Positions 1 to 60,720 of a DNA stretch of 60,720 nucleotides are shown here, one piece after another. The stretch comes from an uncultured Actinomycetes bacterium (GTDB lineage: Bacteria; Actinomycetota; Acidimicrobiia; Acidimicrobiales; RAAP-2), in NCBI GenBank assembly GCA_903893745.1, contig CAITNF010000008.1, positions 1 to 60,720 on the forward strand, in the 5' to 3' direction. The notes under the pieces were generated by a model. It was given only the letters and a program-made list of their open reading frames with translations, was not told the DNA's origin and did not search any database. A program made the position numbers and the translations under genes. Numbering within the stretch: position 1 is the stretch's first letter; every line of letters starts with the position of its first letter.

Positions 1-429
<429 letters not shown>

Positions 430-438
430 GATTTTTCC

Positions 439-452
439 GAGACCGAAGTCTC
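439..452 (-). other. UUCG tetraloop hairpin before the 16S 5' end
   Basis: The transcript reads GAGAC-UUCG-GUCUC, a 5-bp stem closed by C-G around a UUCG tetraloop, ending about 10 nt before mature 16S. UUCG loops with a C-G closing pair are exceptionally stable. A role in leader folding or processing is inferred. Confidence 0.55.
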
Positions 453-608
453 TTAGAAATCAGAGAGCCGAATGGAAGACTCTAATTTCCATCCGACAAC
501 AACGAGTACCACGGGGTGGCCTCGTTGCCTACTGCAATACTTCTTTGACGAACGACGCGTCCGGTTAGATCCGTCCATCGTCGCCCGTACTGGCTTTTGG
601 CTCTCGTT

Positions 609-626
609 CTTCCGTTTTCAAGGAGC
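609..626 (-). promoter_or_regulatory. boxA-like antitermination signal
   Basis: The minus strand reads GCTCCTTGAAAACGGAAG. It resembles the CTTTGAAAACTGAA boxA motif that precedes 16S in Gram-positive rRNA leaders and is bound by NusB/S10; nusB itself lies at 41048-41455. Assigned by resemblance only. Confidence 0.5.
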
Positions 627-667
627 GACGACACACACGACCGAGGTCGGAGGTGTGAAGTACACCA

Positions 668-687
668 TCAAGGGATTTCTCCCTTGA
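668..687 (-). repeat. perfect 7-bp inverted repeat in the rRNA leader
   Basis: TCAAGGG-ATTTCT-CCCTTGA. It would form a 7-bp hairpin early in the rRNA leader transcript. It is not followed by a T-run in the direction of transcription, so it is not a standard terminator. A processing or folding role is possible. Confidence 0.5.
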
Positions 688-722
688 ACTGCCGCTAAGT
701 CTCCCCAGCGACAGGGATGCCC

Positions 723-752
723 ACCCTAGCAGCGCCGTTGGCCATGTTGCAA
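723..752 (-). promoter_or_regulatory. candidate rRNA promoter
   Basis: On the minus strand TTGCAA (747-752) is followed after 18 bp by TAGGGT (723-728), which is preceded by TGC, giving an extended -10. TAGGGT-type -10 boxes are common in actinobacterial housekeeping promoters. Transcription would start near 716. A weaker alternative is TGC-TACACT near 794-799. No start site is proven. Confidence 0.5.
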
Positions 753-862
753 ATGCTCCAGGCCCCCGTCGTGTCGGTGGGAGTTCAAGTGTAGCAGGTA
801 CAACGGCTGGAAAATTCCACTTGAGGTCGACCGACCAACCTATCGACCACTGGACGCCTTCA

Positions 863-2236
863 TCAGGTCAGTCGCTGACGAATCTCGGTCAATTTCTCCT
901 GAAGCAGGTCGTCTTGAGCTTGCGCCGCTGCGGGTCCGGCACCACCACGAGAACTTCGCTGGGCCAATGCATTTCCCGGAAGGAAAAGATCCGCCATGTG
1001 CGCGAATGTCGGGTCGCTAGCAGCTGTCTCGGCCAGTGTCATTCCCGTAGCGATTGATGTGGCCACCAGTTTTCCTACTAATTCATGCGCGTGGCGAAAG
1101 GCAGTTCCCTCTCGCACGAGCTGCTCGGCTAAGTCAACCGCCACTAAGTACTGGTCGTTCACTGCCGCTCGAGCTACTTCTGTATGAAAGGTCATGGATT
1201 CGTACGCTCCACTCATTGCTCGCAGTACTAAAAGAATCTGCGTGACCGAGTCAAACAGCGGCTCCTTATCCTCTTGCAGGTCGCGGTTGTACGCCAGTGG
1301 CAAACCCTTCAGAGTGGTGAGCAGTCCCGTGAGGTTTCCAATAAACCTTCCACTCTTACCTCTCGCCAACTCAGCGACGTCGCTGTTCTTTTTTTGCGGC
1401 AGCATTGACGAACCCGTTGTGAACGCGTCGCCGAGTTGCGCGAAATTGAATTCACTACTCGTCCATAGGACCAACTCTTCGCCCATCCTCGATACGTGGA
1501 CGCCAATGAGCGCGATCACGAAGAGCGCCTCAGCGACGAAGTCTCGATCGCTGACGGCGTCCATCGAGTTGGCAAAGGGTTTTGTAAAGCCGAGAAGGTC
1601 CGCAGTGAATACCGGATCAATGGGTAGCGACGTCCCCGCGAGTGCGCCAGCACCTAACGGTGACTCATTTACTCGAACACGTGCGTCACAAAGTCGTTCA
1701 AGGTCACGAAGAAGTGACCAGCAGTGGGCGTGCAGATGGTGCGAGAGCAGCACGGGCTGGGCGCGCTGTAGGTGGGTGTAACCCGGCAGCGACGCGTCGG
1801 GGTATCGCGCGCTCACACCTTGCAGGTTCTCAATGAGACCGAGCACTGCCGTCGCGACTTCCCCTAGTGCGTCACGGGTGAAGAGACGCAAGGTGGTCGC
1901 GACTTGATCATTACGACTTCGCGCGGTGTGGAGCTTTGCTCCGATGTCGCCAGCTAACTCAGTGGCGCGTCGCTCAATGGCCATATGGATGTCTTCGTCA
2001 CTGACTAAGCGCACGAAGGTTCCGCTATCGAACTCGGCTTCAATCTCTTCGAGTGTTCGCACGAGCGTGGCACACTCGGTCGCACTGAGCAGACCGGCGT
2101 GCCGGAGTCCCTGGGCGTGCGCCGTTGAACCCAAGATGTCGTGGTGGTACAAGACGTGATCAAAGGAGTAACTCTGCGATAGGTCCCACAGCGCCTCCGA
2201 CATTGACGAAGTAAATCGCCCGCTCCACAGTGTCAT
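863..2236 (-). CDS. argH: argininosuccinate lyase
   Basis: Cleaves argininosuccinate to arginine and fumarate, the last step of arginine synthesis, in the cytoplasm. The 457-aa length is normal for the fumarase/aspartase superfamily. The family signature GSSMLPQKKNSDVAELARGK is near residues 270-290, carrying the flexible catalytic-serine loop, and the TARSRNDQV motif is near residue 105. It opens with ATG 4 bp inside the end of argG and is the last gene of the argCBFRGH run. No terminator hairpin is visible after it, and the rRNA promoter follows within about 130 bp, so read-through into the rRNA leader is possible. Confidence 0.97.
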   Translation of the reverse strand: MTLWSGRFTSSMSEALWDLSQSYSFDHVLYHHDILGSTAHAQGLRHAGLLSATECATLVRTLEEIEAEFDSGTFVRLVSDEDIHMAIERRATELAGDIGAKLHTARSRNDQVATTLRLFTRDALGEVATAVLGLIENLQGVSARYPDASLPGYTHLQRAQPVLLSHHLHAHCWSLLRDLERLCDARVRVNESPLGAGALAGTSLPIDPVFTADLLGFTKPFANSMDAVSDRDFVAEALFVIALIGVHVSRMGEELVLWTSSEFNFAQLGDAFTTGSSMLPQKKNSDVAELARGKSGRFIGNLTGLLTTLKGLPLAYNRDLQEDKEPLFDSVTQILLVLRAMSGAYESMTFHTEVARAAVNDQYLVAVDLAEQLVREGTAFRHAHELVGKLVATSIATGMTLAETAASDPTFAHMADLFLPGNALAQRSSRGGAGPAAAQAQDDLLQEKLTEIRQRLT

Positions 2237-3462
2237 GCGCGTGGTGGGGTTGCGTTCTTCGCTCCCTGGCGTGCGGCCCAGGTTTTAACTCCTAAGCCGT
2301 AAATTTTGACGTAGCCCTCGGAGTCGGCGTGGCGAAAGGTATCGGCAGCGTCATAGGTGGCCAGACCGTGGTCGTACAGCGCCGCTGGACTTCGTCGACC
2401 CACAATTCGCATCAAACCGGGAGCGCTAAAGACCATGCGAACGTCGCCGGTCACGTGGCGCTGCGTCTCGGCCATGAATGCGTCAAGTGCCTCTTTAAGG
2501 GGTGAGAACCACATCCCGTCATAGACCAATTCGGCCCAGCGCGTTTCTAAGCGGGCCTTTTCGTGATGCACCTCACGCTCGAGGGTTAAGTCCTCTAGGT
2601 CGCTATGCGCCGCAATCAGTGCCAGCGCAGCCGGGCACTCGTACACCTCTCGACTCTTGATTCCAACTCGGCGATTTTCCACCATGTCGAGTCGTCCAAA
2701 TCCGGTGGCGCCAACTCGCTCATTGAGACTCGCGATCAAAGTTGCTAGTGGGAGAGTTTCGCCATCAATCGCCACCGGCACGCCGCTCAAAAAGCTCACC
2801 GTCAACTCCACGGGTTCGCTCTGGGTGACTCGAGTGATCGTGTAGGGCTCTTCGGGCGGGGCCGCCCAGGGATCCTCAATCGCGCCGCACTCAATAGCTC
2901 GACCCCAAAGATTCTCATCGATGGAGTAGATCTTCTCCTTCGTGGCCTGGATAGGAATGTTCCACTTGCGGGCGTAGTCCACTGAATCAGCGCGAGTCAT
3001 CCCCCAATTGCGAGCCGGTGCCAGCACTTCGAGATCAGGGGCCAAAGCGTGAGTACCTACTTCGAACCGAACCTGATCATTGCCCTTACCGGTACAGCCG
3101 TGAGCCACCGCTTGCGCAGAAAACTTACGAGCCTGTTCGACCAAATGCCGGACAATTACCGGACGAGACAGCGCCGAGACGAGCGGGTACTTACCCTCGT
3201 AGCGCGCGTTGGCGAAGATGGCATTGGCGCAGAACTCATTAGCCATTTCGTCTCGTGCGTCAACAATGACGCATTCCAGAGCACCCGCAGCCAGGGCTCG
3301 GGCCTGAATGTCACTGAGGCTTTCGGAGGCTTCCGCGTCTTGACCAACGTTAACCAACACACACACCACTTCGACGCCCCACTCTTCGATCATCCATCGA
3401 ACCGCAATTGAGGTATCGAGTCCACCGCTGTAGGCCAGCACCACTCTCTTCGTCATTTTCAT
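2233..3462 (-). CDS. argG: argininosuccinate synthase
   Basis: Joins citrulline and aspartate, using ATP, to make argininosuccinate. The N-terminus has the PP-loop AYSGGLDTSI, the N-type ATP pyrophosphatase motif, at residues 9-18, and the HGCTGKGNDQVRFE motif is near residue 120. The 409-aa length is standard. The chosen ATG overlaps the argR stop as ATGA; a second in-frame ATG two codons later is possible. It lies between argR and argH and is translationally coupled to both by 4-bp overlaps. Confidence 0.97.
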   Translation of the reverse strand: MKMTKRVVLAYSGGLDTSIAVRWMIEEWGVEVVCVLVNVGQDAEASESLSDIQARALAAGALECVIVDARDEMANEFCANAIFANARYEGKYPLVSALSRPVIVRHLVEQARKFSAQAVAHGCTGKGNDQVRFEVGTHALAPDLEVLAPARNWGMTRADSVDYARKWNIPIQATKEKIYSIDENLWGRAIECGAIEDPWAAPPEEPYTITRVTQSEPVELTVSFLSGVPVAIDGETLPLATLIASLNERVGATGFGRLDMVENRRVGIKSREVYECPAALALIAAHSDLEDLTLEREVHHEKARLETRWAELVYDGMWFSPLKEALDAFMAETQRHVTGDVRMVFSAPGLMRIVGRRSPAALYDHGLATYDAADTFRHADSEGYVKIYGLGVKTWAARQGAKNATPPRA

Positions 3463-3941
3463 GCTCCCTTGTTTTTGGTTGAAAATCCAGCCAGAATTCG
3501 AAACTCATCAGCCAAACCCGCACCCGTTCGTTGTTCACTGGCGATGACCAAGATCGTGTCATCCCCAGCCACACTGCCCACTACTCCCCCGATGGAACTC
3601 CGGTCGAGTGCCGACGCCACTACGTGGGCGCAACCCGGCGGTGTGCGGACCACCACAAGATTTCCGGAGCTCTCAACCGATACCACCCATTCGCCCATCA
3701 TCCGTCGAAGGTGATCGACTGGCGCCGCAGGCAGCGAAGTAGTCGTGGCTATGACGATGCGACGCGAACCATTTTCGTCGCGAATCTTCACCGTACCGAG
3801 TTCTTGCAGGTCGCGAGTAACCGTGGCTTGCGTGGCGGCGATACCTTCGACCTGCAAACGAGTAACGATCTGTGCGGCAGTTGAAATAATCTCGCGTTCG
3901 ATGAGTTCGACGATTCGGTGCTGCCGTTGCATTTTTGTCAT
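3459..3941 (-). CDS. argR: arginine repressor ArgR
   Basis: This hexameric regulator of arginine genes binds DNA through an N-terminal winged helix (residues ~1-70, with TQATVTRDLQELG as the recognition region) and binds arginine through the C-terminal domain (residues ~80-155, GTVAGDDTILV-type motif seen as GSVAGDDTILV). The 160-aa length is typical. It sits inside the operon it probably controls, as in other actinobacteria, with 4-bp overlaps to argF and argG. Its likely operator is the ARG-box-like site at 6683-6699 upstream of argC. Confidence 0.95.
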   Translation of the reverse strand: MTKMQRQHRIVELIEREIISTAAQIVTRLQVEGIAATQATVTRDLQELGTVKIRDENGSRRIVIATTTSLPAAPVDHLRRMMGEWVVSVESSGNLVVVRTPPGCAHVVASALDRSSIGGVVGSVAGDDTILVIASEQRTGAGLADEFRILAGFSTKNKGA

Positions 3942-4861
3942 GACATTTCTCCCTTAATCCATCGCAGTACACCGAGCATCGCGGACCGGCGGTGAAAAAC
4001 CTGACGCCATATCAACGACCGGTCGCTATCGAGTACTTCATTCGTTACTTCATCTCCCCGATGGGCGGGCAGGCAGTGCATGAAGACAGCGGTGTCATTC
4101 GCGTGCGCCAGTAACTCTTCAGTCACGCGAAAGTTGGCCAGGTCCCGGCGACGAAGTGCTGTTTCAGCCTCCATGCCCATCGAGACCCACGCGTCGGTGT
4201 ACACCACGTCGGCTGCTCGAACTGCCGCTTCGGCAGAATCAACTTGCGTGAGGACACCCCCGCCTTGTACCGCGACCGGATCTTCAATTCCACCCACTTG
4301 CAATTGGTAGCCAACGGGTGCACCGACCGTGACGTTGGCGCCCAGGCGCAACAGCGCTACCGCTAGGGAACGAGTTACATTTGTCGCGTCACCAACGTAG
4401 GCCACGTGAAGACCACGTAGAGCCGAGAGGTCACCTTCGCCAAAATGTTCGGCGATAGTCAAGACGTCCGCTACCGCTTGGGTTGGATGGGCCATATTGC
4501 TCAATAAATTTATGAGCGACAGGGTGCTGCCAGTTGCCGCACGCATTCGGGCAAACACATCATGTTGGCGGACACGAAGCGCGGCAATGGCGTAGTACTC
4601 ATTCAAAGTACGAGCCACGTCGTTGGAGGACTCTCGTGTGTCAAGGCCAATCTCTTCGTCGCTAAAGAAGGTGGCGAAGCCACCTAATTCGTTGACCGCA
4701 GTAGAGCTCGACGCCCTCGTTCGAAGACTCGGCCGTTCAAACACCAAGGCGACTCCCTGGCCCTTCAGCAGTTCGTCATTGATGGGCGACGTGGCTAATC
4801 GAAAAATCGACTGCAAGTCCTCGTCACTTTGTTCTTCAATGGTCACAAAGTGCTTGGTCAT
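3938..4861 (-). CDS. argF: ornithine carbamoyltransferase
   Basis: Transfers the carbamoyl group from carbamoyl phosphate to ornithine, giving citrulline. At 307 aa it has the carbamoyl-phosphate loop in the form PSLRTR near residue 46, where STRTR is more usual (the Leu variant occurs in many homologues), an ornithine-side HPTQAVAD motif near residue 127 and the FMHCLPAHRGDEV motif near residue 260 with the key Cys. The HCLP motif favours ornithine over acetylornithine as substrate. It is coupled to argB and argR by 4-bp overlaps. Carbamoyl phosphate would come from CarAB at 26677-31061. Confidence 0.94.
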   Translation of the reverse strand: MTKHFVTIEEQSDEDLQSIFRLATSPINDELLKGQGVALVFERPSLRTRASSSTAVNELGGFATFFSDEEIGLDTRESSNDVARTLNEYYAIAALRVRQHDVFARMRAATGSTLSLINLLSNMAHPTQAVADVLTIAEHFGEGDLSALRGLHVAYVGDATNVTRSLAVALLRLGANVTVGAPVGYQLQVGGIEDPVAVQGGGVLTQVDSAEAAVRAADVVYTDAWVSMGMEAETALRRRDLANFRVTEELLAHANDTAVFMHCLPAHRGDEVTNEVLDSDRSLIWRQVFHRRSAMLGVLRWIKGEMS

Positions 4862-5649
4862 GCTTGAACCTCCGTCGTAGGAATTGCTCCGAGCAAGGCT
4901 TGGGCCAGAGCGTGTCGCCTCGTGCCGTTCGCCAAGAGAATTCGTTGGGCTCCTCCAGCCAGTGCGTCGAGTGCGGCGATGACCTTTGGGCGCATTCCAT
5001 CGCGAGCGGCGCCCGAATCGAGCAGTACTCGCAGTTCATCACCAGTCACCTGAGTTAAACCGCTCTCGGGGTTGTCGGGTTCACTGCGAATTTGGTCAAT
5101 GTCACTAAGTAAGACCAAAACATCTGCTTCCAGGGCGCCGGCCAGAGCTCCAGCCGCCGTGTCGGCATTGATATTGAGTAGTTCACCCTTAGCGTCAACC
5201 GCCACTGAACTCACTATTGGGGTGACATCTCGTTCCCAGAGAACTCGCACCAGGTCGGGGCTCACGCTCGGTTGCGAACCCACCCGTAGCCAGGGGCCAT
5301 CGAGCGGCGCGGCAGTAAAGAGGTTCGCGTCAGCGCCACTCAATCCGGCAGCGCGAAGTCCCTGTTGATTGAGTGCCGCAGTCATTTTCACATTCACCAG
5401 AGCGAGGGCCATCGCTACGTAGTCCATAGTCAACGAGTCCGTGACGCGTAGACCGTCATGGAACTCACTCGAAATCTGAACTTCACTCAGCAACTGAGCA
5501 ATCTGTGGGCCCCCACCATGGACGATCACCACGTTTGCTCCAGCCACACGCAGCGCCGCCACGTCGCTCGCGAGGTCCGCGAGCACGGTTGAATCTACGC
5601 TCAACGTGTCGAGCGCGTGGCCGCCGATCTTCACCACAACCACGTTCAC
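4858..5649 (-). CDS. argB: acetylglutamate kinase
   Basis: Phosphorylates N-acetylglutamate, step two of arginine synthesis. It belongs to the amino-acid kinase family: KIGGHALD at the N-terminus for ATP phosphate binding, VHGGGPQI near residue 43, and a C-terminal DGMRPKVIAAL stretch. The 263 aa are slightly shorter than the ~290 aa of many actinobacterial ArgB proteins, consistent with lack of the N-terminal helix used for arginine feedback inhibition; this is an inference from length. It overlaps argC and argF by 4 bp each. The canonical actinobacterial order would place argJ between argC and argB, and argD between argB and argF; both are absent here. Confidence 0.93.
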   Translation of the reverse strand: MNVVVVKIGGHALDTLSVDSTVLADLASDVAALRVAGANVVIVHGGGPQIAQLLSEVQISSEFHDGLRVTDSLTMDYVAMALALVNVKMTAALNQQGLRAAGLSGADANLFTAAPLDGPWLRVGSQPSVSPDLVRVLWERDVTPIVSSVAVDAKGELLNINADTAAGALAGALEADVLVLLSDIDQIRSEPDNPESGLTQVTGDELRVLLDSGAARDGMRPKVIAALDALAGGAQRILLANGTRRHALAQALLGAIPTTEVQA

Positions 5650-6662
5650 GGGGTCACCCCACTCAGGGGAAGACCCAGTACTTCATCACGTTGCGAGGCG
5701 ATATTCCACGCCTGAATTGCCTGGCCCGCGGCTCCCTTAATCAAATTATCGAGTGAGCTCATCGCAATGATCCATCCGGTGCGACTATCGACTCGAGCAC
5801 TGACGAAACAGAGGTTGCTGCCAACTGGATCTTTGAGCGTTGGTGGCTCTTCGGTCACCACGATGAACGGATCATTGGCATACGTTGCGCGCAACAAATC
5901 CAGTGCGGCCTCGGTGTCGAAAGTGGCGTTCGTCACGCGACCGTAGGCCGTCACCAGCATGCCTCGACTGGTGGGTACCAGGTGGGGTGTAAACAGAACT
6001 GCGGCACTGACTTCTTGCTGGATTTCCGGTGTGTGGCGATGGTGCACGAGACCGTAGGCCTCAGCGTTGGCAGTCAACCGAGCGAAGTGCAGTCGTTCAC
6101 TCGTCGCTCGTCCAGCTCCCGACGCACCACTCAGGGCATTGATCACAACACCTTCTCGTTCCATTACACCGTGATCGAGGAAGGGCCCCAACGCGAGTGC
6201 ACTCGCGGTCGGGTAACAGCCCGGAGAGGCAATGAGCGCCGCTCCCACGAGTTCGGTCCGATGCCGCTCGACGAGTCCATACACGGAACTACCGAGAAGT
6301 GCGGGGGCGCTGTGGTCCTCGCCGTACCAGGTTCGGTACTCTTCGGCACTCTTCAATCGAAAATCGGCTCCAAGGTCGACTACCTGAGTACCTCGATCGA
6401 GGAGCCGAGGCACGACTCGTTGACTTTCTCCGTGCGGCAGGGCCAAAAAGACAACGTCAACTTCGCAGTTCAATAGCTCATCCATCGAGGAGAAGACGAG
6501 CGAGGGATACTGGGCCGCCAGAGCGGGAACGTGATCGCCCACTTGCCGTCCGACGTTCGATGAGCCGGCGGCGATCACAACCTCCAAGTCGGGGTGCGTG
6601 GCACACAGACGCAGTAATTCCGATCCGGCGTATCCACTGGCCCCAGCAATTGCTACTTTCAT
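5646..6662 (-). CDS. argC: N-acetyl-gamma-glutamyl-phosphate reductase
   Basis: NADPH-dependent reduction of acetylglutamyl phosphate to the semialdehyde. The NADP-binding GASGYAGSELLRL motif is at residues 7-19 and the active-site Cys lies in SPGCYPTAS near residue 147. The 338-aa length is standard. It is the first gene of the arg operon. There is no Shine-Dalgarno sequence; instead TAAAAT ends 6 nt before the ATG, suggesting a leaderless transcript, and an ARG-box-like site overlaps the promoter. argJ does not follow, so the operon goes straight to argB. Confidence 0.96.
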   Translation of the reverse strand: MKVAIAGASGYAGSELLRLCATHPDLEVVIAAGSSNVGRQVGDHVPALAAQYPSLVFSSMDELLNCEVDVVFLALPHGESQRVVPRLLDRGTQVVDLGADFRLKSAEEYRTWYGEDHSAPALLGSSVYGLVERHRTELVGAALIASPGCYPTASALALGPFLDHGVMEREGVVINALSGASGAGRATSERLHFARLTANAEAYGLVHHRHTPEIQQEVSAAVLFTPHLVPTSRGMLVTAYGRVTNATFDTEAALDLLRATYANDPFIVVTEEPPTLKDPVGSNLCFVSARVDSRTGWIIAMSSLDNLIKGAAGQAIQAWNIASQRDEVLGLPLSGVTP

Positions 6663-6668
6663 AGTGCT

Positions 6669-6674
6669 ATTTTA
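6669..6674 (-). promoter_or_regulatory. -10 box of the arg operon (leaderless)
   Basis: TAAAAT on the minus strand, 6 nt before the argC ATG. A possible -35, TTGCAT, lies about 19 bp upstream at 6694-6699. The transcript would begin at or beside the start codon. Confidence 0.55.
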
Positions 6675-6682
6675 TACATGAA

Positions 6683-6699
6683 AATGATTAATGATGCAA
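6683..6699 (-). promoter_or_regulatory. candidate ARG box (ArgR operator)
   Basis: The minus strand reads TTGCATCATTAATCATT. Against the Bacillus-type ARG box complement TTGMATTTTTATTCATG I count about 13 of 17 matches. It lies between the divergent -10 boxes of argC and the transporter at 6728, covering the expected -35 area of both. The assignment rests on resemblance and position. Confidence 0.5.
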
Positions 6700-6715
6700 G
6701 TTTCCAGTAATTCAC

Positions 6716-6721
6716 TAGACT
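6716..6721 (+). promoter_or_regulatory. -10 box of the DMT transporter gene (leaderless)
   Basis: TAGACT is followed by 6 nt and then the ATG at 6728, with no Shine-Dalgarno sequence. Confidence 0.5.
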
Positions 6722-6727
6722 GAGCCC

Positions 6728-7648
6728 ATGTCCCGACGCGCCTGGTTCCTCTTTGCCGGCATGGCCATCATTTGGGGTATTCCCTATCTGCTCATCCGCG
6801 TGGCAGTGCGCGAACTCGATCCCGGAGTGCTCGTCTTGGGGCGTACGGCTCCCGCAGCCCTACTTCTGTTGCCGCTGGTCATCGCTCGGGGCCAGTTCAG
6901 GGTTTTGCTGCACAATATTAAATGGATTGCGGCCTTCGGCGTCATTGAATTCGGTATCCCGTGGTACTTGATGTCCGTGTCGGAACAACACTTGACCAGT
7001 TCGCTGACCAGTCTGATTATTTGTGGGGTGCCGTTGCTGTCGGTGATTGCCCAACGATTTCGCCAAACTGAAGAACCAGTTACGAGGCGGCGTCTACTCG
7101 GTCTCGCAATAGGCGGATTGGGCGTCCTCTTACTCGTTGGACTAGAGATCCGAGGCGGTTCCGGTCCGTACATTGGCTATATGTTGCTGGTGGCGTGCGG
7201 TTACACCCTCGGACCAATCATGTTCGCCACGAAATTGGCCCACGTTCCGGGCACGACCGTCGTAGCGGGAGCCGCCAGCATTGTGGCGATCTGTTGGCTT
7301 CCATGGGGCATTGCGCACTGGCCCACTCACATCGGACGCGAAACGTGGGAGTCGGTCGCAGTGCTTTCGGTCGTGTGCACTGCGGGTGCCTTCATAGTCT
7401 TTTTTGAACTCGTAAAGGCAATTGGGTCTACGCGAAGTGTGGTGGTCACCTACGTCAACACTGCAATCGCAGTGGCCCTGGGTATCACCATTCTCCATGA
7501 GCCCCTGACTGTTGGGATTGGCCTCGGGTTCCCTCTGGTGTTAGTTGGCAGCATCATCGCCACGAGTCAACGCGATTCAGCCATTTCAGGTCAAATGGAC
7601 GTCGCCCGAGACGCGAATCTCACCATCAACCACGAGCCAGAACGCTGA
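6728..7648 (+). CDS. EamA/DMT-family transporter
   Basis: A 306-aa inner-membrane protein of the drug/metabolite transporter superfamily with about ten hydrophobic helices arranged as two EamA halves: the first begins near residue 6 (WFLFAGMAIIWGIPYLL), the second near residue 148 (GYMLLVACGYTLGPIMF). The helix-9/10 motif VVVTYVNTAIAVALG and the following EPLT are typical. Members export amino acids, metabolites or drugs; the substrate cannot be read from sequence. It is divergent from argC and shares its regulatory region, so export of arginine-pathway compounds is a guess. Its 3' end overlaps the convergent thioesterase gene by 63 bp. Confidence 0.9.
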   Translation: MSRRAWFLFAGMAIIWGIPYLLIRVAVRELDPGVLVLGRTAPAALLLLPLVIARGQFRVLLHNIKWIAAFGVIEFGIPWYLMSVSEQHLTSSLTSLIICGVPLLSVIAQRFRQTEEPVTRRRLLGLAIGGLGVLLLVGLEIRGGSGPYIGYMLLVACGYTLGPIMFATKLAHVPGTTVVAGAASIVAICWLPWGIAHWPTHIGRETWESVAVLSVVCTAGAFIVFFELVKAIGSTRSVVVTYVNTAIAVALGITILHEPLTVGIGLGFPLVLVGSIIATSQRDSAISGQMDVARDANLTINHEPER

Positions 7649-8311
7649 GTCGCTCGACCACAGCGTCACCTGATCCGAACTTTGGACCGACGAGTGGTGC
7701 AGCACCGTGACCGCCAGTGGCGTCACCTCGAGTTCGCTCACCACCGACCACAGCGCCGCGTTATTCACGTGACCCACCACGTCAAGGTCAGCACGACGTA
7801 GCGTCCAGGGGCGCGCAGTCGCGTCGGGCGAAATCTGTGGGGTGGGTAAACGGCCAGGTATACGTCGTCCATTGCAACTGGCCCCGTAGACGTCGAAGAA
7901 GGTGTCGCGGAGACGAAGTGGCCGGCCCGCTCGATCGACCGGCACCCACAGCGCGGCCGCCTCAATCAGTGCAGTGCCCCCCACCGAGAAGGTTGTTCTA
8001 CGTTCAGCCCACGCCGCTCCGTAGCCACCGCACCAGGTCCCAATAGCGACCGTTTCACCAAGCCGGGGCCATCGTCCCTGCGCGGTCAACTTCAGTGCGG
8101 TGCGACGAACGACCCAGACTTCATCGGACGCAATGCCGGTATCGTCCCAATCGTCAACACCTACGTCTTGTAGATAGCGCACTACTCCGTCAGGTCGCAG
8201 ACAGCCGTCTACCCCCACGTCGCCTAAGCGAACTTTGCGACTGGCGCTGAAGTAGCGCCCCTCAAGGGGTGGAGCGACGAATTCAATATTGTCGCTTAGC
8301 TCGTGGGCCAC
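7586..8311 (-). CDS. acyl-ACP thioesterase-like double hotdog protein
   Basis: This 241-aa protein resembles FatA-type acyl-ACP thioesterases: an N-terminal hotdog half (residues ~18-140, with the LQDVGVDDWDDTG helix) and a second half beginning near PWTLRRADLDVVGHVNN (residue ~170), whose D-x4-HVNN motif is the thioesterase active-site pattern. It would release fatty acids from acyl carrier protein, or act on related acyl-thioesters. It starts with GTG, 12 bp after pheT, so it may be the last gene of the infC-pheT run. The end overlaps the convergent transporter gene by 63 bp. Confidence 0.8.
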   Translation of the reverse strand: MAHELSDNIEFVAPPLEGRYFSASRKVRLGDVGVDGCLRPDGVVRYLQDVGVDDWDDTGIASDEVWVVRRTALKLTAQGRWPRLGETVAIGTWCGGYGAAWAERRTTFSVGGTALIEAAALWVPVDRAGRPLRLRDTFFDVYGASCNGRRIPGRLPTPQISPDATARPWTLRRADLDVVGHVNNAALWSVVSELEVTPLAVTVLHHSSVQSSDQVTLWSSDSAFWLVVDGEIRVSGDVHLT

Positions 8312-8323
8312 GACGTCCAGCTC

Positions 8324-10795
8324 TTACCGTAGTTGGGCGCCATGCGCTTGAGCGCTTTCGATGAGTTGGGCGCGAACCGCCACAATTTCGTCGTCATTCA
8401 ACGTGCGTTCTGGAGAACTCAATCGGACGTTGTAAGCCAAACTTCGTGTACCTTCTGGGAGATTTACTCCGCGGTACACGTCAAAGAGTGTCACCGACTC
8501 AATCAACGGTGACACCATCTCGAGGGCAAATCGTAAGTCCGCTGCGTGAACCGAGACGGGAGTAATCAGGGCCAAATCGAGCACTGCGCTGGGATAACGA
8601 CTCGGCACCTTCGCTTCCGACGATCGCCGAGCGGTGCGAGCAGTATCGGCCAGTACGTCAATGTCGATGTCCACTACACCCAGTCGCCGACCAATCGCTG
8701 TGGGTGCGACCCCTTCAATCAGCTGTGGGTCAATCTCGCCCACGAATCCTACGGCGGCCCCTGAACGGCGATCGAACAACGCACCGGCCCGACTGGGGTG
8801 CATCCCCGCGGGCGCCTCGCAACTACGCACGACAACGTCAGCCAGATTGAGCCGCTCACTAATTGCCGCCCACAGGCCCACGCTCGACAACGCGTCATCG
8901 CCGTCTCGACCGAGTAGCACGGTGAGACGCTCATTTTCTGAGGGTAGAGCTAGTTCGATCGCGCCACCGCTACCACCGCGAGTTAGGTGTGCTGCGGGAT
9001 TTCCCTCAGGATGATGAAAAACCATCCCTATCTCGCCAAGCATGACGTCGCCACAGCCGCGTTCGAGGTTACGAACCCACGCATTCAGCAGACCAGTAAT
9101 CATGGTCGCACGAAGAACTGATTCATTCGCGGCCAACGGGTTTGTTACGCGAACACGAGCAACACCGGGATGGACGCGATCAAAGTCGTCGTCGCTACCT
9201 AGGGTCGGAGTCCACGCCTCAAAGACACCTAAGTCGACCACTACATCGCGCAGGCGCCGACGCAACTTTTGACGCTCACTCAAGCGCCCGGGTTGCGGCC
9301 ACACCGGCATACGACGCGGTAGCAATCGGTAACTGTGTAGTCGTGCGATCTCTTCGAGCACGTCGGCTCGACCAGCCGCACCACTTCGTACATCGAGGCG
9401 TGAAGTTGGTGGAGTAACCAGGATGTTGCCAGCGTCGCTCGAAACACTAAATCCAAGACCCTCTAGATGACGGCGAATCTCTGATTCGTCCAGCTCTACG
9501 CCAAGGCCCCGAGCAACGTCACCCGCACGAAGTTCAATTGTTGGCACCGATGGCAAGACTCCTCGAACATCGAGCGGGTCAGCCAACCATTGGAGATCGG
9601 GGCAACTTTCACGCAGGACCGCGACGAACCGAGCGGCGGCCCGCAAGGCCAATTGTGGATCAACGCCTCGCTCGAACCGATTCGAAGCCTCACTGCGCAG
9701 GCCGTGACGCTTGGTAGAACGCGCAATGGTCATCGGGTCGAAAAAGGCTGCTTCCAGCAGCACGTCAGTAGTCTCTGGGCCGATTTCGCTCGAAGCCCCT
9801 CCCATGATGCCCGCTAGTCCCAACACGCGGTCTTGACCATCAACAATGACGCAGTCTTCACCAGTATCGCCAAGTCCACGTCCGGCTTTGGCTAACTCTC
9901 GGCTCACGCCATCAAGGGTGACGAGTACCTCGCCCACCCTCGCTCGACGAGCCCGTAGAGTTCGTTCCCCGACGTGCGCAGCATCGTAAGGGTGCGTTGG
10001 TTGACCCAGTTCCAGCATCACTAGGTTTGACGCATCGACGACGTTCGAGATCGGCCGCATTCCCGCACTCTGCAACCGCTGCGCTACCCAAAGTGGAGAC
10101 GAACGTACTTTGACGCCTCGCAGCACCGATACAGTCAACCGGCCACAGAGGTCCGGATCATCGATGCCCGCACTCGCGAACGATGAACTCACCTCGTCGC
10201 TGTTAGGAGTTGCCAGTTCGGGATGACGAAGTGGTCGACCGAGTCTCGTCGCCAAATCTCGGGCGACACCAAGAACTGACCAGGCATCGGGCCGATTACC
10301 TTCAATGGTGATATCAAAGATGGTGTCGCGTGAAATATTAAGAGCCTCCAGCAGCGGAGTGCCGACGCGCGGCGCATGTTCTGGGTCAAGGATCATGAGG
10401 CCTTCGTGGTCGTCACTCAGACCTAGTTCGCGCGCTGAGCAGAGCATGCCGTTACTCGTCACACCTCGCATTTTGCGCTGCGCAATCACGAAATTACCCG
10501 GGAGCACCGAACCAACTGGCGCGAGTGGCACGTGGTCACCCACTGAAAAATTCATGGCTCCACAGACAATCTCGAGCGGCGCTGCTCCGCAGTCGACCAC
10601 TACCAGCCGAATACGGTCGGCGCCCTCGATTGAGCGGATTTCGCCGACTCGAGCGACCACCACGTCGTCGAGTCCTTCACCAACAGTGTCGACGGCTTCC
10701 ACGACCAACCCGAGGTCGTCCAGAATTGACCGCAACTCTTCAACTGATTCCGACAGATCAACGAAATTCTTCAACCAATTGAGCGAGATCCTCAC
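8324..10795 (-). CDS. pheT: phenylalanyl-tRNA synthetase beta subunit
   Basis: Beta chain of the alpha2-beta2 PheRS that charges tRNA-Phe. The 823 aa run through an OB-fold tRNA-binding domain (residues ~40-150, with GAMNFSVGDHVPLAPVGS), the B3/B4 editing domain (~210-370), B5 (~400-470), the catalytic-like core and the C-terminal ferredoxin-like anticodon-binding domain (SRYPSAVLDLALI near residue 735). I chose the GTG at 10795 because it begins the family start VRISLNWLKNFVDL and forms a GTGA overlap with the pheS stop; an upstream ATG at 10873 would add 26 residues not seen in the family. Confidence 0.96.
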   Translation of the reverse strand: MRISLNWLKNFVDLSESVEELRSILDDLGLVVEAVDTVGEGLDDVVVARVGEIRSIEGADRIRLVVVDCGAAPLEIVCGAMNFSVGDHVPLAPVGSVLPGNFVIAQRKMRGVTSNGMLCSARELGLSDDHEGLMILDPEHAPRVGTPLLEALNISRDTIFDITIEGNRPDAWSVLGVARDLATRLGRPLRHPELATPNSDEVSSSFASAGIDDPDLCGRLTVSVLRGVKVRSSPLWVAQRLQSAGMRPISNVVDASNLVMLELGQPTHPYDAAHVGERTLRARRARVGEVLVTLDGVSRELAKAGRGLGDTGEDCVIVDGQDRVLGLAGIMGGASSEIGPETTDVLLEAAFFDPMTIARSTKRHGLRSEASNRFERGVDPQLALRAAARFVAVLRESCPDLQWLADPLDVRGVLPSVPTIELRAGDVARGLGVELDESEIRRHLEGLGFSVSSDAGNILVTPPTSRLDVRSGAAGRADVLEEIARLHSYRLLPRRMPVWPQPGRLSERQKLRRRLRDVVVDLGVFEAWTPTLGSDDDFDRVHPGVARVRVTNPLAANESVLRATMITGLLNAWVRNLERGCGDVMLGEIGMVFHHPEGNPAAHLTRGGSGGAIELALPSENERLTVLLGRDGDDALSSVGLWAAISERLNLADVVVRSCEAPAGMHPSRAGALFDRRSGAAVGFVGEIDPQLIEGVAPTAIGRRLGVVDIDIDVLADTARTARRSSEAKVPSRYPSAVLDLALITPVSVHAADLRFALEMVSPLIESVTLFDVYRGVNLPEGTRSLAYNVRLSSPERTLNDDEIVAVRAQLIESAQAHGAQLR

Positions 10796-11865
10796 GAAAA
10801 CTGCTCCAAGAATCGAACGTCGTTCTCGATGAGTGCGCGCATGTCGGCAATTTGATGACGCATTTGGGCGCAACGATCAATGCCGAATCCAAAGGCAAAG
10901 CCACTCCATTCGTTGCCATCGATGCCAACCGCTTCGAGTACCGCCGGGTCGAGCATTCCGCAGCCGCCCAGTTCAATCCAACCAGTACGCGAGCAGGTGC
11001 GACAGCCCTCGCCACGACAGATAGTGCACGTGATCTCAAATTCGGCCGATGGTTCGGTGAATGGAAAATAGGCCGGGCGAAGTCGTGATTCAATATCTGC
11101 ACCAAAGTAAGCGCGAGTAAATGTTTCAATCACCCCAGCCAAGTCGGCAAAGGAAATGCCCCGATCGACGACCAGCCCCTCTATTTGATGGAAGGTAGCC
11201 AAATGACGAGCATCGGGGGTGTCACGTCGAAAACACCGACCCGGCATAACACTGTGGATTGGGAGCGTTCCGTTCGCGACGGCCGCCTCCATCAAGTGAA
11301 TCTGGGTGGGTGAAGTGTGCGTGCGCAGAACGACCGTCTCGGGTTCACCCAGCTCGACGTAAAACGTGTCCCACATTCCGCGCGCTGGATGCGCCGGCGG
11401 GATGTTCAGTGCCTCGAAGTTGTACCAGTCACTCTCGACCTCTGGACCATCCGCAACCGAAAAGCCCATACCGATGAAAACATCTTCAAGTTCTTGCTGC
11501 GTTGAAGCGACCAGTCCGGGGTGTCCCACCCCTAACGGCCACTTAAGCGACGACACGACGACGTCGCCTAAATCCAGTCGATCTACTTCGAGCGTCTCGC
11601 TGCGAGCACTTCGTTCAAGCTCGGCGCGTCGCGCGGCCAGGGCCGCCTCCACTTCATGGCGAACTTCTTGCAAAGTGGCGCCAGCATCTTTTCGTGCGTC
11701 AGGGTCTAATGAACCAAGTGATCGCTGCAGAGTGGAGAGAATTGACCGTTTTCCCGTGATGCGGGGCTCTTCTTCACGAAGCATTTCCAGCGTCGAAATT
11801 CCGGCAATCGCTTGCAGGAGTTCGGCCTTTTGCTCAGGCAACTGATCGAGCGGCGCGGTACTCAT
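10792..11865 (-). CDS. pheS: phenylalanyl-tRNA synthetase alpha subunit
   Basis: Catalytic alpha chain of PheRS, 357 aa. An N-terminal coiled-coil (residues ~1-90) is followed by the class II core: motif 2 as CFRRDTPDARHLATFHQIEG (residues ~212-231) and motif 3 as GFGIDRCAQMRHQIADMR near residue 325. Binding of phenylalanine and ATP occurs here, while editing lies in PheT. It is coupled to the upstream methyltransferase gene by an ATGA overlap and to pheT by GTGA. A tRNA/rRNA methyltransferase next to pheST and rplT is a common bacterial arrangement. Confidence 0.97.
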   Translation of the reverse strand: MSTAPLDQLPEQKAELLQAIAGISTLEMLREEEPRITGKRSILSTLQRSLGSLDPDARKDAGATLQEVRHEVEAALAARRAELERSARSETLEVDRLDLGDVVVSSLKWPLGVGHPGLVASTQQELEDVFIGMGFSVADGPEVESDWYNFEALNIPPAHPARGMWDTFYVELGEPETVVLRTHTSPTQIHLMEAAVANGTLPIHSVMPGRCFRRDTPDARHLATFHQIEGLVVDRGISFADLAGVIETFTRAYFGADIESRLRPAYFPFTEPSAEFEITCTICRGEGCRTCSRTGWIELGGCGMLDPAVLEAVGIDGNEWSGFAFGFGIDRCAQMRHQIADMRALIENDVRFLEQFS

Positions 11866-12683
11866 GACGCTTCAAGGCTAGGCGAGGAAATGGCTGGCGC
11901 GGTGCCTTGCTCTTGCCACATTGCGGCGAAGGCAATTAGTCCTGCCGCCACGCCGGCATTCAGTGACTCACTACGACCTCGCATCGCAATGGAGAGCGTC
12001 CCTTGGCAGCGTGTAATTACGTCACTCTCGAGACCATCGGCCTCATTGCCAATTACCACCACGGAGGGCCCGACGAAACTAATACTGCGCAGCTCATTGC
12101 CGCCATGGATGACAGTTGCCCACGTTGTCGCACCGGCATTGCCAAAATAGTCCAATGATTCGTAAAGATCGCCCACGGCGATAGGTAGGTGAAAAATTGA
12201 GCCAGCGGTGGCCCGAAGCGTCTTGGGGTTGTAGGGGTCAACCGAATGACCAGTTATGACTACCGACGTCACTCCGGCCGCATCGGCGGAGCGGATGATG
12301 GTTCCCAAATTTCCCGGATCTCGTAAGTTATGCAGCACGAGTGTGAGACCCTCAACGTTGAGTTCGCTCAGGGGTGACGTCGAGAATCGCACGGCCGCGA
12401 GGACGGGTTGGGGAGTTTGCACGTCAGCAATCTTCTCGATCACACCGTTCTCGAGGGCGAACACACGCACCCCAAGTTCACTCGCCCGCTTCGTCAAAGC
12501 CGAAACGACCGACGAGTCAACAACTCCCGCATCGATGTAGATCGCTTCGAATTCGGCTCCTGCGCTAAGCGCCTCATTGACCAAATCTGGGCCTTCGAGG
12601 ACGCACACTCCTTCGCTCCAGCGAAGAGACCGCTTTTGAAGGAGGCGTCGGAGTCGACGTACCCGCTGGTGTGTTGAACCCAA
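11862..12683 (-). CDS. SpoU/TrmH-family RNA 2'-O-methyltransferase
   Basis: A 273-aa SPOUT-class methyltransferase. The N-terminal substrate-binding region (residues ~1-75, with FVLEGP-like VCVLEGPDLVNEAL) precedes the SpoU fold with HNLRDPGNLGTIIRSADAAG (residues ~113-132), VIGNEADGL and SIAMRGRSESLNAGVAAGL, the three conserved SAM-binding motifs. It probably methylates the ribose of rRNA; the exact target is unknown. The start is an apparent TTG 18 bp after rplT, though CTG at 12695 is an alternative. It ends in a 4-bp overlap with pheS. Confidence 0.9.
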   Translation of the reverse strand: MGSTHQRVRRLRRLLQKRSLRWSEGVCVLEGPDLVNEALSAGAEFEAIYIDAGVVDSSVVSALTKRASELGVRVFALENGVIEKIADVQTPQPVLAAVRFSTSPLSELNVEGLTLVLHNLRDPGNLGTIIRSADAAGVTSVVITGHSVDPYNPKTLRATAGSIFHLPIAVGDLYESLDYFGNAGATTWATVIHGGNELRSISFVGPSVVVIGNEADGLESDVITRCQGTLSIAMRGRSESLNAGVAAGLIAFAAMWQEQGTAPAISSPSLEAS

Positions 12684-12701
12684 CGCCTCGATCAGAACGA
12701 C

Positions 12702-13061
12702 CTACTTATTCAGCGCAGCAGTGGCCTCGGCAACAAGCGCACCAAAGGTCGCACTGTCGTTAACCGCCAAATCGGCAAGAATTCGACGATCGACTTCGAT
12801 GCCTGCAGCGTTGAGACCTGCGATGAAGCGACTGTAACTAAGTCCGTGTGCTCGTGTGCCCGCGTTAATGCGCTGAATCCACAACTTGCGGAACTCGCCC
12901 TTACGTGCGCGACGGTCGCGAAAAGCGTAGACACCGGCGTGCTGGACAGCTTGGTTCGCGGCCCGGAACGTTCGGCTACGGTCGCCGTAGTAACCCTTGG
13001 CCTCTTCAAGAATTGCCTTGTGATGCTTCTTGGCGTTGACCGCCCTTTTTACTCGTGCCAT
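12702..13061 (-). CDS. rplT: 50S ribosomal protein L20
   Basis: A 119-aa basic protein that binds 23S rRNA and starts 50S assembly. It begins [15 protein letters not shown] and contains the family pattern [33 protein letters not shown]. It is third in the infC-rpmI-rplT operon. In other bacteria L20 represses this operon through its mRNA; no classic L20 leader can be recognised here. A GAGGA Shine-Dalgarno sequence lies just upstream of the ATG. Confidence 0.98.
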
Positions 13062-13088
13062 AGCAGCTCCTCTTTCCTCACTCGATCC

Positions 13089-13283
13089 TTAAAGACCCAT
13101 CAACTTCTTGATCTTCTTCTCAATTGCTGGCGATATGTCTGACTCACGTCCTAATCGACGCGCCCGAACTGACGACTTCTTTTCCATGAGGTGGCCACGG
13201 AAGGCCTTGCGACGTCGCAGTCGGCCACTGCCGGTTACCTTGATGCGCTTCTTTGCGCCACTGTCGGTCTTCATCTTTGGCAT
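13089..13283 (-). CDS. rpmI: 50S ribosomal protein L35
   Basis: A 64-aa basic 50S protein beginning MPKMKTDSGAKKRIKVTGSG, the family N-terminus, with the usual RRRKAFRGHLMEKKS stretch. It starts 2 bp after the infC stop and is separated from rplT by 27 bp, in the standard infC-rpmI-rplT order. Confidence 0.97.
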   Translation of the reverse strand: MPKMKTDSGAKKRIKVTGSGRLRRRKAFRGHLMEKKSSVRARRLGRESDISPAIEKKIKKLMGL

Positions 13284-13285
13284 TT

Positions 13286-13927
13286 TTAGCTCTCCTCTAC
13301 GATTACGTCGGCCGAACCGGTCGGTACGATCACTGTTTCAACGACTTCAGTCTGCGCAACTTCAATTGGCGCAGCCACTTTGGCAACTTCACTAACTTTT
13401 GGTTTGCCCTTCTTTTCAGGACCAAGAACCATAATCATGTTGCGACCATCGAGTTTTGCGGCTGACTCTACCTTGGCGGTATCGGCAAGCTTTTCGATAA
13501 TTCGATCCAGAATCTTCTTTCCCAACTCGGGGTGAGCCGATTCTCGACCACGAAACATGATCGTGATTTTTACCTTGTGTCCTTCGTGCAAGAACTTCTC
13601 AACGAGACGAGTCTTGGTGTTGAAATCACCGGGCCCAATTTTGGGACGGTATTTCATCTCCTTGACACCCACATTGAGAGTCTTGCGACGCGACTCCTTC
13701 GCTTTTTGGGCCTCATCGAACTTGAACTTTCCGTAGTCCATAATTCGACAGACCGGTGGGACCGCAGTCGGGGCAATCTCGACGAGATCGAAATCCAAAC
13801 TACGGGCCATCACCAACGCATCACGAGTTGCCACCACACCACGTTGATTACCTTCGTGGTCGATAAGGCGGACGGTATCCACACGGATGCGTTCATTAAC
13901 GCGGTGGTCTCCAGGCACTGTTGCGAT
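13286..13927 (-). CDS. infC: translation initiation factor IF-3, AUC start
   Basis: IF-3 binds the 30S subunit, proofreads the start codon and initiator tRNA, and keeps subunits apart. The N-domain begins at RVNERIRV (about residue 9), the MDYGKFKFDEAQK linker is near residue 65, and the C-domain has KITIMFRGRE and RNMIMVLGP. An extra acidic/hydrophobic C-terminal tail of ~30 residues follows. I place the start at the ATC at 13925-13927: it has AAGGAG exactly 6 nt upstream (13934-13939) and gives the normal N-terminal length (213 aa). An ATG at 14044 would add 39 unrelated residues across a hairpin. Rare start codons in infC let IF-3 control its own translation. Confidence 0.93.
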   Translation of the reverse strand: MATVPGDHRVNERIRVDTVRLIDHEGNQRGVVATRDALVMARSLDFDLVEIAPTAVPPVCRIMDYGKFKFDEAQKAKESRRKTLNVGVKEMKYRPKIGPGDFNTKTRLVEKFLHEGHKVKITIMFRGRESAHPELGKKILDRIIEKLADTAKVESAAKLDGRNMIMVLGPEKKGKPKVSEVAKVAAPIEVAQTEVVETVIVPTGSADVIVEES

Positions 13928-14069
13928 AACTCTCTCCTTGCTCTCTGCGACGCCTTCGGCGTCGCCACGGCAAGCGGGGCGCAAACTCCTGGGAACCTGA
14001 CACACTCTTCGCGTGTAGGTGGACGCTGGCATTGCCAACCTCACTTGCTGTAACTGCTTGACAATACTA
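13928..14069 (-). promoter_or_regulatory. infC leader with -10 box, hairpin and Shine-Dalgarno
   Basis: A TGC-TAGTAT extended -10 lies at 14064-14069, predicting a start near 14057 and a ~130-nt leader. The leader contains a perfect 8-bp stem GCGACGCC/GGCGTCGC (13947-13965) directly before AAGGAG (13934-13939). Alternative pairing could control infC translation. No T-run follows the hairpin, so it is not an intrinsic terminator. Confidence 0.55.
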
Positions 14070-14141
14070 GCAGATTGCTCGAAATAGCTAGAAATTTCGG
14101 ACTAACCCACGAGTCACGCCCACGATCAGCCAGAGCGCCGC

Positions 14142-14147
14142 TACGTT
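14142..14147 (+). promoter_or_regulatory. -10 box of the DUF1844 gene (leaderless)
   Basis: TACGTT, then 6 nt, then the GTG at 14154. No Shine-Dalgarno sequence is present. Confidence 0.4.
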
Positions 14148-14153
14148 AGTCAG

Positions 14154-14459
14154 GTGACTGATGCCCCTTCTACTGCCGGTAGCGCCGATAACTCGGACGT
14201 GAACGACGAGATCAACTTGCTCCAGAACACTCCGGTCGAGGATGTGCTCGGAAATCATCTTTTCCATTTGATTCAACTGGCCGCCGTACATTTAGCGGCT
14301 CAGCCACCAAATCTGCCAGCAGCCCAATTGACCATCGATATCGTGGCCGCGATAATTCAAGCGGGTGGCGACCGGCTTGGCAAGCACGTGGACCTCTACC
14401 GCAACGCGCTCGCTGAAGTACAGCAGGTCTACGTTAGGGCCACTACCAAATCTAACTAG
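14154..14459 (+). CDS. DUF1844 family protein
   Basis: A 101-aa soluble protein that I recognise as DUF1844: after an acidic N-terminus it reads DVLGNHLFHLIQLAAVHLA and later DLYRNALAEVQQVYV, a helical pattern shared by the family. Function is unknown. From memory, DUF1844 genes sit next to infC in many actinobacteria, and here it is divergent from infC, sharing the 14070-14153 region. It starts with GTG, apparently leaderless, and ends 10 bp from the convergent cold-shock-domain gene. Confidence 0.8.
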   Translation: MTDAPSTAGSADNSDVNDEINLLQNTPVEDVLGNHLFHLIQLAAVHLAAQPPNLPAAQLTIDIVAAIIQAGGDRLGKHVDLYRNALAEVQQVYVRATTKSN

Positions 14460-14469
14460 GGCCCGACCG

Positions 14470-14670
14470 TTAGAAGGTTCGCACCTCAATCACCTCATCA
14501 CGGCCGAGGTGGCCAACGACACGAAATCCGCTGGCTCGAGCACCCGCAGCGATTGATCGGGATCCGTCGACGATTGCCAGACAGTGAAAATAATACTTCC
14601 CACCATCGTCAGCGCTGAGCCACCCATCACCGCGGCCTTCATCGAAACTGGTGATGACACCGGTGACCAC
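14470..14670 (-). CDS. small cold-shock-domain-like protein
   Basis: A 66-aa protein whose sequence VTGVITSFDEGRGDGWLS ... YYFHC ... GARASGFRVVGHLGR follows the cold-shock/S1-like beta-barrel pattern of short actinobacterial CSD proteins (G-x-F-D-x2-RG-x-G-x2 followed by F-H). The canonical RNP1 aromatic residues are altered, so nucleic-acid binding is inferred. The start is a GTG one nucleotide after the ribH stop, so it is probably coupled to ribH; a longer frame reaching back to 14754 lies inside ribH and is unlikely. It is the last gene of the long pyr-rib run. Confidence 0.7.
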   Translation of the reverse strand: MVTGVITSFDEGRGDGWLSADDGGKYYFHCLAIVDGSRSIAAGARASGFRVVGHLGRDEVIEVRTF

Positions 14671-14671
14671 G

Positions 14672-15211
14672 TCAGCGCGCCAATGATCCTTGACGTAGCA
14701 GACCCGCCATCTCAACAGCACCGAGCGCACATTCTCGACCCTTATTGGTTCCATCGTCGCGTGACCGCTCGAGGGCTTGCTCGATGGTATTCGTTGTCAG
14801 CACTCCAAAAATAATTGGCACACCCGTGGCCAATTGCACCGCTTGGACTCCTCGAGCGCACTCACCGGCCACAATCTCGTAGTGACCAGTGTCGCCACGA
14901 ATCACTGCGCCAAGAGTGATTACCGCGTCGCGAGCCCTTGGCCCAGTCGACAAAGCTTGGGAAACTATTGGCACTTCAAACGCGCCGGGTGCCCAAGCCA
15001 GCGTTATATCCGAACGAGCAACGCCACATTCATCGAGCGCGGCGAGAGCCCCATGAAGGAGTCTCGTAGTAATGCCACCGTTAAAACGACCGGCCACGAT
15101 GCCAATGCGTAACCCTCGCCCGTCGACCCCGCCTTCTAGATACTCGCCCACGCTGGCTCGGAGTTGCTCCGCAGCGCCAGCGTCAAATGATGTCTCATTC
15201 GATGACGTCAT
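14672..15211 (-). CDS. ribH: 6,7-dimethyl-8-ribityllumazine synthase
   Basis: Condenses dihydroxybutanone phosphate with the ribityl-diaminouracil to make lumazine, the penultimate step to riboflavin; it assembles as icosahedral or pentameric shells. The core is typical: IVAGRFNGGITTRLL, WAPGAFEVPIVSQAL, GAVIRGDTGHYEIV and FGVLTTNTIEQALER. With the ATG at 15211 the protein is 179 aa, with a ~33-residue N-terminal extension over shorter homologues, and it overlaps ribBA by 17 bp. Starts further upstream lie in ribBA and are unlikely. Confidence 0.94.
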   Translation of the reverse strand: MTSSNETSFDAGAAEQLRASVGEYLEGGVDGRGLRIGIVAGRFNGGITTRLLHGALAALDECGVARSDITLAWAPGAFEVPIVSQALSTGPRARDAVITLGAVIRGDTGHYEIVAGECARGVQAVQLATGVPIIFGVLTTNTIEQALERSRDDGTNKGRECALGAVEMAGLLRQGSLAR

Positions 15212-16418
15212 CGAGTCCTCCAAGTATGTGGCCCATGCGTTCTCGTTTAGTGCGCAAGTAATCAATATTGAATTCCGTGGGGCGACTTTCAATTGGAACT
15301 CGCTCCACGATGTCCAGACCAAATCCCTCGAGTCCACCGTATTTAATCGGATTATTCGTCATTAGTCGCATGGTCGTAATTCCCAAATCGACCAGTATCT
15401 GAGCGCCGATACCGTATTCACGTGAATCGACGGGCAGACCGAGCTCAAGGTTCGCGTCAACCGTGTCCGATCCTTCTTCTTGCAGCGCGTACGCGCGGAT
15501 CTTGTGCCCGAGGCCAATGCCGCGCCCCTCGTGTCCGCGCAAGTACACAACGACCCCGGCTCCTTCCGCCGCGATCTTGGCCAGAGCAGTCTGTAATTGG
15601 GGCCCGCAGTCACAGCGAAGAGAACCCATGACGTCTCCCGTCAAACACTCTGAGTGGACCCGTACCAAGACGTTCTGCGAGTTGGCAACGTCACCGTAGA
15701 CCATTGCGAGATGTTGTTCACCATCAAGTACCGACTCAAAAACGAATACTTGAAACTGGCCAAACTCAGTAGGCATCGCTGCTTCGGCGACTCGTCGAAC
15801 CAACTTCTCGTGGTGTCGCCGGTAACGAATCAGGTCCGCAATCGAAACGAGTGGCAGATTATGTTGGGCCGCAAAGTCCTCAAGCTCCGGTAGTCGCGCC
15901 ATATCGGCTTTATCGGCGGTGACAATTTCACACAAGACACCAGAGGGATACTTCCCCGCCAATCGACAGAGGTCCACCGTGGCTTCCGTGTGTCCGGCTC
16001 GTTTCAGCACCCCACCCGAGCGGTAGCGCAGGGGAAAGATGTGCCCGGGCCGGTTGAGGTCATTGGGTCGCGTCGACGGATCGATCAGAGCGCGCACCGT
16101 GGCGGCACGGTCGTGAGCCGAGATACCCGTAGTCGTACCGTGTCGGAAGTCGACCGTAACCGTGAACGCCGTTCTCTGGGCTTCCGTATTGGCCACCACC
16201 ATAAGTGGCAGATCGAGTTCATCGGCACGAGCGGATTCAAGTGGTACACAAAAGACTCCCGAGGTGTGCTCCAAGAAGAACGCCATCGACTCAGCCGTAA
16301 CGTCCTCGGCCGCCATAATGAGATCGCCTTCGTTCTCGCGATCCTCGTCATCAACAACGACGACCATGCCACCGGTACGAAGTGCCTCAATCGCCGCTTC
16401 GATCGTTGAGAGCGCCAT
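15195..16418 (-). CDS. ribBA: bifunctional DHBP synthase / GTP cyclohydrolase II
   Basis: The N-terminal half (residues ~1-200) makes 3,4-dihydroxy-2-butanone 4-phosphate from ribulose 5-phosphate, with VVDDEDRENEGDL and the HTEATVDLC region. The C-terminal half (residues ~205-400) is GTP cyclohydrolase II, with zinc cysteines in CLTGDVMGSLRCDCGPQL and the RGHEGRGIGLGHKI motif. The 407-aa fusion is standard in actinobacteria. ATG overlaps the ribD stop as TAATG. The ribE gene for riboflavin synthase, often between ribD and ribBA, is missing here. Confidence 0.96.
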   Translation of the reverse strand: MALSTIEAAIEALRTGGMVVVVDDEDRENEGDLIMAAEDVTAESMAFFLEHTSGVFCVPLESARADELDLPLMVVANTEAQRTAFTVTVDFRHGTTTGISAHDRAATVRALIDPSTRPNDLNRPGHIFPLRYRSGGVLKRAGHTEATVDLCRLAGKYPSGVLCEIVTADKADMARLPELEDFAAQHNLPLVSIADLIRYRRHHEKLVRRVAEAAMPTEFGQFQVFVFESVLDGEQHLAMVYGDVANSQNVLVRVHSECLTGDVMGSLRCDCGPQLQTALAKIAAEGAGVVVYLRGHEGRGIGLGHKIRAYALQEEGSDTVDANLELGLPVDSREYGIGAQILVDLGITTMRLMTNNPIKYGGLEGFGLDIVERVPIESRPTEFNIDYLRTKRERMGHILGGLDDVIE

Positions 16419-17404
16419 TAGATTTCCACATCCACTCGTACATCATCGCCGATTTGGGCAACGCGCACCACTCGACCGCGCCGCAACGAGTCAATCGTCG
16501 AGGTCGTCAACGTTTGCAGCGCACCAAGTGTGCCCTCACCGCCGCCGAATGCGGGGGCGACGTACCAGACGACATGATTAATCAAATCTTGTTCAAAGAA
16601 CGCACTCGTGGTACGAGGTCCCCCCTCGAGAAGGACCTGCAGAACCTCTAATTCCCCCAGCTCGTCCAGAATTTGACCCAAATCACCCGATCGTTCGAGA
16701 CACGGGTGGACCAACGAATCCTTCGGAGCTGCGCCCAAGACCACGCGTAGCGGTTCCAGAATGATGTCATCGAGCCGAGCGGTGAGTTGGGGATTATCTC
16801 GACGTACGGTACCGGCGCCCACAATGATCGCCTGGCTCTGCGCTCGAAGGACGTGCGCGTCTCGACGAGCAGCGGCACTGGTAATCCACTGACTCGATCC
16901 ATCCGCCATCGCCACGACCCCGTCGAGCGTTGCGGCAACTTTGGCCACAACGTACGGGCGGCGGGTTCGTCGATGCCATAGATAGGGAGCTAGCTGATCA
17001 CTGACCATCGCCTCGTGAATGCCCACTTCAACATCAACGCCCGATGCTCGTAGTTGATCAACGCCCTCACCAGCCATCCGGGTGTCGGGGTCTAGCGTGC
17101 CGATTACGACCTTGGCGATGCCGGCTCGCACGATGGCGTCCGTACAAGGGCCCGTACGTCCAACGTGACAGCACGGTTCGAGGGTGACGACCAACGTGGC
17201 TCCGCGCGCTCGGTCGCCCGCCCGACGCAGTGCCTCAACTTCAGCGTGAGACTCACCGGGTACTTGCGTGTGTCCTTCGGCGACCACAACGCCATGCGTG
17301 TCGACAACTACTGCGCCGACCCAAGGATTTGGTGGTGAGTGAAGTCGTGCCTTTTCACCCTCGGCAACGGCCATCTCCATTAATTCAAGTTGGCTGTACC
17401 TCAT
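16418..17404 (-). CDS. ribD: bifunctional riboflavin deaminase/reductase
   Basis: The N-terminal cytidine-deaminase-like domain (residues ~1-145) has the zinc motifs HAEVEAL and PCCHVGRTGPC. The C-terminal reductase (residues ~150-328, starting RPYVVAKVAATLDG) has a dihydrofolate-reductase-like fold with LLEGGPRTTSAFF. Together they convert the pyrimidine product of GTP cyclohydrolase II to ribitylaminouracil phosphate. The 328-aa length is somewhat short but both domains are present. It is coupled to rpe by an ATGA overlap. Confidence 0.95.
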   Translation of the reverse strand: MRYSQLELMEMAVAEGEKARLHSPPNPWVGAVVVDTHGVVVAEGHTQVPGESHAEVEALRRAGDRARGATLVVTLEPCCHVGRTGPCTDAIVRAGIAKVVIGTLDPDTRMAGEGVDQLRASGVDVEVGIHEAMVSDQLAPYLWHRRTRRPYVVAKVAATLDGVVAMADGSSQWITSAAARRDAHVLRAQSQAIIVGAGTVRRDNPQLTARLDDIILEPLRVVLGAAPKDSLVHPCLERSGDLGQILDELGELEVLQVLLEGGPRTTSAFFEQDLINHVVWYVAPAFGGGEGTLGALQTLTTSTIDSLRRGRVVRVAQIGDDVRVDVEI

Positions 17405-18090
17405 GAACGCGCAGTTACGGCCGCGGTTCGCAGGGCACGAGCCGCGTCCAAGGGATTCGCGCGTGAGAAAATTGCCGAGCCAGCTACTAAGACATTCGCG
17501 CCGGCGTTTACGGCAATAGGCGCGGTCGTTACGTCGATGCCTCCATCGACCTCAAGATCGAGTGCTAATTCCTGTGTATCGATTTCGTGACGCGCGACCT
17601 TCACCTTGTCCATTACGTCGCCCATGAATGACTGCCCGCCAAAACCGGGAAAGACCGTCATCAAGAGCAGTAGATCGATGTCGGCCAAAAAGGGCGCCAC
17701 GTCCGCAAAGCTAGTGTCCGGATTCGCCGCAAGCCCCACTCGCAGTCCGAGTGACCGAGCATCTTGAATCAGTGCTGCGGTACCGCCCACTTCCACGTGC
17801 ACGGTGCAGCCATCAGCTCCAGCCTTGGCGAAAGCCTCGAGGTACGCCCCCGGGTCGGTCATCATGAGATGACAGTCGAAAAATTTTCCACTGTAGCGAC
17901 GCAATGACTCCACTACAGGAGGACCAATAGAAACATTCGGTACAAAGTGCCCGTCCATCACGTCGACGTGTATCCAGTCAGTCTCTTCGTCAATGGCTTC
18001 CACCGCACTGGCCAGCGCACCAAAGTCTGCGGCGAGTATTGAGGGGGCGAGACGGAGGAGTCCCGATGGTCCAGCTTCAATCAACGTCAC
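17401..18090 (-). CDS. rpe: ribulose-phosphate 3-epimerase
   Basis: Interconverts ribulose 5-phosphate and xylulose 5-phosphate in the pentose phosphate pathway, supplying the ribulose 5-phosphate that RibBA uses. It is a 229-aa TIM barrel with LAPSILAADFGAL, the metal-site motif HVDVMDGHFVPN, HLMMTDP and the phosphate-binding GANVLVAGSAIF. A GTG start follows a TAGGCT hexamer by 6 nt, suggesting that a leaderless transcript starts here and continues through ribD. The RNA methylase gene rsmB, often between fmt and rpe, is absent. Confidence 0.95.
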   Translation of the reverse strand: MTLIEAGPSGLLRLAPSILAADFGALASAVEAIDEETDWIHVDVMDGHFVPNVSIGPPVVESLRRYSGKFFDCHLMMTDPGAYLEAFAKAGADGCTVHVEVGGTAALIQDARSLGLRVGLAANPDTSFADVAPFLADIDLLLLMTVFPGFGGQSFMGDVMDKVKVARHEIDTQELALDLEVDGGIDVTTAPIAVNAGANVLVAGSAIFSRANPLDAARALRTAAVTARS

Positions 18091-18096
18091 GACGCC

Positions 18097-18102
18097 AGCC
18101 TA
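18097..18102 (-). promoter_or_regulatory. -10 box before rpe (leaderless)
   Basis: TAGGCT, then GGCGTC, then the GTG of rpe. It lies in the 29-bp fmt-rpe gap and would give the rpe-rib genes their own transcript. Confidence 0.45.
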
Positions 18103-18119
18103 GGACCAGCCACCACGAG

Positions 18120-18989
18120 TCAGTGCCATTGGATTTCGTTAGAAAGACGTGCGCCTGACCACCAATCCTTCGCCGCCATTCGACGTCCTCCTTCGGGCTG
18201 CACGGTTACGACCATCATCGTCCCGTCGGCGGCTCCCAACACCACTTCACCGTCAGCCAGTGAGAGTGTGCCCGAGCCAGTTGCCTGTGCCGTAGGACGT
18301 ACTTCGTAGATTCGGAGTCGACGCTCGCCCACGAGTAGAAACGCGCGTTCGAGACGGACCATCCGCATCACTTCAACGACCGTCATGGCGGGACTGAGGT
18401 GAAAGGTCTCGGCGTCGAGTTTTGCCGCGTACGTCACCGCTCCCACCTGCGGCTGGGGCTTTGCCAACAGCTCTGGCGAACCCAGCACCTCCACCACCGC
18501 ACCAGCTCCAAGATCTGCCAACTGACCCAGCAACTCGCTTACCGTCTGATTCTCCAGTTGGACCCGTCGCTCTACGTGCACGGGGCCCGTGTCCAAAGTG
18601 GCTTCGAGCGTCATGACTGACACTCCAGTTTCGTCATCACCCGCGAGAATCGCCCGTTCAACCGGGGCTGCGCCACGCCAACGTGGCAAGAGTGAGAAGT
18701 GGACATTCAGCATTGGCACTCGATCGAGCAGCGCTGCGGGAATGAGTGCACCGTAGGCCACCACCACTGCGCGTTCAATGTCGTAGGCGTCAAGGGCACC
18801 CAAGTCGTAATCCACCGATATCCCTAACGCTTCAGCGGCAATCTTCACGGGGCTCGGTTGCGTGGCCCCACCTCGACCACGTCGACGATCAGGCATTGTG
18901 ATGACGACCGCTACCTCGTGTCCCGCTTCAACGAGTGCGTGCAGGGAGGGGACGGCCGCCGCGGGTGTCCCGAGGAATGCGAGGCGCAT
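18120..18989 (-). CDS. fmt: methionyl-tRNA formyltransferase
   Basis: Formylates the initiator Met-tRNA. The N-terminal formyltransferase domain begins MRLAFLGTPAAAVPSL and has the catalytic pattern NVHFSLLPRWRGAAP with the later Asp in LDTGPV; a C-terminal OB-like domain follows from residue ~200. At 289 aa it is about 20-30 residues shorter than usual, mainly in the middle. It directly abuts def as TGAATG, so formylation and deformylation enzymes are translated together. Confidence 0.95.
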   Translation of the reverse strand: MRLAFLGTPAAAVPSLHALVEAGHEVAVVITMPDRRRGRGGATQPSPVKIAAEALGISVDYDLGALDAYDIERAVVVAYGALIPAALLDRVPMLNVHFSLLPRWRGAAPVERAILAGDDETGVSVMTLEATLDTGPVHVERRVQLENQTVSELLGQLADLGAGAVVEVLGSPELLAKPQPQVGAVTYAAKLDAETFHLSPAMTVVEVMRMVRLERAFLLVGERRLRIYEVRPTAQATGSGTLSLADGEVVLGAADGTMMVVTVQPEGGRRMAAKDWWSGARLSNEIQWH

Positions 18990-19523
18990 TCACTCTCCCA
19001 AGAGCTGATGGAGTCCGTCGGGGTCATTCAGTGGCAGCGCGAGTTGACGTTGGCGGAGGATCTTCTTCGCGTCGCGCCGCTGATCGTCATCAAGGCGTTC
19101 AATCAGTAAGACGCCATTGAGGTGGTCCATTTCGTGCTGGAAAATTCGACCCTCAAATTCATCGGTTTCGACGTTGATTTCTCGACCATCGAGATCGTAA
19201 CCAACGAGGTGAATAGCGTTCGGCCGCGTGATTTCCCAGCTCAGACCGGGTACTGATAGACAGCCCTCTTCGTAGGTCCACTCGCCGTCAGATTCGACTA
19301 TTACTGGGTTAACTACCACCACTGGACCATCACCCTTGTCATAAACGAATAAACGCTTCTGCACCCCAATTTGATTCGCGGCCAGACCAACCCCGGGAGC
19401 TTCGTACATCGTTTCGATCATGGTTTCAGCGAGCGAGGCAATCCGGCCATCGATATTGTCGACCTCGACGGTGACTTCCTTAAGAACTGGATCGCCATAG
19501 ACGCGGATGGGTAGGACACTCAC
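18990..19523 (-). CDS. def: peptide deformylase
   Basis: A metalloenzyme removing the formyl group from new proteins. The three family motifs are present: GVGLAANQIG (residues ~45-54), EEGCLSVPG with the metal Cys, and QHEMDHLNG with the two metal His and catalytic Glu. The 177-aa length is normal. A GTG start is preceded by TATCGT at a 6-nt distance, suggesting a leaderless start even though priA lies only 18 bp upstream. Confidence 0.97.
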   Translation of the reverse strand: MSVLPIRVYGDPVLKEVTVEVDNIDGRIASLAETMIETMYEAPGVGLAANQIGVQKRLFVYDKGDGPVVVVNPVIVESDGEWTYEEGCLSVPGLSWEITRPNAIHLVGYDLDGREINVETDEFEGRIFQHEMDHLNGVLLIERLDDDQRRDAKKILRQRQLALPLNDPDGLHQLLGE

Positions 19524-19529
19524 GTTCTA

Positions 19530-19535
19530 ACGATA
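19530..19535 (-). promoter_or_regulatory. -10 box before def (leaderless)
   Basis: TATCGT, then TAGAAC, then the GTG of def. It lies in the 18-bp priA-def gap. Confidence 0.4.
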
Positions 19536-19541
19536 CCGGCT

Positions 19542-21254
19542 CTACTCAACGGCGAGGCGAAGTCGGCCAGCCGGGCGAGGTACCGCGTGAAGGGCACTCG
19601 TCAGTGTCGCGACGTCGCGGGCCCGCACGACGTAACCCGTTGGCGTCGCACTTATTTGGCAGTCCGGACTCGTCAGAGCAGCCACGAAGTCGCCCGCCGC
19701 CTCACCCGAAATCTCGCAGCGTGCGCCGTACGGTGCCAATCCCAAAAGCTTGGCCTCGGCCAGGTCGGCTTCGACTAAATCACCAAAGGTCCCCGCCGCG
19801 AGGGCGCGCACCACTGGGTCCTCACCTCGACGAGTCTGCAGCACGACGACACCTCGCGCTTCTCGGCGCGCTCCCACCAGTCGACCGGCCTTCCCTACGG
19901 CGGTCACCGCAGCGCGGCGCGCTGAATCTCGTGGGGCCAATAAATACTGATCAAAGTCGATAAAGATCACTACGGTACTGCGTCGGACTCGCTGCCACAC
20001 TGCCTCGGTTCCTACCACCACGCGCTCTAACGCAATCTGAGGGTCTGTCGTCGCGCTGACCTCACTCACCGCCTGTGAAAGTTGCAAACTCACATCGCGA
20101 GCCAGTGTGGTGACGCCGACGCGCACCCGCTTTAGGTTCGTGGCCCCACAGTGTTGACAGAACTTTGGTCGCTCCTCGTGTCGCTGCGCACACGCAATCT
20201 TGTCGCCCACTTCTTCTTCCGCTTGACCGCACGACGAGCAGCAAGCGAGCTCACCACACTTCGCGCAGGCGAATAATCGCCCGGTACCAAGTCGCTGCAA
20301 GATCACGACTACCGCCACGGGTTCATCACCAGCGAGTGCCTGGTGCGCTGCTTCAACCGCTTCGCGCGTCAAAATGCCGTCGTGAGGATCACCCTGGCGC
20401 CGATCCACGACAGTGAGCGCTGGCCAGCCGCTGGCCACATCACTCTCGATCTGAATGGGTTTATCATCCAGCAACAGTGGCGAAGGAAAAATGGTCGTGG
20501 CCCACAGCGGCGCCGAGTCGCGGAAGCAACGTTCGCGCAGCATCGTGATGGCGTCCCAGGTCGGCGTCGATTCCGAACGATAGGCCTCGTCATCCGCGTC
20601 GATGATGACGGCTCCACTAATAAGAGCGGTTGGCGCCAACGCAGTACCCCGCGACCCAACAATCACTGGCCATCCGGCGCGGCTACGGTCCCACTCGTGG
20701 TCCCCCGAAGCCACCGCACAGCCGCGCTGCTCGAGCCGTCCGCGAAGACGTCGGGCCCACGATTCAGTCGGTACTAATACCAGGAGTGAACCAGGTCGCT
20801 CTCGACAAAGTTCATACGCGCCCAAAATGAGCGCCAGGGGATCAGTAGTGGGGGCGAGCTGCCAGACACCTGGTTCGTAGGTGAGTTCTTCACTTTGATT
20901 CGAACCCGTCAGGGCGACTGGTTCAGGCGCGACCGGAAGATCACTCACCACGCGCGAAGGCGACGCCGCTATGAGAAATCGCGAGAGCGGAGCGCACCAT
21001 CGCTCACTAGCCCACGCCAAAAGGCCCAGCAACGAAGCCGGAGGTCCGTAACCCAACCATTTCGAAAGAGGTTTCAAGTCCCCCTCGAGCGAGCCCTCAC
21101 CAACCACCCAACCACGAACTGAACGGTTATTGAGGTTCACTCGGACCCGGTCACCAATACCGACCTGTTTGGTTGACTCCGTTACTTCATAGTCAAACGC
21201 TCTCGCTAGCGCCGCAACGTCGGTGACTACTTGGACCGCGCGCCGGTCGTGCAC
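19542..21254 (-). CDS. priA: PriA-like primosomal protein without helicase motifs
   Basis: Related to PriA (N'), which restarts stalled replication. It keeps the N-terminal DNA-binding region (residues ~1-100) and the zinc-binding cysteine array (CAKCGELACCSSCG ... C ... CQHCG, residues ~331-375), but where a Walker A loop should be it reads LVLVPTESWARRL, with no GKT/S and no recognisable DEXH box. This loss is known for actinobacterial PriA, which are described as probably lacking helicase activity. At 570 aa it is also shorter than usual. It starts with GTG overlapping the metK stop by 1 bp (TAGTG). Confidence 0.85.
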   Translation of the reverse strand: MHDRRAVQVVTDVAALARAFDYEVTESTKQVGIGDRVRVNLNNRSVRGWVVGEGSLEGDLKPLSKWLGYGPPASLLGLLAWASERWCAPLSRFLIAASPSRVVSDLPVAPEPVALTGSNQSEELTYEPGVWQLAPTTDPLALILGAYELCRERPGSLLVLVPTESWARRLRGRLEQRGCAVASGDHEWDRSRAGWPVIVGSRGTALAPTALISGAVIIDADDEAYRSESTPTWDAITMLRERCFRDSAPLWATTIFPSPLLLDDKPIQIESDVASGWPALTVVDRRQGDPHDGILTREAVEAAHQALAGDEPVAVVVILQRLGTGRLFACAKCGELACCSSCGQAEEEVGDKIACAQRHEERPKFCQHCGATNLKRVRVGVTTLARDVSLQLSQAVSEVSATTDPQIALERVVVGTEAVWQRVRRSTVVIFIDFDQYLLAPRDSARRAAVTAVGKAGRLVGARREARGVVVLQTRRGEDPVVRALAAGTFGDLVEADLAEAKLLGLAPYGARCEISGEAAGDFVAALTSPDCQISATPTGYVVRARDVATLTSALHAVPRPAGRLRLAVE

Positions 21255-22453
21255 TACGGCAGCGACAGTTCCCGGCGCAAATCATCGAGCCGCGATGTCT
21301 GCTCCCAGGTGAAGCCTTGATCACTGCGCCCAAAGTGGCCGTACGCCGCAGTGCGCTGATAAATCGGTCGTCGCAAATCGAGGTCGCGGATAATCGCGGC
21401 GGGACGAAGGTCGAAGATTGCGTCGATGGCCTTAGCAATTTTTGCTCGATCAACAATTTCTGTTCCGAACGTCTCAACCAGTACTGATACCGGACGGGCA
21501 ACACCAATGGCGTAGGCCACTTGGACTTCGCATCGTGCGGCCGCGCCAGCAGCGACAACGTGTTTGGCCACCCAACGAGCAGCGTAGGCCGCTGAACGGT
21601 CCACCTTGGAGGGGTCCTTGCCCGAAAACGCACCACCACCATGTCGAGACATGCCGCCGTAGGTGTCCACAATGATTTTTCGACCAGTTAATCCCGCATC
21701 CGCGTGTGGTCCACCTAGGACGAACTTTCCAGAGGGATTGACGTAGACGTTCATCGATGACGTGTCCAAATCGGCCGGCAGAATTGGTCGGATGACGTGA
21801 TTAAGCACATCTTCTCGAATAGTGGTCTGCGAGTCGTAGCCATCTTCGTGTTGTGTCGAAACTAGAACTGTGTCAATGCCCACGGGCCGTCCACCTTCGT
21901 AGACCACCGTGACCTGGGTCTTACCATCGGGACGCAGGTAGGGCACTTCGCCAGAACGGCGCACCTGAGCCAGCCGCATCGACAGTCGGTGGGCTAACCA
22001 GATAGGCAGGGGCATGAAGTCGTCGTTGTCATCACAGGCGTAACCGAACATCATCCCCTGGTCACCAGCGCCCAAGGCGTTGAGCTCATCTTCGCCACCG
22101 GTACCACTGCGATGCTCCAGAGCCACGTCAACGCCGCCGGCAATGTCGGGGCTTTGCTTATCGAGTGAAACCAACACGCCACAGTTGCGTCCGTCAAAAC
22201 CTTTGGCTCCGTCGTCGTAGCCAATGTCAAGGATGGTCTTGCGCGCGACCGCACTGATGTCCACAATCGCCGAGGTGGTGATCTCACCGGCCACCACACA
22301 GAGCCCGGTAGTCAGCAATGTCTCACAGGCAACTCGGGCCATTGGATCCTGAGTCAAGATGGCGTCCAGGACGCTGTCGGACACTTGGTCCGCAATCTTG
22401 TCGGGGTGTCCTTCGGTCACCGACTCCGACGTGAAGAGGGTGCGGTCGCTCAT
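21254..22453 (-). CDS. metK: S-adenosylmethionine synthetase
   Basis: Makes S-adenosylmethionine from ATP and methionine in a tetrameric cytoplasmic enzyme. It has [19 protein letters not shown] at residues 15-33, the hexapeptide [12 protein letters not shown] near residue 113 and [19 protein letters not shown] near residue 265. The 399-aa length is standard. It is coupled to coaBC by ATGA and to priA by a 1-bp overlap, in the usual actinobacterial order coaBC-metK-priA. Confidence 0.98.
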
Positions 22454-23682
22454 GGGGCTCCTTGCGATAACAATGAAGCCACCCTACTCAAGATGACCTC
22501 AGAAATCGCTTCTTTCGAACTTAACGGTAAGTTCTGAACCTCTTCGGACCGATCGAGAATCGATACGGCATTCGTGATGTGGTCAAAACCAGCCCCCGGA
22601 GCGCTCACGTCATTGACCACCAGCAGGTCAACGCCCTTGGCCCGAAGCTTGGCCAGGGCGTGCTCAGCCACATTGGTCGTTTCGGCGGCGAACCCGACAA
22701 TGATCTGACCTGTTGGTCGCGCGTCAACCAATTCACGAAGAATGTCCATCGTTGGCTGAAAACTCAAGTTTGGTACGCCACTGTCTTTCTTCAGCTTCTG
22801 ATCCACGGGCGTCACCGTAAAGTCGGCCACCGCCGCAGCCATGATGACGGCGTCGGTCTGCGACGCTCGCGACAGCACGGCCTCGTGCATCTCGTGCGCG
22901 GTCATTACTTTGACTAACTCGACACTTCGCACGACGTCCAGAGCTAGGGGCAGGTCCACCGTTGAGACCAACGTCACGTGGGCTCCCAAGCGACTCGCCA
23001 CTTCGGCGAGGGCGTAGCCTTGGCGGCCCGATGACCTATTAGTGAGCACGCGAACCGGATCGATAGGTTCACGTGTCCCGCCCGCAGTGATGAGTAGTCG
23101 ACGCCCACTTAGCGGACCTCGGTAGCCCCGAACTATCGCGTCGACCATGGCGGCGATTCGCTCCGGTTCAACTAAGCGACCCGTTCCGGCGTCACCGCCG
23201 GCTAACGGTCCCACTTCAGGTTCCAGGATCATCACTCCACGACGGCGCAGCGTGGCCAGGTTCTCTTGCACCGATGGCTGCTCCCACATCTCGGTATGCA
23301 TCGCGGGGCACAGTAAAACCGGTGCTCGCGACGCCAACAAGGTGGCCGTAAGTAAATCATCGGCGAGACCCATGGCGTAGCGAGCTATGAGGTGGGCAGT
23401 GGCCGGGGCCACCACGATCAGGTCCGCGTGTTGACCGAGATACGTGTGAGGTATCGGCGTCGTTGGATCGCCGTAAAGGCTGGTGCGAGCGGGTTCACTG
23501 GCGAGTGCCGAAAACGTCACCTCACCGACAAATCGCGTCGCGTCGGGAGTCAGAATCGGTGAGACAAAATAGTTCGCATCGCGTAGTTGACGCAGCAGCG
23601 TGACGGACTTGTAGGCGGCAATGCCGCCGGCAACTCCTAAAACAATTCGAGGACTTGTCGACTCAGGCGTCGCGGAGGGCAT
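22450..23682 (-). CDS. coaBC: bifunctional phosphopantothenoylcysteine synthetase/decarboxylase
   Basis: Two steps of CoA synthesis. The N-terminal CoaC flavoprotein domain (residues ~10-180) has [12 protein letters not shown], the active-site His region and [14 protein letters not shown]; the C-terminal CoaB domain has [20 protein letters not shown] and [10 protein letters not shown] with its catalytic lysine area. The 410-aa length is normal. The ATG start overlaps rpoZ by 20 bp. Confidence 0.96.
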
Positions 23683-24016
23683 CGGTGAAGGCGTCCAGGT
23701 CGGAGTTAGTGTCCTGGCGAGCCAATTCCGCGGCCTCTATTGCGGCGCGTTCGGCCTCAATCTCATCTTCCGTCGGACGATAGAACTCGAGTTTGCCCTG
23801 ATAGAGCTCTTCGAGGGCTAGCGAGAGTGACTTGTTGGATACGGAAGAGACCTGTGGCGGAATTAGTGCACCGTGTCCCGAACCAAGGCCGTTGTAGTAC
23901 TCATTGATTTCTCGAGCACGGATAGCCGACACGGCAACCAACGTGAACTTGGAGTCGCCCACCTTACCCAAAAGGTTCTCAATGGGGGGATCAACGAGAG
24001 TCGGGCGTTCAGCCAT
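23663..24016 (-). CDS. rpoZ: RNA polymerase omega subunit
   Basis: The small subunit that helps fold and assemble RNA polymerase beta'. From the ATG at 24016 the protein is 117 aa, beginning MAERPTLVDPPIENLLGKV, with the family region SKFTLVAVSAIRAREINEYYNGLG and the C-terminal acidic helix. A longer frame from 24106 runs into gmk and lacks family support. Position between gmk and coaBC is the conserved actinobacterial order; 4 bp separate it from gmk. Confidence 0.93.
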   Translation of the reverse strand: MAERPTLVDPPIENLLGKVGDSKFTLVAVSAIRAREINEYYNGLGSGHGALIPPQVSSVSNKSLSLALEELYQGKLEFYRPTEDEIEAERAAIEAAELARQDTNSDLDAFTDALRDA

Positions 24017-24020
24017 GGTC

Positions 24021-24596
24021 TTATTCCTTTGTCGAGGGATTTCGTCGCTCAAGACGAAGTTCTTCCAGTATAGAGAGAATCTCGCTCGCAGTCCGTTCGA
24101 CATCATCGTTGACGACCGTAAAAGTGGCTAATTCATGCCCTTTGCTCACCTCGTGCGGCGTGCTGGAGAGTCGAGTCGCAACGTGATCGTCACTATCGCC
24201 TCGCCCCCGAAGTCGGTTCTCGAGGTCCGCCATCGACGGCGCCAGCACGAGAATGATTATTGCGTCAGCATTCTGCCGGCGGACCTGTTCGGCGCCTTGC
24301 ACTTCGATCTCCAATAATACGTCCGCGTGATTTGGTGCTTCGGGCAGCGGGGTGCCGTACAGATTGCCGTGGAACTGCGCCCACTCCAAAAACTTTCCTT
24401 CATCAATTGCCTTCTCGAAGGTGGAACGCTCCACGAATACGTACTCGGTACCGTCTTCGGTGACTCGTTGAGGACGAGTTGTCCAACTACGCGACAGCCA
24501 GAGTCGATCGTCTCGTTCAACCAGCCGACGAGCCAACGTGCCCTTACCAACACCACCGGGCCCGATGAGGACCGCGATCAGCGGTTCAGCGGACAA
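24021..24596 (-). CDS. gmk: guanylate kinase
   Basis: Phosphorylates GMP to GDP. The P-loop reads GPGGVGKGTLARRL (residues 12-25), followed by SRSWTTRPQRVTEDGTEYVF, the GMP-binding region, and a lid with RLRGRGDSDDHVATRL. The 191-aa length is typical. The start appears to be TTG, 11 bp inside the end of mihF. It fits the mihF-gmk-rpoZ order of actinobacteria. Confidence 0.95.
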   Translation of the reverse strand: MSAEPLIAVLIGPGGVGKGTLARRLVERDDRLWLSRSWTTRPQRVTEDGTEYVFVERSTFEKAIDEGKFLEWAQFHGNLYGTPLPEAPNHADVLLEIEVQGAEQVRRQNADAIIILVLAPSMADLENRLRGRGDSDDHVATRLSSTPHEVSKGHELATFTVVNDDVERTASEILSILEELRLERRNPSTKE

Positions 24597-24906
24597 GGGC
24601 CTTGAAGAGTTCAGCCCGCTGCTTAGGCCCTAGACCACGGATTCGACGAGTCTTGGCAATCGCCGCCTTCGTCATTATTCGATCGGCCTTTACTTCGCCA
24701 ATCGCGGGCAGCGCACTGATTAAATCGTACGCACGCATTTGAGCAACGCACGCTTCGCGCTCGGCGAGCTCGAACAACTCTTCGAGCGATAAATCACCCG
24801 ACTTCACCATTCGTTTCACCTCGGCGCGTCGACGTCGATTAGCGACCGCCACTTGCGAAGCCAGCACGCGCTGCTCTTGCGACAGTGTGGGCGGAATCGG
24901 TGACAC
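24586..24906 (-). CDS. mihF: integration host factor, actinobacterial type (mIHF)
   Basis: A 106-aa DNA-binding nucleoid protein specific to actinobacteria, unrelated to proteobacterial IHF. It ends in the helix-two-turn-helix-like region LISALPAIGEVKADRIMTKAAIAKTRRIRGLG, which contacts DNA. It lies between pyrF and gmk as in Streptomyces and mycobacteria. A GTG start is preceded by TAATCT at 6 nt, pointing to a separate leaderless transcript for mihF-gmk-rpoZ and the genes that follow. Confidence 0.92.
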   Translation of the reverse strand: MSPIPPTLSQEQRVLASQVAVANRRRRAEVKRMVKSGDLSLEELFELAEREACVAQMRAYDLISALPAIGEVKADRIMTKAAIAKTRRIRGLGPKQRAELFKALVR

Positions 24907-24912
24907 GTAGAA

Positions 24913-24918
24913 AGATTA
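24913..24918 (-). promoter_or_regulatory. -10 box before mihF (leaderless)
   Basis: TAATCT, then TTCTAC, then the GTG of mihF. TTGAAC about 19 bp upstream is a possible -35. It lies in the 33-bp pyrF-mihF gap. Confidence 0.5.
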
Positions 24919-24939
24919 CTCCTTCGTCAGTGACTTCGT

Positions 24940-25776
24940 TCAAGAAAGACAGTTACTTAAGTCATCTCGCCAGCGCTGTGCTGCGTCGCGTAGTGCTGAT
25001 CGCTCCGGTCCGGCACCGGAGATACCCCGTCCAATGTTCACGAGCACCGTGGCCCGCGCAGACCGTACAAATAATCGACCAACGTCCGAAGGTGTTGCAC
25101 CCTGCGCGCCAACTCCGGGTACTAAGAAAGGGCCGCCCAACAGCGCGAGGTCAAACGCGGGTCGCTCACGAGTGGCCCCGAGCACTACACCGACCGTCCC
25201 CAGTCCATCGTCACGATTATTGCGCTCCGCAACACTGCGTAGCACGAAGTCTTCGACGCGCTCGCCTTCGTCGGTTCGAGCTGTTTGCAACAAGCGACCT
25301 TCACTATTGGACGTCGCCGCCAAAACGAAGACGCCACGCCCCGTATCCTGAGCGGCAACAAACAACGATTCGAGCGCACCCAAGCCGACGTAGGGGCTCA
25401 CGGTGACGGCGTCGGCGCACAGTGGGGAACGATCACGAAGCCACGCTTCGGCGTATCCCTCATTCGTCGCACCAATATCGCCGCGTTTCGCATCAGCAAT
25501 CACCAGCAAGTTCGAGTCACGAGCCTCACTCAAGAGTCGCTCTAGGATCCGGTAGCCCGCCGAGCCAAAACGCTCGAAGTAGGCCACCTGAGGCTTTATG
25601 GCCGCGGCTACTTCGATGCTGGCTTCTAGCATCGCCAAGGTAAAAAACTCCAGACCTTCAACCGTGTCAGTTCGATCCCATGCTTCAATGGCAATCCGAC
25701 TGGGATCAATACCGACACACAACGGGCCAAAGGCGTCAATCCGTTCGCGCAAGCGAAGTCCGAATGGTTCAACCAT
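24940..25776 (-). CDS. pyrF: orotidine 5'-phosphate decarboxylase
   Basis: Makes UMP from OMP. The type-2 family active site VIADAKRGDIGATNEGYAEA carries the Lys-Asp network, and GIDPS is near the N-terminus. I chose the ATG at 25776, which overlaps the pyrD stop by 8 bp and gives 278 aa; an upstream ATG at 25809 lies deep inside pyrD. It is the last gene of the PyrR-controlled pyrimidine run; pyrE is not in the window. Confidence 0.95.
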   Translation of the reverse strand: MVEPFGLRLRERIDAFGPLCVGIDPSRIAIEAWDRTDTVEGLEFFTLAMLEASIEVAAAIKPQVAYFERFGSAGYRILERLLSEARDSNLLVIADAKRGDIGATNEGYAEAWLRDRSPLCADAVTVSPYVGLGALESLFVAAQDTGRGVFVLAATSNSEGRLLQTARTDEGERVEDFVLRSVAERNNRDDGLGTVGVVLGATRERPAFDLALLGGPFLVPGVGAQGATPSDVGRLFVRSARATVLVNIGRGISGAGPERSALRDAAQRWRDDLSNCLS

Positions 25777-26680
25777 GTGCGGCTCCAACAATCTCTGCGA
25801 CGCTCGCAACGTCGTGTTGACGGAGCCATCGACTCAGTTCTTTTTGCACTAGCCACGGGGCGCGAGGATTCGCGAATGTAGCAGTACCTACTTCAACGGC
25901 ACTCGCTCCCGCCATCAACATCGCGACGGCGTCCTCACCACTTTGTACTCCCCCTACTCCCACGATGGGTGCGCTGGGAAACGCTTCGCGACACTCGTAG
26001 ACCGAACGCAACGCCACGGGCAACAGACCGGGACCGCTTAGTCCCCCGCCCACGTTGCCTAATGCGGGGCGGCGAAGTTCCACGTCAATTACCAGTCCGA
26101 GCATGGTATTGACCAGGACCAACGCTGACGCTCCCGCGTCCAATGCGGCGCCCGCGATGGCGACGAGGTCGGGCGTGTTGGGACTCAATTTTACCCAGAG
26201 CGGCACACCGGCGACCAACGATGCTGCGACAATCTCACTCGTTGCTTGGGCCGAATGAGCGAAAATTGAAGAACGCGCCTCCAGGTTGGGACAGCTCGCG
26301 TTAATTTCGAGCGCCACAATCTGCGCGCCCCGCATTAATTCGGCAGCCTGAGCGAACTCTTCAATCGTTCGCCCCCAAATCGATCCCACTACCGTGGCGC
26401 CACGCGCGATGAGCTTGGGCAACGACTCCGAACGCCACGCCGCGACACCGGGTCCAGTTAAGCCCACCGCATTGACCATATGCACACCCGACGAGACCAC
26501 CCGGGGCGCGGGATTACCTTCCCAGGCCATCGGGGCGAGGGACTTCACCACGACGCCGCCCAGGGCGTGAAGATCGCCATACGCAGCGAGTTCGTCACCG
26601 TGACCCGAGGTACCCGCGGCAGTCAAAATCGGTGAGCGCAGTCCAATACTGCCTACTGATGTGCTGAGGTCGATGGTCAC
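25769..26680 (-). CDS. pyrD: dihydroorotate dehydrogenase, class 1-like
   Basis: Oxidises dihydroorotate to orotate with FMN. The catalytic loop [13 protein letters not shown] has Cys, as in class 1 enzymes, not the Ser of membrane class 2, and [10 protein letters not shown] with the following GNPAPRV fits class 1B. A class 1B enzyme would need the PyrK subunit, which is not in the window. The GTG at 26680 gives a GTGA overlap with carB and a 303-aa product; an ATG at 26716 is inside carB. Confidence 0.9.
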
Positions 26681-29600
26681 GTCTGGTGCAATTCTTGTAG
26701 TGAGTGCACGCGCCATCCGTGTGCACGTGTGTCACCAATACCTTTGGCCGCCGCAAAACCAGCGTTCAGGGTTGTCAGACACGGAACCGCATGAACCACG
26801 CACGCTCCACGAATGGCCGCCCCGTCAGCGCGAGCACCCTGGCCCGATGGGGTGTTCACCACTAAGTGCACCTCGCCAGAAGCAATCATGGTCACCGCGT
26901 CAACTCCGAACTCCGCCACGCCAATTTTGCCCACCAGTGTCGCAACGGGTACCTGATTAGCACGTAGAAAGCCCGCCGTGCCCACAGTCGCGGCAATCGA
27001 AAAACCTAAATTGTGCAGCTGGCGAGCTAGTTCCAGTCCAGAAACCTTGTCTCGATCAGCGAGCGACAGAAACACTTGGCCAGTATCGGGCAGTTTTGTG
27101 CCCGCCGCTAATTGAGCCTTGGCGAAGGCAATTCCGAAACTCTCACCAATACCCATCACCTCTCCAGTCGAGCGCATTTCGGGCCCAAGAATCGTGTCGA
27201 CTCCCGGGAACCGATTGAAGGGTAGGACCGCCTCTTTCACACTTACGTACTTTGGTCGTGGTGTGGTCGCGCCAACGAGTCCCTGCTCACGCAGTGACTC
27301 GAGTGTTGACCCCATCATCACTTTGACCGCCACCTGAGCCAGTGAGACACCCGTTGCTTTGGCCACGAAGGGAACAGTCCGACTGGCTCGCGGATTTGCC
27401 TCCAAAACAAACACCTGGCCTTCTTTGACTGCGTACTGGACGTTGACCAGACCAACCACTTCAAGTGCGTCGGCAATTTTGCGTGTGTACTCTTGCAACG
27501 TCGCCACAACTTCATCGCTCAGGGTCTGTGGTGGCAGCGCGCAGGCCGAATCACCCGAGTGAACGCCCGCCTCTTCGACGTGTTCCATGATTCCAGCGAT
27601 ATAGAGTTCACCAGTACTATCGCGCACCGCGTCCACGTCCACTTCGATCGCGTCTTCGAGAAAACTGTCAATAAGAATGGGCCGAGACGCGCTGACGCCA
27701 CCCTCTCGTGCCAGGGCGCCATGCAGACTCGTTAGGTCGTTCATTACGCGTTCTAAAGCCTTGTCGTCATAGACAATCTCCATCGCCCGGCCACCCAGCA
27801 CGTAACTGGGCCGAACCAACACCGGGTAGTGCACTCGCTTGACGATGGCCCGAGCCTGTTCCAAGGTCAACGCAACGTCACCCGGTGGCTGGCGTAGGCC
27901 CAGGCTGGTGCAGATAGCTGACCAGCGTTCACGATCTTCAGCCGCATCAATAGAGGCGACGGGAGTACCCAAGACCAGGGCGGGATCAATCGAATGAGCC
28001 AATTTTAGAGGCGTCTGCCCCCCCAGCGAGACGATGACACCCGCAATGCGTGCGCCGTTGCTACAGGCATCGCGCTCCGCCTCGATGACTTCGGCCACGT
28101 CTTCAGGCGTCAGGGGTTCAAAGTACAGACGATCGGAGGTCGAATAGTCCGTGGATACCGTCTCGGGATTGCAGTTCACCATCACGGTCTCGTAACCCAT
28201 TTCGCGCAACGCGTAGGCCGCGTGCACGCAGCAGTAATCGAACTCAATGCCCTGACCAATACGGTTCGGACCCGAGCCCAGAATGATGACGCGATCTCGT
28301 GGCGATGACTGCACTTCACTCGTGTCTTCGTACGTGCTGTAGTGGTACGGCGTTGATGCATCGAACTCCGCAGCGCAGGTATCGACTGTTTTGAAGGTGG
28401 TACGAACTCCTGCAGCCTTTCGCAGTGACGTGACCTCGGTGACGCCGCGGCCAGTGAAGTGAGCGACCTGCACGTCCGAAAAACCGGACTGTTTATAACG
28501 CTTCCAGCCGCGTTGATCGAGGGTCTCGATCTGCACCGTTACGAGCTCTCGCTCGAGTTCGACGATCTTTGCTAACTGATCAATGAACCATCGATCGATC
28601 TTGGTTCGCTCGACGACTTCGTCGACACTTAGTCCGCGCCACAGCACCTCGTGCAGCGCAAAAAGTCGATCCGGTGTCGCCACGGTGCACTGGCGCCAGA
28701 GTGCGGTTTCGTCGAGGTCCGCAAATTCGTGGTCGCGACCAAGTGCGAAGCCCATTCGGCCCTGCTCCAACGATCGAACGGCCTTTTGGAGCGACTCCGT
28801 AAAGTTACGACCGATTGCCATGACTTCGCCCACCGACTGCATTCGCGTTCCGAGCACTGGCGTCGATCCCGGAAGTTTTTCGAATGCCCAACGAGGAATC
28901 TTTGTCACCACGTAATCAATAACGGGCTCAAAGCTCGCGGGAGTGAGTTTCGTAATGTCATTTTGAATTTCGTCCAAGGTGTAGCCAACGGCCAATCGAG
29001 CGGCAATCTTGGCGATCGGAAATCCCGTCGCTTTGGACGCCAGCGCGCTCGAGCGACTCACGCGCGGGTTCATCTCAATGACTAGTCGTTCGCCATTATC
29101 GGGGTTCACCGCGAACTGGACGTTCGATCCCCCCGTCTCGACGCCCACCCGTCGCAGCACGGCGAAGGCGTCGTCGCGCATTGCTTGGTACTCAACGTCC
29201 GAAAGCGTCTGCGCGGGAGCGACCGTGATTGAGTCACCGGTGTGAACTCCCATCGGGTCAAAGTTTTCAATGCTGCAGATTACGACGCAGTTATCGGCCT
29301 GGTCGCGCATCACTTCGAGCTCATACTCTTTCCAACCGGCAATCGACTTCTCCACCAAAATCTCACCAATCGGTGACGCCGCGATACCTTCGGTGGCGAG
29401 TCGCAAGAACTCGACGGCGTCGTGGGCGATTCCCGTTCCGGCCCCCCCCAAAATGAAGCTGGGGCGAATAATGATTGGCCAACCAATTTCTTCGGCAATA
29501 CGCAACGCTTCGGTCTCAGAGTGGGCAAACCCTGACTGTGGAACTGCTAGACCAATGTCCGCCATCGCGGCCTTAAACAGCTCACGATTTTCCGCCGTAT

Positions 29601-29970
29601 CAATCGCCGCGGGTCGAGCCCCGATGACTTCAACACCGAGTCGCTCGGTCACGCCTCGCCGTACTAATTCCATGGTCAAGTTCAGCGCGGTTTGACCACC
29701 CAACGTAGGCAACAGCGCATCGGGACGTTCCTTCTCCAGGATGTCGATGAGTACGTCGGCGTCGAGTGGTTCGATGTAGGTCACGTCGGCGGTGGTCGGG
29801 TCCGTCATGATGGTGGCGGGGTTCGAATTAACCAAAATCACTCGGTATCCTTCGCTGCGCAGTACCTGGCAGGCCTGCGTACCCGAGTAGTCGAATTCGC
29901 AGGCTTGGCCAATCACTATGGGTCCCGAGCCAATGACCAAGATGGATTTGATGTCGTCTCGACGAGGCAT
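26677..29970 (-). CDS. carB: carbamoyl-phosphate synthase large subunit
   Basis: Makes carbamoyl phosphate from bicarbonate, ATP and ammonia delivered by CarA, feeding both pyrimidines (PyrB) and arginine (ArgF). The 1097 aa comprise two homologous ATP-grasp halves (about residues 1-550 and 555-940) with [20 protein letters not shown] and [20 protein letters not shown] as matching motifs, then the allosteric MGS-like domain (~945-1085), which binds UMP and ornithine in other species. It overlaps carA by 1 bp (TGATG). Confidence 0.98.
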
Positions 29971-31061
29971 CAGTTGACCTCCACCCGGTTGGTTCGAAGC
30001 AGCGTGTCGAATCGGTCAAACAGGTAGCGAGCATCGTGAGGACCCGGCCCAGCCTCGGGGTGATACTGCACCGAAAAGCAGCGGTCGGCTGGTGACGAGA
30101 TACCCTCAATCACCCCGTCATTTAAATTGATGTGACTCACGACACCGCGTTCGAGCGAATCGGGCGTCACCGCGTAGTTGTGGTTTTGCGCCGTAATTTC
30201 AATTCGACCCGTTTGGAGATCCTTCACTGGATGATTGCTGCCGTGGTGGCCAAACGGTAGTTTCTGCGTCGTAGCGCCCAGCGCCGTGGCCAGTAATTGG
30301 TGGCCCAAGCAGATGCCAAAGATTGGTACCGCACCGAGCAGGGTGCGAAGTTCGATTACCTGCCGCGACAACGCCGCCGGGTCGCCAGGTCCATTTGACA
30401 AAAACACTCCATCGGGTTGCATTGCCAAGATTTCGTCGGCGCTCGTTGACGATGGTACGACCGTCAGACTAAATCGTTGGGCCAACTGTTGGACCATGGT
30501 GGTCTTGATGCCGTAGTCCACGACGACGACGTGCAAGTCGCCCTCGCCGCGACGATACGTCTCGCGGGTTGATACCTGTGAAACCAGATCGGTGTTATCC
30601 GTACCCGTGGCACCTTGTGCCGCCAGTTGGACCACTTCGAGTGGCGCGTGTCCAAAGGCACCCGCCAGGGCCCCGTGCGAACGCAGATGACGAGTGAGGC
30701 GTCGGGTATCGATTCCGAGTAGCGCCGCGATCTCATGATGGCGCAAGAACGCCTCGAGCGTCCCTTCCGAACGCCAATTAGAGTCCACCGCCGACAGATC
30801 TCGTACAACGATGCCTCGGGTCCATGGTCGTGAGGCTTCATCATCTAGATGCGTCACTCCGTAGTTACCAATGTGGGGATACGTGAACGCCACTATTTGA
30901 CCGGCGTAACTCGGATCGGTGATGACCTCTTGATAGCCACTTAGGGCTGTGTTGAAGACAAACTCACCAGTGGTGACTCCCCCTTCTGGAAGGTGGCCGC
31001 CGGCGTAGCCTTCGAAGGTGGTGCCATCGTTCAGTACTAAGAACGCCGGCGCACGAGTCAC
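29970..31061 (-). CDS. carA: carbamoyl-phosphate synthase small subunit
   Basis: Glutaminase subunit supplying ammonia to CarB. The N-terminal CPSase domain begins [16 protein letters not shown] and the class I glutamine amidotransferase domain has the nucleophile in [17 protein letters not shown] (Cys near residue 246) with His and Glu in [12 protein letters not shown]. The 363-aa length is normal. It has a 4-bp overlap with pyrC. Confidence 0.97.
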
Positions 31062-32368
31062 GACAGCTGTCCCTCATGGACCACCAGTTCACCCTTGGCA
31101 ATCGTCGTTCGCACCCGTCCGTGCAGTGTTCGTCCTTCGTAGGGGGTATTCATCGCTCGACTTTGTAGCGCCTCACGCTGCACCGTCCAATCGATGGTCG
31201 GATCAAAGATCACAAGATTGGCGTCGTCACCCGCCACCAGGTCACCTCCGTGCGATCCGTGACGCAGTGGGCGGTCCTGCGCACGAAGTTGGGCAATGCG
31301 CGCTGGACCGCGACTCATGAGCGAGAAAAACTGTGACGGATCGGACGTTTGTCCACCAAGGGCTTCGTAGGTCAAAGCGGCCGCGTGTTCGAGACCCAAC
31401 ATCCCGGCCGGTGCCTCATCAAAGGGCAGGTCCTTCAGCTCGGGAGCGTGCGGGGCGTGATCGGTCGCTACGGCATCAACTAACCCGGCCACCATGGCTG
31501 AGCGAAGTGCGGTTACATCAGCTACCGGGCGAAGTGGTGGGTGAACCTTGAAGACCGCGTCGAAGTCCTCACAGGCCGTCTCGTCGAGGGTGAAGTGGTG
31601 CGGCGCCACTTCACCACTCACCGGTAGACCTTCATTACGCGCCGCAATGACCAGGGCCAGTGACCGAGCAGTTGACAGGTGCAAGAAGTGCACCGCTCCG
31701 CCGGTCAGTCGAACCAGTTCAATATCGCGCAGCACCATCAACTCCTCAGCCAGCGCTGGGCGGCCCACGAGACCCAACCGAGCGCTGACGACACCCTCGT
31801 TCATCGATCCCCCAGCCGCGAGTCGATCGTCCTCGCAGTGTTGCGCGAGACGGACCCCTAGGGGTCGCGCGTAGGTAAGGGCCCGACGCATCAATAGTGA
31901 GTCCTGTACGCCCATTCCATCGTCAGTAAAGAGCCGCACGCCCAGCGCGGCCATCTCGGCCAGTGGGGCCAGTAACTCTCCGTGTCGTCCAACGGTGATT
32001 GCTCCCGCCACCGCGACGTCGATTGGGGTCCGCGCTCCACGGTCCAATACGTACGAAACGAGCGAGACGTTGTCCAGAGCCGGTTCGGTATTGGGCATTG
32101 CCACTATCGCGGTGTAGCCGCCCATCGCGGCCGCCCGTGCTCCGCTTTCGATAGTCTCGGCAGCTTCACGACCAGGTTCGCGAAGGTGGGTGTGCAGGTC
32201 AACGAATCCCGGACCAACCCAACATCCCGTTGCGTCAATCACCTTGACACCCGAGGGCGCTTCAACGTGGGCTGCGACCTCGCTAATCTGACCGTCCTGC
32301 ACCAAGACGTCACCGATAAAGGTGCTCACGCCCACAACCAGACCCTGTCGAAGAAGAAACGAACTCAC
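31058..32368 (-). CDS. pyrC: dihydroorotase
   Basis: Cyclises carbamoyl aspartate to dihydroorotate. It belongs to the amidohydrolase TIM-barrel family with the zinc motif DLHTHLREPGREAAET (residues ~57-72), HHFTLDETAC and the metal-ligand VDAVATDHAPHAP. The 436-aa length fits the long bacterial (PyrC type I) class. It overlaps both pyrB and carA by 4 bp. Confidence 0.96.
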   Translation of the reverse strand: MSSFLLRQGLVVGVSTFIGDVLVQDGQISEVAAHVEAPSGVKVIDATGCWVGPGFVDLHTHLREPGREAAETIESGARAAAMGGYTAIVAMPNTEPALDNVSLVSYVLDRGARTPIDVAVAGAITVGRHGELLAPLAEMAALGVRLFTDDGMGVQDSLLMRRALTYARPLGVRLAQHCEDDRLAAGGSMNEGVVSARLGLVGRPALAEELMVLRDIELVRLTGGAVHFLHLSTARSLALVIAARNEGLPVSGEVAPHHFTLDETACEDFDAVFKVHPPLRPVADVTALRSAMVAGLVDAVATDHAPHAPELKDLPFDEAPAGMLGLEHAAALTYEALGGQTSDPSQFFSLMSRGPARIAQLRAQDRPLRHGSHGGDLVAGDDANLVIFDPTIDWTVQREALQSRAMNTPYEGRTLHGRVRTTIAKGELVVHEGQLS

Positions 32369-33351
32369 TGACCCACCTCCACCGAGCTACCGGCAATGGT
32401 GAGATACAGCACTGCCATACGAATTGGCACGCCATTGGTCACCTGGCGAGTAATGATCGCGGCTGGCAGATCAGCCACGCGAGAATCTATTTCGACGCCC
32501 CGGTTCATCGGTCCGGGATGCATTATCAGCGTTGAGGGTCGCAAGCGCCGCGCTCGTTCCACGGTCAAACCGTAGGTCGCGGTGAACTCCGACAGACTCG
32601 GCACGAACGACCCCGTACCGCGTTCTCGCTGCAATCGCAGCAGACCCACGACGTCAGCCCATTCCAAGGCTTCATCGAAGTTCTGACTGACCGTAACCGG
32701 CCATTGAGCGATCTCATCGGGTAGCAACGTCCCGGGGGCGGCAACTCGCACCTCGGCCCCCAATGCGCAAAACGCGGCGATATCGCTGCGCGCCACCCGG
32801 CTGTGTCGAATATCGCCTACGAGTAGCACCCGCAAACCTTGAAAGAGTTCCGAACCCGATTCCAAACCCGTCGTACCGCGACGCTGCGCTAAAACTTGGC
32901 GAACGCTGAAGGCGTCAAGCAACCCTTGCGTCGGATGCTGATGAAGCCCATCGCCCGCATTGATCACGCGAACGTGCGGGACGTACCGACTGACCTGTTG
33001 TGCAGCACCACTTGATTGGTGACGCATTATGACTCCGTCGATTCCTAGCGCGTCGATCGTGGCAATGGTGTCGCGCAGTGATTCACCCTTCTTCACACTG
33101 CTCGACGCCACCGCCAGCGACAGAACATCGGCACTCAGCCGTTTTGCCGCGGTTTCAAAACTCAACCGCGTTCGAGTCGATTCTTCATAAAAGAGTGATG
33201 CCACAACCCGACCCTTAAGAGTGGGCACCTTTTTAATAGCCCGCTGATTCACTTCTACAAACGATTCAGCAGTGTCGAGGACCTCGACCAGTGCGTCTCG
33301 TGACAGGTCAGCCAAAGTCAAAAGATTGGAGCCGCGAATGGTGTCAAGCAT
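32365..33351 (-). CDS. pyrB: aspartate carbamoyltransferase catalytic subunit
   Basis: First committed pyrimidine step: carbamoyl phosphate plus aspartate to carbamoyl aspartate. It has YEESTRTRLSFETAAKRL for carbamoyl phosphate, VIMRHQSSGAAQ and the C-terminal MHPGPMNRGVEI. The ATG at 33351 was chosen because it overlaps the pyrR stop by 8 bp and yields the usual N-terminus (328 aa). No regulatory PyrI subunit is present, as is normal in this phylum. Confidence 0.96.
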   Translation of the reverse strand: MLDTIRGSNLLTLADLSRDALVEVLDTAESFVEVNQRAIKKVPTLKGRVVASLFYEESTRTRLSFETAAKRLSADVLSLAVASSSVKKGESLRDTIATIDALGIDGVIMRHQSSGAAQQVSRYVPHVRVINAGDGLHQHPTQGLLDAFSVRQVLAQRRGTTGLESGSELFQGLRVLLVGDIRHSRVARSDIAAFCALGAEVRVAAPGTLLPDEIAQWPVTVSQNFDEALEWADVVGLLRLQRERGTGSFVPSLSEFTATYGLTVERARRLRPSTLIMHPGPMNRGVEIDSRVADLPAAIITRQVTNGVPIRMAVLYLTIAGSSVEVGQ

Positions 33352-33919
33352 GTTGTTCGCCCAACGAACCAATCCAGACGCCCTCAATCGTCGCGACTAT
33401 TGCTTCACTCTGCGCCGTAGGTAAATTTTTCCCAACGTAATCGGGACGAATGGGTAGTTCGCGATGGCCCCGGTCCACCATGACCGCCAGCTGCACCGAC
33501 CGCGGGCGACCCCAGTCCGATAGCGCATTTAAGGCCGCCCGAATGGTTCGCCCGGTGTAGAGCACGTCGTCGACTACAACAATGGTCCGGTCAGTTAGAT
33601 CATGATCAATTTGAGTAGCCGACGTCGTTGGCACCGGATTACTCGCCAAGTCATCTCGGTAAAAGGTCACGTCAAGCAAACCGAGAGGAATCTGCGCGCC
33701 AGAGATCTCGCGCAGATTTGCAGCCAGCGTCACCGCGAAGGGTTCGCCACCCTTTTGCAGGCCAATAATTGACAGTCGCGATAGGTCAGTATTACGTTCG
33801 ACAATTTCGTGGGCCATTCGCCGTAGCGCGCGTTGAATATCGTCGGCGCCTAACAGGCGGCTCTTTTCAACAAAACCCCCGCCCGCGTTTCGCGCAAGGG
33901 GCTCATTACTGCTCGTCAT
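33344..33919 (-). CDS. pyrR: pyrimidine operon regulator PyrR
   Basis: An RNA-binding attenuation or translation regulator, also a uracil phosphoribosyltransferase by family. The PRPP-binding motif TIVVVDDVLYTGRTIRAAL is present near residue 110, with the MAHEIVERN helix before it. The ATG at 33919 has AGGAG about 5 nt upstream and gives 191 aa; an ATG at 34105 would run back into the coxIII end. A match to the PyrR RNA target lies 18-31 nt upstream of the ATG, so PyrR probably controls its own operon. Confidence 0.95.
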   Translation of the reverse strand: MTSSNEPLARNAGGGFVEKSRLLGADDIQRALRRMAHEIVERNTDLSRLSIIGLQKGGEPFAVTLAANLREISGAQIPLGLLDVTFYRDDLASNPVPTTSATQIDHDLTDRTIVVVDDVLYTGRTIRAALNALSDWGRPRSVQLAVMVDRGHRELPIRPDYVGKNLPTAQSEAIVATIEGVWIGSLGEQHA

Positions 33920-33936
33920 CTCGCTCCTGTCGTTCG

Positions 33937-33950
33937 AGCCTCTCGGGACC
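33937..33950 (-). promoter_or_regulatory. PyrR-binding RNA motif upstream of pyrR
   Basis: The transcript reads GGUCCCGAGAGGCU, matching the PyrR consensus ARUCCNGNGAGGYU at all positions except the first A. It ends 17 nt before the pyrR ATG and just before the Shine-Dalgarno AGGAG. No terminator is visible downstream, so a translational block, as proposed for mycobacteria, fits better than Bacillus-type attenuation. Confidence 0.8.
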
Positions 33951-34005
33951 CGTTTTACGACAGACCGCTGTAACTCCTCACGGAGAGTACAGAGGACTGT
34001 GTCTT

Positions 34006-34737
34006 CTAATGAATCGTATTCACTGTAGTCGTTACCGCCGAGATGACGACGGCAGACAAAGCCACCCAGACCCAGAAAATTCGAACCAGACGCGCTTGAT
34101 GCCATTTTTCGCCCGAAATAACACCTCGAGCTGAGCGTATAGCTAAACCAAGTCCCAAGAAAACTAGAAGTAGCAAGTGGACGAGTGCCGATCCAATTAG
34201 CACCAACATCGCCGACGAGTACGTGGTGTACGCCATTACGTGACTGTCATTTTTCGCCACAAAAATCTGAGGAATATGGCGAAGCTGAATGATGGTTAGG
34301 ACAATGGCTACCGCGACAACCGCCGTCGCCAGCCACGCCATGGCCGAGTAACTCTTGGCATTCTTCGTCGCTCGCAGTCCTCGTTCGCCAAGCCAGACCA
34401 CTCCGGCACTTATTACCGTCACCAACGTGACAAGCCAGTTAAAACCGGCCGCAAGAGGATGGACGTGAATAAGTGTGGGCGCCGGAAGTCCCGCAGCGCT
34501 ACCAGCGAGGTTTTCGTACCACCCGAACGTATGTCCTTGATAGCCCAACATATTCATCCAGTGACCGTCGGTGTTGACACCTCGCAGGTACAGGTAGGCA
34601 AACAGCAATGCGCTCAAGGTAACGAAGTCACCCCCGATAAAGAGCCACACCGCGAGGCGTTGACGTCCGTCGACTACTTCGGGTGATTCGTGATGACCCT
34701 CGTGGGCGACGTGCTGGTCGTGGGTGTCAATACTCAT
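34006..34737 (-). CDS. ctaE: cytochrome c oxidase subunit III
   Basis: A 243-aa membrane protein with five to seven predicted helices of the COX3 family: LAVWLFIGGDFVTLSALLFAYLYLRG is helix III-like, and the C-terminal half has the usual HLLLLVFLGLGLA region. The carboxylate commonly found as Glu in the W-x-F-x-x-E segment appears as Asp. It is a non-catalytic core subunit of the aa3-type oxidase in the cytoplasmic membrane. ATG overlaps coxI by 4 bp. The 3' end lies 86 bp before the pyrR start and probably contains the pyrR promoter. Confidence 0.9.
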   Translation of the reverse strand: MSIDTHDQHVAHEGHHESPEVVDGRQRLAVWLFIGGDFVTLSALLFAYLYLRGVNTDGHWMNMLGYQGHTFGWYENLAGSAAGLPAPTLIHVHPLAAGFNWLVTLVTVISAGVVWLGERGLRATKNAKSYSAMAWLATAVVAVAIVLTIIQLRHIPQIFVAKNDSHVMAYTTYSSAMLVLIGSALVHLLLLVFLGLGLAIRSARGVISGEKWHQARLVRIFWVWVALSAVVISAVTTTVNTIH

Positions 34738-36599
34738 GAGCGCACCAGTTCTTCTCGGTAGGTATAGGGATCTTCGGTAATAACCGGAAGGACGTCAAAG
34801 TTTTCCAGTGGTGGCGGTGTAGAGACCATCCACTCGAGCGAATTAGCGTGCCAAGGGTTGGGACCGGATGGGTCGCCGTGTCGCCACGAAGTAATGATTG
34901 CACCGAGCAGCACCAGCATCCCCGACATGATGGTGTACGCACCAATAGTCGAGATCAGATTCGTGTGCTCAAACAAGATGCTGTACGACGAAATTCGACG
35001 CGGCATTCCCTTCAAACCCGAGAGGAACATAGCTAGGAAGGTAACCTGCACACCGACGAAGGTCAGCCAGAATGAAATTCGCCCTTGGAATTCGTTTAAA
35101 AAACGTCCGGTCACTTTGGGGAACCAGAAGGCCAAGGCAGCAATTGCCCCGAAGAGCACCGATCCCACAAAGACGTAGTGGAAGTGGGCCGTCACGAACA
35201 TGGTGCCGTGCAACTGATTATCAATAGGGATGTCCGAAAGGTAGATACCAGTAATACCGGCGATAATGAAGTTAGCAATGAAGCCAAACATCCACACCGT
35301 GGGTAGTTTCATCCAGATATTGCCGCGCCACAATGTTCCAATCAGGACAAGGAAAAAGACGCCAGTTGGAATCGAAATGATCTCTGTCGTCAGCATGAAG
35401 GGGCCACCCAGCGTTGGCGCCCACCCCGTGGTGAACATGTGGTGAGCCCAGACCAGGATGCTCAGTCCGGCGAGTCCCACCATGCCGGCGATTGCGGTGC
35501 GATAACTAAAGACCGGTTTACGCGACATGACTGAGGCAATTTCGAATAGTGCCGCCACCGCGGGAATCAAAATTACGTAGACCTCAGGGTGGCCCATGAG
35601 CCAGAACAGGTTGGCCTGCAGCCAACCTGTGCCACCACCGGTCGCGACGAAGAAACTCGTAAAGACGGTACGGTCAAGAATCTGTAACGACTCGACCAGC
35701 AAAAAGTAGGGGAAGGCGTACAGACCTAGCGCAGCAGCAATCATTGATCCCCACACGAAGATGGGGAGTCGTTCGAGGGTCATACCCTTAGTGCGCATGG
35801 TCAAAATCGTTGCGATGGTATTAACTCCGGCAACGGTGGTTGAAACCGTGAAGACCACAATTGCTAAGGCAAAGAAATCCATGGCGACACCAACCTGGTT
35901 GGTAATTGGTGCGAGCACCACCCAACCCGAGTCCAGTGAACCTACGGCCAACGTAGTGAGCAGAAGTCCAGCTGCCGCGACCAACGTCCAAAAACTGAGC
36001 GCGTTAAGTCGCGGGAACGCCATGTCGCGGGCACCGCACATAATTGGCATCACGAAGTTGGCCCAGGGACCAGCGACTGCCACAATAAGCGCCAAAATCA
36101 TCAACATCCCGTGCACCGCAATAAAACCGTTATAGACCTGTTGATTCACGAAGTGATTACCCGGAGCAATCAAATTTGTTCGAATGGCCATAGCCAACGT
36201 GCCCCCGACGCCGAGCAACACCATGGTCATGACGATGTACTGCACGCCCACCACTTTGTGGTCGGTCGTGTATTTCCAGTATCGAGCTCGGCCTTGTCCC
36301 TCACCGGCGTAGTACAGATCGTCCGCCCGGGTGTGATCGCGACCAGCGATCCAACGCAACGGGCCATTGAACGCTCCGATGCCAATCCAGAAACCGACCG
36401 TCCAGCCGATGCCCAACCAGATTGCCGTCAAATCGCTGTAACCACTGCCAGTCGGGTCACAGACGCGCCGTGCGATGAACCAAGCCAGCCAAGCGACGAG
36501 CACTCCACCGATGAGCGCCGTTCCAAAATTCTGATGGCGTGCCAGACCTCCGGCTTTTGACGTCACCTTTGGTGCACTGTGTTCGAGAGTTGTGGTCAT
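34734..36599 (-). CDS. ctaD: cytochrome c oxidase subunit I (no K-channel lysine)
   Basis: Catalytic subunit reducing oxygen to water. It is 621 aa, about 14 helices: two extra N-terminal ones (residues ~27-45 and 58-78) before the usual TTDHK start at 111. Ligands are complete: H163 and H474 (low-spin heme), H472 (high-spin heme), H337, H386 and H387 (CuB), Y341 cross-link, E339. D-channel Asp is D192. However the K-channel motif reads PTGVFF instead of PTG(I/V)K, so the lysine is F415, and HD-TYY is HG-TMF (G465). A strong AGGAG precedes the ATG by 6 nt. Order with subunits II and III is standard. Confidence 0.93.
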   Translation of the reverse strand: MTTTLEHSAPKVTSKAGGLARHQNFGTALIGGVLVAWLAWFIARRVCDPTGSGYSDLTAIWLGIGWTVGFWIGIGAFNGPLRWIAGRDHTRADDLYYAGEGQGRARYWKYTTDHKVVGVQYIVMTMVLLGVGGTLAMAIRTNLIAPGNHFVNQQVYNGFIAVHGMLMILALIVAVAGPWANFVMPIMCGARDMAFPRLNALSFWTLVAAAGLLLTTLAVGSLDSGWVVLAPITNQVGVAMDFFALAIVVFTVSTTVAGVNTIATILTMRTKGMTLERLPIFVWGSMIAAALGLYAFPYFLLVESLQILDRTVFTSFFVATGGGTGWLQANLFWLMGHPEVYVILIPAVAALFEIASVMSRKPVFSYRTAIAGMVGLAGLSILVWAHHMFTTGWAPTLGGPFMLTTEIISIPTGVFFLVLIGTLWRGNIWMKLPTVWMFGFIANFIIAGITGIYLSDIPIDNQLHGTMFVTAHFHYVFVGSVLFGAIAALAFWFPKVTGRFLNEFQGRISFWLTFVGVQVTFLAMFLSGLKGMPRRISSYSILFEHTNLISTIGAYTIMSGMLVLLGAIITSWRHGDPSGPNPWHANSLEWMVSTPPPLENFDVLPVITEDPYTYREELVRS

Positions 36600-36608
36600 C
36601 GTGTTCTC

Positions 36609-37343
36609 CTACGCTCGAGCCGGCTGCGCGGTCAGCCAATTATTAAAATCTGTTTGAGAAAGCACATGACCTTGCGTCACCATGAACGCGTGATTAAGAC
36701 CGCAGAACTGTGTGCATCGCACATCAAATGTTCCCGTCACCGAAGGGGTCGTGTGGATCGTTGTGATGACGCCCTGGTTGGCATCGACCTGGACGCCCAT
36801 CTGGGGAATCCAGAATCCGTGGGTGACGTCATCTGAAGTGATTCGAAACTCAACTTCACGGTTCAGTGGCAGATACAACTCATTGGTCTTTACGTTCGTA
36901 CCTGCGTACTGGAATGACCAGACCCACTGCTGTCCGGTCACATTGACGACCAGAGGATTGCGTCCCGTCGACCCGTTATCTACCGCGAGCGCACCGAGTC
37001 CCCACACCAGCAGGAAAATTGTGAGCACCGTTGAAATCAACAGCCATGAGGTGATCATGACATTATTGCCTCGAAAATCAGCGCCAGCCGGTGGCACACC
37101 TTCACCTCGATACCGGAAATTTTTCAAAACGTAGAGTGTCGCTGCGTAGACTCCCGCAGCGACCGGAGCGGCTGACACACTGAAAATAACAATTGTAAGA
37201 ATGGACAGGTGCATGTCGTTGCTCATAGATCGGGGCATGAAGTGACCTGGAGCCCAAATCGATAGCGCGACCCCGAGCACCGTGAGAGCAAGCCACGTCC
37301 AGTAAAAACTCTTGATCGACTTTTTTTGACCAGTGGTTGTCAC
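36609..37343 (-). CDS. ctaC: cytochrome c oxidase subunit II (CuA)
   Basis: Accepts electrons from cytochrome c or another donor and passes them to subunit I. The 244-aa protein has hydrophobic helices at about residues 15-31, 47-72 and 96-120, then an external cupredoxin domain beginning TGQQWVWSFQY. A full CuA site is visible: H175, C210, C214, H218 and M221 (CTQFCGLNHAFM); the bridging Glu of many homologues is Gln, which uses only its backbone. No heme c motif. GTG start with GGAG 6 nt upstream; 9 bp before coxI. Confidence 0.93.
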   Translation of the reverse strand: MTTTGQKKSIKSFYWTWLALTVLGVALSIWAPGHFMPRSMSNDMHLSILTIVIFSVSAAPVAAGVYAATLYVLKNFRYRGEGVPPAGADFRGNNVMITSWLLISTVLTIFLLVWGLGALAVDNGSTGRNPLVVNVTGQQWVWSFQYAGTNVKTNELYLPLNREVEFRITSDDVTHGFWIPQMGVQVDANQGVITTIHTTPSVTGTFDVRCTQFCGLNHAFMVTQGHVLSQTDFNNWLTAQPARA

Positions 37344-37352
37344 AGATTCTCC

Positions 37353-38030
37353 CTATTCCACGTTCAGAGTGCCGGACATGTAACCGTACGTTCCCATTGC
37401 CTCACCAAACTGACCAATGCGTGAACCTCCACACGGGAACTCACAGTTCCACTGGTACACGCCCTTGCTACCAGTCTTGAAAGAAAACTTCACAACGATT
37501 GGCTTCGAATAGACGCCATCCGCAATTTTGACTGAGTTGTCAGCGTTTTCATTCGCGGGAATTGGTACCGAAACGAATAAGTGCGAGCCAGTGCCAGGAA
37601 TTCCTCGGAGCGTGAACGTGTGTCCGATGTTGTTGGGATCAACCTGGCTTACAACTTTTCCGTCGACCGTCGCGGTTCCACCAACCGTTCCAAAGACATT
37701 GGCAAAGTAGGAGTTATTGAGTGCGCCACCTGAGTCGTACTGTTTTATCGTCACCACGACCGTCGTATTTGCGGGAACTCGGAGATTCTGATTCGAGTAG
37801 GAGACCCAGTCCGGGTGTGATCCTCCAGCTTTTCCGTGCTCGCCGGCCAGCGAATCAGGAAAAACGCTGAAATTGAGGCCGCAGGTGTTCATTGCTGTTG
37901 CATCTGGAACGCAACGTAATTGAGCCTGGTGTGGCACATTACTTGCCAAGGTGAACCCAGCGAGAGCGAGCGCGCCTCCCCCGAGTAGCACTGAAGCCAG
38001 GGCGACGCCGAGTGACTTCGATCGATTCAT
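37353..38030 (-). CDS. secreted/anchored cupredoxin with incomplete CuA-like site
   Basis: A 225-aa protein with one N-terminal hydrophobic segment (residues ~8-28, signal or anchor) and a cupredoxin-like domain. It has IGHTFTL (H137) and C-E-F-P-C-G (C196, C200), like the C-x3-C-G of CuA, but the His four residues after the second Cys is missing (GSRIGQFG); M212 and M218 follow. It may bind copper differently, serve as an electron donor to the oxidase, or deliver copper. First gene of the oxidase operon. ATG at 38030 has AGGAG 5 nt upstream; the GTG at 38036 is too close to it. Confidence 0.75.
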   Translation of the reverse strand: MNRSKSLGVALASVLLGGGALALAGFTLASNVPHQAQLRCVPDATAMNTCGLNFSVFPDSLAGEHGKAGGSHPDWVSYSNQNLRVPANTTVVVTIKQYDSGGALNNSYFANVFGTVGGTATVDGKVVSQVDPNNIGHTFTLRGIPGTGSHLFVSVPIPANENADNSVKIADGVYSKPIVVKFSFKTGSKGVYQWNCEFPCGGSRIGQFGEAMGTYGYMSGTLNVE

Positions 38031-38053
38031 GCGCACTCCTTAATCAAAACTTG

Positions 38054-38067
38054 GTCTGCTCTCAGAC
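38054..38067. repeat. inverted repeat in the cupredoxin/membrane-protein divergent region
   Basis: GTCTG-CTCT-CAGAC, perfect 5-bp arms, extended by two A/T pairs after a mismatch. It lies 24 bp before the cupredoxin ATG and could be an operator or a 5'-leader hairpin. No partner regulator is seen. Confidence 0.4.
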
Positions 38068-38115
38068 AAAGAACATCCGCTGTAAGGATAGTTTCGAATT
38101 CGCATGCATTGGCGT

Positions 38116-38121
38116 TAAAGT
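38116..38121 (+). promoter_or_regulatory. -10 box of the small membrane protein gene (leaderless)
   Basis: TAAAGT, then 7 nt, then the ATG at 38129, with no Shine-Dalgarno sequence. Confidence 0.4.
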
Positions 38122-38128
38122 TGTTGTA

Positions 38129-38470
38129 ATGTCGAACGAAAATAAGAATACATTCAGAGTCCACGTAGGACTTTTCTTAGCAGAATTGATATGTATTCCG
38201 GCCTTCCTTTTCGAGATATCGCGAGCACTTGCTGGAAATACCCTGTCGTGGGCCTACGTCGTAGAGTGGCCGATTCTCGGGGTATACGCCATTTACATGT
38301 GGCGAAGGATGCTGCAGGAGGAGAAGGGCACCGACAAAAAGAGCGTGAAAGCTCAGCAACGAAGTCTCGAAGTGCCCCCGGACGCTGATCCCGACCTACT
38401 GGCGTGGAATGAGTATTTGGCGAAAATGCACGGCACTCACGACGACAATCCCGTGACGCCTCGCGACTGA
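38129..38470 (+). CDS. small two-helix membrane protein
   Basis: I do not recognise this family. The 113-aa product has two hydrophobic helices (residues ~11-28 and ~38-54), then a charged tail (RRMLQEEKGTDKKSVK, residues ~55-70) and an acidic/proline C-terminus. It lies between the oxidase operon and ctaG, divergent from the first and convergent with the second (34-bp overlap), so a role in oxidase assembly or as a small extra subunit is an inference from position. A longer frame from 38012 includes unlikely sequence over the divergent promoter. Confidence 0.7.
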   Translation: MSNENKNTFRVHVGLFLAELICIPAFLFEISRALAGNTLSWAYVVEWPILGVYAIYMWRRMLQEEKGTDKKSVKAQQRSLEVPPDADPDLLAWNEYLAKMHGTHDDNPVTPRD

Positions 38471-39297
38471 CGCTCTAACGCGGCTAGTAGCGAGCCGTCG
38501 CGAACACTGACCCGGCGCACCAGGCCCACTAGTACGGGTACCGCCCAGAAATCTCCACAGATCCAAAGGATGGCCGCGGCCAGCTGCTGCTGGTGAAATG
38601 TCCGAGCTATGGATGCACCCATGCCGGGCATCGATGACATCCCCGCCGTGTTTCCCATGGCGTTCATCACTGAATACCACGACGTCGACGTGAAGATTGA
38701 CATTGCCATGGCCAGAATCAACATTTCGAACATGGTGGCGACGACCATCACGAACTGCCATCGAACACGACACCGATTTGAGCGGGGTGCGGCACTAATT
38801 AAGAAGTGAAAGAAGAAGAGCCCCGAGAGCAGGTAGGCGGGCTCGAGCGCCCAATCCATTACCCAACGGTGCGACATTGAATAGTCAAAGACTCGAGGCG
38901 TATGCGACAACACCATTACAACATTAAGAAGTACAAGCGCCACGAGTGGATGGTTCAGCCACCTCGGCAGTACGAATTCGCGTCCTAGGTACCACCAGCG
39001 GAGCAGGCGCCGCCGCATTACGACGTCGGGTAGCCACCACAGTGATCGCAGCCACGCTGAACCGATGAGTCCCATGGGAACGAGAAACATGACCACCACG
39101 TGACTAACCATGTGCAGTGGAAGATTGGTCATGCCCTTAGTCGCAAAGGCTGAGGCTGAGGCCACCCACAGTGCAACCCACGAGCTGATGGCCAGCAGCA
39201 GCTGGAGAGTCCCTCTTCTTGATACCCAGCGGTGGCGTAACCAACTGGCCAGGGACAGAGTCACTCCGACAATGGCGAGAACACCGAGTGGGGTCAC
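38437..39297 (-). CDS. ctaG: cytochrome oxidase assembly protein, CtaG/caa3 type
   Basis: A 286-aa membrane protein with about seven helices, matching the CtaG_caa3 family: HMVSHVVVMFLVPMGLIGSAW with conserved His, HTPRVFDYSMSHRWVMDW and the ARTFHQQQLAAAILWICGDF helix with further His/Met. The family is needed for making active caa3 oxidase, probably at the CuB centre. A Met-rich loop (MGNTAGMSSMPGMG) could bind copper. It starts with GTG 2 bp after the SCO-fusion gene. Confidence 0.85.
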   Translation of the reverse strand: MTPLGVLAIVGVTLSLASWLRHRWVSRRGTLQLLLAISSWVALWVASASAFATKGMTNLPLHMVSHVVVMFLVPMGLIGSAWLRSLWWLPDVVMRRRLLRWWYLGREFVLPRWLNHPLVALVLLNVVMVLSHTPRVFDYSMSHRWVMDWALEPAYLLSGLFFFHFLISAAPRSNRCRVRWQFVMVVATMFEMLILAMAMSIFTSTSWYSVMNAMGNTAGMSSMPGMGASIARTFHQQQLAAAILWICGDFWAVPVLVGLVRRVSVRDGSLLAALERQSRGVTGLSS

Positions 39298-39299
39298 AA

Positions 39300-41039
39300 T
39301 TAGTGCACCCCCATACCGTGCAATAAATTGAGTATGAAGCCCTCAGTTGACGCGGCCCCGGCCGCACTGGCCAGTGGATCATCGGTGATGACCCAGCGAA
39401 GATGTACTTGGCCGTCAATGAGGAACACGAAATTTGAGTGCGCACTCATCTTGTCGGTCGGCTTCATAACAACCGTAATGCCATAATCTGACCAGACTTT
39501 CGAAGTTGCTGCACGACTTCCCGTCACGAAGTAAAAGTTTTGCAGCGTAGTCAGTTGACGTTGGGCAATAAACGATCGAACATCGCTCAGTGACTCGTGA
39601 TACGGATTTGCCGCGACAGCCACCACATCAATTGCTGCATTAGCTGAGAGCTCCTTGCGGACAGTTGCCACTTGTTCGGCCATCAGTGGACAGTCGGTCG
39701 AACAGCGTGGGTCGAGGAACACCAGCAGTGTCGTACGGCCTGGGTGCATGCCGAGGGTGTAGCGATGACCGTGCTGATCGGTTAGGGAGAAACTCGGCAG
39801 ATTTTTAACATCAACGGCTGAGGCCGGTCCATTATGTGCGAGGAAGAGTGAGTTCTCCGCCGACGCCACCGAAGTCCAGCCCATCAAAGCCAACGAAAAA
39901 ATCACCATCGCGCCAGCGAATGATGCCAGTACGGCTCCAGTACTACTTCGTATCTCGCGCGGTAAACGCCGCTCGAGCGGCGAACTGGTGGCGTGACCCG
40001 CCGACGCGCACCACGTCAGAGCGGCCAGGGGTACCAGCGAATTAACGTCAGTCGCGAGACCGCCAAACAGCGCCGTGTCTTGAGCAGCAATCCAAAAGAA
40101 TAGAGCCCCGCCAATGAAGGTCCACGTTCCCCAAGACCAGTTTCGCGCGGGAGTGAGCCACAGACCCACGCCAGAAATAACCAGCCAAAGGATGACGGCA
40201 ACATTGAAGCCTCCCCCCATCGTGCCAGCCAGCGTTCCCACCGCTTTGACTGAAGAGGCCAGCCAAGTCGGTTGTGGTGTCTGCGTCATTGATTGGGTCA
40301 TCGCCGTTAACGCATTGCTCGATCCACCATGCCAGAACTCACGAGACGGTAGGCACTGAAGAACAGCACCGAGTAGCGCGAGTATGCCCAGCCCCCGCAG
40401 CGTTACTTTTGAGAATCGCTGGGGAAAGTTGGTCCGTGGTCCCGCGAGCCACACCCCGGCCACCACATAAAACAATGTGGCGCCCGGCCAACCAAAGAGA
40501 ATTGAGCTGGATGAATCAAATACTCCGCCCGCACCGTTTCCGATCAGCCAAATCAGCGCAGCCCAGCCAGCTGAAAGTGCAGCCGCGATGCGACCGACAC
40601 TCCCATTCGAAATCAGTAGCAGCACACCGAGGCCGACTTGCAGCCACGCGACTCCCACCGCGAAGCCCACTGGGTGAGCATTCCAAAGATTGATCGCACT
40701 GTTCATTAAGTCGTGAAGCCAACCCGGAGTGCTGGCGGCCATTGGTCGCACTACTTGGTTCGCTAAGCCCAAGGGCATTGAGGGCTGGAACTGCAGCAGA
40801 CCGTCGACCAGCCACAAGGCGCCAAAACTCAGTCGCAGCAGCGTTCGGTTACGCGGTTCGCCCAAGCCGGTCGCAGAGAGATTAAACCCTTGCACTCGTC
40901 GCAGCAGCGTCGCCACAATCAAAATTACGAGCGACAACGCAATAATCCACGCCACGCTGGTTACGTATAATTGGCGGCGAAAAACGGAGACGACTAACGG
41001 GCTCAAAAGGCTGAAGGAGCCCGATCCCATTCTGTTCAT
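39300..41039 (-). CDS. polytopic membrane protein fused to a SCO copper-chaperone domain
   Basis: Residues 1-~390 contain about ten hydrophobic segments (e.g. 24-46, 121-144, 149-166, 182-200, 268-290, 298-320, 364-388); I do not recognise a precise family, though parts recall DoxX-like proteins. Residues ~405-579 are a SCO1/SenC thioredoxin fold with the copper motif C446-x3-C450 in FLDPRCSTDC and the partner H534 in AHSNFVFLID. SCO delivers copper to the CuA site of subunit II. An unusual 579-aa fusion, since SCO proteins usually have a single anchor. AAGGAG precedes the ATG. Lies between nusB and ctaG. Confidence 0.85.
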   Translation of the reverse strand: MNRMGSGSFSLLSPLVVSVFRRQLYVTSVAWIIALSLVILIVATLLRRVQGFNLSATGLGEPRNRTLLRLSFGALWLVDGLLQFQPSMPLGLANQVVRPMAASTPGWLHDLMNSAINLWNAHPVGFAVGVAWLQVGLGVLLLISNGSVGRIAAALSAGWAALIWLIGNGAGGVFDSSSSILFGWPGATLFYVVAGVWLAGPRTNFPQRFSKVTLRGLGILALLGAVLQCLPSREFWHGGSSNALTAMTQSMTQTPQPTWLASSVKAVGTLAGTMGGGFNVAVILWLVISGVGLWLTPARNWSWGTWTFIGGALFFWIAAQDTALFGGLATDVNSLVPLAALTWCASAGHATSSPLERRLPREIRSSTGAVLASFAGAMVIFSLALMGWTSVASAENSLFLAHNGPASAVDVKNLPSFSLTDQHGHRYTLGMHPGRTTLLVFLDPRCSTDCPLMAEQVATVRKELSANAAIDVVAVAANPYHESLSDVRSFIAQRQLTTLQNFYFVTGSRAATSKVWSDYGITVVMKPTDKMSAHSNFVFLIDGQVHLRWVITDDPLASAAGAASTEGFILNLLHGMGVH

Positions 41040-41047
41040 GACGCTCC

Positions 41048-41455
41048 TTACTTGCGATTAGGAAGATTCTGCGCAATCGAGGAAAGAATACCGTTCACGA
41101 AAGAGGCTGAGCCTTCCGTCGAGAAGACCTTGGCTAATTCGACAGCCTCGTCCAAGATAACTGCCGTCGGCGCAGCGTCGGCCATCATCATTTCGCCAAC
41201 CGCCAACGTCATGACGAGGCGATCTACCACCGCAATGCGCTCCAGGGGCCAATCGATTGCAAAGCGGGTAATTAAATCGTGCGCGGTTTCCTCGTACTCT
41301 TCGGTCGAACTAAGAATTGCCAGCACGAATGGGTCCGGCACAATTTTGAGTTCGGCCACAATCGTAGAAACTGATCGATTCTTTATCGACGCTTCATAAA
41401 GAATCTCCAACGCTCGCTCACGGGCGTGGTGTCGCTGCGTACCGAGTTCGCTCAC
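41048..41455 (-). CDS. nusB: transcription antitermination factor NusB
   Basis: A 135-aa all-helical protein that with S10 binds boxA in rRNA leaders, such as the candidate at 609-626. It begins QRHHARERALEILYEA and has the ETAHDLITRFAIDWPLERIAVVDRLVM core and EAVELAKVFSTEGSASFVNGIL, all family features. A GTG start 2 bp after efp. In actinobacteria nusB is usually near pyrR; here the oxidase block follows. Confidence 0.95.
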   Translation of the reverse strand: MSELGTQRHHARERALEILYEASIKNRSVSTIVAELKIVPDPFVLAILSSTEEYEETAHDLITRFAIDWPLERIAVVDRLVMTLAVGEMMMADAAPTAVILDEAVELAKVFSTEGSASFVNGILSSIAQNLPNRK

Positions 41456-41457
41456 CC

Positions 41458-42021
41458 CTACGCCCGGGTGATGTAGTCGCCGGTGCGCGTGTCGACCTTG
41501 ACGACCTCGCCCGGTCCAATGAACAGCGGTACCTGGATTACAAATCCAGTTTCGAGGGTGGCCGGTTTACGTGCTCCTGATACACGATCACCTTGGATGC
41601 CCGGCTCCGTCTCCGCAATAACAAGTTCGACGGATGCGGGCAGTTCAATGCCGATGATCTGTTCGTCGTGCAACATCAGCATGGCCTTGCCCGTTTCCTT
41701 CAAGAAATTCGCCGCGCTCCCCAAACTCTTAGAAGGCATCGATACTTGGTCGAAGGTCGACTGGTCCATAAAGATGTAGTCGTCGCCGTCCCGATAGAGA
41801 TACTGCGTGTCACGCTTGTCGATGATCGCCTGCTCCAGTCGCTCATCAGACCGGTACGTTCGTTCAATCACCGCCCCGGTACGGGCGTTGCGAAGTTTCG
41901 TACGAACAAAGGCACCACCCTTGCCAGGCTTCACGTGCTGGAACTCAATCACCGTGAACAGTCCATCTTCGACTTTCAGGGTGATTCCATTCTTTATGTC
42001 ATTACTCGAAACAACGGCCAT
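41458..42021 (-). CDS. efp: elongation factor P
   Basis: Binds between the P and E sites and relieves stalling at polyproline. The three beta-barrel domains are present in 187 aa: KOW-like (residues 1-65) with the modifiable-loop lysine in PGKGGAFVRTK, the central OB domain (~66-128) and the C-terminal signature GPGEVVKVDTRTGDYI. The ATG at 42021 has GAAAGGT about 7 nt upstream; an in-frame start at 42036 would add five residues. It follows an intrinsic terminator after aroQ. Confidence 0.96.
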   Translation of the reverse strand: MAVVSSNDIKNGITLKVEDGLFTVIEFQHVKPGKGGAFVRTKLRNARTGAVIERTYRSDERLEQAIIDKRDTQYLYRDGDDYIFMDQSTFDQVSMPSKSLGSAANFLKETGKAMLMLHDEQIIGIELPASVELVIAETEPGIQGDRVSGARKPATLETGFVIQVPLFIGPGEVVKVDTRTGDYITRA

Positions 42022-42034
42022 GCGCGTACCTTTC

Positions 42035-42063
42035 AAAAAGCTGCTTGCCTAGTCTAGGCAAGC
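42035..42063 (-). terminator. intrinsic terminator/attenuator between aroQ and efp
   Basis: On the minus strand GCTTGCCTAG-A-CTAGGCAAGC is a perfect 10-bp inverted repeat (42043-42063), followed by AGC and TTTTT (42035-42039). Folding gives about a 9-bp stem with a 3-nt loop. It lies 60 to 18 nt after the aroQ stop and before the efp Shine-Dalgarno. TAGACT in the stem also looks like a -10 box, so the site may be both end and start. Confidence 0.7.
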
Positions 42064-42080
42064 TGGCGATGCTCCCGACG

Positions 42081-42524
42081 TTACGCGGGCGTGTGTTTAT
42101 GGCGCACCGCATCGAGCGCCAACGTATAGCTCAAAGAACCAAAGCCGGCAATCGTGCCGTCGACCACACCGGCCAGAGTGCTCACGTGACGATAGGGCTC
42201 TCGAGCCGCTGGATTCGATAAATGAACCTCAATTTTTATTCCGTCAAACGTCGCCAAAGCATCAGCGAGCGCCCACGAGGTGTGCGTCAATGCCCCCGCA
42301 TTAATCACGATGGCAAACGAAGTTGCGCGCGCATCACGAACCGCTTCAATGAGATCACCTTCGAAGTTAGATTGCAGGTGTTGCACCGTGAATCCATGCT
42401 CCGTCGCGCCACTGGTGAAGCGAGTCACGTGCTGAGCCAAGGTTTCTGTTCCGTAAATCTCTGGACTACGAATCCCCAGTTGGTCTAGGTTTGGTCCCGA
42501 CAGCAGCAAAATTTGGTTGCTCAT
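42081..42524 (-). CDS. aroQ: 3-dehydroquinate dehydratase, type II
   Basis: Third shikimate step, dehydrating 3-dehydroquinate. The 147-aa protein has the type II motifs GPNLDQLGIRSPEIYG (with the catalytic Tyr at the end), NAGALTHTSWALADAL and EVHLSNPAAREPYRH. Type II enzymes form dodecamers. It overlaps aroB by 4 bp, in the run aroC-aroK-aroB-aroQ. Confidence 0.97.
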   Translation of the reverse strand: MSNQILLLSGPNLDQLGIRSPEIYGTETLAQHVTRFTSGATEHGFTVQHLQSNFEGDLIEAVRDARATSFAIVINAGALTHTSWALADALATFDGIKIEVHLSNPAAREPYRHVSTLAGVVDGTIAGFGSLSYTLALDAVRHKHTPA

Positions 42525-43570
42525 AACTCTCCTCGAAAACGCTCCAGCACTTGACTAACTACCTCAGGCGAGATACCGCTCACTACCTCGAATCCCTCAC
42601 TACCAGGCAGTACAAACGCTAGGTCGTGGTGGGCTTTTTTGTCGTGACCCATTGCCTCGATGAGCGCAGATGTCGCAAAGTGCGACGGCAGCCGCCCCGA
42701 CAGGCCCAGCGTACTAAGCACGTCGTCATGGTTCGCGATCTCTTCTGAAGAGACACGCTCAAGTTCGTAGGCCAGTCGCACGGCGAATGCGAGACCAATA
42801 GCGACTGCTTCACCATGTCGCAGCTCGTCAACGTCTCGGGCCAGTGCAAGTTTTTCGATCGCGTGCCCCAAGGTGTGACCGTAGTTAAGTAGAGCTCGAG
42901 CTCCCCCTTCTCGCTCATCGGTCGCCACGATGGCCGCCTTCAGCGACACCGAAAGAGTAACGAGATCATTCATTGGTGTGCCATCGAGGTCACTCGCGCG
43001 TCGCTCTTCTAACAACCAACATTTTGCTACCTCGCCGAGTCCACTGCGCCGCTCTCTTTCGGGCAAAGTCGTGAGTGTGGCAAAGTCACATAACACGCCA
43101 ATCGGCTGATGGAATGAGCCAACCAGGTTTTTGCCCGCAGCCAGGTTGATGGCAGTCTTCCCACCAATGGCCGCGTCAACTTGGCCCACCAGCGTGGTCG
43201 GTATGTGCACGACCGCGATACCGCGCAAGTACACCGCGGCGGCGAAACCAGTCAAGTCAGTAATTGCTCCGCCACCAACACCAATGATTACGTCGTGACG
43301 CGATAGTTCCAGATTCGCCAAGCGAGTACAAAGAAGTTCTAGCGTCGCAAAGTTCTTAGCGGACTCTCCGTCTGGCACTTCGACCACATGCTGGACCAGT
43401 CCACTTTCAATATCGAACCAAGGCTGAATACGCAGTGCCGGCGACGTTACTATCACCGCGACCTTGGCTTTAGGGACGCTCTTGGCAATTAGTGCCGCTA
43501 ACTCGTGTCGAGCTCCTTCGGCCAAAACCACCTCGTAGGAACGGTCGCCAAGGTCCAAGGGGATGTTCAC
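42521..43570 (-). CDS. aroB: 3-dehydroquinate synthase
   Basis: Second shikimate step, converting DAHP to 3-dehydroquinate using NAD and zinc. The 349-aa sequence has GGGAITDLTGFAAAVYLRGIAVVHIPTTL and the metal-binding GHTLGHAIEKL, with KTAINLAAGKNLVGSFHQP. GTG start in a GTGA overlap with aroK. DAHP synthase is not in the window. Confidence 0.97.
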   Translation of the reverse strand: MNIPLDLGDRSYEVVLAEGARHELAALIAKSVPKAKVAVIVTSPALRIQPWFDIESGLVQHVVEVPDGESAKNFATLELLCTRLANLELSRHDVIIGVGGGAITDLTGFAAAVYLRGIAVVHIPTTLVGQVDAAIGGKTAINLAAGKNLVGSFHQPIGVLCDFATLTTLPERERRSGLGEVAKCWLLEERRASDLDGTPMNDLVTLSVSLKAAIVATDEREGGARALLNYGHTLGHAIEKLALARDVDELRHGEAVAIGLAFAVRLAYELERVSSEEIANHDDVLSTLGLSGRLPSHFATSALIEAMGHDKKAHHDLAFVLPGSEGFEVVSGISPEVVSQVLERFRGEL

Positions 43571-44067
43571 GACTGCTCACCAGCCAACGAGGCCCGGACT
43601 CGCTCGGCGACCTGTGTTACGTCGCCGCTCGCGTCAATTCGCACCCGGGCCACCTCACCGTACCAATCGCTTCGCTCTTTACGCAGTCGTAGCAGTGCGG
43701 TAGCGGGACTTGAACCAAGCAGGGGCCGGTCGCCGTTCTTCACGCGCTTGGCCAACGTGTCATCATCAACGTCCAACCACACGGTCACGGCATTCGTCAA
43801 TACTTCTCGAGCTTCCGGAGTGGTCACGATGCCGCCACCGGTAGCGATGACCGCATCGTGGGTCATTGCTTCGCGAAGCACCTCGACCTCACGTTGGCGA
43901 AACGATGGTTCCCCGACTCGGCGTAGATAGTCGGACGTTGCTTCGCCTACGGCGAGAGCGACCAAGCTGTCAGTATCGATCGCCTCGCAGCCCCAGGCAT
44001 TGGCGAGCGCCCGGGCCACCGCCGATTTACCAACACCCGGCAGACCAATGAGGACGAGACGGGCCAT
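43567..44067 (-). CDS. aroK: shikimate kinase
   Basis: Phosphorylates shikimate at position 3. The Walker A motif GLPGVGKSAVARALA is at residues 8-22, with DTDSLVALA for shikimate binding and ATGGGIVTTPEAR. The 166-aa length is typical of monomeric AroK. It begins 2 bp after aroC and overlaps aroB by 4 bp. Confidence 0.96.
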   Translation of the reverse strand: MARLVLIGLPGVGKSAVARALANAWGCEAIDTDSLVALAVGEATSDYLRRVGEPSFRQREVEVLREAMTHDAVIATGGGIVTTPEAREVLTNAVTVWLDVDDDTLAKRVKNGDRPLLGSSPATALLRLRKERSDWYGEVARVRIDASGDVTQVAERVRASLAGEQS

Positions 44068-44069
44068 AG

Positions 44070-45260
44070 TTAGGCCGGTCGGGCTCGCGACGATGTGCTT
44101 CCAAGATTCTGTACGTACGTGGAGTAATTACGCACGAACTCTTCAACCGAGTCCCCACCAAATTTTCGGAGAGCCTCATTGGCAAGGACAAGGGCCATCA
44201 TGGCTTCAGTTACGACGCCCAGCGCGGGTACCGCGGTCACGTCCGTACGTTCTTTGAACGAGACCGCCGACTCACCCGTGCTCACGTCAACCGTCTCGAG
44301 GACCGGTCGATTGAGCGTGGCGAGTGGCTTCATGGCAACTTTGGCAATGAGCGGTGACCCCGACGACATCCCACCTTCCAGCCCGCCCGCGTGGTCACTT
44401 CGCCGAATAAACCCGCCACCTTGGCTGAACGACTCCTCCACCGCGATGGCGTCGTGCGCCACACTGCCGCGTTGTGAGGCTTGGCTCATTCCATCACCGA
44501 TTTCAACGGCCTTAACTGCCTGAATACTCATCAGCGCGCCCGCCAGCAGGCCGTCGAGTTTGCGATCCCAGTGGACGTAACTACCTAAACCGACGGGCAC
44601 TCCATACGCGATGACCTCAACGATGCCACCTAGTGAGTCGCCATCTTTCGCCGCCGACTTGATTTCGCCAATCATCGCTGCTTCGCTGGCCTCGTCAAAA
44701 CAGCGAACCTCGCTCTCATCTACCTTGCCAAGGTCACCAGGGCCAGGACGAAGATTGCTCGGAGTCACGGCGGTACCAATTCGAACAACGTGACTCAGTA
44801 CTTCGACGCCAATGGTCGCGAGCAGCGCTTTGGCCAGAGCACCCGCGGTCACGCGAGCAGCCGTTTCACGAGCACTGGCACGCTCGAGCACATCACGCGC
44901 ATCATCAAAACCATATTTCTGCATTCCGGCTAAATCGGCGTGGCCCGGACGAGGCTTGGTTAGTTTGCTCGAGGGCTCACCCGGAGCGGCCGCCATCTCC
45001 ACTTCCCACTTGGGCCACTCGGAATTAAGTATTTCGATCGATACGGGTGAACCGAGCGTTCGTCCGTGACGAATGCCACCGGTGAGTCGCAGTTCGTCGC
45101 GCTCAAATCGCATACGGGGTCCTCGACCGTAACCCAAACGGCGTCGCGCCAACTGGTCACCAATGTCTTCAGCGGTGATCGCCAGTCCGGCGGGAAGGCC
45201 CTCGACAATCACCGTCAGTGAGGGGCCATGGCTTTCGCCAGCAGTTAGAAAGCGCAACAT
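44070..45260 (-). CDS. aroC: chorismate synthase
   Basis: Makes chorismate, precursor of menaquinone (via MenD route) and aromatic amino acids; uses reduced FMN. The family start MLRFLTAGESHGPSL fixes the ATG at 45260 (396 aa), and RASARETAARVTAGALAK, GSPLIAKVAMKP and other signatures are present. TAGAAT 6 nt before the ATG and no Shine-Dalgarno suggest a leaderless mRNA that covers aroC-aroK-aroB-aroQ. Confidence 0.97.
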   Translation of the reverse strand: MLRFLTAGESHGPSLTVIVEGLPAGLAITAEDIGDQLARRRLGYGRGPRMRFERDELRLTGGIRHGRTLGSPVSIEILNSEWPKWEVEMAAAPGEPSSKLTKPRPGHADLAGMQKYGFDDARDVLERASARETAARVTAGALAKALLATIGVEVLSHVVRIGTAVTPSNLRPGPGDLGKVDESEVRCFDEASEAAMIGEIKSAAKDGDSLGGIVEVIAYGVPVGLGSYVHWDRKLDGLLAGALMSIQAVKAVEIGDGMSQASQRGSVAHDAIAVEESFSQGGGFIRRSDHAGGLEGGMSSGSPLIAKVAMKPLATLNRPVLETVDVSTGESAVSFKERTDVTAVPALGVVTEAMMALVLANEALRKFGGDSVEEFVRNYSTYVQNLGSTSSRARPA

Positions 45261-45266
45261 CACCAA

Positions 45267-45272
45267 ATTCTA
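45267..45272 (-). promoter_or_regulatory. -10 box of the aro operon (leaderless)
   Basis: TAGAAT, then TTGGTG, then the ATG of aroC. Confidence 0.5.
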
Positions 45273-45288
45273 GGTGGTGGAAGCCTGA

Positions 45289-45942
45289 CTACTGTTCTTT
45301 CGCGTAAAAGGGATTCACCCCTGAAGCGTGATCGGTCACGTCAACCACACTCATCAATTCGGGAATCGCTTCGCGCAAGGTGGTTTCGATGCCTTGCGTA
45401 AGCGTCATTCGGCTCATCGCACAGCCCTGGCAGCCACCCGAGAGCTTGACGTACGCGATACGTGAAACTTCATCCATGGCAATGAGATCTGCCCGGCCAC
45501 CGTGGCTCGCGATGGAGGGGTTGATCTGTTCGTCCAAGATCACCACGGCCGCCGTGGCGAGAGGTCCTTCGACCCCGTGGGCCAAAATATCCGCTGGGAC
45601 ACCGGGATTAATTTCTTCGGGTGTCGGAATATTGGGATTGACCAACACCAATCCGCCGCCGCCTTCGCTGGCAAATTCCAGACGGCTTCCGCGAAGTCTT
45701 TCAACACTCGACGCGGGCACGACAATGGTCACACCACCATCAACACCCATGACCGCACCCTCTGGGGCATCCACGCGGTCAGAAAAATACAGGTCGTACG
45801 CGTAGCCAGCACCTCGAGTCCCCGTCACCTCGATAAAGAGCGCCAACCCGTCGTTTTGCCCCTCATTAGCCAGCGCATCGAGAACCACGTTTCGTGCTTC
45901 GTCGGTGAGGGTCAAGATGTCAAAGGAATCAACGGTAGTCAC
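45289..45942 (-). CDS. Nfu-type iron-sulfur cluster carrier
   Basis: A 217-aa protein with an N-terminal HesB/IscA-like half (residues ~1-90, cysteines lost) and a C-terminal NifU/Nfu domain (residues ~140-215) with the cluster-binding C-x2-C in GGCQGCAMSRMTL. This is the NfuA layout, which carries 4Fe-4S clusters to target enzymes. I chose the GTG at 45942 because TAGACT lies 7 nt upstream; an upstream start at 45981 would add 13 residues across the promoter. It lies 28 bp before aroC. Confidence 0.87.
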   Translation of the reverse strand: MTTVDSFDILTLTDEARNVVLDALANEGQNDGLALFIEVTGTRGAGYAYDLYFSDRVDAPEGAVMGVDGGVTIVVPASSVERLRGSRLEFASEGGGGLVLVNPNIPTPEEINPGVPADILAHGVEGPLATAAVVILDEQINPSIASHGGRADLIAMDEVSRIAYVKLSGGCQGCAMSRMTLTQGIETTLREAIPELMSVVDVTDHASGVNPFYAKEQ

Positions 45943-45949
45943 AGGTTTC

Positions 45950-45955
45950 AGTCTA
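45950..45955 (-). promoter_or_regulatory. -10 box of the Nfu gene (leaderless)
   Basis: TAGACT, then 7 nt, then GTG at 45942. Confidence 0.5.
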
Positions 45956-45985
45956 GAGGAGTCACGCTCCAGGTCGCACACCTAC

Positions 45986-45991
45986 TAAGTT
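45986..45991 (+). promoter_or_regulatory. -10 box of the cysteine-rich protein gene (leaderless)
   Basis: TAAGTT, then TTCTCC, then GTG at 45998. Confidence 0.4.
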
Positions 45992-45997
45992 TTCTCC

Positions 45998-46738
45998 GTG
46001 CCATCAATACCTACCGACGCTCATGAGTGGTTCAGTTTCGATGATTCCAAGCGACAGCGAACATGGATGTTCGACGTCACGTTCCTCGAAAGCAGTTGGA
46101 ACTGTATCTTCGGAGCCGGCTGCCAAGGTGTACTGACCGGACCAACGCCCGAACTCATACAGGGATGTTGCAGTTACGGCGCCCACTTCACCGATGAAAA
46201 AGATCAAAAGAAGGTCGAAAAGGCTGCCAAGCGGCTCACCGCCGATCAATGGCAGTTCAAGTCAAAAGGGGCCAACGGCACGACTCGGGTAAAAAAGAGC
46301 GGCGAAATCGTTACTCGTCTGGTGCAAGATGCGTGCATCTTTCTCAACCGTCCGGACTTTCACCGAGGAGCTGGTTGTGCCCTTCACGTGATGTCGATGG
46401 ACAACAACGAGAGCTACATCCCGCTTAAACCTGAAGTCTGTTGGCAACTGCCCCTTCGCCGCGACGACGACGTACAAGACGACGGCTGGGTAATTACGCG
46501 AATTGGTGAATGGGGACGGCGCGACTGGAGCGAAGGTGGAGCTGAGTTCCACTGGTGGTGTACCGAGGCGCGTGAGGCATTCGTTGGAAAGACCCGCGTG
46601 GTCGATTCAATGAGCGAAGAGCTCATCGCGATGATTGGCCAGTCGGTCTACGACCAATTACTGACGTACATGAATAGCCGAATCATGCCCAACCAAGCCA
46701 CGCGCCTCGAACACCCGGTGTTTCGAAAAAAGTCTTAA
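45998..46738 (+). CDS. conserved cysteine-rich protein, function unknown
   Basis: A 246-aa soluble protein with eight cysteines (about residues 36, 42, 57, 58, 113, 127, 148, 188), several in pairs typical of metal-binding proteins: C-x5-C, GCC, GAGCALH, EVCWQLPL and WWC. I recall similar conserved proteins in actinobacteria and a possible relation to YkgJ-like cysteine clusters, but cannot name a function. Iron-sulfur or zinc binding is an inference. GTG start with a -10 6 nt before. Its stop shares the TTAA tetranucleotide with the stop of the next, convergent gene. Confidence 0.8.
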   Translation: MPSIPTDAHEWFSFDDSKRQRTWMFDVTFLESSWNCIFGAGCQGVLTGPTPELIQGCCSYGAHFTDEKDQKKVEKAAKRLTADQWQFKSKGANGTTRVKKSGEIVTRLVQDACIFLNRPDFHRGAGCALHVMSMDNNESYIPLKPEVCWQLPLRRDDDVQDDGWVITRIGEWGRRDWSEGGAEFHWWCTEAREAFVGKTRVVDSMSEELIAMIGQSVYDQLLTYMNSRIMPNQATRLEHPVFRKKS

Positions 46739-46947
46739 CTCTCCGCGGCCAGCGGATCGTCCTCATTAAACGTCGTACGAGGAAGTGAACCCAATATTTC
46801 GTCAAAACGATCTTCCTCAGCCAAACACCAATTGGCGTGGATATCGTCGGGGGCTGCACCACATTCCACGCACGTAGTCGCTCGCGGACCGGTCGACCGC
46901 TTGAGCTCTCGTGCCTCTACAAACCGACGATGGCGGCCCTTCTTCAC
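46735..46947 (-). CDS. small zinc-ribbon-like protein
   Basis: A 70-aa basic-then-acidic protein with CVECG (C26, C29) and C41, three of four ligands of a possible zinc ribbon, with His38 as a possible fourth. Function unknown. Evidence that it is real: the GTG start has TAAGGAG 8 nt upstream, a good Shine-Dalgarno sequence, and its stop codon meshes with the convergent gene's stop in TTAA. It is divergent from the 47062 gene. Confidence 0.65.
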   Translation of the reverse strand: MKKGRHRRFVEARELKRSTGPRATTCVECGAAPDDIHANWCLAEEDRFDEILGSLPRTTFNEDDPLAAES

Positions 46948-46995
46948 GTTAACTCCTTACTGGTCGCAGGCCAGTTATGACGGCGACCACGGCCC

Positions 46996-47007
46996 AACAG
47001 CGCTGTT
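46996..47007. repeat. 12-bp perfect palindrome in a divergent intergenic region
   Basis: AACAGCGCTGTT lies between the divergent genes at 46947 (minus) and 47062 (plus), about 5 bp downstream of the predicted transcript start of the minus gene (-10 TAATAT at 47018-47023). This is an operator-like position; no known regulator is assigned. The rest of the 114-bp gap also holds the repeat ACTGG/CCAGT (46957-46973). Confidence 0.4.
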
Positions 47008-47017
47008 CCGAAGTCTC

Positions 47018-47023
47018 ATATTA
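47018..47023 (-). promoter_or_regulatory. candidate -10 box of the zinc-ribbon gene
   Basis: TAATAT on the minus strand, with TTTGAA as a poor -35 about 16 bp upstream. It predicts a leader of about 64 nt, in keeping with this gene having a Shine-Dalgarno sequence. Confidence 0.35.
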
Positions 47024-47049
47024 CCAACTCCCCCGCCACTTCAAACCTC

Positions 47050-47055
47050 TACCAT
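47050..47055 (+). promoter_or_regulatory. -10 box of the 47062 gene (leaderless)
   Basis: TACCAT, then GGCTGA, then GTG at 47062. Confidence 0.4.
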
Positions 47056-47061
47056 GGCTGA

Positions 47062-47286
47062 GTGACCGATGCCTTTGACCCCAACCAAATGATTCAACGA
47101 TTTCGAGACCGTGCGGACGCCGTGAAACGACGTGGTCTACCGCCCGTAGAGGGTCCCGATCGTCAGCGATTCCTCGAAGCCGCCAAGATTGACTTCCAGG
47201 ATTACGCCATGCTCGGTGACGCCGTTGCCACCTTGGAAGAGGGAATCTTGCATCTCAAAATTGACTTACGCCCGGCGCAGAGTTAG
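47062..47286 (+). CDS. small conserved protein, function unknown
   Basis: A 74-aa soluble protein: an amphipathic N-terminus (MIQRFRDRADAVKRRGLPPVEGP) and RQRFLEAAKIDFQDYAMLGD, then EEGILHLKIDLRP. I recall similar short proteins in other Actinobacteria but no function. A GTG start lies 6 nt after a TACCAT hexamer. Its stop overlaps the convergent lipoprotein stop in the shared TTAG (47283-47286). Confidence 0.7.
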   Translation: MTDAFDPNQMIQRFRDRADAVKRRGLPPVEGPDRQRFLEAAKIDFQDYAMLGDAVATLEEGILHLKIDLRPAQS

Positions 47287-47720
47287 CCGCCGGCCGTTGC
47301 CGCACTAATTCGAAGGTTCGCTTGGGCGAGTCGAGCGGACCCCGCTTCAAGTAGGGATAAGGCCTGCGTGCGATGTGCCGCATTCGATCCGGCGTGGTAG
47401 CAAACATTGGCCCCACTCCCTAACAAGTCGTACGCCTTCCCCAGCAGTGTCGTTGTTTGGTCATCGGGCGTTGGCAACGAGGCATTGGCCGATTCACTAT
47501 CAACCAGTAGCACCGCGCACACGGTGTGCAGCTGGAACGCTGAGGCGCTCGCGGTGCGCAGCGTGGTGGCTGCGTGCGAGGCATCGCGGTGGAGCGTCGC
47601 GCTGCCTCGCGCGAAGGCACTCTGGGAAACCCACGAGCGAAGTGCCGAAGCTGCGCTGACGGAACCACACGCTGCGAGCAAAAGTCCGGCCGCGAGCAAA
47701 CCAATCAGTCGGCGCTTCAC
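47283..47720 (-). CDS. putative lipoprotein
   Basis: A 145-aa protein beginning MKRRLIGLLAAGLLLAACGS, a signal peptide with lipobox LAAC (Cys18 would carry the lipid). The rest is alanine/serine-rich, probably helical, with two further Cys. I recognise no family. GTG start in a GTGA overlap with tyrS, so the two genes appear translationally coupled, which is unusual and may reflect only compaction. Confidence 0.7.
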   Translation of the reverse strand: MKRRLIGLLAAGLLLAACGSVSAASALRSWVSQSAFARGSATLHRDASHAATTLRTASASAFQLHTVCAVLLVDSESANASLPTPDDQTTTLLGKAYDLLGSGANVCYHAGSNAAHRTQALSLLEAGSARLAQANLRISAATAGG

Positions 47721-49000
47721 CGCACGACCACGAGATGCATCTGACGTCGCCCCCGACGCACAACTACATAACGGCCGTGGAGAAGTTGCTCACGTGACAG
47801 CACATCCGAGACGTTCGTGCGAACGTTATTTACGTAAACACCACCTTGTTCAAGAAATCGACGCGCCTCACCCTTGGACGCGGCCAGAGCACAACGCACG
47901 AGTAGTTCGCCCATCTCGATTCCAGCATCGAACTCTGATTGCGCCAACGTTGATGAAGGTGCGTCACCAACAACCTCAAGGAGCATCTGCTCATCGAGTC
48001 CGGCGATATCTTCGCTAAAGAGGGCAGCACCCGCTCGCTCCGCTTGTTGGGCAGCCGTTTCACCGTGCACAAATCCCACCACGGCGTTAGCCAGCGCTCG
48101 CTGCGCTCGTCGTTCCTGGGGGGCGCTGCGCACCGACTCATCGAGTTCCATAATTGTCTCGTGGTCGAGGAACGTAAAGAAGCGCAGCAGCATCGGGGTG
48201 AGGTCATCATCACTATTGAGCAAGAATTGATGCAGGGTAAATGGAGAGGTCAACGACGCATCGAGCCAAATTCGATCAGTTCCTCCCTCGGACTTGCCGT
48301 ACTTACGACCATCGCTACGCAACAGCAGCGGTGACGTAATTCCGGCCACTGAGTGGCCAGTGACTTTTCTCACCAATTCAGTTCCGACCGTAATGTTGCC
48401 CCACTGATCCGAACCACCCAGTTGGAGCGAGCAGTCATAATCAAGATGGAGTCGCAAGAAGTCATAGGCCTGGAGCAGCATGTACGAGAACTCGGTAAAG
48501 GAAAGTCCACTGTCGTCGCGATCGAGACGACTTTTCACTGACTCCTTGGCAATCATTTGATTCACCGTGAAATGTTTTCCTACGTCACGTAGAAAGTCCG
48601 TGAGTGAAATGGTGGTCAGCCAGTCCGCATTGTTAACGAGCAACGCCTGCGCAGCACCGGCGCTCGGTGAGAAGTCGAGAAACTTTTCGAGTTGGCTGCG
48701 GATCCCCTCGACATTGGCGTTCAGTTGCTCAGGCGTCAGCAGAGGTCGCTCGACGGCCTTAAAACTAGGGTCACCAATGAGCCCGGTGCCGCCGCCAGCT
48801 AGCGCAATCGGACGGTTACCGGCCATTTGCAGACGACGAAGATTGCAGAGTTGGAGCAGGCTTCCCAGGTGCAGCGAAGATGCCGTCGGGTCAAAGCCAA
48901 TGTAGGCAGTAACGCCACCGCCATTGAGGCGCTCAAAAATGGACTCGTCGGTGGCTTGGTGGACGAGGCCACGAAATGTCCAGTCGTCACTGAGCCGCAT
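47717..49000 (-). CDS. tyrS: tyrosyl-tRNA synthetase
   Basis: Class I synthetase charging tRNA-Tyr. It has YIGFDPTASSLHLGS, with the HIGH-like motif HLGS (residues ~33-47), the tyrosine-binding QAYDFLRL, GGSDQWGNITVG and the KMSKS-like KYGKSEGG. The C-terminal S4 RNA-binding domain (residues ~355-420) ends the 427-aa protein. TAGACT 6 nt before the ATG and no Shine-Dalgarno suggest a leaderless transcript. Confidence 0.97.
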   Translation of the reverse strand: MRLSDDWTFRGLVHQATDESIFERLNGGGVTAYIGFDPTASSLHLGSLLQLCNLRRLQMAGNRPIALAGGGTGLIGDPSFKAVERPLLTPEQLNANVEGIRSQLEKFLDFSPSAGAAQALLVNNADWLTTISLTDFLRDVGKHFTVNQMIAKESVKSRLDRDDSGLSFTEFSYMLLQAYDFLRLHLDYDCSLQLGGSDQWGNITVGTELVRKVTGHSVAGITSPLLLRSDGRKYGKSEGGTDRIWLDASLTSPFTLHQFLLNSDDDLTPMLLRFFTFLDHETIMELDESVRSAPQERRAQRALANAVVGFVHGETAAQQAERAGAALFSEDIAGLDEQMLLEVVGDAPSSTLAQSEFDAGIEMGELLVRCALAASKGEARRFLEQGGVYVNNVRTNVSDVLSREQLLHGRYVVVRRGRRQMHLVVVR

Positions 49001-49006
49001 AACGCA

Positions 49007-49012
49007 AGTCTA
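49007..49012 (-). promoter_or_regulatory. -10 box of tyrS (leaderless)
   Basis: TAGACT, then TGCGTT, then the ATG at 49000. Confidence 0.5.
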
Positions 49013-49026
49013 CGATGCGCTGCTCG

Positions 49027-49770
49027 CTACAAAAGAGCGCTTCCCGCAGGAATCGAGGTCTGCATCCACAATACGAAGCTGTGCCATGCACCGCTGACCT
49101 GAGCGACGCCGATAGCAATAAGAATTAAGCCCCCAACGCGACCTATTACGCGCTGGTGGCGACGAAGCCACGCTGACGCGCTGACCATCCACTCGGTGGC
49201 CAGGGCCGCCACCACAAAGGGCAGGCCCAATCCGAGGCAGTACACGAAGGCCAGCGCGGACCCTCGTAAGGCAGTCGCCCCGGGACTGGCCGCGGCGAGC
49301 GACAAGATGGCGGCGAGTGTCGGTCCAATACAAGGAGTCCAACCCAGCGCGAACGTAAAGCCCAACAACGCAGCACCCACTATCGAAGCTCGCGGTAAGC
49401 GGTGCAGTCGTTTCTCACGCAAGAGCAGCGTTGATGGCCACCACCCCGCGTAGAAGAGGCCCAGAGCAATCGTCACGAGACCAAAGAGCACCTCGAGTGT
49501 GCGCTCGTTGGTGCGCAACTCACGACCCACGGTCCCAAAGACCGTCCCCAAACTGACAAAGACCACGGCAAAACCCAGGACGAAGGCGAGCGACCCTACG
49601 ACCGCACGACCTCGGCCGGTTTGAGTGCCCACGTTGCCAGTGCTTCCCCCAAGAAACGCAAGGTAGCCGGGCAGTAGGGGCAACACGCATGGCGACACAA
49701 ACGAGACGAGACCGGCCGCAAAAGCCAACGGCATTGCGGCCACCAATGAACTTGGGAGTGCGCCAATCAT
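49027..49770 (-). CDS. ccdA: cytochrome c biogenesis protein CcdA (DsbD transmembrane family)
   Basis: A 247-aa six-helix membrane protein that moves electrons from cytoplasmic thioredoxin to external thiols for cytochrome c maturation. The two redox cysteines are seen in FVSPCVLPLLPGYLAFL (helix 1, residue ~28) and GWTPCIGPTLAAIL (helix 4, residue ~148). No cytochrome c synthesis partners (ResB/CcsB) are in the window. ATG overlaps the menD stop by 1 bp. Confidence 0.92.
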   Translation of the reverse strand: MIGALPSSLVAAMPLAFAAGLVSFVSPCVLPLLPGYLAFLGGSTGNVGTQTGRGRAVVGSLAFVLGFAVVFVSLGTVFGTVGRELRTNERTLEVLFGLVTIALGLFYAGWWPSTLLLREKRLHRLPRASIVGAALLGFTFALGWTPCIGPTLAAILSLAAASPGATALRGSALAFVYCLGLGLPFVVAALATEWMVSASAWLRRHQRVIGRVGGLILIAIGVAQVSGAWHSFVLWMQTSIPAGSALL

Positions 49771-51437
49771 TAGTTTGGTACTTCAATTAGTTCGCGAACT
49801 CGCTCATTCAATCTTTCATGAATGTGCACGTTCTCTTCGCGACTCGGCACGCTTACGACAATCACGCTCAGTCCCGACTGGGCCAACGCTCGAGCCAGCG
49901 CTTGGTCGAGTTCGCTACTTGAGGTCACCCGTTCAGCGTCATGGCCAAAAGCACGAGCAACGTTGACGAGGTCATGTCGCTTCGGTGTCGCGAACAAACG
50001 GTCGAAGCTTGCGGCATCGAGAGCGTTCTGTTGAGGCAAAAAAGAGAAGATCCCGCCGCCGCCATTGTCAACCACAACCAACGCGCACGAGCCACCGGCG
50101 TCACCCAGCCCGTCAACCAGTGCCGAGACGTCGTGCAGCATGGTGATATCACCAACCAGTCCAACCGCCGTTTGTCCGGCAGCGACGCCCAAGACCGTCG
50201 AGACGACACCGTCGATGCCGTTAACTCCTCGATTTGCGAAAGTGACCGACGTGCGCGCTGGCGTCCACCACTCAACGTCGCGCACCGGCATGGATGAACC
50301 AACGACGAGCGGAACGCGTCGTTCGTTGCACCAACGCACGACGGTGCGGGCCACTCGAGGCTCGCTGAATACTTGCGAATCGGCGTCGCTCGTTGAAAGC
50401 CAGGCATCGACCCGGTCTGATGCTGAACGCCACCACGCCACGTAGTCGCCGTCACCCATAAGAACGCTGGTCGAATCGGGAAGTCCATCAAAGGTCGCCG
50501 AAACCAGTCCATCCGGATCAGCAACGGGTCCCGCTCCTCGAAACGCGACCACGGGCATCTGCCACGCGCGCAGGCACGCACCCAGAACCTTGGACGCCGG
50601 TAGTCCCCCCAAACGAATAACCACGTCGGGCTCGGCATTTTTCGCAAAGGTGTCGCTGCGCAGCAGAGCGTCGAAGTACGCCAACGTCCCGTTGGCCGTC
50701 GCGTCACCCACGACTACCCAGTTGAGCGAACGGCAACGAGAAATCACCGTCGCTGACGTACCGGCTCCCACCACCGCGAGGACTCTTCGACCCGAAAGAT
50801 TTAATGAAGCCATCGCGGTCGTCTCTACTCTGGTCTGCCACGGCTCGCTGGCCGCGCGTCCCTCGGGAAGAGTTGTCGCAGTTCCCACTAGTGGTTCAGC
50901 GAATGCTGCGTTGAGATGCACCGGGCCGCGCTGACCGCGAGCGCCTAACGCATCGTGCCAAAGATTGCTCGCCAGGGGTCGCCACGAGCGGGCCGCCTCG
51001 TGTCGCGCCACACCGGGTTCTTCAAACCGACGAACCATAGAACCGTAGAGATGTCGTTGATTGATGGTTTGGGGTGCTCCGACGCCCTGTAACTCGGGTG
51101 GCCGGTCGGCGGTAATAACCACCAGCGCGACACCGGCCAGGTCGGCTTCCGCCACCACGGCGTGCAGCTCCGCAGCGGCCGTGCCGCTCGTGACCACGAT
51201 TGCCACGGGACTTGCGGTGGCGAGCGAGCGGCCGAGAGCAAAAAACCCGGCGGAGCGCTCATCGAGACGAACGTGGAGTTGTAGATCGCCCCGGCTAGCA
51301 GCGGCCATAACCAGCGGCGAAGAACGCGAGCCGGGACAGATAACGACCTCACGAAGTCCCAAGCGGCACCACTCGTCAAAAAGCGTGGCGGCGAAGGTGG
51401 CCTGCACGTCGCTCGGACTCGGTACGCTCTCTTGCAA
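49770..51437 (-). CDS. menD: SEPHCHC synthase (MenD)
   Basis: A thiamine-diphosphate enzyme joining isochorismate and 2-oxoglutarate, the first dedicated menaquinone step. Features are CPGSRSSPLVMAAA and HVRLDERSAGFFALG near the N-terminus and the ThDP motif VGDITMLHDVSAL...NNGGGGIFSFLPQ near residue 450. Start choice is difficult: TTG at 51437 has AGGAG at a 5-nt spacing (51443-51447), GTG at 51443 lies on top of that Shine-Dalgarno, and GTG at 51407 also fits family length. I prefer 51437 (555 aa), exactly back to back with the menH start. Confidence 0.93.
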   Translation of the reverse strand: MQESVPSPSDVQATFAATLFDEWCRLGLREVVICPGSRSSPLVMAAASRGDLQLHVRLDERSAGFFALGRSLATASPVAIVVTSGTAAAELHAVVAEADLAGVALVVITADRPPELQGVGAPQTINQRHLYGSMVRRFEEPGVARHEAARSWRPLASNLWHDALGARGQRGPVHLNAAFAEPLVGTATTLPEGRAASEPWQTRVETTAMASLNLSGRRVLAVVGAGTSATVISRCRSLNWVVVGDATANGTLAYFDALLRSDTFAKNAEPDVVIRLGGLPASKVLGACLRAWQMPVVAFRGAGPVADPDGLVSATFDGLPDSTSVLMGDGDYVAWWRSASDRVDAWLSTSDADSQVFSEPRVARTVVRWCNERRVPLVVGSSMPVRDVEWWTPARTSVTFANRGVNGIDGVVSTVLGVAAGQTAVGLVGDITMLHDVSALVDGLGDAGGSCALVVVDNGGGGIFSFLPQQNALDAASFDRLFATPKRHDLVNVARAFGHDAERVTSSSELDQALARALAQSGLSVIVVSVPSREENVHIHERLNERVRELIEVPN

Positions 51438-52189
51438 TGTCACTCCTCAGTGTCCAGCGCCAAGGGTCGGGTCGACTCCTGGTCTGGCTGCACGGCTTCA
51501 CTCAAACTCGAGATTCGGCGCACTTGTTTCGTTCCATTCTGGCAGGTAGTCACGAGCTTGTGACGCTCGACCTTCCCGGGCACGGTTTGTCGAGTTCGCT
51601 CAGCGCCACCTTGGAACAGACCGCCGACCTGATCGCCGAAGCCCTCAAGGAAGATAAGTTCGACCTGGCCGGCTACTCCCTTGGCGCACGCACGGCTTTA
51701 CACCTGGCGCTGCGTCATCCCCACCGAGTGTCTCGCCTCGCGCTCATTGGTGCCAGCCGAGGTCTTGGCGACGAAGCTGCCCAACTCGCACGACGTCAGA
51801 GTGACAATGAACTCGCCAATCACATCGAACGAGTTGGCACGTCTACCTTTCTCCAAGAGTGGTTAGCCCGACCGATGTTCGAACGACTGCCAAATGATCC
51901 GCTTGAACTAGCGAATCGCAGCATGAGTAGTGCGCTCGGTCTTGCCAACTCCTTGCGCCAAGCTGGTACCGGTACTCAGCGCTGGCTAGGTGACCAACTA
52001 CCTGAACTAACGATGCCCGTGCTCGCCATGGCCGGAGCGTTGGATACCAAATTCGTGCTCGAAGCCAACGCAATTGCTCATGCGGTCGTGGACGGTCACG
52101 TTGAACTGGTCCCCGATGCTGGACACGCTGCCCATCTCGAACAGCCTCAAGCCGCGGCCGAACTCATCGAAGTATTTCTCGCCCACTAG
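51437..52189 (+). CDS. menH: alpha/beta hydrolase, SHCHC synthase (MenH-like)
   Basis: A 250-aa alpha/beta hydrolase that would eliminate pyruvate from the MenD product. The oxyanion HGFTQT and the nucleophile elbow GYSLGART (Ser near residue 83) and late acid/His region GHAAHLEQPQ fit the MenH family, which includes unnamed hydrolases. Lies divergent to menD, starting on the same base pair, and convergent with menA, where the two stop codons share CTAG. The men cluster context supports the call. Confidence 0.87.
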   Translation: MSLLSVQRQGSGRLLVWLHGFTQTRDSAHLFRSILAGSHELVTLDLPGHGLSSSLSATLEQTADLIAEALKEDKFDLAGYSLGARTALHLALRHPHRVSRLALIGASRGLGDEAAQLARRQSDNELANHIERVGTSTFLQEWLARPMFERLPNDPLELANRSMSSALGLANSLRQAGTGTQRWLGDQLPELTMPVLAMAGALDTKFVLEANAIAHAVVDGHVELVPDAGHAAHLEQPQAAAELIEVFLAH

Positions 52190-53055
52190 CAAGTAGTCAC
52201 GAATACCGCAATCAGGACCACACCGAGGGCGAGCTGCGCACGCGCCGAAAGTTTCAACAACACCAGGAGATCTCGACCTTGTCGAGGTGAAAAAGCCACT
52301 CGCAAGCCCGGTATGTAGACCACGAGCGCCACGAGGGCAACTCCGATCAAACGTCCGGCCGCAATCCCCACCACGGTCAGGCCAACGCAGGTGGCGTACA
52401 GCCACGAAGCCCGCGCGCGGCCAAGTCGAGCAGCCAATGTTCGCTTTCTGGCAGCTTGATCACCAGTGATGTCACGTAAGTTGTTGGCTTCCAGCAAAGC
52501 GCAGGCCATCGCGCCCGTCGCCAGACCAAACCACCACGACGTTGACGAAATTGTTCGATGTTGCGCGTAACTGCTGCCAACGGTTGCCACGAAGCCGAAG
52601 TAGATCAACACGAAGAGTTCGCCAAATCCGTAGTAACCGTACGGCTTGGGACCCCCGGTGTAGAACCAGCCGGCCAGCACTGCCGTCAATCCCACGGCGA
52701 CCAACCACCACGACGTGCGCTCCGCCAGCCACATTCCGCTCGCCATGGCAATGAGAAACCACGACCAGGCGGCGTACTTCACCCAGGAGGCGGGCACGAG
52801 GCGCGAAGCAGTCAGGCGAAATGGTCCCACCCGTACTTCGTCAGTGCCGCGAACACCGTCGGAGTAGTCATTGGCGTAGTTAGTACCAATCTGAAGCGCC
52901 AACGCCACCACGATGCACAGTAGAAAGTTGAGCCACTCAATCGGCAGCGGACGTGTCACCATCACACCAACGCCCACGGGCACCGCTGCCGCCGGCAGCG
53001 TCCTCGGTCGTGCGGCCAGCACCCACCGGCGAAGGGCGCCAGGCGCCTCGGTCAT
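52186..53055 (-). CDS. menA: 1,4-dihydroxy-2-naphthoate polyprenyltransferase
   Basis: A 289-aa, about nine-helix membrane UbiA-family prenyltransferase that attaches the isoprenoid tail. The first Asp-rich motif [14 protein letters not shown] (residues ~59-72) and [22 protein letters not shown] provide the two metal/diphosphate sites, and [12 protein letters not shown] is the entry helix. It overlaps menB by 4 bp. The pathway also needs menF and menC and a final methylase (ubiE/menG), none in the window. Confidence 0.93.
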
Positions 53056-53945
53056 GGACGCCGTGGGAATTTTGAAAAGTCCGGGTCGCGGTGTTCCACG
53101 AAGGCATTACGGCCCTCTTGTCCCTCTTCGGACATGTAGAACAGCATCGTGGCGTCACCGGCGAGCTGCTGGACTCCAGCCAGACCATCGTCCGCGGCGT
53201 TGAAACCCGCTTTCACCATACGAAGAGCGATTGGCGACAGGGTGACCATTTGGCGGCACCACGCCACCGTCTCGCGTTCGAGGTCGGCGAGTGGCACGAC
53301 CGTGTTAACCAACCCCCACTCCAGCGCCGTCGACGCGTCGTACTGACGACACAAGAACCAGACTTCTTTCGCGCGCTTAATGCCAATGGCGCGCGCGAGA
53401 AGCGATGAGCCGTACCCTCCATCAAAGGAACCCACGCGCGGACCGGTCTGTCCGAAGCGTGCGTTATCAGCGGCAATCGAGAGATCGCAGACCAAATGAA
53501 GAATGTGCCCTCCGCCTATCGCGTAACCCGCGATTGAAGCCACGACCGGCTTTGGTAGACGGCGAATCTGAATCTGCAGGTCGAGCACGTTTAAGCGACC
53601 CACTCCCTGACGGGCCACTTCGTCGTCGCCCAGGTAACCATCATCACCGCGAATCTTCTGATCGCCACCAGAACAGAAGGCGTCGGGACCCGCACCCGTC
53701 AAAATAATTGCGCCAACACTCACGTCATCACGGGCTCGCTCAAAGGCGGCTGCCAACTCAAAGAGGGTTTGCGGGCGAAACGCGTTTCGGCATTCGGGAC
53801 GGTTGATCGTGATTTTTGCAATTCCCTCAGCTACTTCATAGATGACGTCGCGGTACTCGCCTTGCGCCACCCACTTGGGCAGGGGCATCGCTCGAAATAC
53901 GGCTACGGGATCAATAGGCTCACCACTGATAACGGTTTCAGACAT
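53052..53945 (-). CDS. menB: 1,4-dihydroxy-2-naphthoyl-CoA synthase
   Basis: A crotonase-fold enzyme closing the naphthoquinone ring. The 297-aa protein has [36 protein letters not shown] and [27 protein letters not shown], diagnostic of MenB (Asp and Tyr/Ser around the active site). The ATG at 53945 was preferred because TAGCGT lies 7 nt upstream; GTG at 53954 overlaps that hexamer. It is followed by menA (4-bp overlap). Confidence 0.95.
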
Positions 53946-53952
53946 GCCGTCC

Positions 53953-53958
53953 ACGCTA
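53953..53958 (-). promoter_or_regulatory. -10 box of menB (leaderless)
   Basis: TAGCGT, then 7 nt, then the ATG at 53945. The box lies in the gap after the sulfatase gene. Confidence 0.4.
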
Positions 53959-53966
53959 CCGTTTGC

Positions 53967-55541
53967 TCAGACCGGAGCAAGCAGGGTGCCCGGTTGCGCA
54001 CGCTCGCCCGGGCGTAGTTCGTGCGCTCGTAGTACTTCACTTAGGTTGGCTCGCACCGACGCCATAGCTGGATCGCTAAATCGGTTTACCCGCTGCAGGG
54101 GATCTTCGGCGAGGACGTAGAGTTCACCCTCGCTCCCGTCGTGCATGGTCCCTTTTTGATACTCCGTGTACAGGTACTGCTCAGTCACAAGTGAGCGGAC
54201 GTGGACGTCGACACCAAAGAGCGACGAATCCCACTCGGTAATGGTCGCATCAAAGGACCGCGCTCGAGCTTCCTCGTCACTGCGAGGCAACGCTGCTGCT
54301 TCGACCCACGCGGGAGCCGGTTGTCCCGCGACGTCGAGAAAAGTCGCGGCGAGCGAAACCAGACTCACGGGGGCGTGCACGACACTCGGTACGGGCATCG
54401 TCGCTCGCGCAGGACGCCAGATGAGCGGTAGTCGAAGGAGTCCGTCGACGTGATACGGACCTTTAAACAACAGTCCGAAGTCGCCCTGAAGCTCACCGTG
54501 ATCAGTAGTGAAGATTACGTCGACGTCATCTCCCCAGCCCTTCGCGTCAACGGCATGAAGCACTTTGGCGATAGCTTCATCAATCAATTCCACTTCGACC
54601 GCATTCAGCGCGTTCACTTCACGAACCTGATCGGACGTCAGCGTCGCGGGCACCCAGTGCGCCGGAGCCTCGTAGTTGCTCACCACTTTTCCGTCGTACC
54701 ACGCGCGCCAGTGTCGAGCCTTGGCATCGAGCAGCGCTTCGCGCTCACTTGCGCGTTCGGGGTAGTTGTTCGGCAACGGAACCTCACGCCACGGCACTCG
54801 GCCAACCTCTGACGCCGGTGGGTCCCAGGGGTGATGGGGGTCGGGAAAGCTCATCCAGCAAAACCAGTCGGCGTCACTGTCTTGCTGGTTAAGCCACGCA
54901 ATAGTGCGGTCCGCAACCCAATCAGTGTGATACCACTCGCGCGCGACGGGGTTCAATTTCACCTGTGGCGCATTTGAGTCACCGCCTCCCGCCGCATTTA
55001 CGTTCAGATCACCATCGATGACGGCGTAAAAGCCACTGATCGCATCCGGGTGCTGCTCGTTCATCCACTTCGCGTAGTGCAATGAGCCCAGTACACCGTG
55101 GGTGGCAAATTCGAGGTGATCAAATCCACGATGGACGCCTTGACGTCCGTCGTAACACGGCTGATCAACGGTGGGGATACCGAGGCTCGCTAGGGAGTTC
55201 TCGACAAATCTTCCAAAGGGGTCCATGAATGGTTCAAAGTGAGCCTTGCCGATCAGCGCTGTTGCGTACCCGGCATCGTGGAGGCTCTCCGCAACCGACG
55301 GGGCATCAATAGCTAGCGGTACTCCATTCATCCACGAACCGTGCATCGACGGATACTGACCAGTCAAAATTGACGCTCGCGAGGGCATACACACCACCGA
55401 TGCTGGTTGACAGCGCTCGTAACGAATGCCTTCGCGAGCGAGTTGATCCAGGGTAGGCGTACGCGAGAGTTGTCCACCATTCACGCCAAGGGTGTCGTAA
55501 CGCTGCTGATCGGTCGTGATGAAGAGAATCTTTCTGCCCAT
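53967..55541 (-). CDS. type I sulfatase
   Basis: A 524-aa alkaline-phosphatase-fold sulfatase. The formylglycine motif C51-M-P-S-R with flanking ASILTGQYPSMHG is complete, and the metal-binding DQQR region (residues 11-14), MSFPDPHHPWDPP and FTTDHGE are present. It lacks a signal peptide, so appears cytoplasmic; substrate unknown (sulfate esters or related phosphonates). Activity needs the formylglycine-generating enzyme, not in the window. It lies between menB and the SRPBCC gene, which it overlaps by 1 bp (TAATG). Confidence 0.9.
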   Translation of the reverse strand: MGRKILFITTDQQRYDTLGVNGGQLSRTPTLDQLAREGIRYERCQPASVVCMPSRASILTGQYPSMHGSWMNGVPLAIDAPSVAESLHDAGYATALIGKAHFEPFMDPFGRFVENSLASLGIPTVDQPCYDGRQGVHRGFDHLEFATHGVLGSLHYAKWMNEQHPDAISGFYAVIDGDLNVNAAGGGDSNAPQVKLNPVAREWYHTDWVADRTIAWLNQQDSDADWFCWMSFPDPHHPWDPPASEVGRVPWREVPLPNNYPERASEREALLDAKARHWRAWYDGKVVSNYEAPAHWVPATLTSDQVREVNALNAVEVELIDEAIAKVLHAVDAKGWGDDVDVIFTTDHGELQGDFGLLFKGPYHVDGLLRLPLIWRPARATMPVPSVVHAPVSLVSLAATFLDVAGQPAPAWVEAAALPRSDEEARARSFDATITEWDSSLFGVDVHVRSLVTEQYLYTEYQKGTMHDGSEGELYVLAEDPLQRVNRFSDPAMASVRANLSEVLRAHELRPGERAQPGTLLAPV

Positions 55542-55948
55542 TAGTTTGCCTCCGCTTTGGACTCAGCGAGTCGCTTGATCTCTTCGAGTGCGCCCTTGGT
55601 GCCGCCCGCAATAATGAGTGCCATTACGTCTGGTTCCGCCGTTGTCGAGTAAATGCATAGTGACTCTTCGGGGCTTAGTTCAATCACATCAATTACGCCG
55701 AGATGAAACTTAAATATCGGTAACGTCACTCGATACGCAAATCGACGCAGTAGTGGATCGTTGGTAAGAATTTCTTCGGGCAACTCGAGGCCCGTCGCGG
55801 TCGTGATGGTTCGCAACTTATCGTCGACCACGCACGAGACGATGCCGGGGAACCAGTCAACAATTGAGGTGGGCTCGGTGACCACGCGCCAGACCTCGTC
55901 AGCGGTCGCACGAATCCGTGTCTCGTAGCGCATTGAAGCCATGGACAA
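55541..55948 (-). CDS. SRPBCC (START-like) family protein
   Basis: A 135-aa protein of the helix-grip fold: the N-terminus RYETRIRATADEVWRVVTEPTSIVDWFPGI is typical, followed by antiparallel strands and the C-terminal long helix (IAGGTKGALEEIKRLAESK). These proteins bind hydrophobic ligands such as polyketides or lipids. It shares an operon with the sulfatase. The apparent start is TTG 5 nt after AAAGG; ATGs at 55942 and 55933 are alternatives. Confidence 0.8.
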   Translation of the reverse strand: MSMASMRYETRIRATADEVWRVVTEPTSIVDWFPGIVSCVVDDKLRTITTATGLELPEEILTNDPLLRRFAYRVTLPIFKFHLGVIDVIELSPEESLCIYSTTAEPDVMALIIAGGTKGALEEIKRLAESKAEAN

Positions 55949-55983
55949 ACCAGCCTTTCGACCTCAAAACTACTCTCGACCTC

Positions 55984-55989
55984 TAGTGT
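55984..55989 (+). promoter_or_regulatory. -10 box of menE (leaderless)
   Basis: TAGTGT, then CGCGGT, then GTG at 55996. A minus-strand TAGTTT (55967-55972) lies 12 bp away and may serve the SRPBCC gene. Confidence 0.45.
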
Positions 55990-55995
55990 CGCGGT

Positions 55996-57105
55996 GTGGG
56001 TTCTCTTCTTGCACTCGATCTACCTTTGGGCTCAGACCTCGAACGTGCGCTTCGTGACTGCGTCGAAACTGACCAGGCATTTTGCGTGCTGGACCAACGT
56101 TTGACGCCCCTGCGACGTCGTGAACAGGCTGCCCAGCTGGGCGCCACCGCAGTGCTTGATGGCGATGGACGCCACGAACTTCGCGAGGGCCGGTCCGTCG
56201 ACGATGAGATCGGCCTCGTTATTTTGACCTCAGGTTCGAGCGGTGCGCCCAAAGCAGCCGAACTGACCTGGAGCGCCCTTCGCGCCAGTGCCCGTCTCAG
56301 CGAGGCGGCACTCTTCGTCAATCGACCTCCCGCGTGGCTTCCCTGCTTGCCCGCCAGCCATATTGGAGGACTGGCCGTGCTACTGCGCGCAATCCTTGAT
56401 GACGCCACTCTGGTGTGGGGCGCTACCGACAATCTCGCCGCTGGCCCCCAACTCGGTGCGACGCACGTCGCAGTCGTGCGACCACAGCTGATCCGTTACG
56501 ACCTGAGTGGTTATCAAGTCGTCCTGCTGGGTGGAGGACGTGCACCTACGTCGCTCGCTCCAAACGTCCACACCACATGGGGCATGACCGAAACTGGTTC
56601 GGGCATTGTGCTTGACGGACGCATCCTCCCGTCAGTTGAGGTCGTCGCGCCAGCTGGTGAACTACTCGTTCGATCCCCCACGCTCTTTCGTTCCTATCGC
56701 GACAGTGCTCGACCTCGAGCACTCGGACCAGATGGGTTCGATGATTGGTTTCCTACTGGTGACGCCGGTGAGGTTAGTGATAGTCGCGTACACGTCCACG
56801 GACGTTTGGGTTTTGTCATCACGACCGGTGGTGAGAAAATCTGGCCCGAAGATTTGGAGTCAGTCTTAGCGAGCCTCGAGGGTGTTCGCGATGTGGCGGT
56901 AACGTCACTTCCCGACGAAATGTGGGGAGAGCGCATCGTGGCCCTGGTTGTCAGTGACGGCTCAGTCACCGATGATGCGCTTCGATCCATTGCGAGCGAG
57001 CGCATTGGTCCATGGGCTAAGCCCAAGGAGATTCGCTACGTCATCGCGCTACCGCGCACCAGTAACGGAAAACTTCGTCGCAGCGAGTTAATACATCTGC
57101 ATTGA
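55996..57105 (+). CDS. menE: O-succinylbenzoate-CoA ligase (MenE-like)
   Basis: An adenylate-forming enzyme that activates O-succinylbenzoate with CoA. At 369 aa it is shorter than most MenE proteins, but core motifs are present: LTSGSSGAPKAAELT (residues ~75-89), TWGMTETGSG, PTGDAGE and the C-terminal catalytic lysine in TSNGKLRRSEL. The men context supports MenE over other acyl-CoA ligases. GTG start with TAGTGT 6 nt before. Its end is 4 bp from the convergent SDR gene. Confidence 0.87.
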   Translation: MGSLLALDLPLGSDLERALRDCVETDQAFCVLDQRLTPLRRREQAAQLGATAVLDGDGRHELREGRSVDDEIGLVILTSGSSGAPKAAELTWSALRASARLSEAALFVNRPPAWLPCLPASHIGGLAVLLRAILDDATLVWGATDNLAAGPQLGATHVAVVRPQLIRYDLSGYQVVLLGGGRAPTSLAPNVHTTWGMTETGSGIVLDGRILPSVEVVAPAGELLVRSPTLFRSYRDSARPRALGPDGFDDWFPTGDAGEVSDSRVHVHGRLGFVITTGGEKIWPEDLESVLASLEGVRDVAVTSLPDEMWGERIVALVVSDGSVTDDALRSIASERIGPWAKPKEIRYVIALPRTSNGKLRRSELIHLH

Positions 57106-57109
57106 TGGG

Positions 57110-57874
57110 CTAGCCAACTCCGCCCGAGGGCTGATTCGTGGTGCCGCCGTCGACCACGACGGTTTGGCCGGTCATCCACGATGACGCGTCGCTCACCAGC
57201 ATTAAAGCCACTGAAGCGATATCCGAAGGCTCACCGATTCGTCCGAGCGGAATGTGGCCCTCGATTTCAGACTCCCGCGACTCCCAGATTCCCCGAGCTA
57301 GTTCAGTGCGCACCAGTCCTGGGGCAATCGCGTTGACCCTGACGTTCGGGGCCAACTCCCAGGCGAGTTGCTTGGTCATATGAATGACCGCTGCCTTGGT
57401 TACGTTGTACCAACCAATTCCTGGTTCGGGCCCTAGTCCTCCAATGGATGCAATATTGAGCACCACCCCACCGTGATCCTTCATCCACGCACGCCACGCG
57501 GCCGCAGTGTGGATTAGAACCGACGCCTGATTGACCTCAAAGGTCTTCTGGAGCCGCGCTTCGTCGATATCAATCATGGGGCCGAAGTACGGATTTGTCG
57601 CCGCATTATTCACGAGAATATCCAAACTCCCGAATTCTTCTACGACAAACGCTGCCACGCGCGCGGCGTCATCCGAGGAACCCACGTGCCCTACCACCGT
57701 TTTCACTCGCTCCGAGTTCGAGAAACTCGCCGCGGCTTCGTCAAGATTTGATTGACTCCTCGACGAGATAACTACTCGCCCACCCTCATCAACAATTTTC
57801 TGCGCAATCGCCAGTCCAATGCCCCGACTCGCGCCGGTCACGAGTGCCGTAGTGCCTGCGAGTGCATTGACCAT
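57110..57874 (-). CDS. short-chain dehydrogenase/reductase
   Basis: A 254-aa classical SDR: TGASRGIG cofactor motif (residues 14-21), NNAA, catalytic Ser in NIASIGG and Y-x3-K as YNVTK. Position 2 of the dinucleotide site (VVISSRSQSNLD) with Arg suggests NADPH. The substrate is unknown; resemblance to FabG/3-oxoacyl reductases and to glucose dehydrogenases is general. ATG start with TATGAT 6 nt upstream. Confidence 0.9.
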   Translation of the reverse strand: MVNALAGTTALVTGASRGIGLAIAQKIVDEGGRVVISSRSQSNLDEAAASFSNSERVKTVVGHVGSSDDAARVAAFVVEEFGSLDILVNNAATNPYFGPMIDIDEARLQKTFEVNQASVLIHTAAAWRAWMKDHGGVVLNIASIGGLGPEPGIGWYNVTKAAVIHMTKQLAWELAPNVRVNAIAPGLVRTELARGIWESRESEIEGHIPLGRIGEPSDIASVALMLVSDASSWMTGQTVVVDGGTTNQPSGGVG

Positions 57875-57880
57875 TCACGA

Positions 57881-57886
57881 ATCATA
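57881..57886 (-). promoter_or_regulatory. -10 box of the SDR gene (leaderless)
   Basis: TATGAT, then TCGTGA, then the ATG at 57874. Confidence 0.5.
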
Positions 57887-57928
57887 GGTCAATGTGTTGC
57901 GAAAGTACGTTGTACTCGCGTCAATCAC

Positions 57929-58735
57929 TTAGTTGGTGAGGAGCCGACTTTCCAAGAAATTGAGTACGCCGTCCAAGGCTTGACGGGTCGGAGAGTTCTC
58001 TTCATCGACGTAGTCTTCCGTGAGGACCGAATGCGCCGATGTTGCGTAGCCCCAGGGATTGGGCTGCGATGAGTCAATCTGCACTCCAATGAAATTCGAG
58101 CCCAGTTCTTGCTGCAGTCGAGCGAAGCGTTCGGCGGGCGCGACTCGGTCGCCACTGAAACGAAGACCCATGGCGCACAGACCATCAGTGGTCCGGTCTT
58201 TAATAATGGCCAAATCACCTTCACTAATACCTAGATCACGGCGACGACGAGCGCCGATTGGTAGTGGCAGCGAGGGCTGGCTCATGACTGGAGCAATCAC
58301 AATTGGATCAACACACATGGCCAACGAAAACCCTCCCGTGAGACACATGCCCACTGCGCCAACTCCTGGTCCGCCGCAGCGCTCGTGCTCACTGAGCGCC
58401 AATGCTCGTAAGAACCGCACAATTGGGCTGGTTCGATTGGTCGCGAAGGTCACGAACTCTCGGCTGACGCACGCTCGCAACATCGAGTTCGCTAAATAGC
58501 CCGCTGAAGGTTCACGGCCCGGACTACCAAAGAGGTCGGGCAGCACGGCGGTCATGCCCCGCGCGGCCACCCGTCTTCCAAAGGCCGCTACCAGTGGGGT
58601 TATGCCCGGAACTTCGTGGAGCACCACGACCGCTGGTCCAGTGCCTAAGCGGTACACGTCTCGCGTTGTTGCGTGGGCGCTGAACGATTCAACCGTAAAG
58701 TCCGCTAAAGCCATTCCCTTGTCTGGACTTGGCAT
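57929..58735 (-). CDS. dienelactone hydrolase-like alpha/beta hydrolase
   Basis: A 268-aa hydrolase with HEVPGITPLV and the nucleophile elbow GMCLTGG (Cys, as in dienelactone hydrolases), located near residue 130. The substrate could be a dienelactone or an unrelated ester; no catabolic partners are nearby. The ATG at 58735 has GAGGTG upstream with a short spacing. The 54-bp gap before the SDR gene has nothing recognisable. Confidence 0.8.
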   Translation of the reverse strand: MPSPDKGMALADFTVESFSAHATTRDVYRLGTGPAVVVLHEVPGITPLVAAFGRRVAARGMTAVLPDLFGSPGREPSAGYLANSMLRACVSREFVTFATNRTSPIVRFLRALALSEHERCGGPGVGAVGMCLTGGFSLAMCVDPIVIAPVMSQPSLPLPIGARRRRDLGISEGDLAIIKDRTTDGLCAMGLRFSGDRVAPAERFARLQQELGSNFIGVQIDSSQPNPWGYATSAHSVLTEDYVDEENSPTRQALDGVLNFLESRLLTN

Positions 58736-58833
58736 TCACACCTCGTCATGCTCTGGGCGACGACGCCGACCCTCTGCCAAACGAGCATACTTGCGCGGTG
58801 CGGCCCGTCATCAGACCAACCATGGCCTTTCTC

Positions 58834-58896
58834 TAGAATTATCGAGTGGCGCCATCTCTGACTTCATCAGCCGACCTGGTGCGGAAGTTCGACTAG
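58834..58896 (+). promoter_or_regulatory. -10 box and leaderless 16-codon upstream frame before the DUF255 gene
   Basis: TAGAAT (58834-58839) is followed by 6 nt and a GTG at 58846, the spacing seen at other leaderless genes here. That GTG opens a frame of only 16 codons (VAPSLTSSADLVRKFD), ending in TAG at 58894-58896, 2 nt before the GTG start of the DUF255 protein in another frame. It could be a leader peptide coupled to the main gene, or a sign of a frameshift error. Confidence 0.45.
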
Positions 58897-58898
58897 CG

Positions 58899-60720
58899 GT
58901 GCCCTTACTCTCTGAAGTACCGACTGGCGAACTTTCGCTCTACCTTTCGCAACACGTAACCAATCCAGTCGCGTGGCACGCTTGGAGCACCGATGCCTTC
59001 GAGAAGGCCCAAGAACTTCAGCGACCGATTTTTCTCTCAATCGGCTACGCCGCATGCCACTGGTGTCACGTTATGGCGCACGAATCATTCGAAGACGTGG
59101 CGACTGCACAGTTACTCAATGACAATTTTATATGTATCAAAGTTGATCGAGAAGAGCGACCCGACGTCGATTCGTATTACATGGCGGCAACTCAATTGGT
59201 GAGCGGTCATGGTGGTTGGCCAATGTCAGTGTTCCTTCTTCCCGATGGCCGTCCGTTTCTCGCTGGCACGTACTACCCTCCTCAAGATCGTCATGGCCAA
59301 GTGGGTTTTCCTCGCCTGCTCCACGCTCTGACTGATGCCTGGCAGAGCCAACGCGACACAATTGAAGAGCAGGCTGGAGAACTTGGTCGAGCCCTACGAC
59401 GAGAGGTCGCATTCGTCGACCATCTCGCACCCTTCACCGATGGACTGAACCTCGTGCAGATTCGAACTCGCCTTCGCCAAGAACTCATCACGATGGCTGA
59501 CACCGAAGGTGGGTTCGGCACCGCTCCAAAGTTTCCGCGTCCGAGTTACGTCGAAGCGTTGCTCGGTGATGGTGACCCGGCGGCGCGCAGCGCAGTGGAA
59601 ATAACGCTTAACGCCATGGCTCGTCGTGGCCTTTACGACCACATTGAAGGTGGCTTTGCGCGATACAGCGTTGACAACCAGTGGCACATTCCTCACTTCG
59701 AAAAGATGCTGAGCGATCAAGCCCTACTCGCTCGGTGTTACTTTCGGGCCAGTCGTCTCGGTCCCCAATTCTCCGAGTGGCGTCACGTGGCCAACGAGAC
59801 ACTTCGATTCGTTATTCGTGATCTTGCAGTGCGCGACGGATTCGCTTCATCCCTTGACGCCGACGCCAATGGCATCGAGGGCTCGCACGTGACCTGGACT
59901 GTTGACGAAATTAACAACGTGCTCACTCGCGATGGTCGCGTTGATGACGTCACCCGAGCGACACGACGATGGACCATCGAAGCCAATGGTCGTTTTGAGG
60001 GTCGTTCAATTCCTCAACTAGCGGATGGCGAACCATTCCTCACACCCTCCGCGTTAGAGACGGCGCTCCAGTCGCTTCAACGGGCCAGGTCGCTTCGCCC
60101 GCAACCCCTACGCGACGACAAAGTCATTCTTGAGTGGAATGCCATGTTCGCCACCGCGTGTTTCGAGAGTGGCGACCCCGAGTTCGTGACCGTCGCTCTC
60201 GAACTGCTGACGAATCTGCATCGAACCCACTGGCGCGAAGGCGCGTGGCGGCGCACCGCGAGCTCACTGAACTTTGCCAGCGCCGCCGACCTCGCGTGGT
60301 TACTTGACGCCCTTGTCCAAGCGTTTGAGTGGACGGGTGATGACCTCTGGCTTCAGCGCAGCGAGTTGCTGGGTGCTTTCCTCCTCGAGCACTACTGGGA
60401 TGGAACCATCCCCAGCGTAAAAAACCCTAATAGCGGTCGCGGACTTTTCGTGCAAAGTGATCATGTGACTGACCTGCCGGCGCGGATCAAAGAGATCTTC
60501 GACGGGGCCACACCCTCGAGCCACGCAGTGGCTTGTCGAGCATTGGCCCGCTTGGCACTCTGTAATGGTTCGAGTGACACATTGGCAGTCGCCCAGCGGC
60601 TCGTGAACCTCGCCGCGTCACTGCTTCAAAATCATCCCGTCGCGGTGCCGGATTTGGTTGAAGCCGCCGGCTGGGCCTATGAGGGAATTCAAATTGTTGT
60701 GCCCGGCGACGCCAACGAGC
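58899..60720 (+). CDS. YyaL/DUF255 thioredoxin-domain protein (partial at right edge)
   Basis: At least 607 codons, open to the window end. The N-terminal thioredoxin-like domain contains IFLSIGYAACHWCHVMAHES, with redox-type C-x2-C, VDREERPDVDSYYM and GHGGWPMSVFLLPDG; the rest is an (alpha/alpha)6 barrel (GGFARYSVDNQWHIPHFEKM, residues ~250-270). The family is widespread (human SPATA20); function is uncertain, perhaps a redox-linked isomerase or sugar epimerase. Start: GTG at 58899, matching family N-terminal length; GGAAG 11 nt upstream is a weak Shine-Dalgarno. Confidence 0.9.
   Translation, partial: MPLLSEVPTGELSLYLSQHVTNPVAWHAWSTDAFEKAQELQRPIFLSIGYAACHWCHVMAHESFEDVATAQLLNDNFICIKVDREERPDVDSYYMAATQLVSGHGGWPMSVFLLPDGRPFLAGTYYPPQDRHGQVGFPRLLHALTDAWQSQRDTIEEQAGELGRALRREVAFVDHLAPFTDGLNLVQIRTRLRQELITMADTEGGFGTAPKFPRPSYVEALLGDGDPAARSAVEITLNAMARRGLYDHIEGGFARYSVDNQWHIPHFEKMLSDQALLARCYFRASRLGPQFSEWRHVANETLRFVIRDLAVRDGFASSLDADANGIEGSHVTWTVDEINNVLTRDGRVDDVTRATRRWTIEANGRFEGRSIPQLADGEPFLTPSALETALQSLQRARSLRPQPLRDDKVILEWNAMFATACFESGDPEFVTVALELLTNLHRTHWREGAWRRTASSLNFASAADLAWLLDALVQAFEWTGDDLWLQRSELLGAFLLEHYWDGTIPSVKNPNSGRGLFVQSDHVTDLPARIKEIFDGATPSSHAVACRALARLALCNGSSDTLAVAQRLVNLAASLLQNHPVAVPDLVEAAGWAYEGIQIVVPGDANE

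Follow-up and report, generated by a model that had tools for sequence, protein, structure and literature searches.

A cytochrome c oxidase related to family A with replaced K-channel residues and a Glu-Ser pair in helix VIII that may stand in for it

The window, the whole stretch of 60,720 nucleotides analysed here, encodes an A-family cytochrome c oxidase whose K-channel appears to be dismantled and, by a reading to which we give slightly less than an even chance, functionally replaced by Glu406 and Ser409 of helix VIII of subunit I. Alignments with related oxidases show that the Glu of subunit II and the Ser and Lys of subunit I that characterize this channel (Glu101/Glu62, Ser299 and Lys362/Lys319 in what we take to be the R. 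sphaeroides/bovine numbering) are all replaced, and two new residues, shared by separate lineages and predicted to lie near the active site, suggest that protons take a substitute route. In A-type oxidases this Lys is regarded as indispensable, and it has long been asked why such enzymes require a second proton input. Natural K-less enzymes in which two lineages carry the same pair of new residues offer a concrete two-residue hypothesis: placed at defined positions, Glu and Ser should either restore a laboratory enzyme that has lost the Lys or fail to do so.

The gene for subunit I (coxA, 34734..36599, on the minus strand like all other features below) encodes 621 amino acids and matches the COX1 family PF00115 with an E-value of 1.5e-119. 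Its best NCBIfam model is TIGR02891 for subunit I, with 536.3 bits against a cut-off of 670.75, and since the score falls under the cut-off we describe the protein as an evident member that lies at the margin. Its AF2 model has a mean pLDDT of 86.4 and a pTM of 0.89, and among the 50 structure matches listed its residues 107-599 superpose on R. sphaeroides subunit I with Z 53.0 and rmsd 1.3 over 492 residues. A sequence-only reading of this DNA had reported the catalytic residues as complete, and they are: the heme and CuB ligands H163, H337, H386, H387, H472 and H474, the active-site Tyr (Y341, 35577..35579), the Asp at the D-channel entrance (D192, 36024..36026) and the inner D-channel Glu (E339, 35583..35585) are all identified in the sequence and in the alignments. 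The six His and the Tyr, by which a heme-copper O2 reductase is recognized, are invariant in two alignments (A1, 38 rows; A2, 20 rows). The absence of the Lys at position 415 is common to ten out of ten homologues from the same genus (71-83% identity), seven of them with F, two with I and one with V. In five pairs with the window gene, pN is 0.12-0.16 and pS 0.69-0.74, with synonymous sites near saturation; pN so far below pS indicates strong purifying selection. Together with the ten homologues, this argues that we are looking at neither a sequencing slip nor a decaying gene.

The same reading had noted the missing Lys itself, which the alignments confirm. The segment PTGVFF (411-416) is aligned by phmmer with PTGIKFF of the solved mycobacterial subunit I, and F415 (35355..35357) takes the place of the Lys, in this comparison as in the 187-row alignment introduced below. 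Residue 415 is in helix VIII, which spans residues 395-423 in the AF2 model (35331..35417) and is numbered by homology. For P. denitrificans, PMC3084760 defines the K-channel by Lys354, Thr351, Ser291 and Tyr280. Of these, the window protein has the Thr (T412) and the Tyr (Y341), while the Lys is F415 and the Ser is F352 (35544..35546, from the 187-row alignment). Because this channel is incomplete by the definition given there, we regard the window enzyme as a K-less variant related to family A and not as a full A-type oxidase.

Subunit II (coxB, 36609..37343; PF00116, E 1.2e-15) has the CuA ligand pattern H..CxxxCxxxHxxM, in the form of H175 of DDVTHGFWIP and the motif CTQFCGLNHAFM, also seen in an alignment with solved chains. 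At the position of the Glu that forms the K-channel entrance it has I97 (37053..37055 in the partner alignment), which in the alignment of solved chains lies near the E of the T. thermophilus caa3 subunit II. The replacements F352 and I97 and the pair E406/S409 were absent from the sequence-only reading.

To place these replacements we use a sample of subunit I sequences with 186 rows from 212 loci plus the window's own, 187 rows in all. Rows are open reading frames of at least 100 amino acids with a blastp match to the window protein of 1e-60 or better over at least 300 aligned residues; near-duplicates were dropped by a shared core of 200 amino acids. The sample comes mostly from the window's own phylum and from the best 80 of at least 592 candidates in genome_contigs. 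We classify the rows as follows. The K+ group has 122 rows with Lys at 415. Group 1a is the window's kind, with 17 rows without the Lys and with E406 (13 from the window's genus, its own included, three from the family and one from the phylum). Group 1b includes 24 such rows that do not have Asp at 192, and group 1c includes 11 with Ala at 339. Groups 1a, 1b and 1c together are clade 1, with 52 rows. Clade 2 collects eight rows without the Lys and with E406 that have Glu at 339 and Asp at 465. Counts at the group-defining positions 415, 406, 192 and 339, and at 465 for clade 2, are thus circular for the groups that they define; those at columns 409, 352 and 199 and in subunit II are not.

Across this sample, Lys415 and E406 (35382..35384) never occur together: 122 rows have the Lys and not the Glu, 60 the Glu and not the Lys, and five have neither. 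The Glu is thus found in 60 of the 65 K-less rows and in none of the 122 K+ rows. S409 (35373..35375) accompanies it in 60/60 rows and is found in 2/122 K+ rows. Amongst 486 columns, 406 and 409 are the only ones in which a residue present in at least 90% of both clades is present in at most 5% of the K+ rows; the groups were defined with E406, so 409 is the unprompted one of the two. Both clades share the stretch T-E-x-(I/V)-S-x-P-T-G. The five exceptions without E406 are of two sorts, three (L058, L060 and L071) in which the Lys is M or L, the PTG is altered too and S409 is retained, and two (L204 and L205) in which the Lys is Q and S409 is lost. We also considered a polar residue supplied at 415 itself. 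Rows of 1a, 1c and clade 2 carry F, I, V or L there, and T occurs in two of the 24 rows of 1b, so we reject this candidate. In the titles and abstract openings of the literature that we searched, a scope that ends short of the supplement of PMC8239418, we found no Glu/Ser replacement of the K-channel.

The other K-channel positions follow the loss of the Lys to different extents. Column 352 is S, T or N in all 122 K+ rows, another residue in all 52 rows of clade 1, and S or T in all eight of clade 2. In clade 1 the K+ residues of columns 352, 417 and 419 are swapped for mostly hydrophobic or small ones; clade 2 retains them in 8/8 rows each (352 S/T, 417 F, 419 W). For 173 of the 186 rows we could pair subunit I with a subunit II, and the entrance Glu of this partner is present in 111/111 readable K+ partners (113 found; one has an X and one a gap) and in 4/55 readable partners of rows with E406 and no Lys. 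By group these are 0/17 in 1a (window included), 4/23 in 1b (the other 19 have Q), 0/10 in 1c and 0/5 readable in clade 2 (six found). The K-less rows without E406 have it in 0/5. The earlier suggestion that subunit II might supply the substitute route therefore does not hold as far as the old entrance is concerned, since the entrance Glu is lost as well.

We built two trees without the helix VIII columns, one of 48 rows (thinned from 164) and one of 42 rows (thinned from 187, with the five exceptions excluded), and in both the rows with E406 fall into two clades. Clade 2 forms its own branch with support 100/100, and the branches starred in the trees nest it amongst K+ rows of A1-like type (99/97 in the 48-row tree, 98/98 in the 42-row tree); support for its immediate sister is lower (96/88 and 94/90). 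The 42-row tree holds seven of the eight clade 2 rows, and the eighth, the partial L200, is placed by its residues. The starred branches force two changes, and a single change is found in 0% of 200 bootstrap trees. A single clade of all E406 rows is rejected with a lnL difference of 72 and an AU p of 9.5e-5, for a group named post hoc on a trait already seen. By these comparisons the K-channel Lys was lost, with E406 and S409 present, in at least two separate lineages, and the two residues are seen to arise in parallel with the loss of the Lys in both clades. The common stretch T-E-x-(I/V)-S-x-P-T-G could also mean that the helix VIII motif was shared through a short gene conversion instead of by parallel substitution. 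The tract would have to span about a dozen codons between genes that are about 40% identical in protein, and clade 2 retains the K+ residues at 352, 417 and 419, so we consider such an exchange very improbable.

As described in PMC8079940, the K-channel runs to the redox-active Tyr and provides one or two protons, the others and the pumped ones use the D-channel, and a barrier inside the site parts the end of the D-channel from the Tyr. Residue 406 lies 11 residues into helix VIII and residue 415 lies 20 in, so E406 and S409 would lie roughly level with the heme a3-CuB site, a depth judged by helix order only. We propose that they take over the one or two protons otherwise brought to the active-site Tyr by the K-channel. 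In the form that we favour, all protons would enter via the D-channel, and E406 and S409 would hand part of them on through the site towards the Tyr, past the barrier that is thought to be closed in ordinary A-type enzymes. That the protons reach E406 from the D-channel is a proposal that falls just short of an even bet. Given an intact D-channel and a dismantled K path in the window enzyme, it is simplest to suppose that E406 and S409 allow the site to take up protons in the absence of the Lys.

The D-channel residues that PMC3084760 lists for the A-type enzyme of P. denitrificans are Y35, N113, D124, N131, S134, S193, N199 and E278. Mapped onto these numbers by spacing, the window protein has Y121, N181, D192, N199, S202, T254, N260 and E339, seven of the eight identical and S193 replaced by T. 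Columns 121, 181, 199, 202 and 260 are canonical in 17/17 rows of the window's type; column 254 is S or T in 114/122 K+ rows and V in three of the 17, which counts against the relay. Other points against it are that on an ideal helix a spacing of nine residues would leave E406 and residue 415 on opposite faces, that five K-less rows manage without E406, and that two origins are few.

The five rows without E406 are what would be expected if E406 and S409 had a structural role, for example in packing the heme a3 tail or in the geometry of helix VIII, in an enzyme made slow or poorly coupled by the loss of its K-channel. S409 accompanies E406 in every one of the 60 rows of the two clades, and the strong purifying selection on the window gene suggests a needed, working part; both make a structural role quite improbable in our judgement. 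It is rather unlikely that the cytoplasmic route has been rebuilt on another face of helix VIII, lined by E406 and S409, such that a second N-side channel persists. Two residues of the former channel, T412 and Y341, are indeed retained in 60/60 rows, as such a route would allow, but at the 90%/5% thresholds no further new columns are common to both clades, and in clade 1 columns 352, 417 and 419 have turned mostly hydrophobic or small.

A third possibility is that E406 is loaded from the P side, as has been proposed for cNOR, so that some chemical protons skip the membrane crossing and the energy yield is lower. Acidic residues on the P side of helix IX (D456 in 52/52 rows of clade 1, D450 in 7/8 of clade 2) and the change of the Mg-site D465 to G in 1a and 1b would fit such loading, and for cNOR a structure-based path via a Thr, a Ser and the helix VIII Glu has been proposed (PMC3431322). 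The helix IX acids are, however, at different positions in the two clades, and a simulation in the same paper found the cNOR path less likely. The NOR Glu is at HH+21 (PMC3084760) and E406 at HH+19, and hhalign pairs E406 with the helix VIII Glu of one qNOR (L213) only with gaps, at 1.6 and 16.6% probability. According to PMC8079940, moreover, pumping oxidases must block uptake from the P side. On balance we find P-side loading distinctly unlikely. A broader version, in which O2 reductases without a K-channel have evolved repeatedly by trading the Lys for a Glu-Ser pair and some of them (1b) may take protons from the outer face in the manner of cNOR, seems improbable to a like degree.

The relay from the D-channel, which we prefer, meets a further difficulty in group 1b, an oxidase about 40% identical to the window's and also K-less, found in other genomes of the window's genus. 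At the D-channel Asp its 24 rows have R in 21, K in two and Q in one, and N199 is E in 24/24; E339 and E406 are retained. Entrance residues of both textbook channels have gone from group 1b. Because it keeps E406 with these changes at the Asp and at N199, the form in which all protons use the D-channel cannot be carried over to it unchanged, and with the D-channel Asp lost too, 1b would make it more pressing to ask where protons come in at all. Among ten 1b loci, five lie between nusB/efp (or aro) and pyrR/pyrB genes, like the window operon, two show one flank with the other cut off, and three show neither (L174, L176 and L182), of which L174 seems to sit elsewhere. Among ten 1a loci, nine have both flanks and one has one.

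The earlier report of an altered Mg/Mn-site segment is also correct: H464-G465-T466-M467 (35199..35210) has G and M where the solved mycobacterial chains have D and Y. In the K+ rows column 465 is D in 108/122 and column 467 is Y in 122/122. We discarded the idea that the loss of the Mg site is part of the K-loss event, since D465 is retained in 11/11 rows of 1c and is G in 41/41 rows of 1a and 1b; D465 is found in clade 2 as well, where the residue served as a defining trait. In subunit II, position 212, presumably the Mg-site Glu, is Q in the window (36708..36710) and E in 98/113 K+ partners.

The sequence-only reading had further described two extra N-terminal segments and a start about 110 residues before the usual motif. 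In agreement, 110 residues precede T111 of TTDHK, and the AF2 model has helices at residues 25-47 (36459..36527) and 56-74 (36378..36434), with pLDDT of 82-96 and 77-96, respectively, over blocks of ten residues. The proposed link between these helices and a substitute route finds no support. By a crude hydropathy count, 26 of the 122 K+ rows have exactly two extra segments (three more have three or four), clade 1 has one to three in 52/52 rows (a single one in eight), and clade 2, in which the Lys was lost separately, has none in 8/8. These counts rule out the extra helices as a general answer, and since helices occur in some K+ rows and in none of clade 2, helices and Lys loss are separable traits. 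As for the suggestion of a variant class with a different second proton route, the part that survives is that the K-channel residues are gone and that a substitute route is likely; the extra helices and the old subunit II entrance are not supported as its source.

Such a class is not wholly new. A basal '2TM' clade of COX1 and K-channel variants of family A are already in print (Degli Esposti et al. 2021, PMC8239418); that paper maps K-channel variants on archaeal family A oxidases and rejects an archaeal origin, which would require seven independent losses of the K-channel. The 2TM clade resembles the window in its two extra N-terminal helices, here those at 25-47 and 56-74, and in a nearby caa3_CtaG gene, a comparison made by feature only. 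The difference is that here helices and Lys loss are seen as separable. The canonical A1 enzymes of aa3/caa3 type (mycobacterial, R. sphaeroides, T. thermophilus caa3) share with the window enzyme the fold, the metal ligands, the Tyr, the D-channel with its inner Glu and a CuA subunit II, and differ in the replaced Lys, Ser and subunit II Glu, the altered Mg-site segment and the presence of E406 and S409. The relatives in 1c have SHPAVY for GHPEVY, as in the A2 type, whereas the window protein itself has GHPEVY and is A1-like. B-type and C-type oxidases also have a K-like channel without the Lys, but according to PMC3084760 they do not have the D-channel that the window enzyme has.

The comparison with NO reductases bears on the Glu. 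Like the window enzyme, cNOR and qNOR have a helix VIII Glu and no channel Lys; unlike them, the window enzyme has a CuA subunit II and departs from the NOR motifs of PMC3084760. For H-X-(Arom)-X-E it reads HPEVY, with Tyr at the Glu position, and for H-H-X-(Arom)-(Arom)-X17-E it reads HHMFT, with E at +19 and not at +21. The failed motifs and Tyr341 disfavour NO reductase function. In cNOR, the helix VIII Glu occupies a cavity overlapping the K-pathway at its end (PMC3431322), which shows that this helix can place a Glu in a site of that kind, though alignment does not establish that the two share the same position.

The oxidase genes form a same-strand row of coxA, coxB, a subunit III-like gene, a cupredoxin-like gene, caa3_ctaG and a SCO1-fusion gene. 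The membrane protein beside coxA (34006..34737) has homologues in 1a loci and no Pfam or NCBIfam match; we assume it to be subunit III-like by its position and a general resemblance. The cupredoxin-like protein (37353..38036), conserved beside coxB, has a predicted N-terminal helix (anchor or signal), and its H139, C198, C202, M214 and M220 are invariant in 29 rows, the window's own counted twice. Its AF2 model has a pLDDT of 79.3, and the best solved match among the 50 listed is nitrosocyanin (Z 9.6, rmsd 2.1, 95 residues). The caa3_CtaG assembly factor (38437..39297) matches PF09678 with E 7.3e-24, and the next gene (39300..41039) fuses a hydrophobic N-terminal part without a Pfam match to a SCO1/SenC domain (PF02630, E 2.9e-12 over 416-544). 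The genome, 1.66 Mb and 96.4% complete, has two COX1 matches, one being the window's and the other a K+ oxidase from a different contig. Two matches to heme A synthase fall within a single frame of 311 amino acids, and there are a bc-type cytochrome b with a second weak match that contains a stop, and, in a search with PF00034 only, two cytochrome c matches in one frame of 329 amino acids.

Next to coxB, a gene on the minus strand (37353-38036) encodes a cupredoxin-like protein for which neither Pfam nor NCBIfam gives a match; a helix is predicted at its N-terminus. Its Cys, His and Met residues H139, C198-x3-C202, M214 and M220 are invariant across 29 rows, two of which are the window's own protein, and its predicted fold resembles nitrosocyanin and rusticyanin, with Z of 8.2-9.6. 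Among the loci fetched, the gene adjoins coxB in 10/10 loci of type 1a, the window's kind of oxidase with E406 and no K-channel Lys, and in 8/10 of type 1b, which has E406 without Asp at 192. The protein may be the electron donor, or it may serve as an additional copper subunit. Divergent to the operon is a small ORF (38012-38470, plus strand), also without a match in the Pfam and NCBIfam family searches. Homologues of this ORF are at the same place in all ten 1a loci (47-67% identity) and near the oxidase genes in the 1b loci, with at least one in each of the ten (32-53% identity). The subunit III-like gene (34006-34737, minus strand) has diverged so far in sequence that searches of Pfam and NCBIfam give no match, and blastp of the 10 fetched 1b loci finds no homologue.

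In the 1b oxidases (collected loci L015, L173-L182 and others), neither the K-channel Lys nor the D-channel Asp is retained. The Asp is replaced by R, K or Q, and N199 by E (window numbering). They come from the window's genus, where their genes often occupy the chromosomal position that the window's operon has.

Residue comparison identifies other K-less subunits I, in which E406 is absent. Those at L058:7854-9596, L060:3717-5402 and L071:7953-9560, from records titled bacterium GS5, beta proteobacterium and Rhodoferax, have PLAV(M/L) in place of PTGxK and H at W283; their subunits II have Q at the entrance Glu place. At L204:1231-3111 and L205:953-2833, Q takes the place of the channel Lys, and IPTG becomes IPS(G/A).

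The window's own genome includes a second, weak cytochrome b-like match with one stop codon inside (G000 contig C1 221649-223465; loci L215, L216, L218), adjoined by a heme A synthase-like gene.
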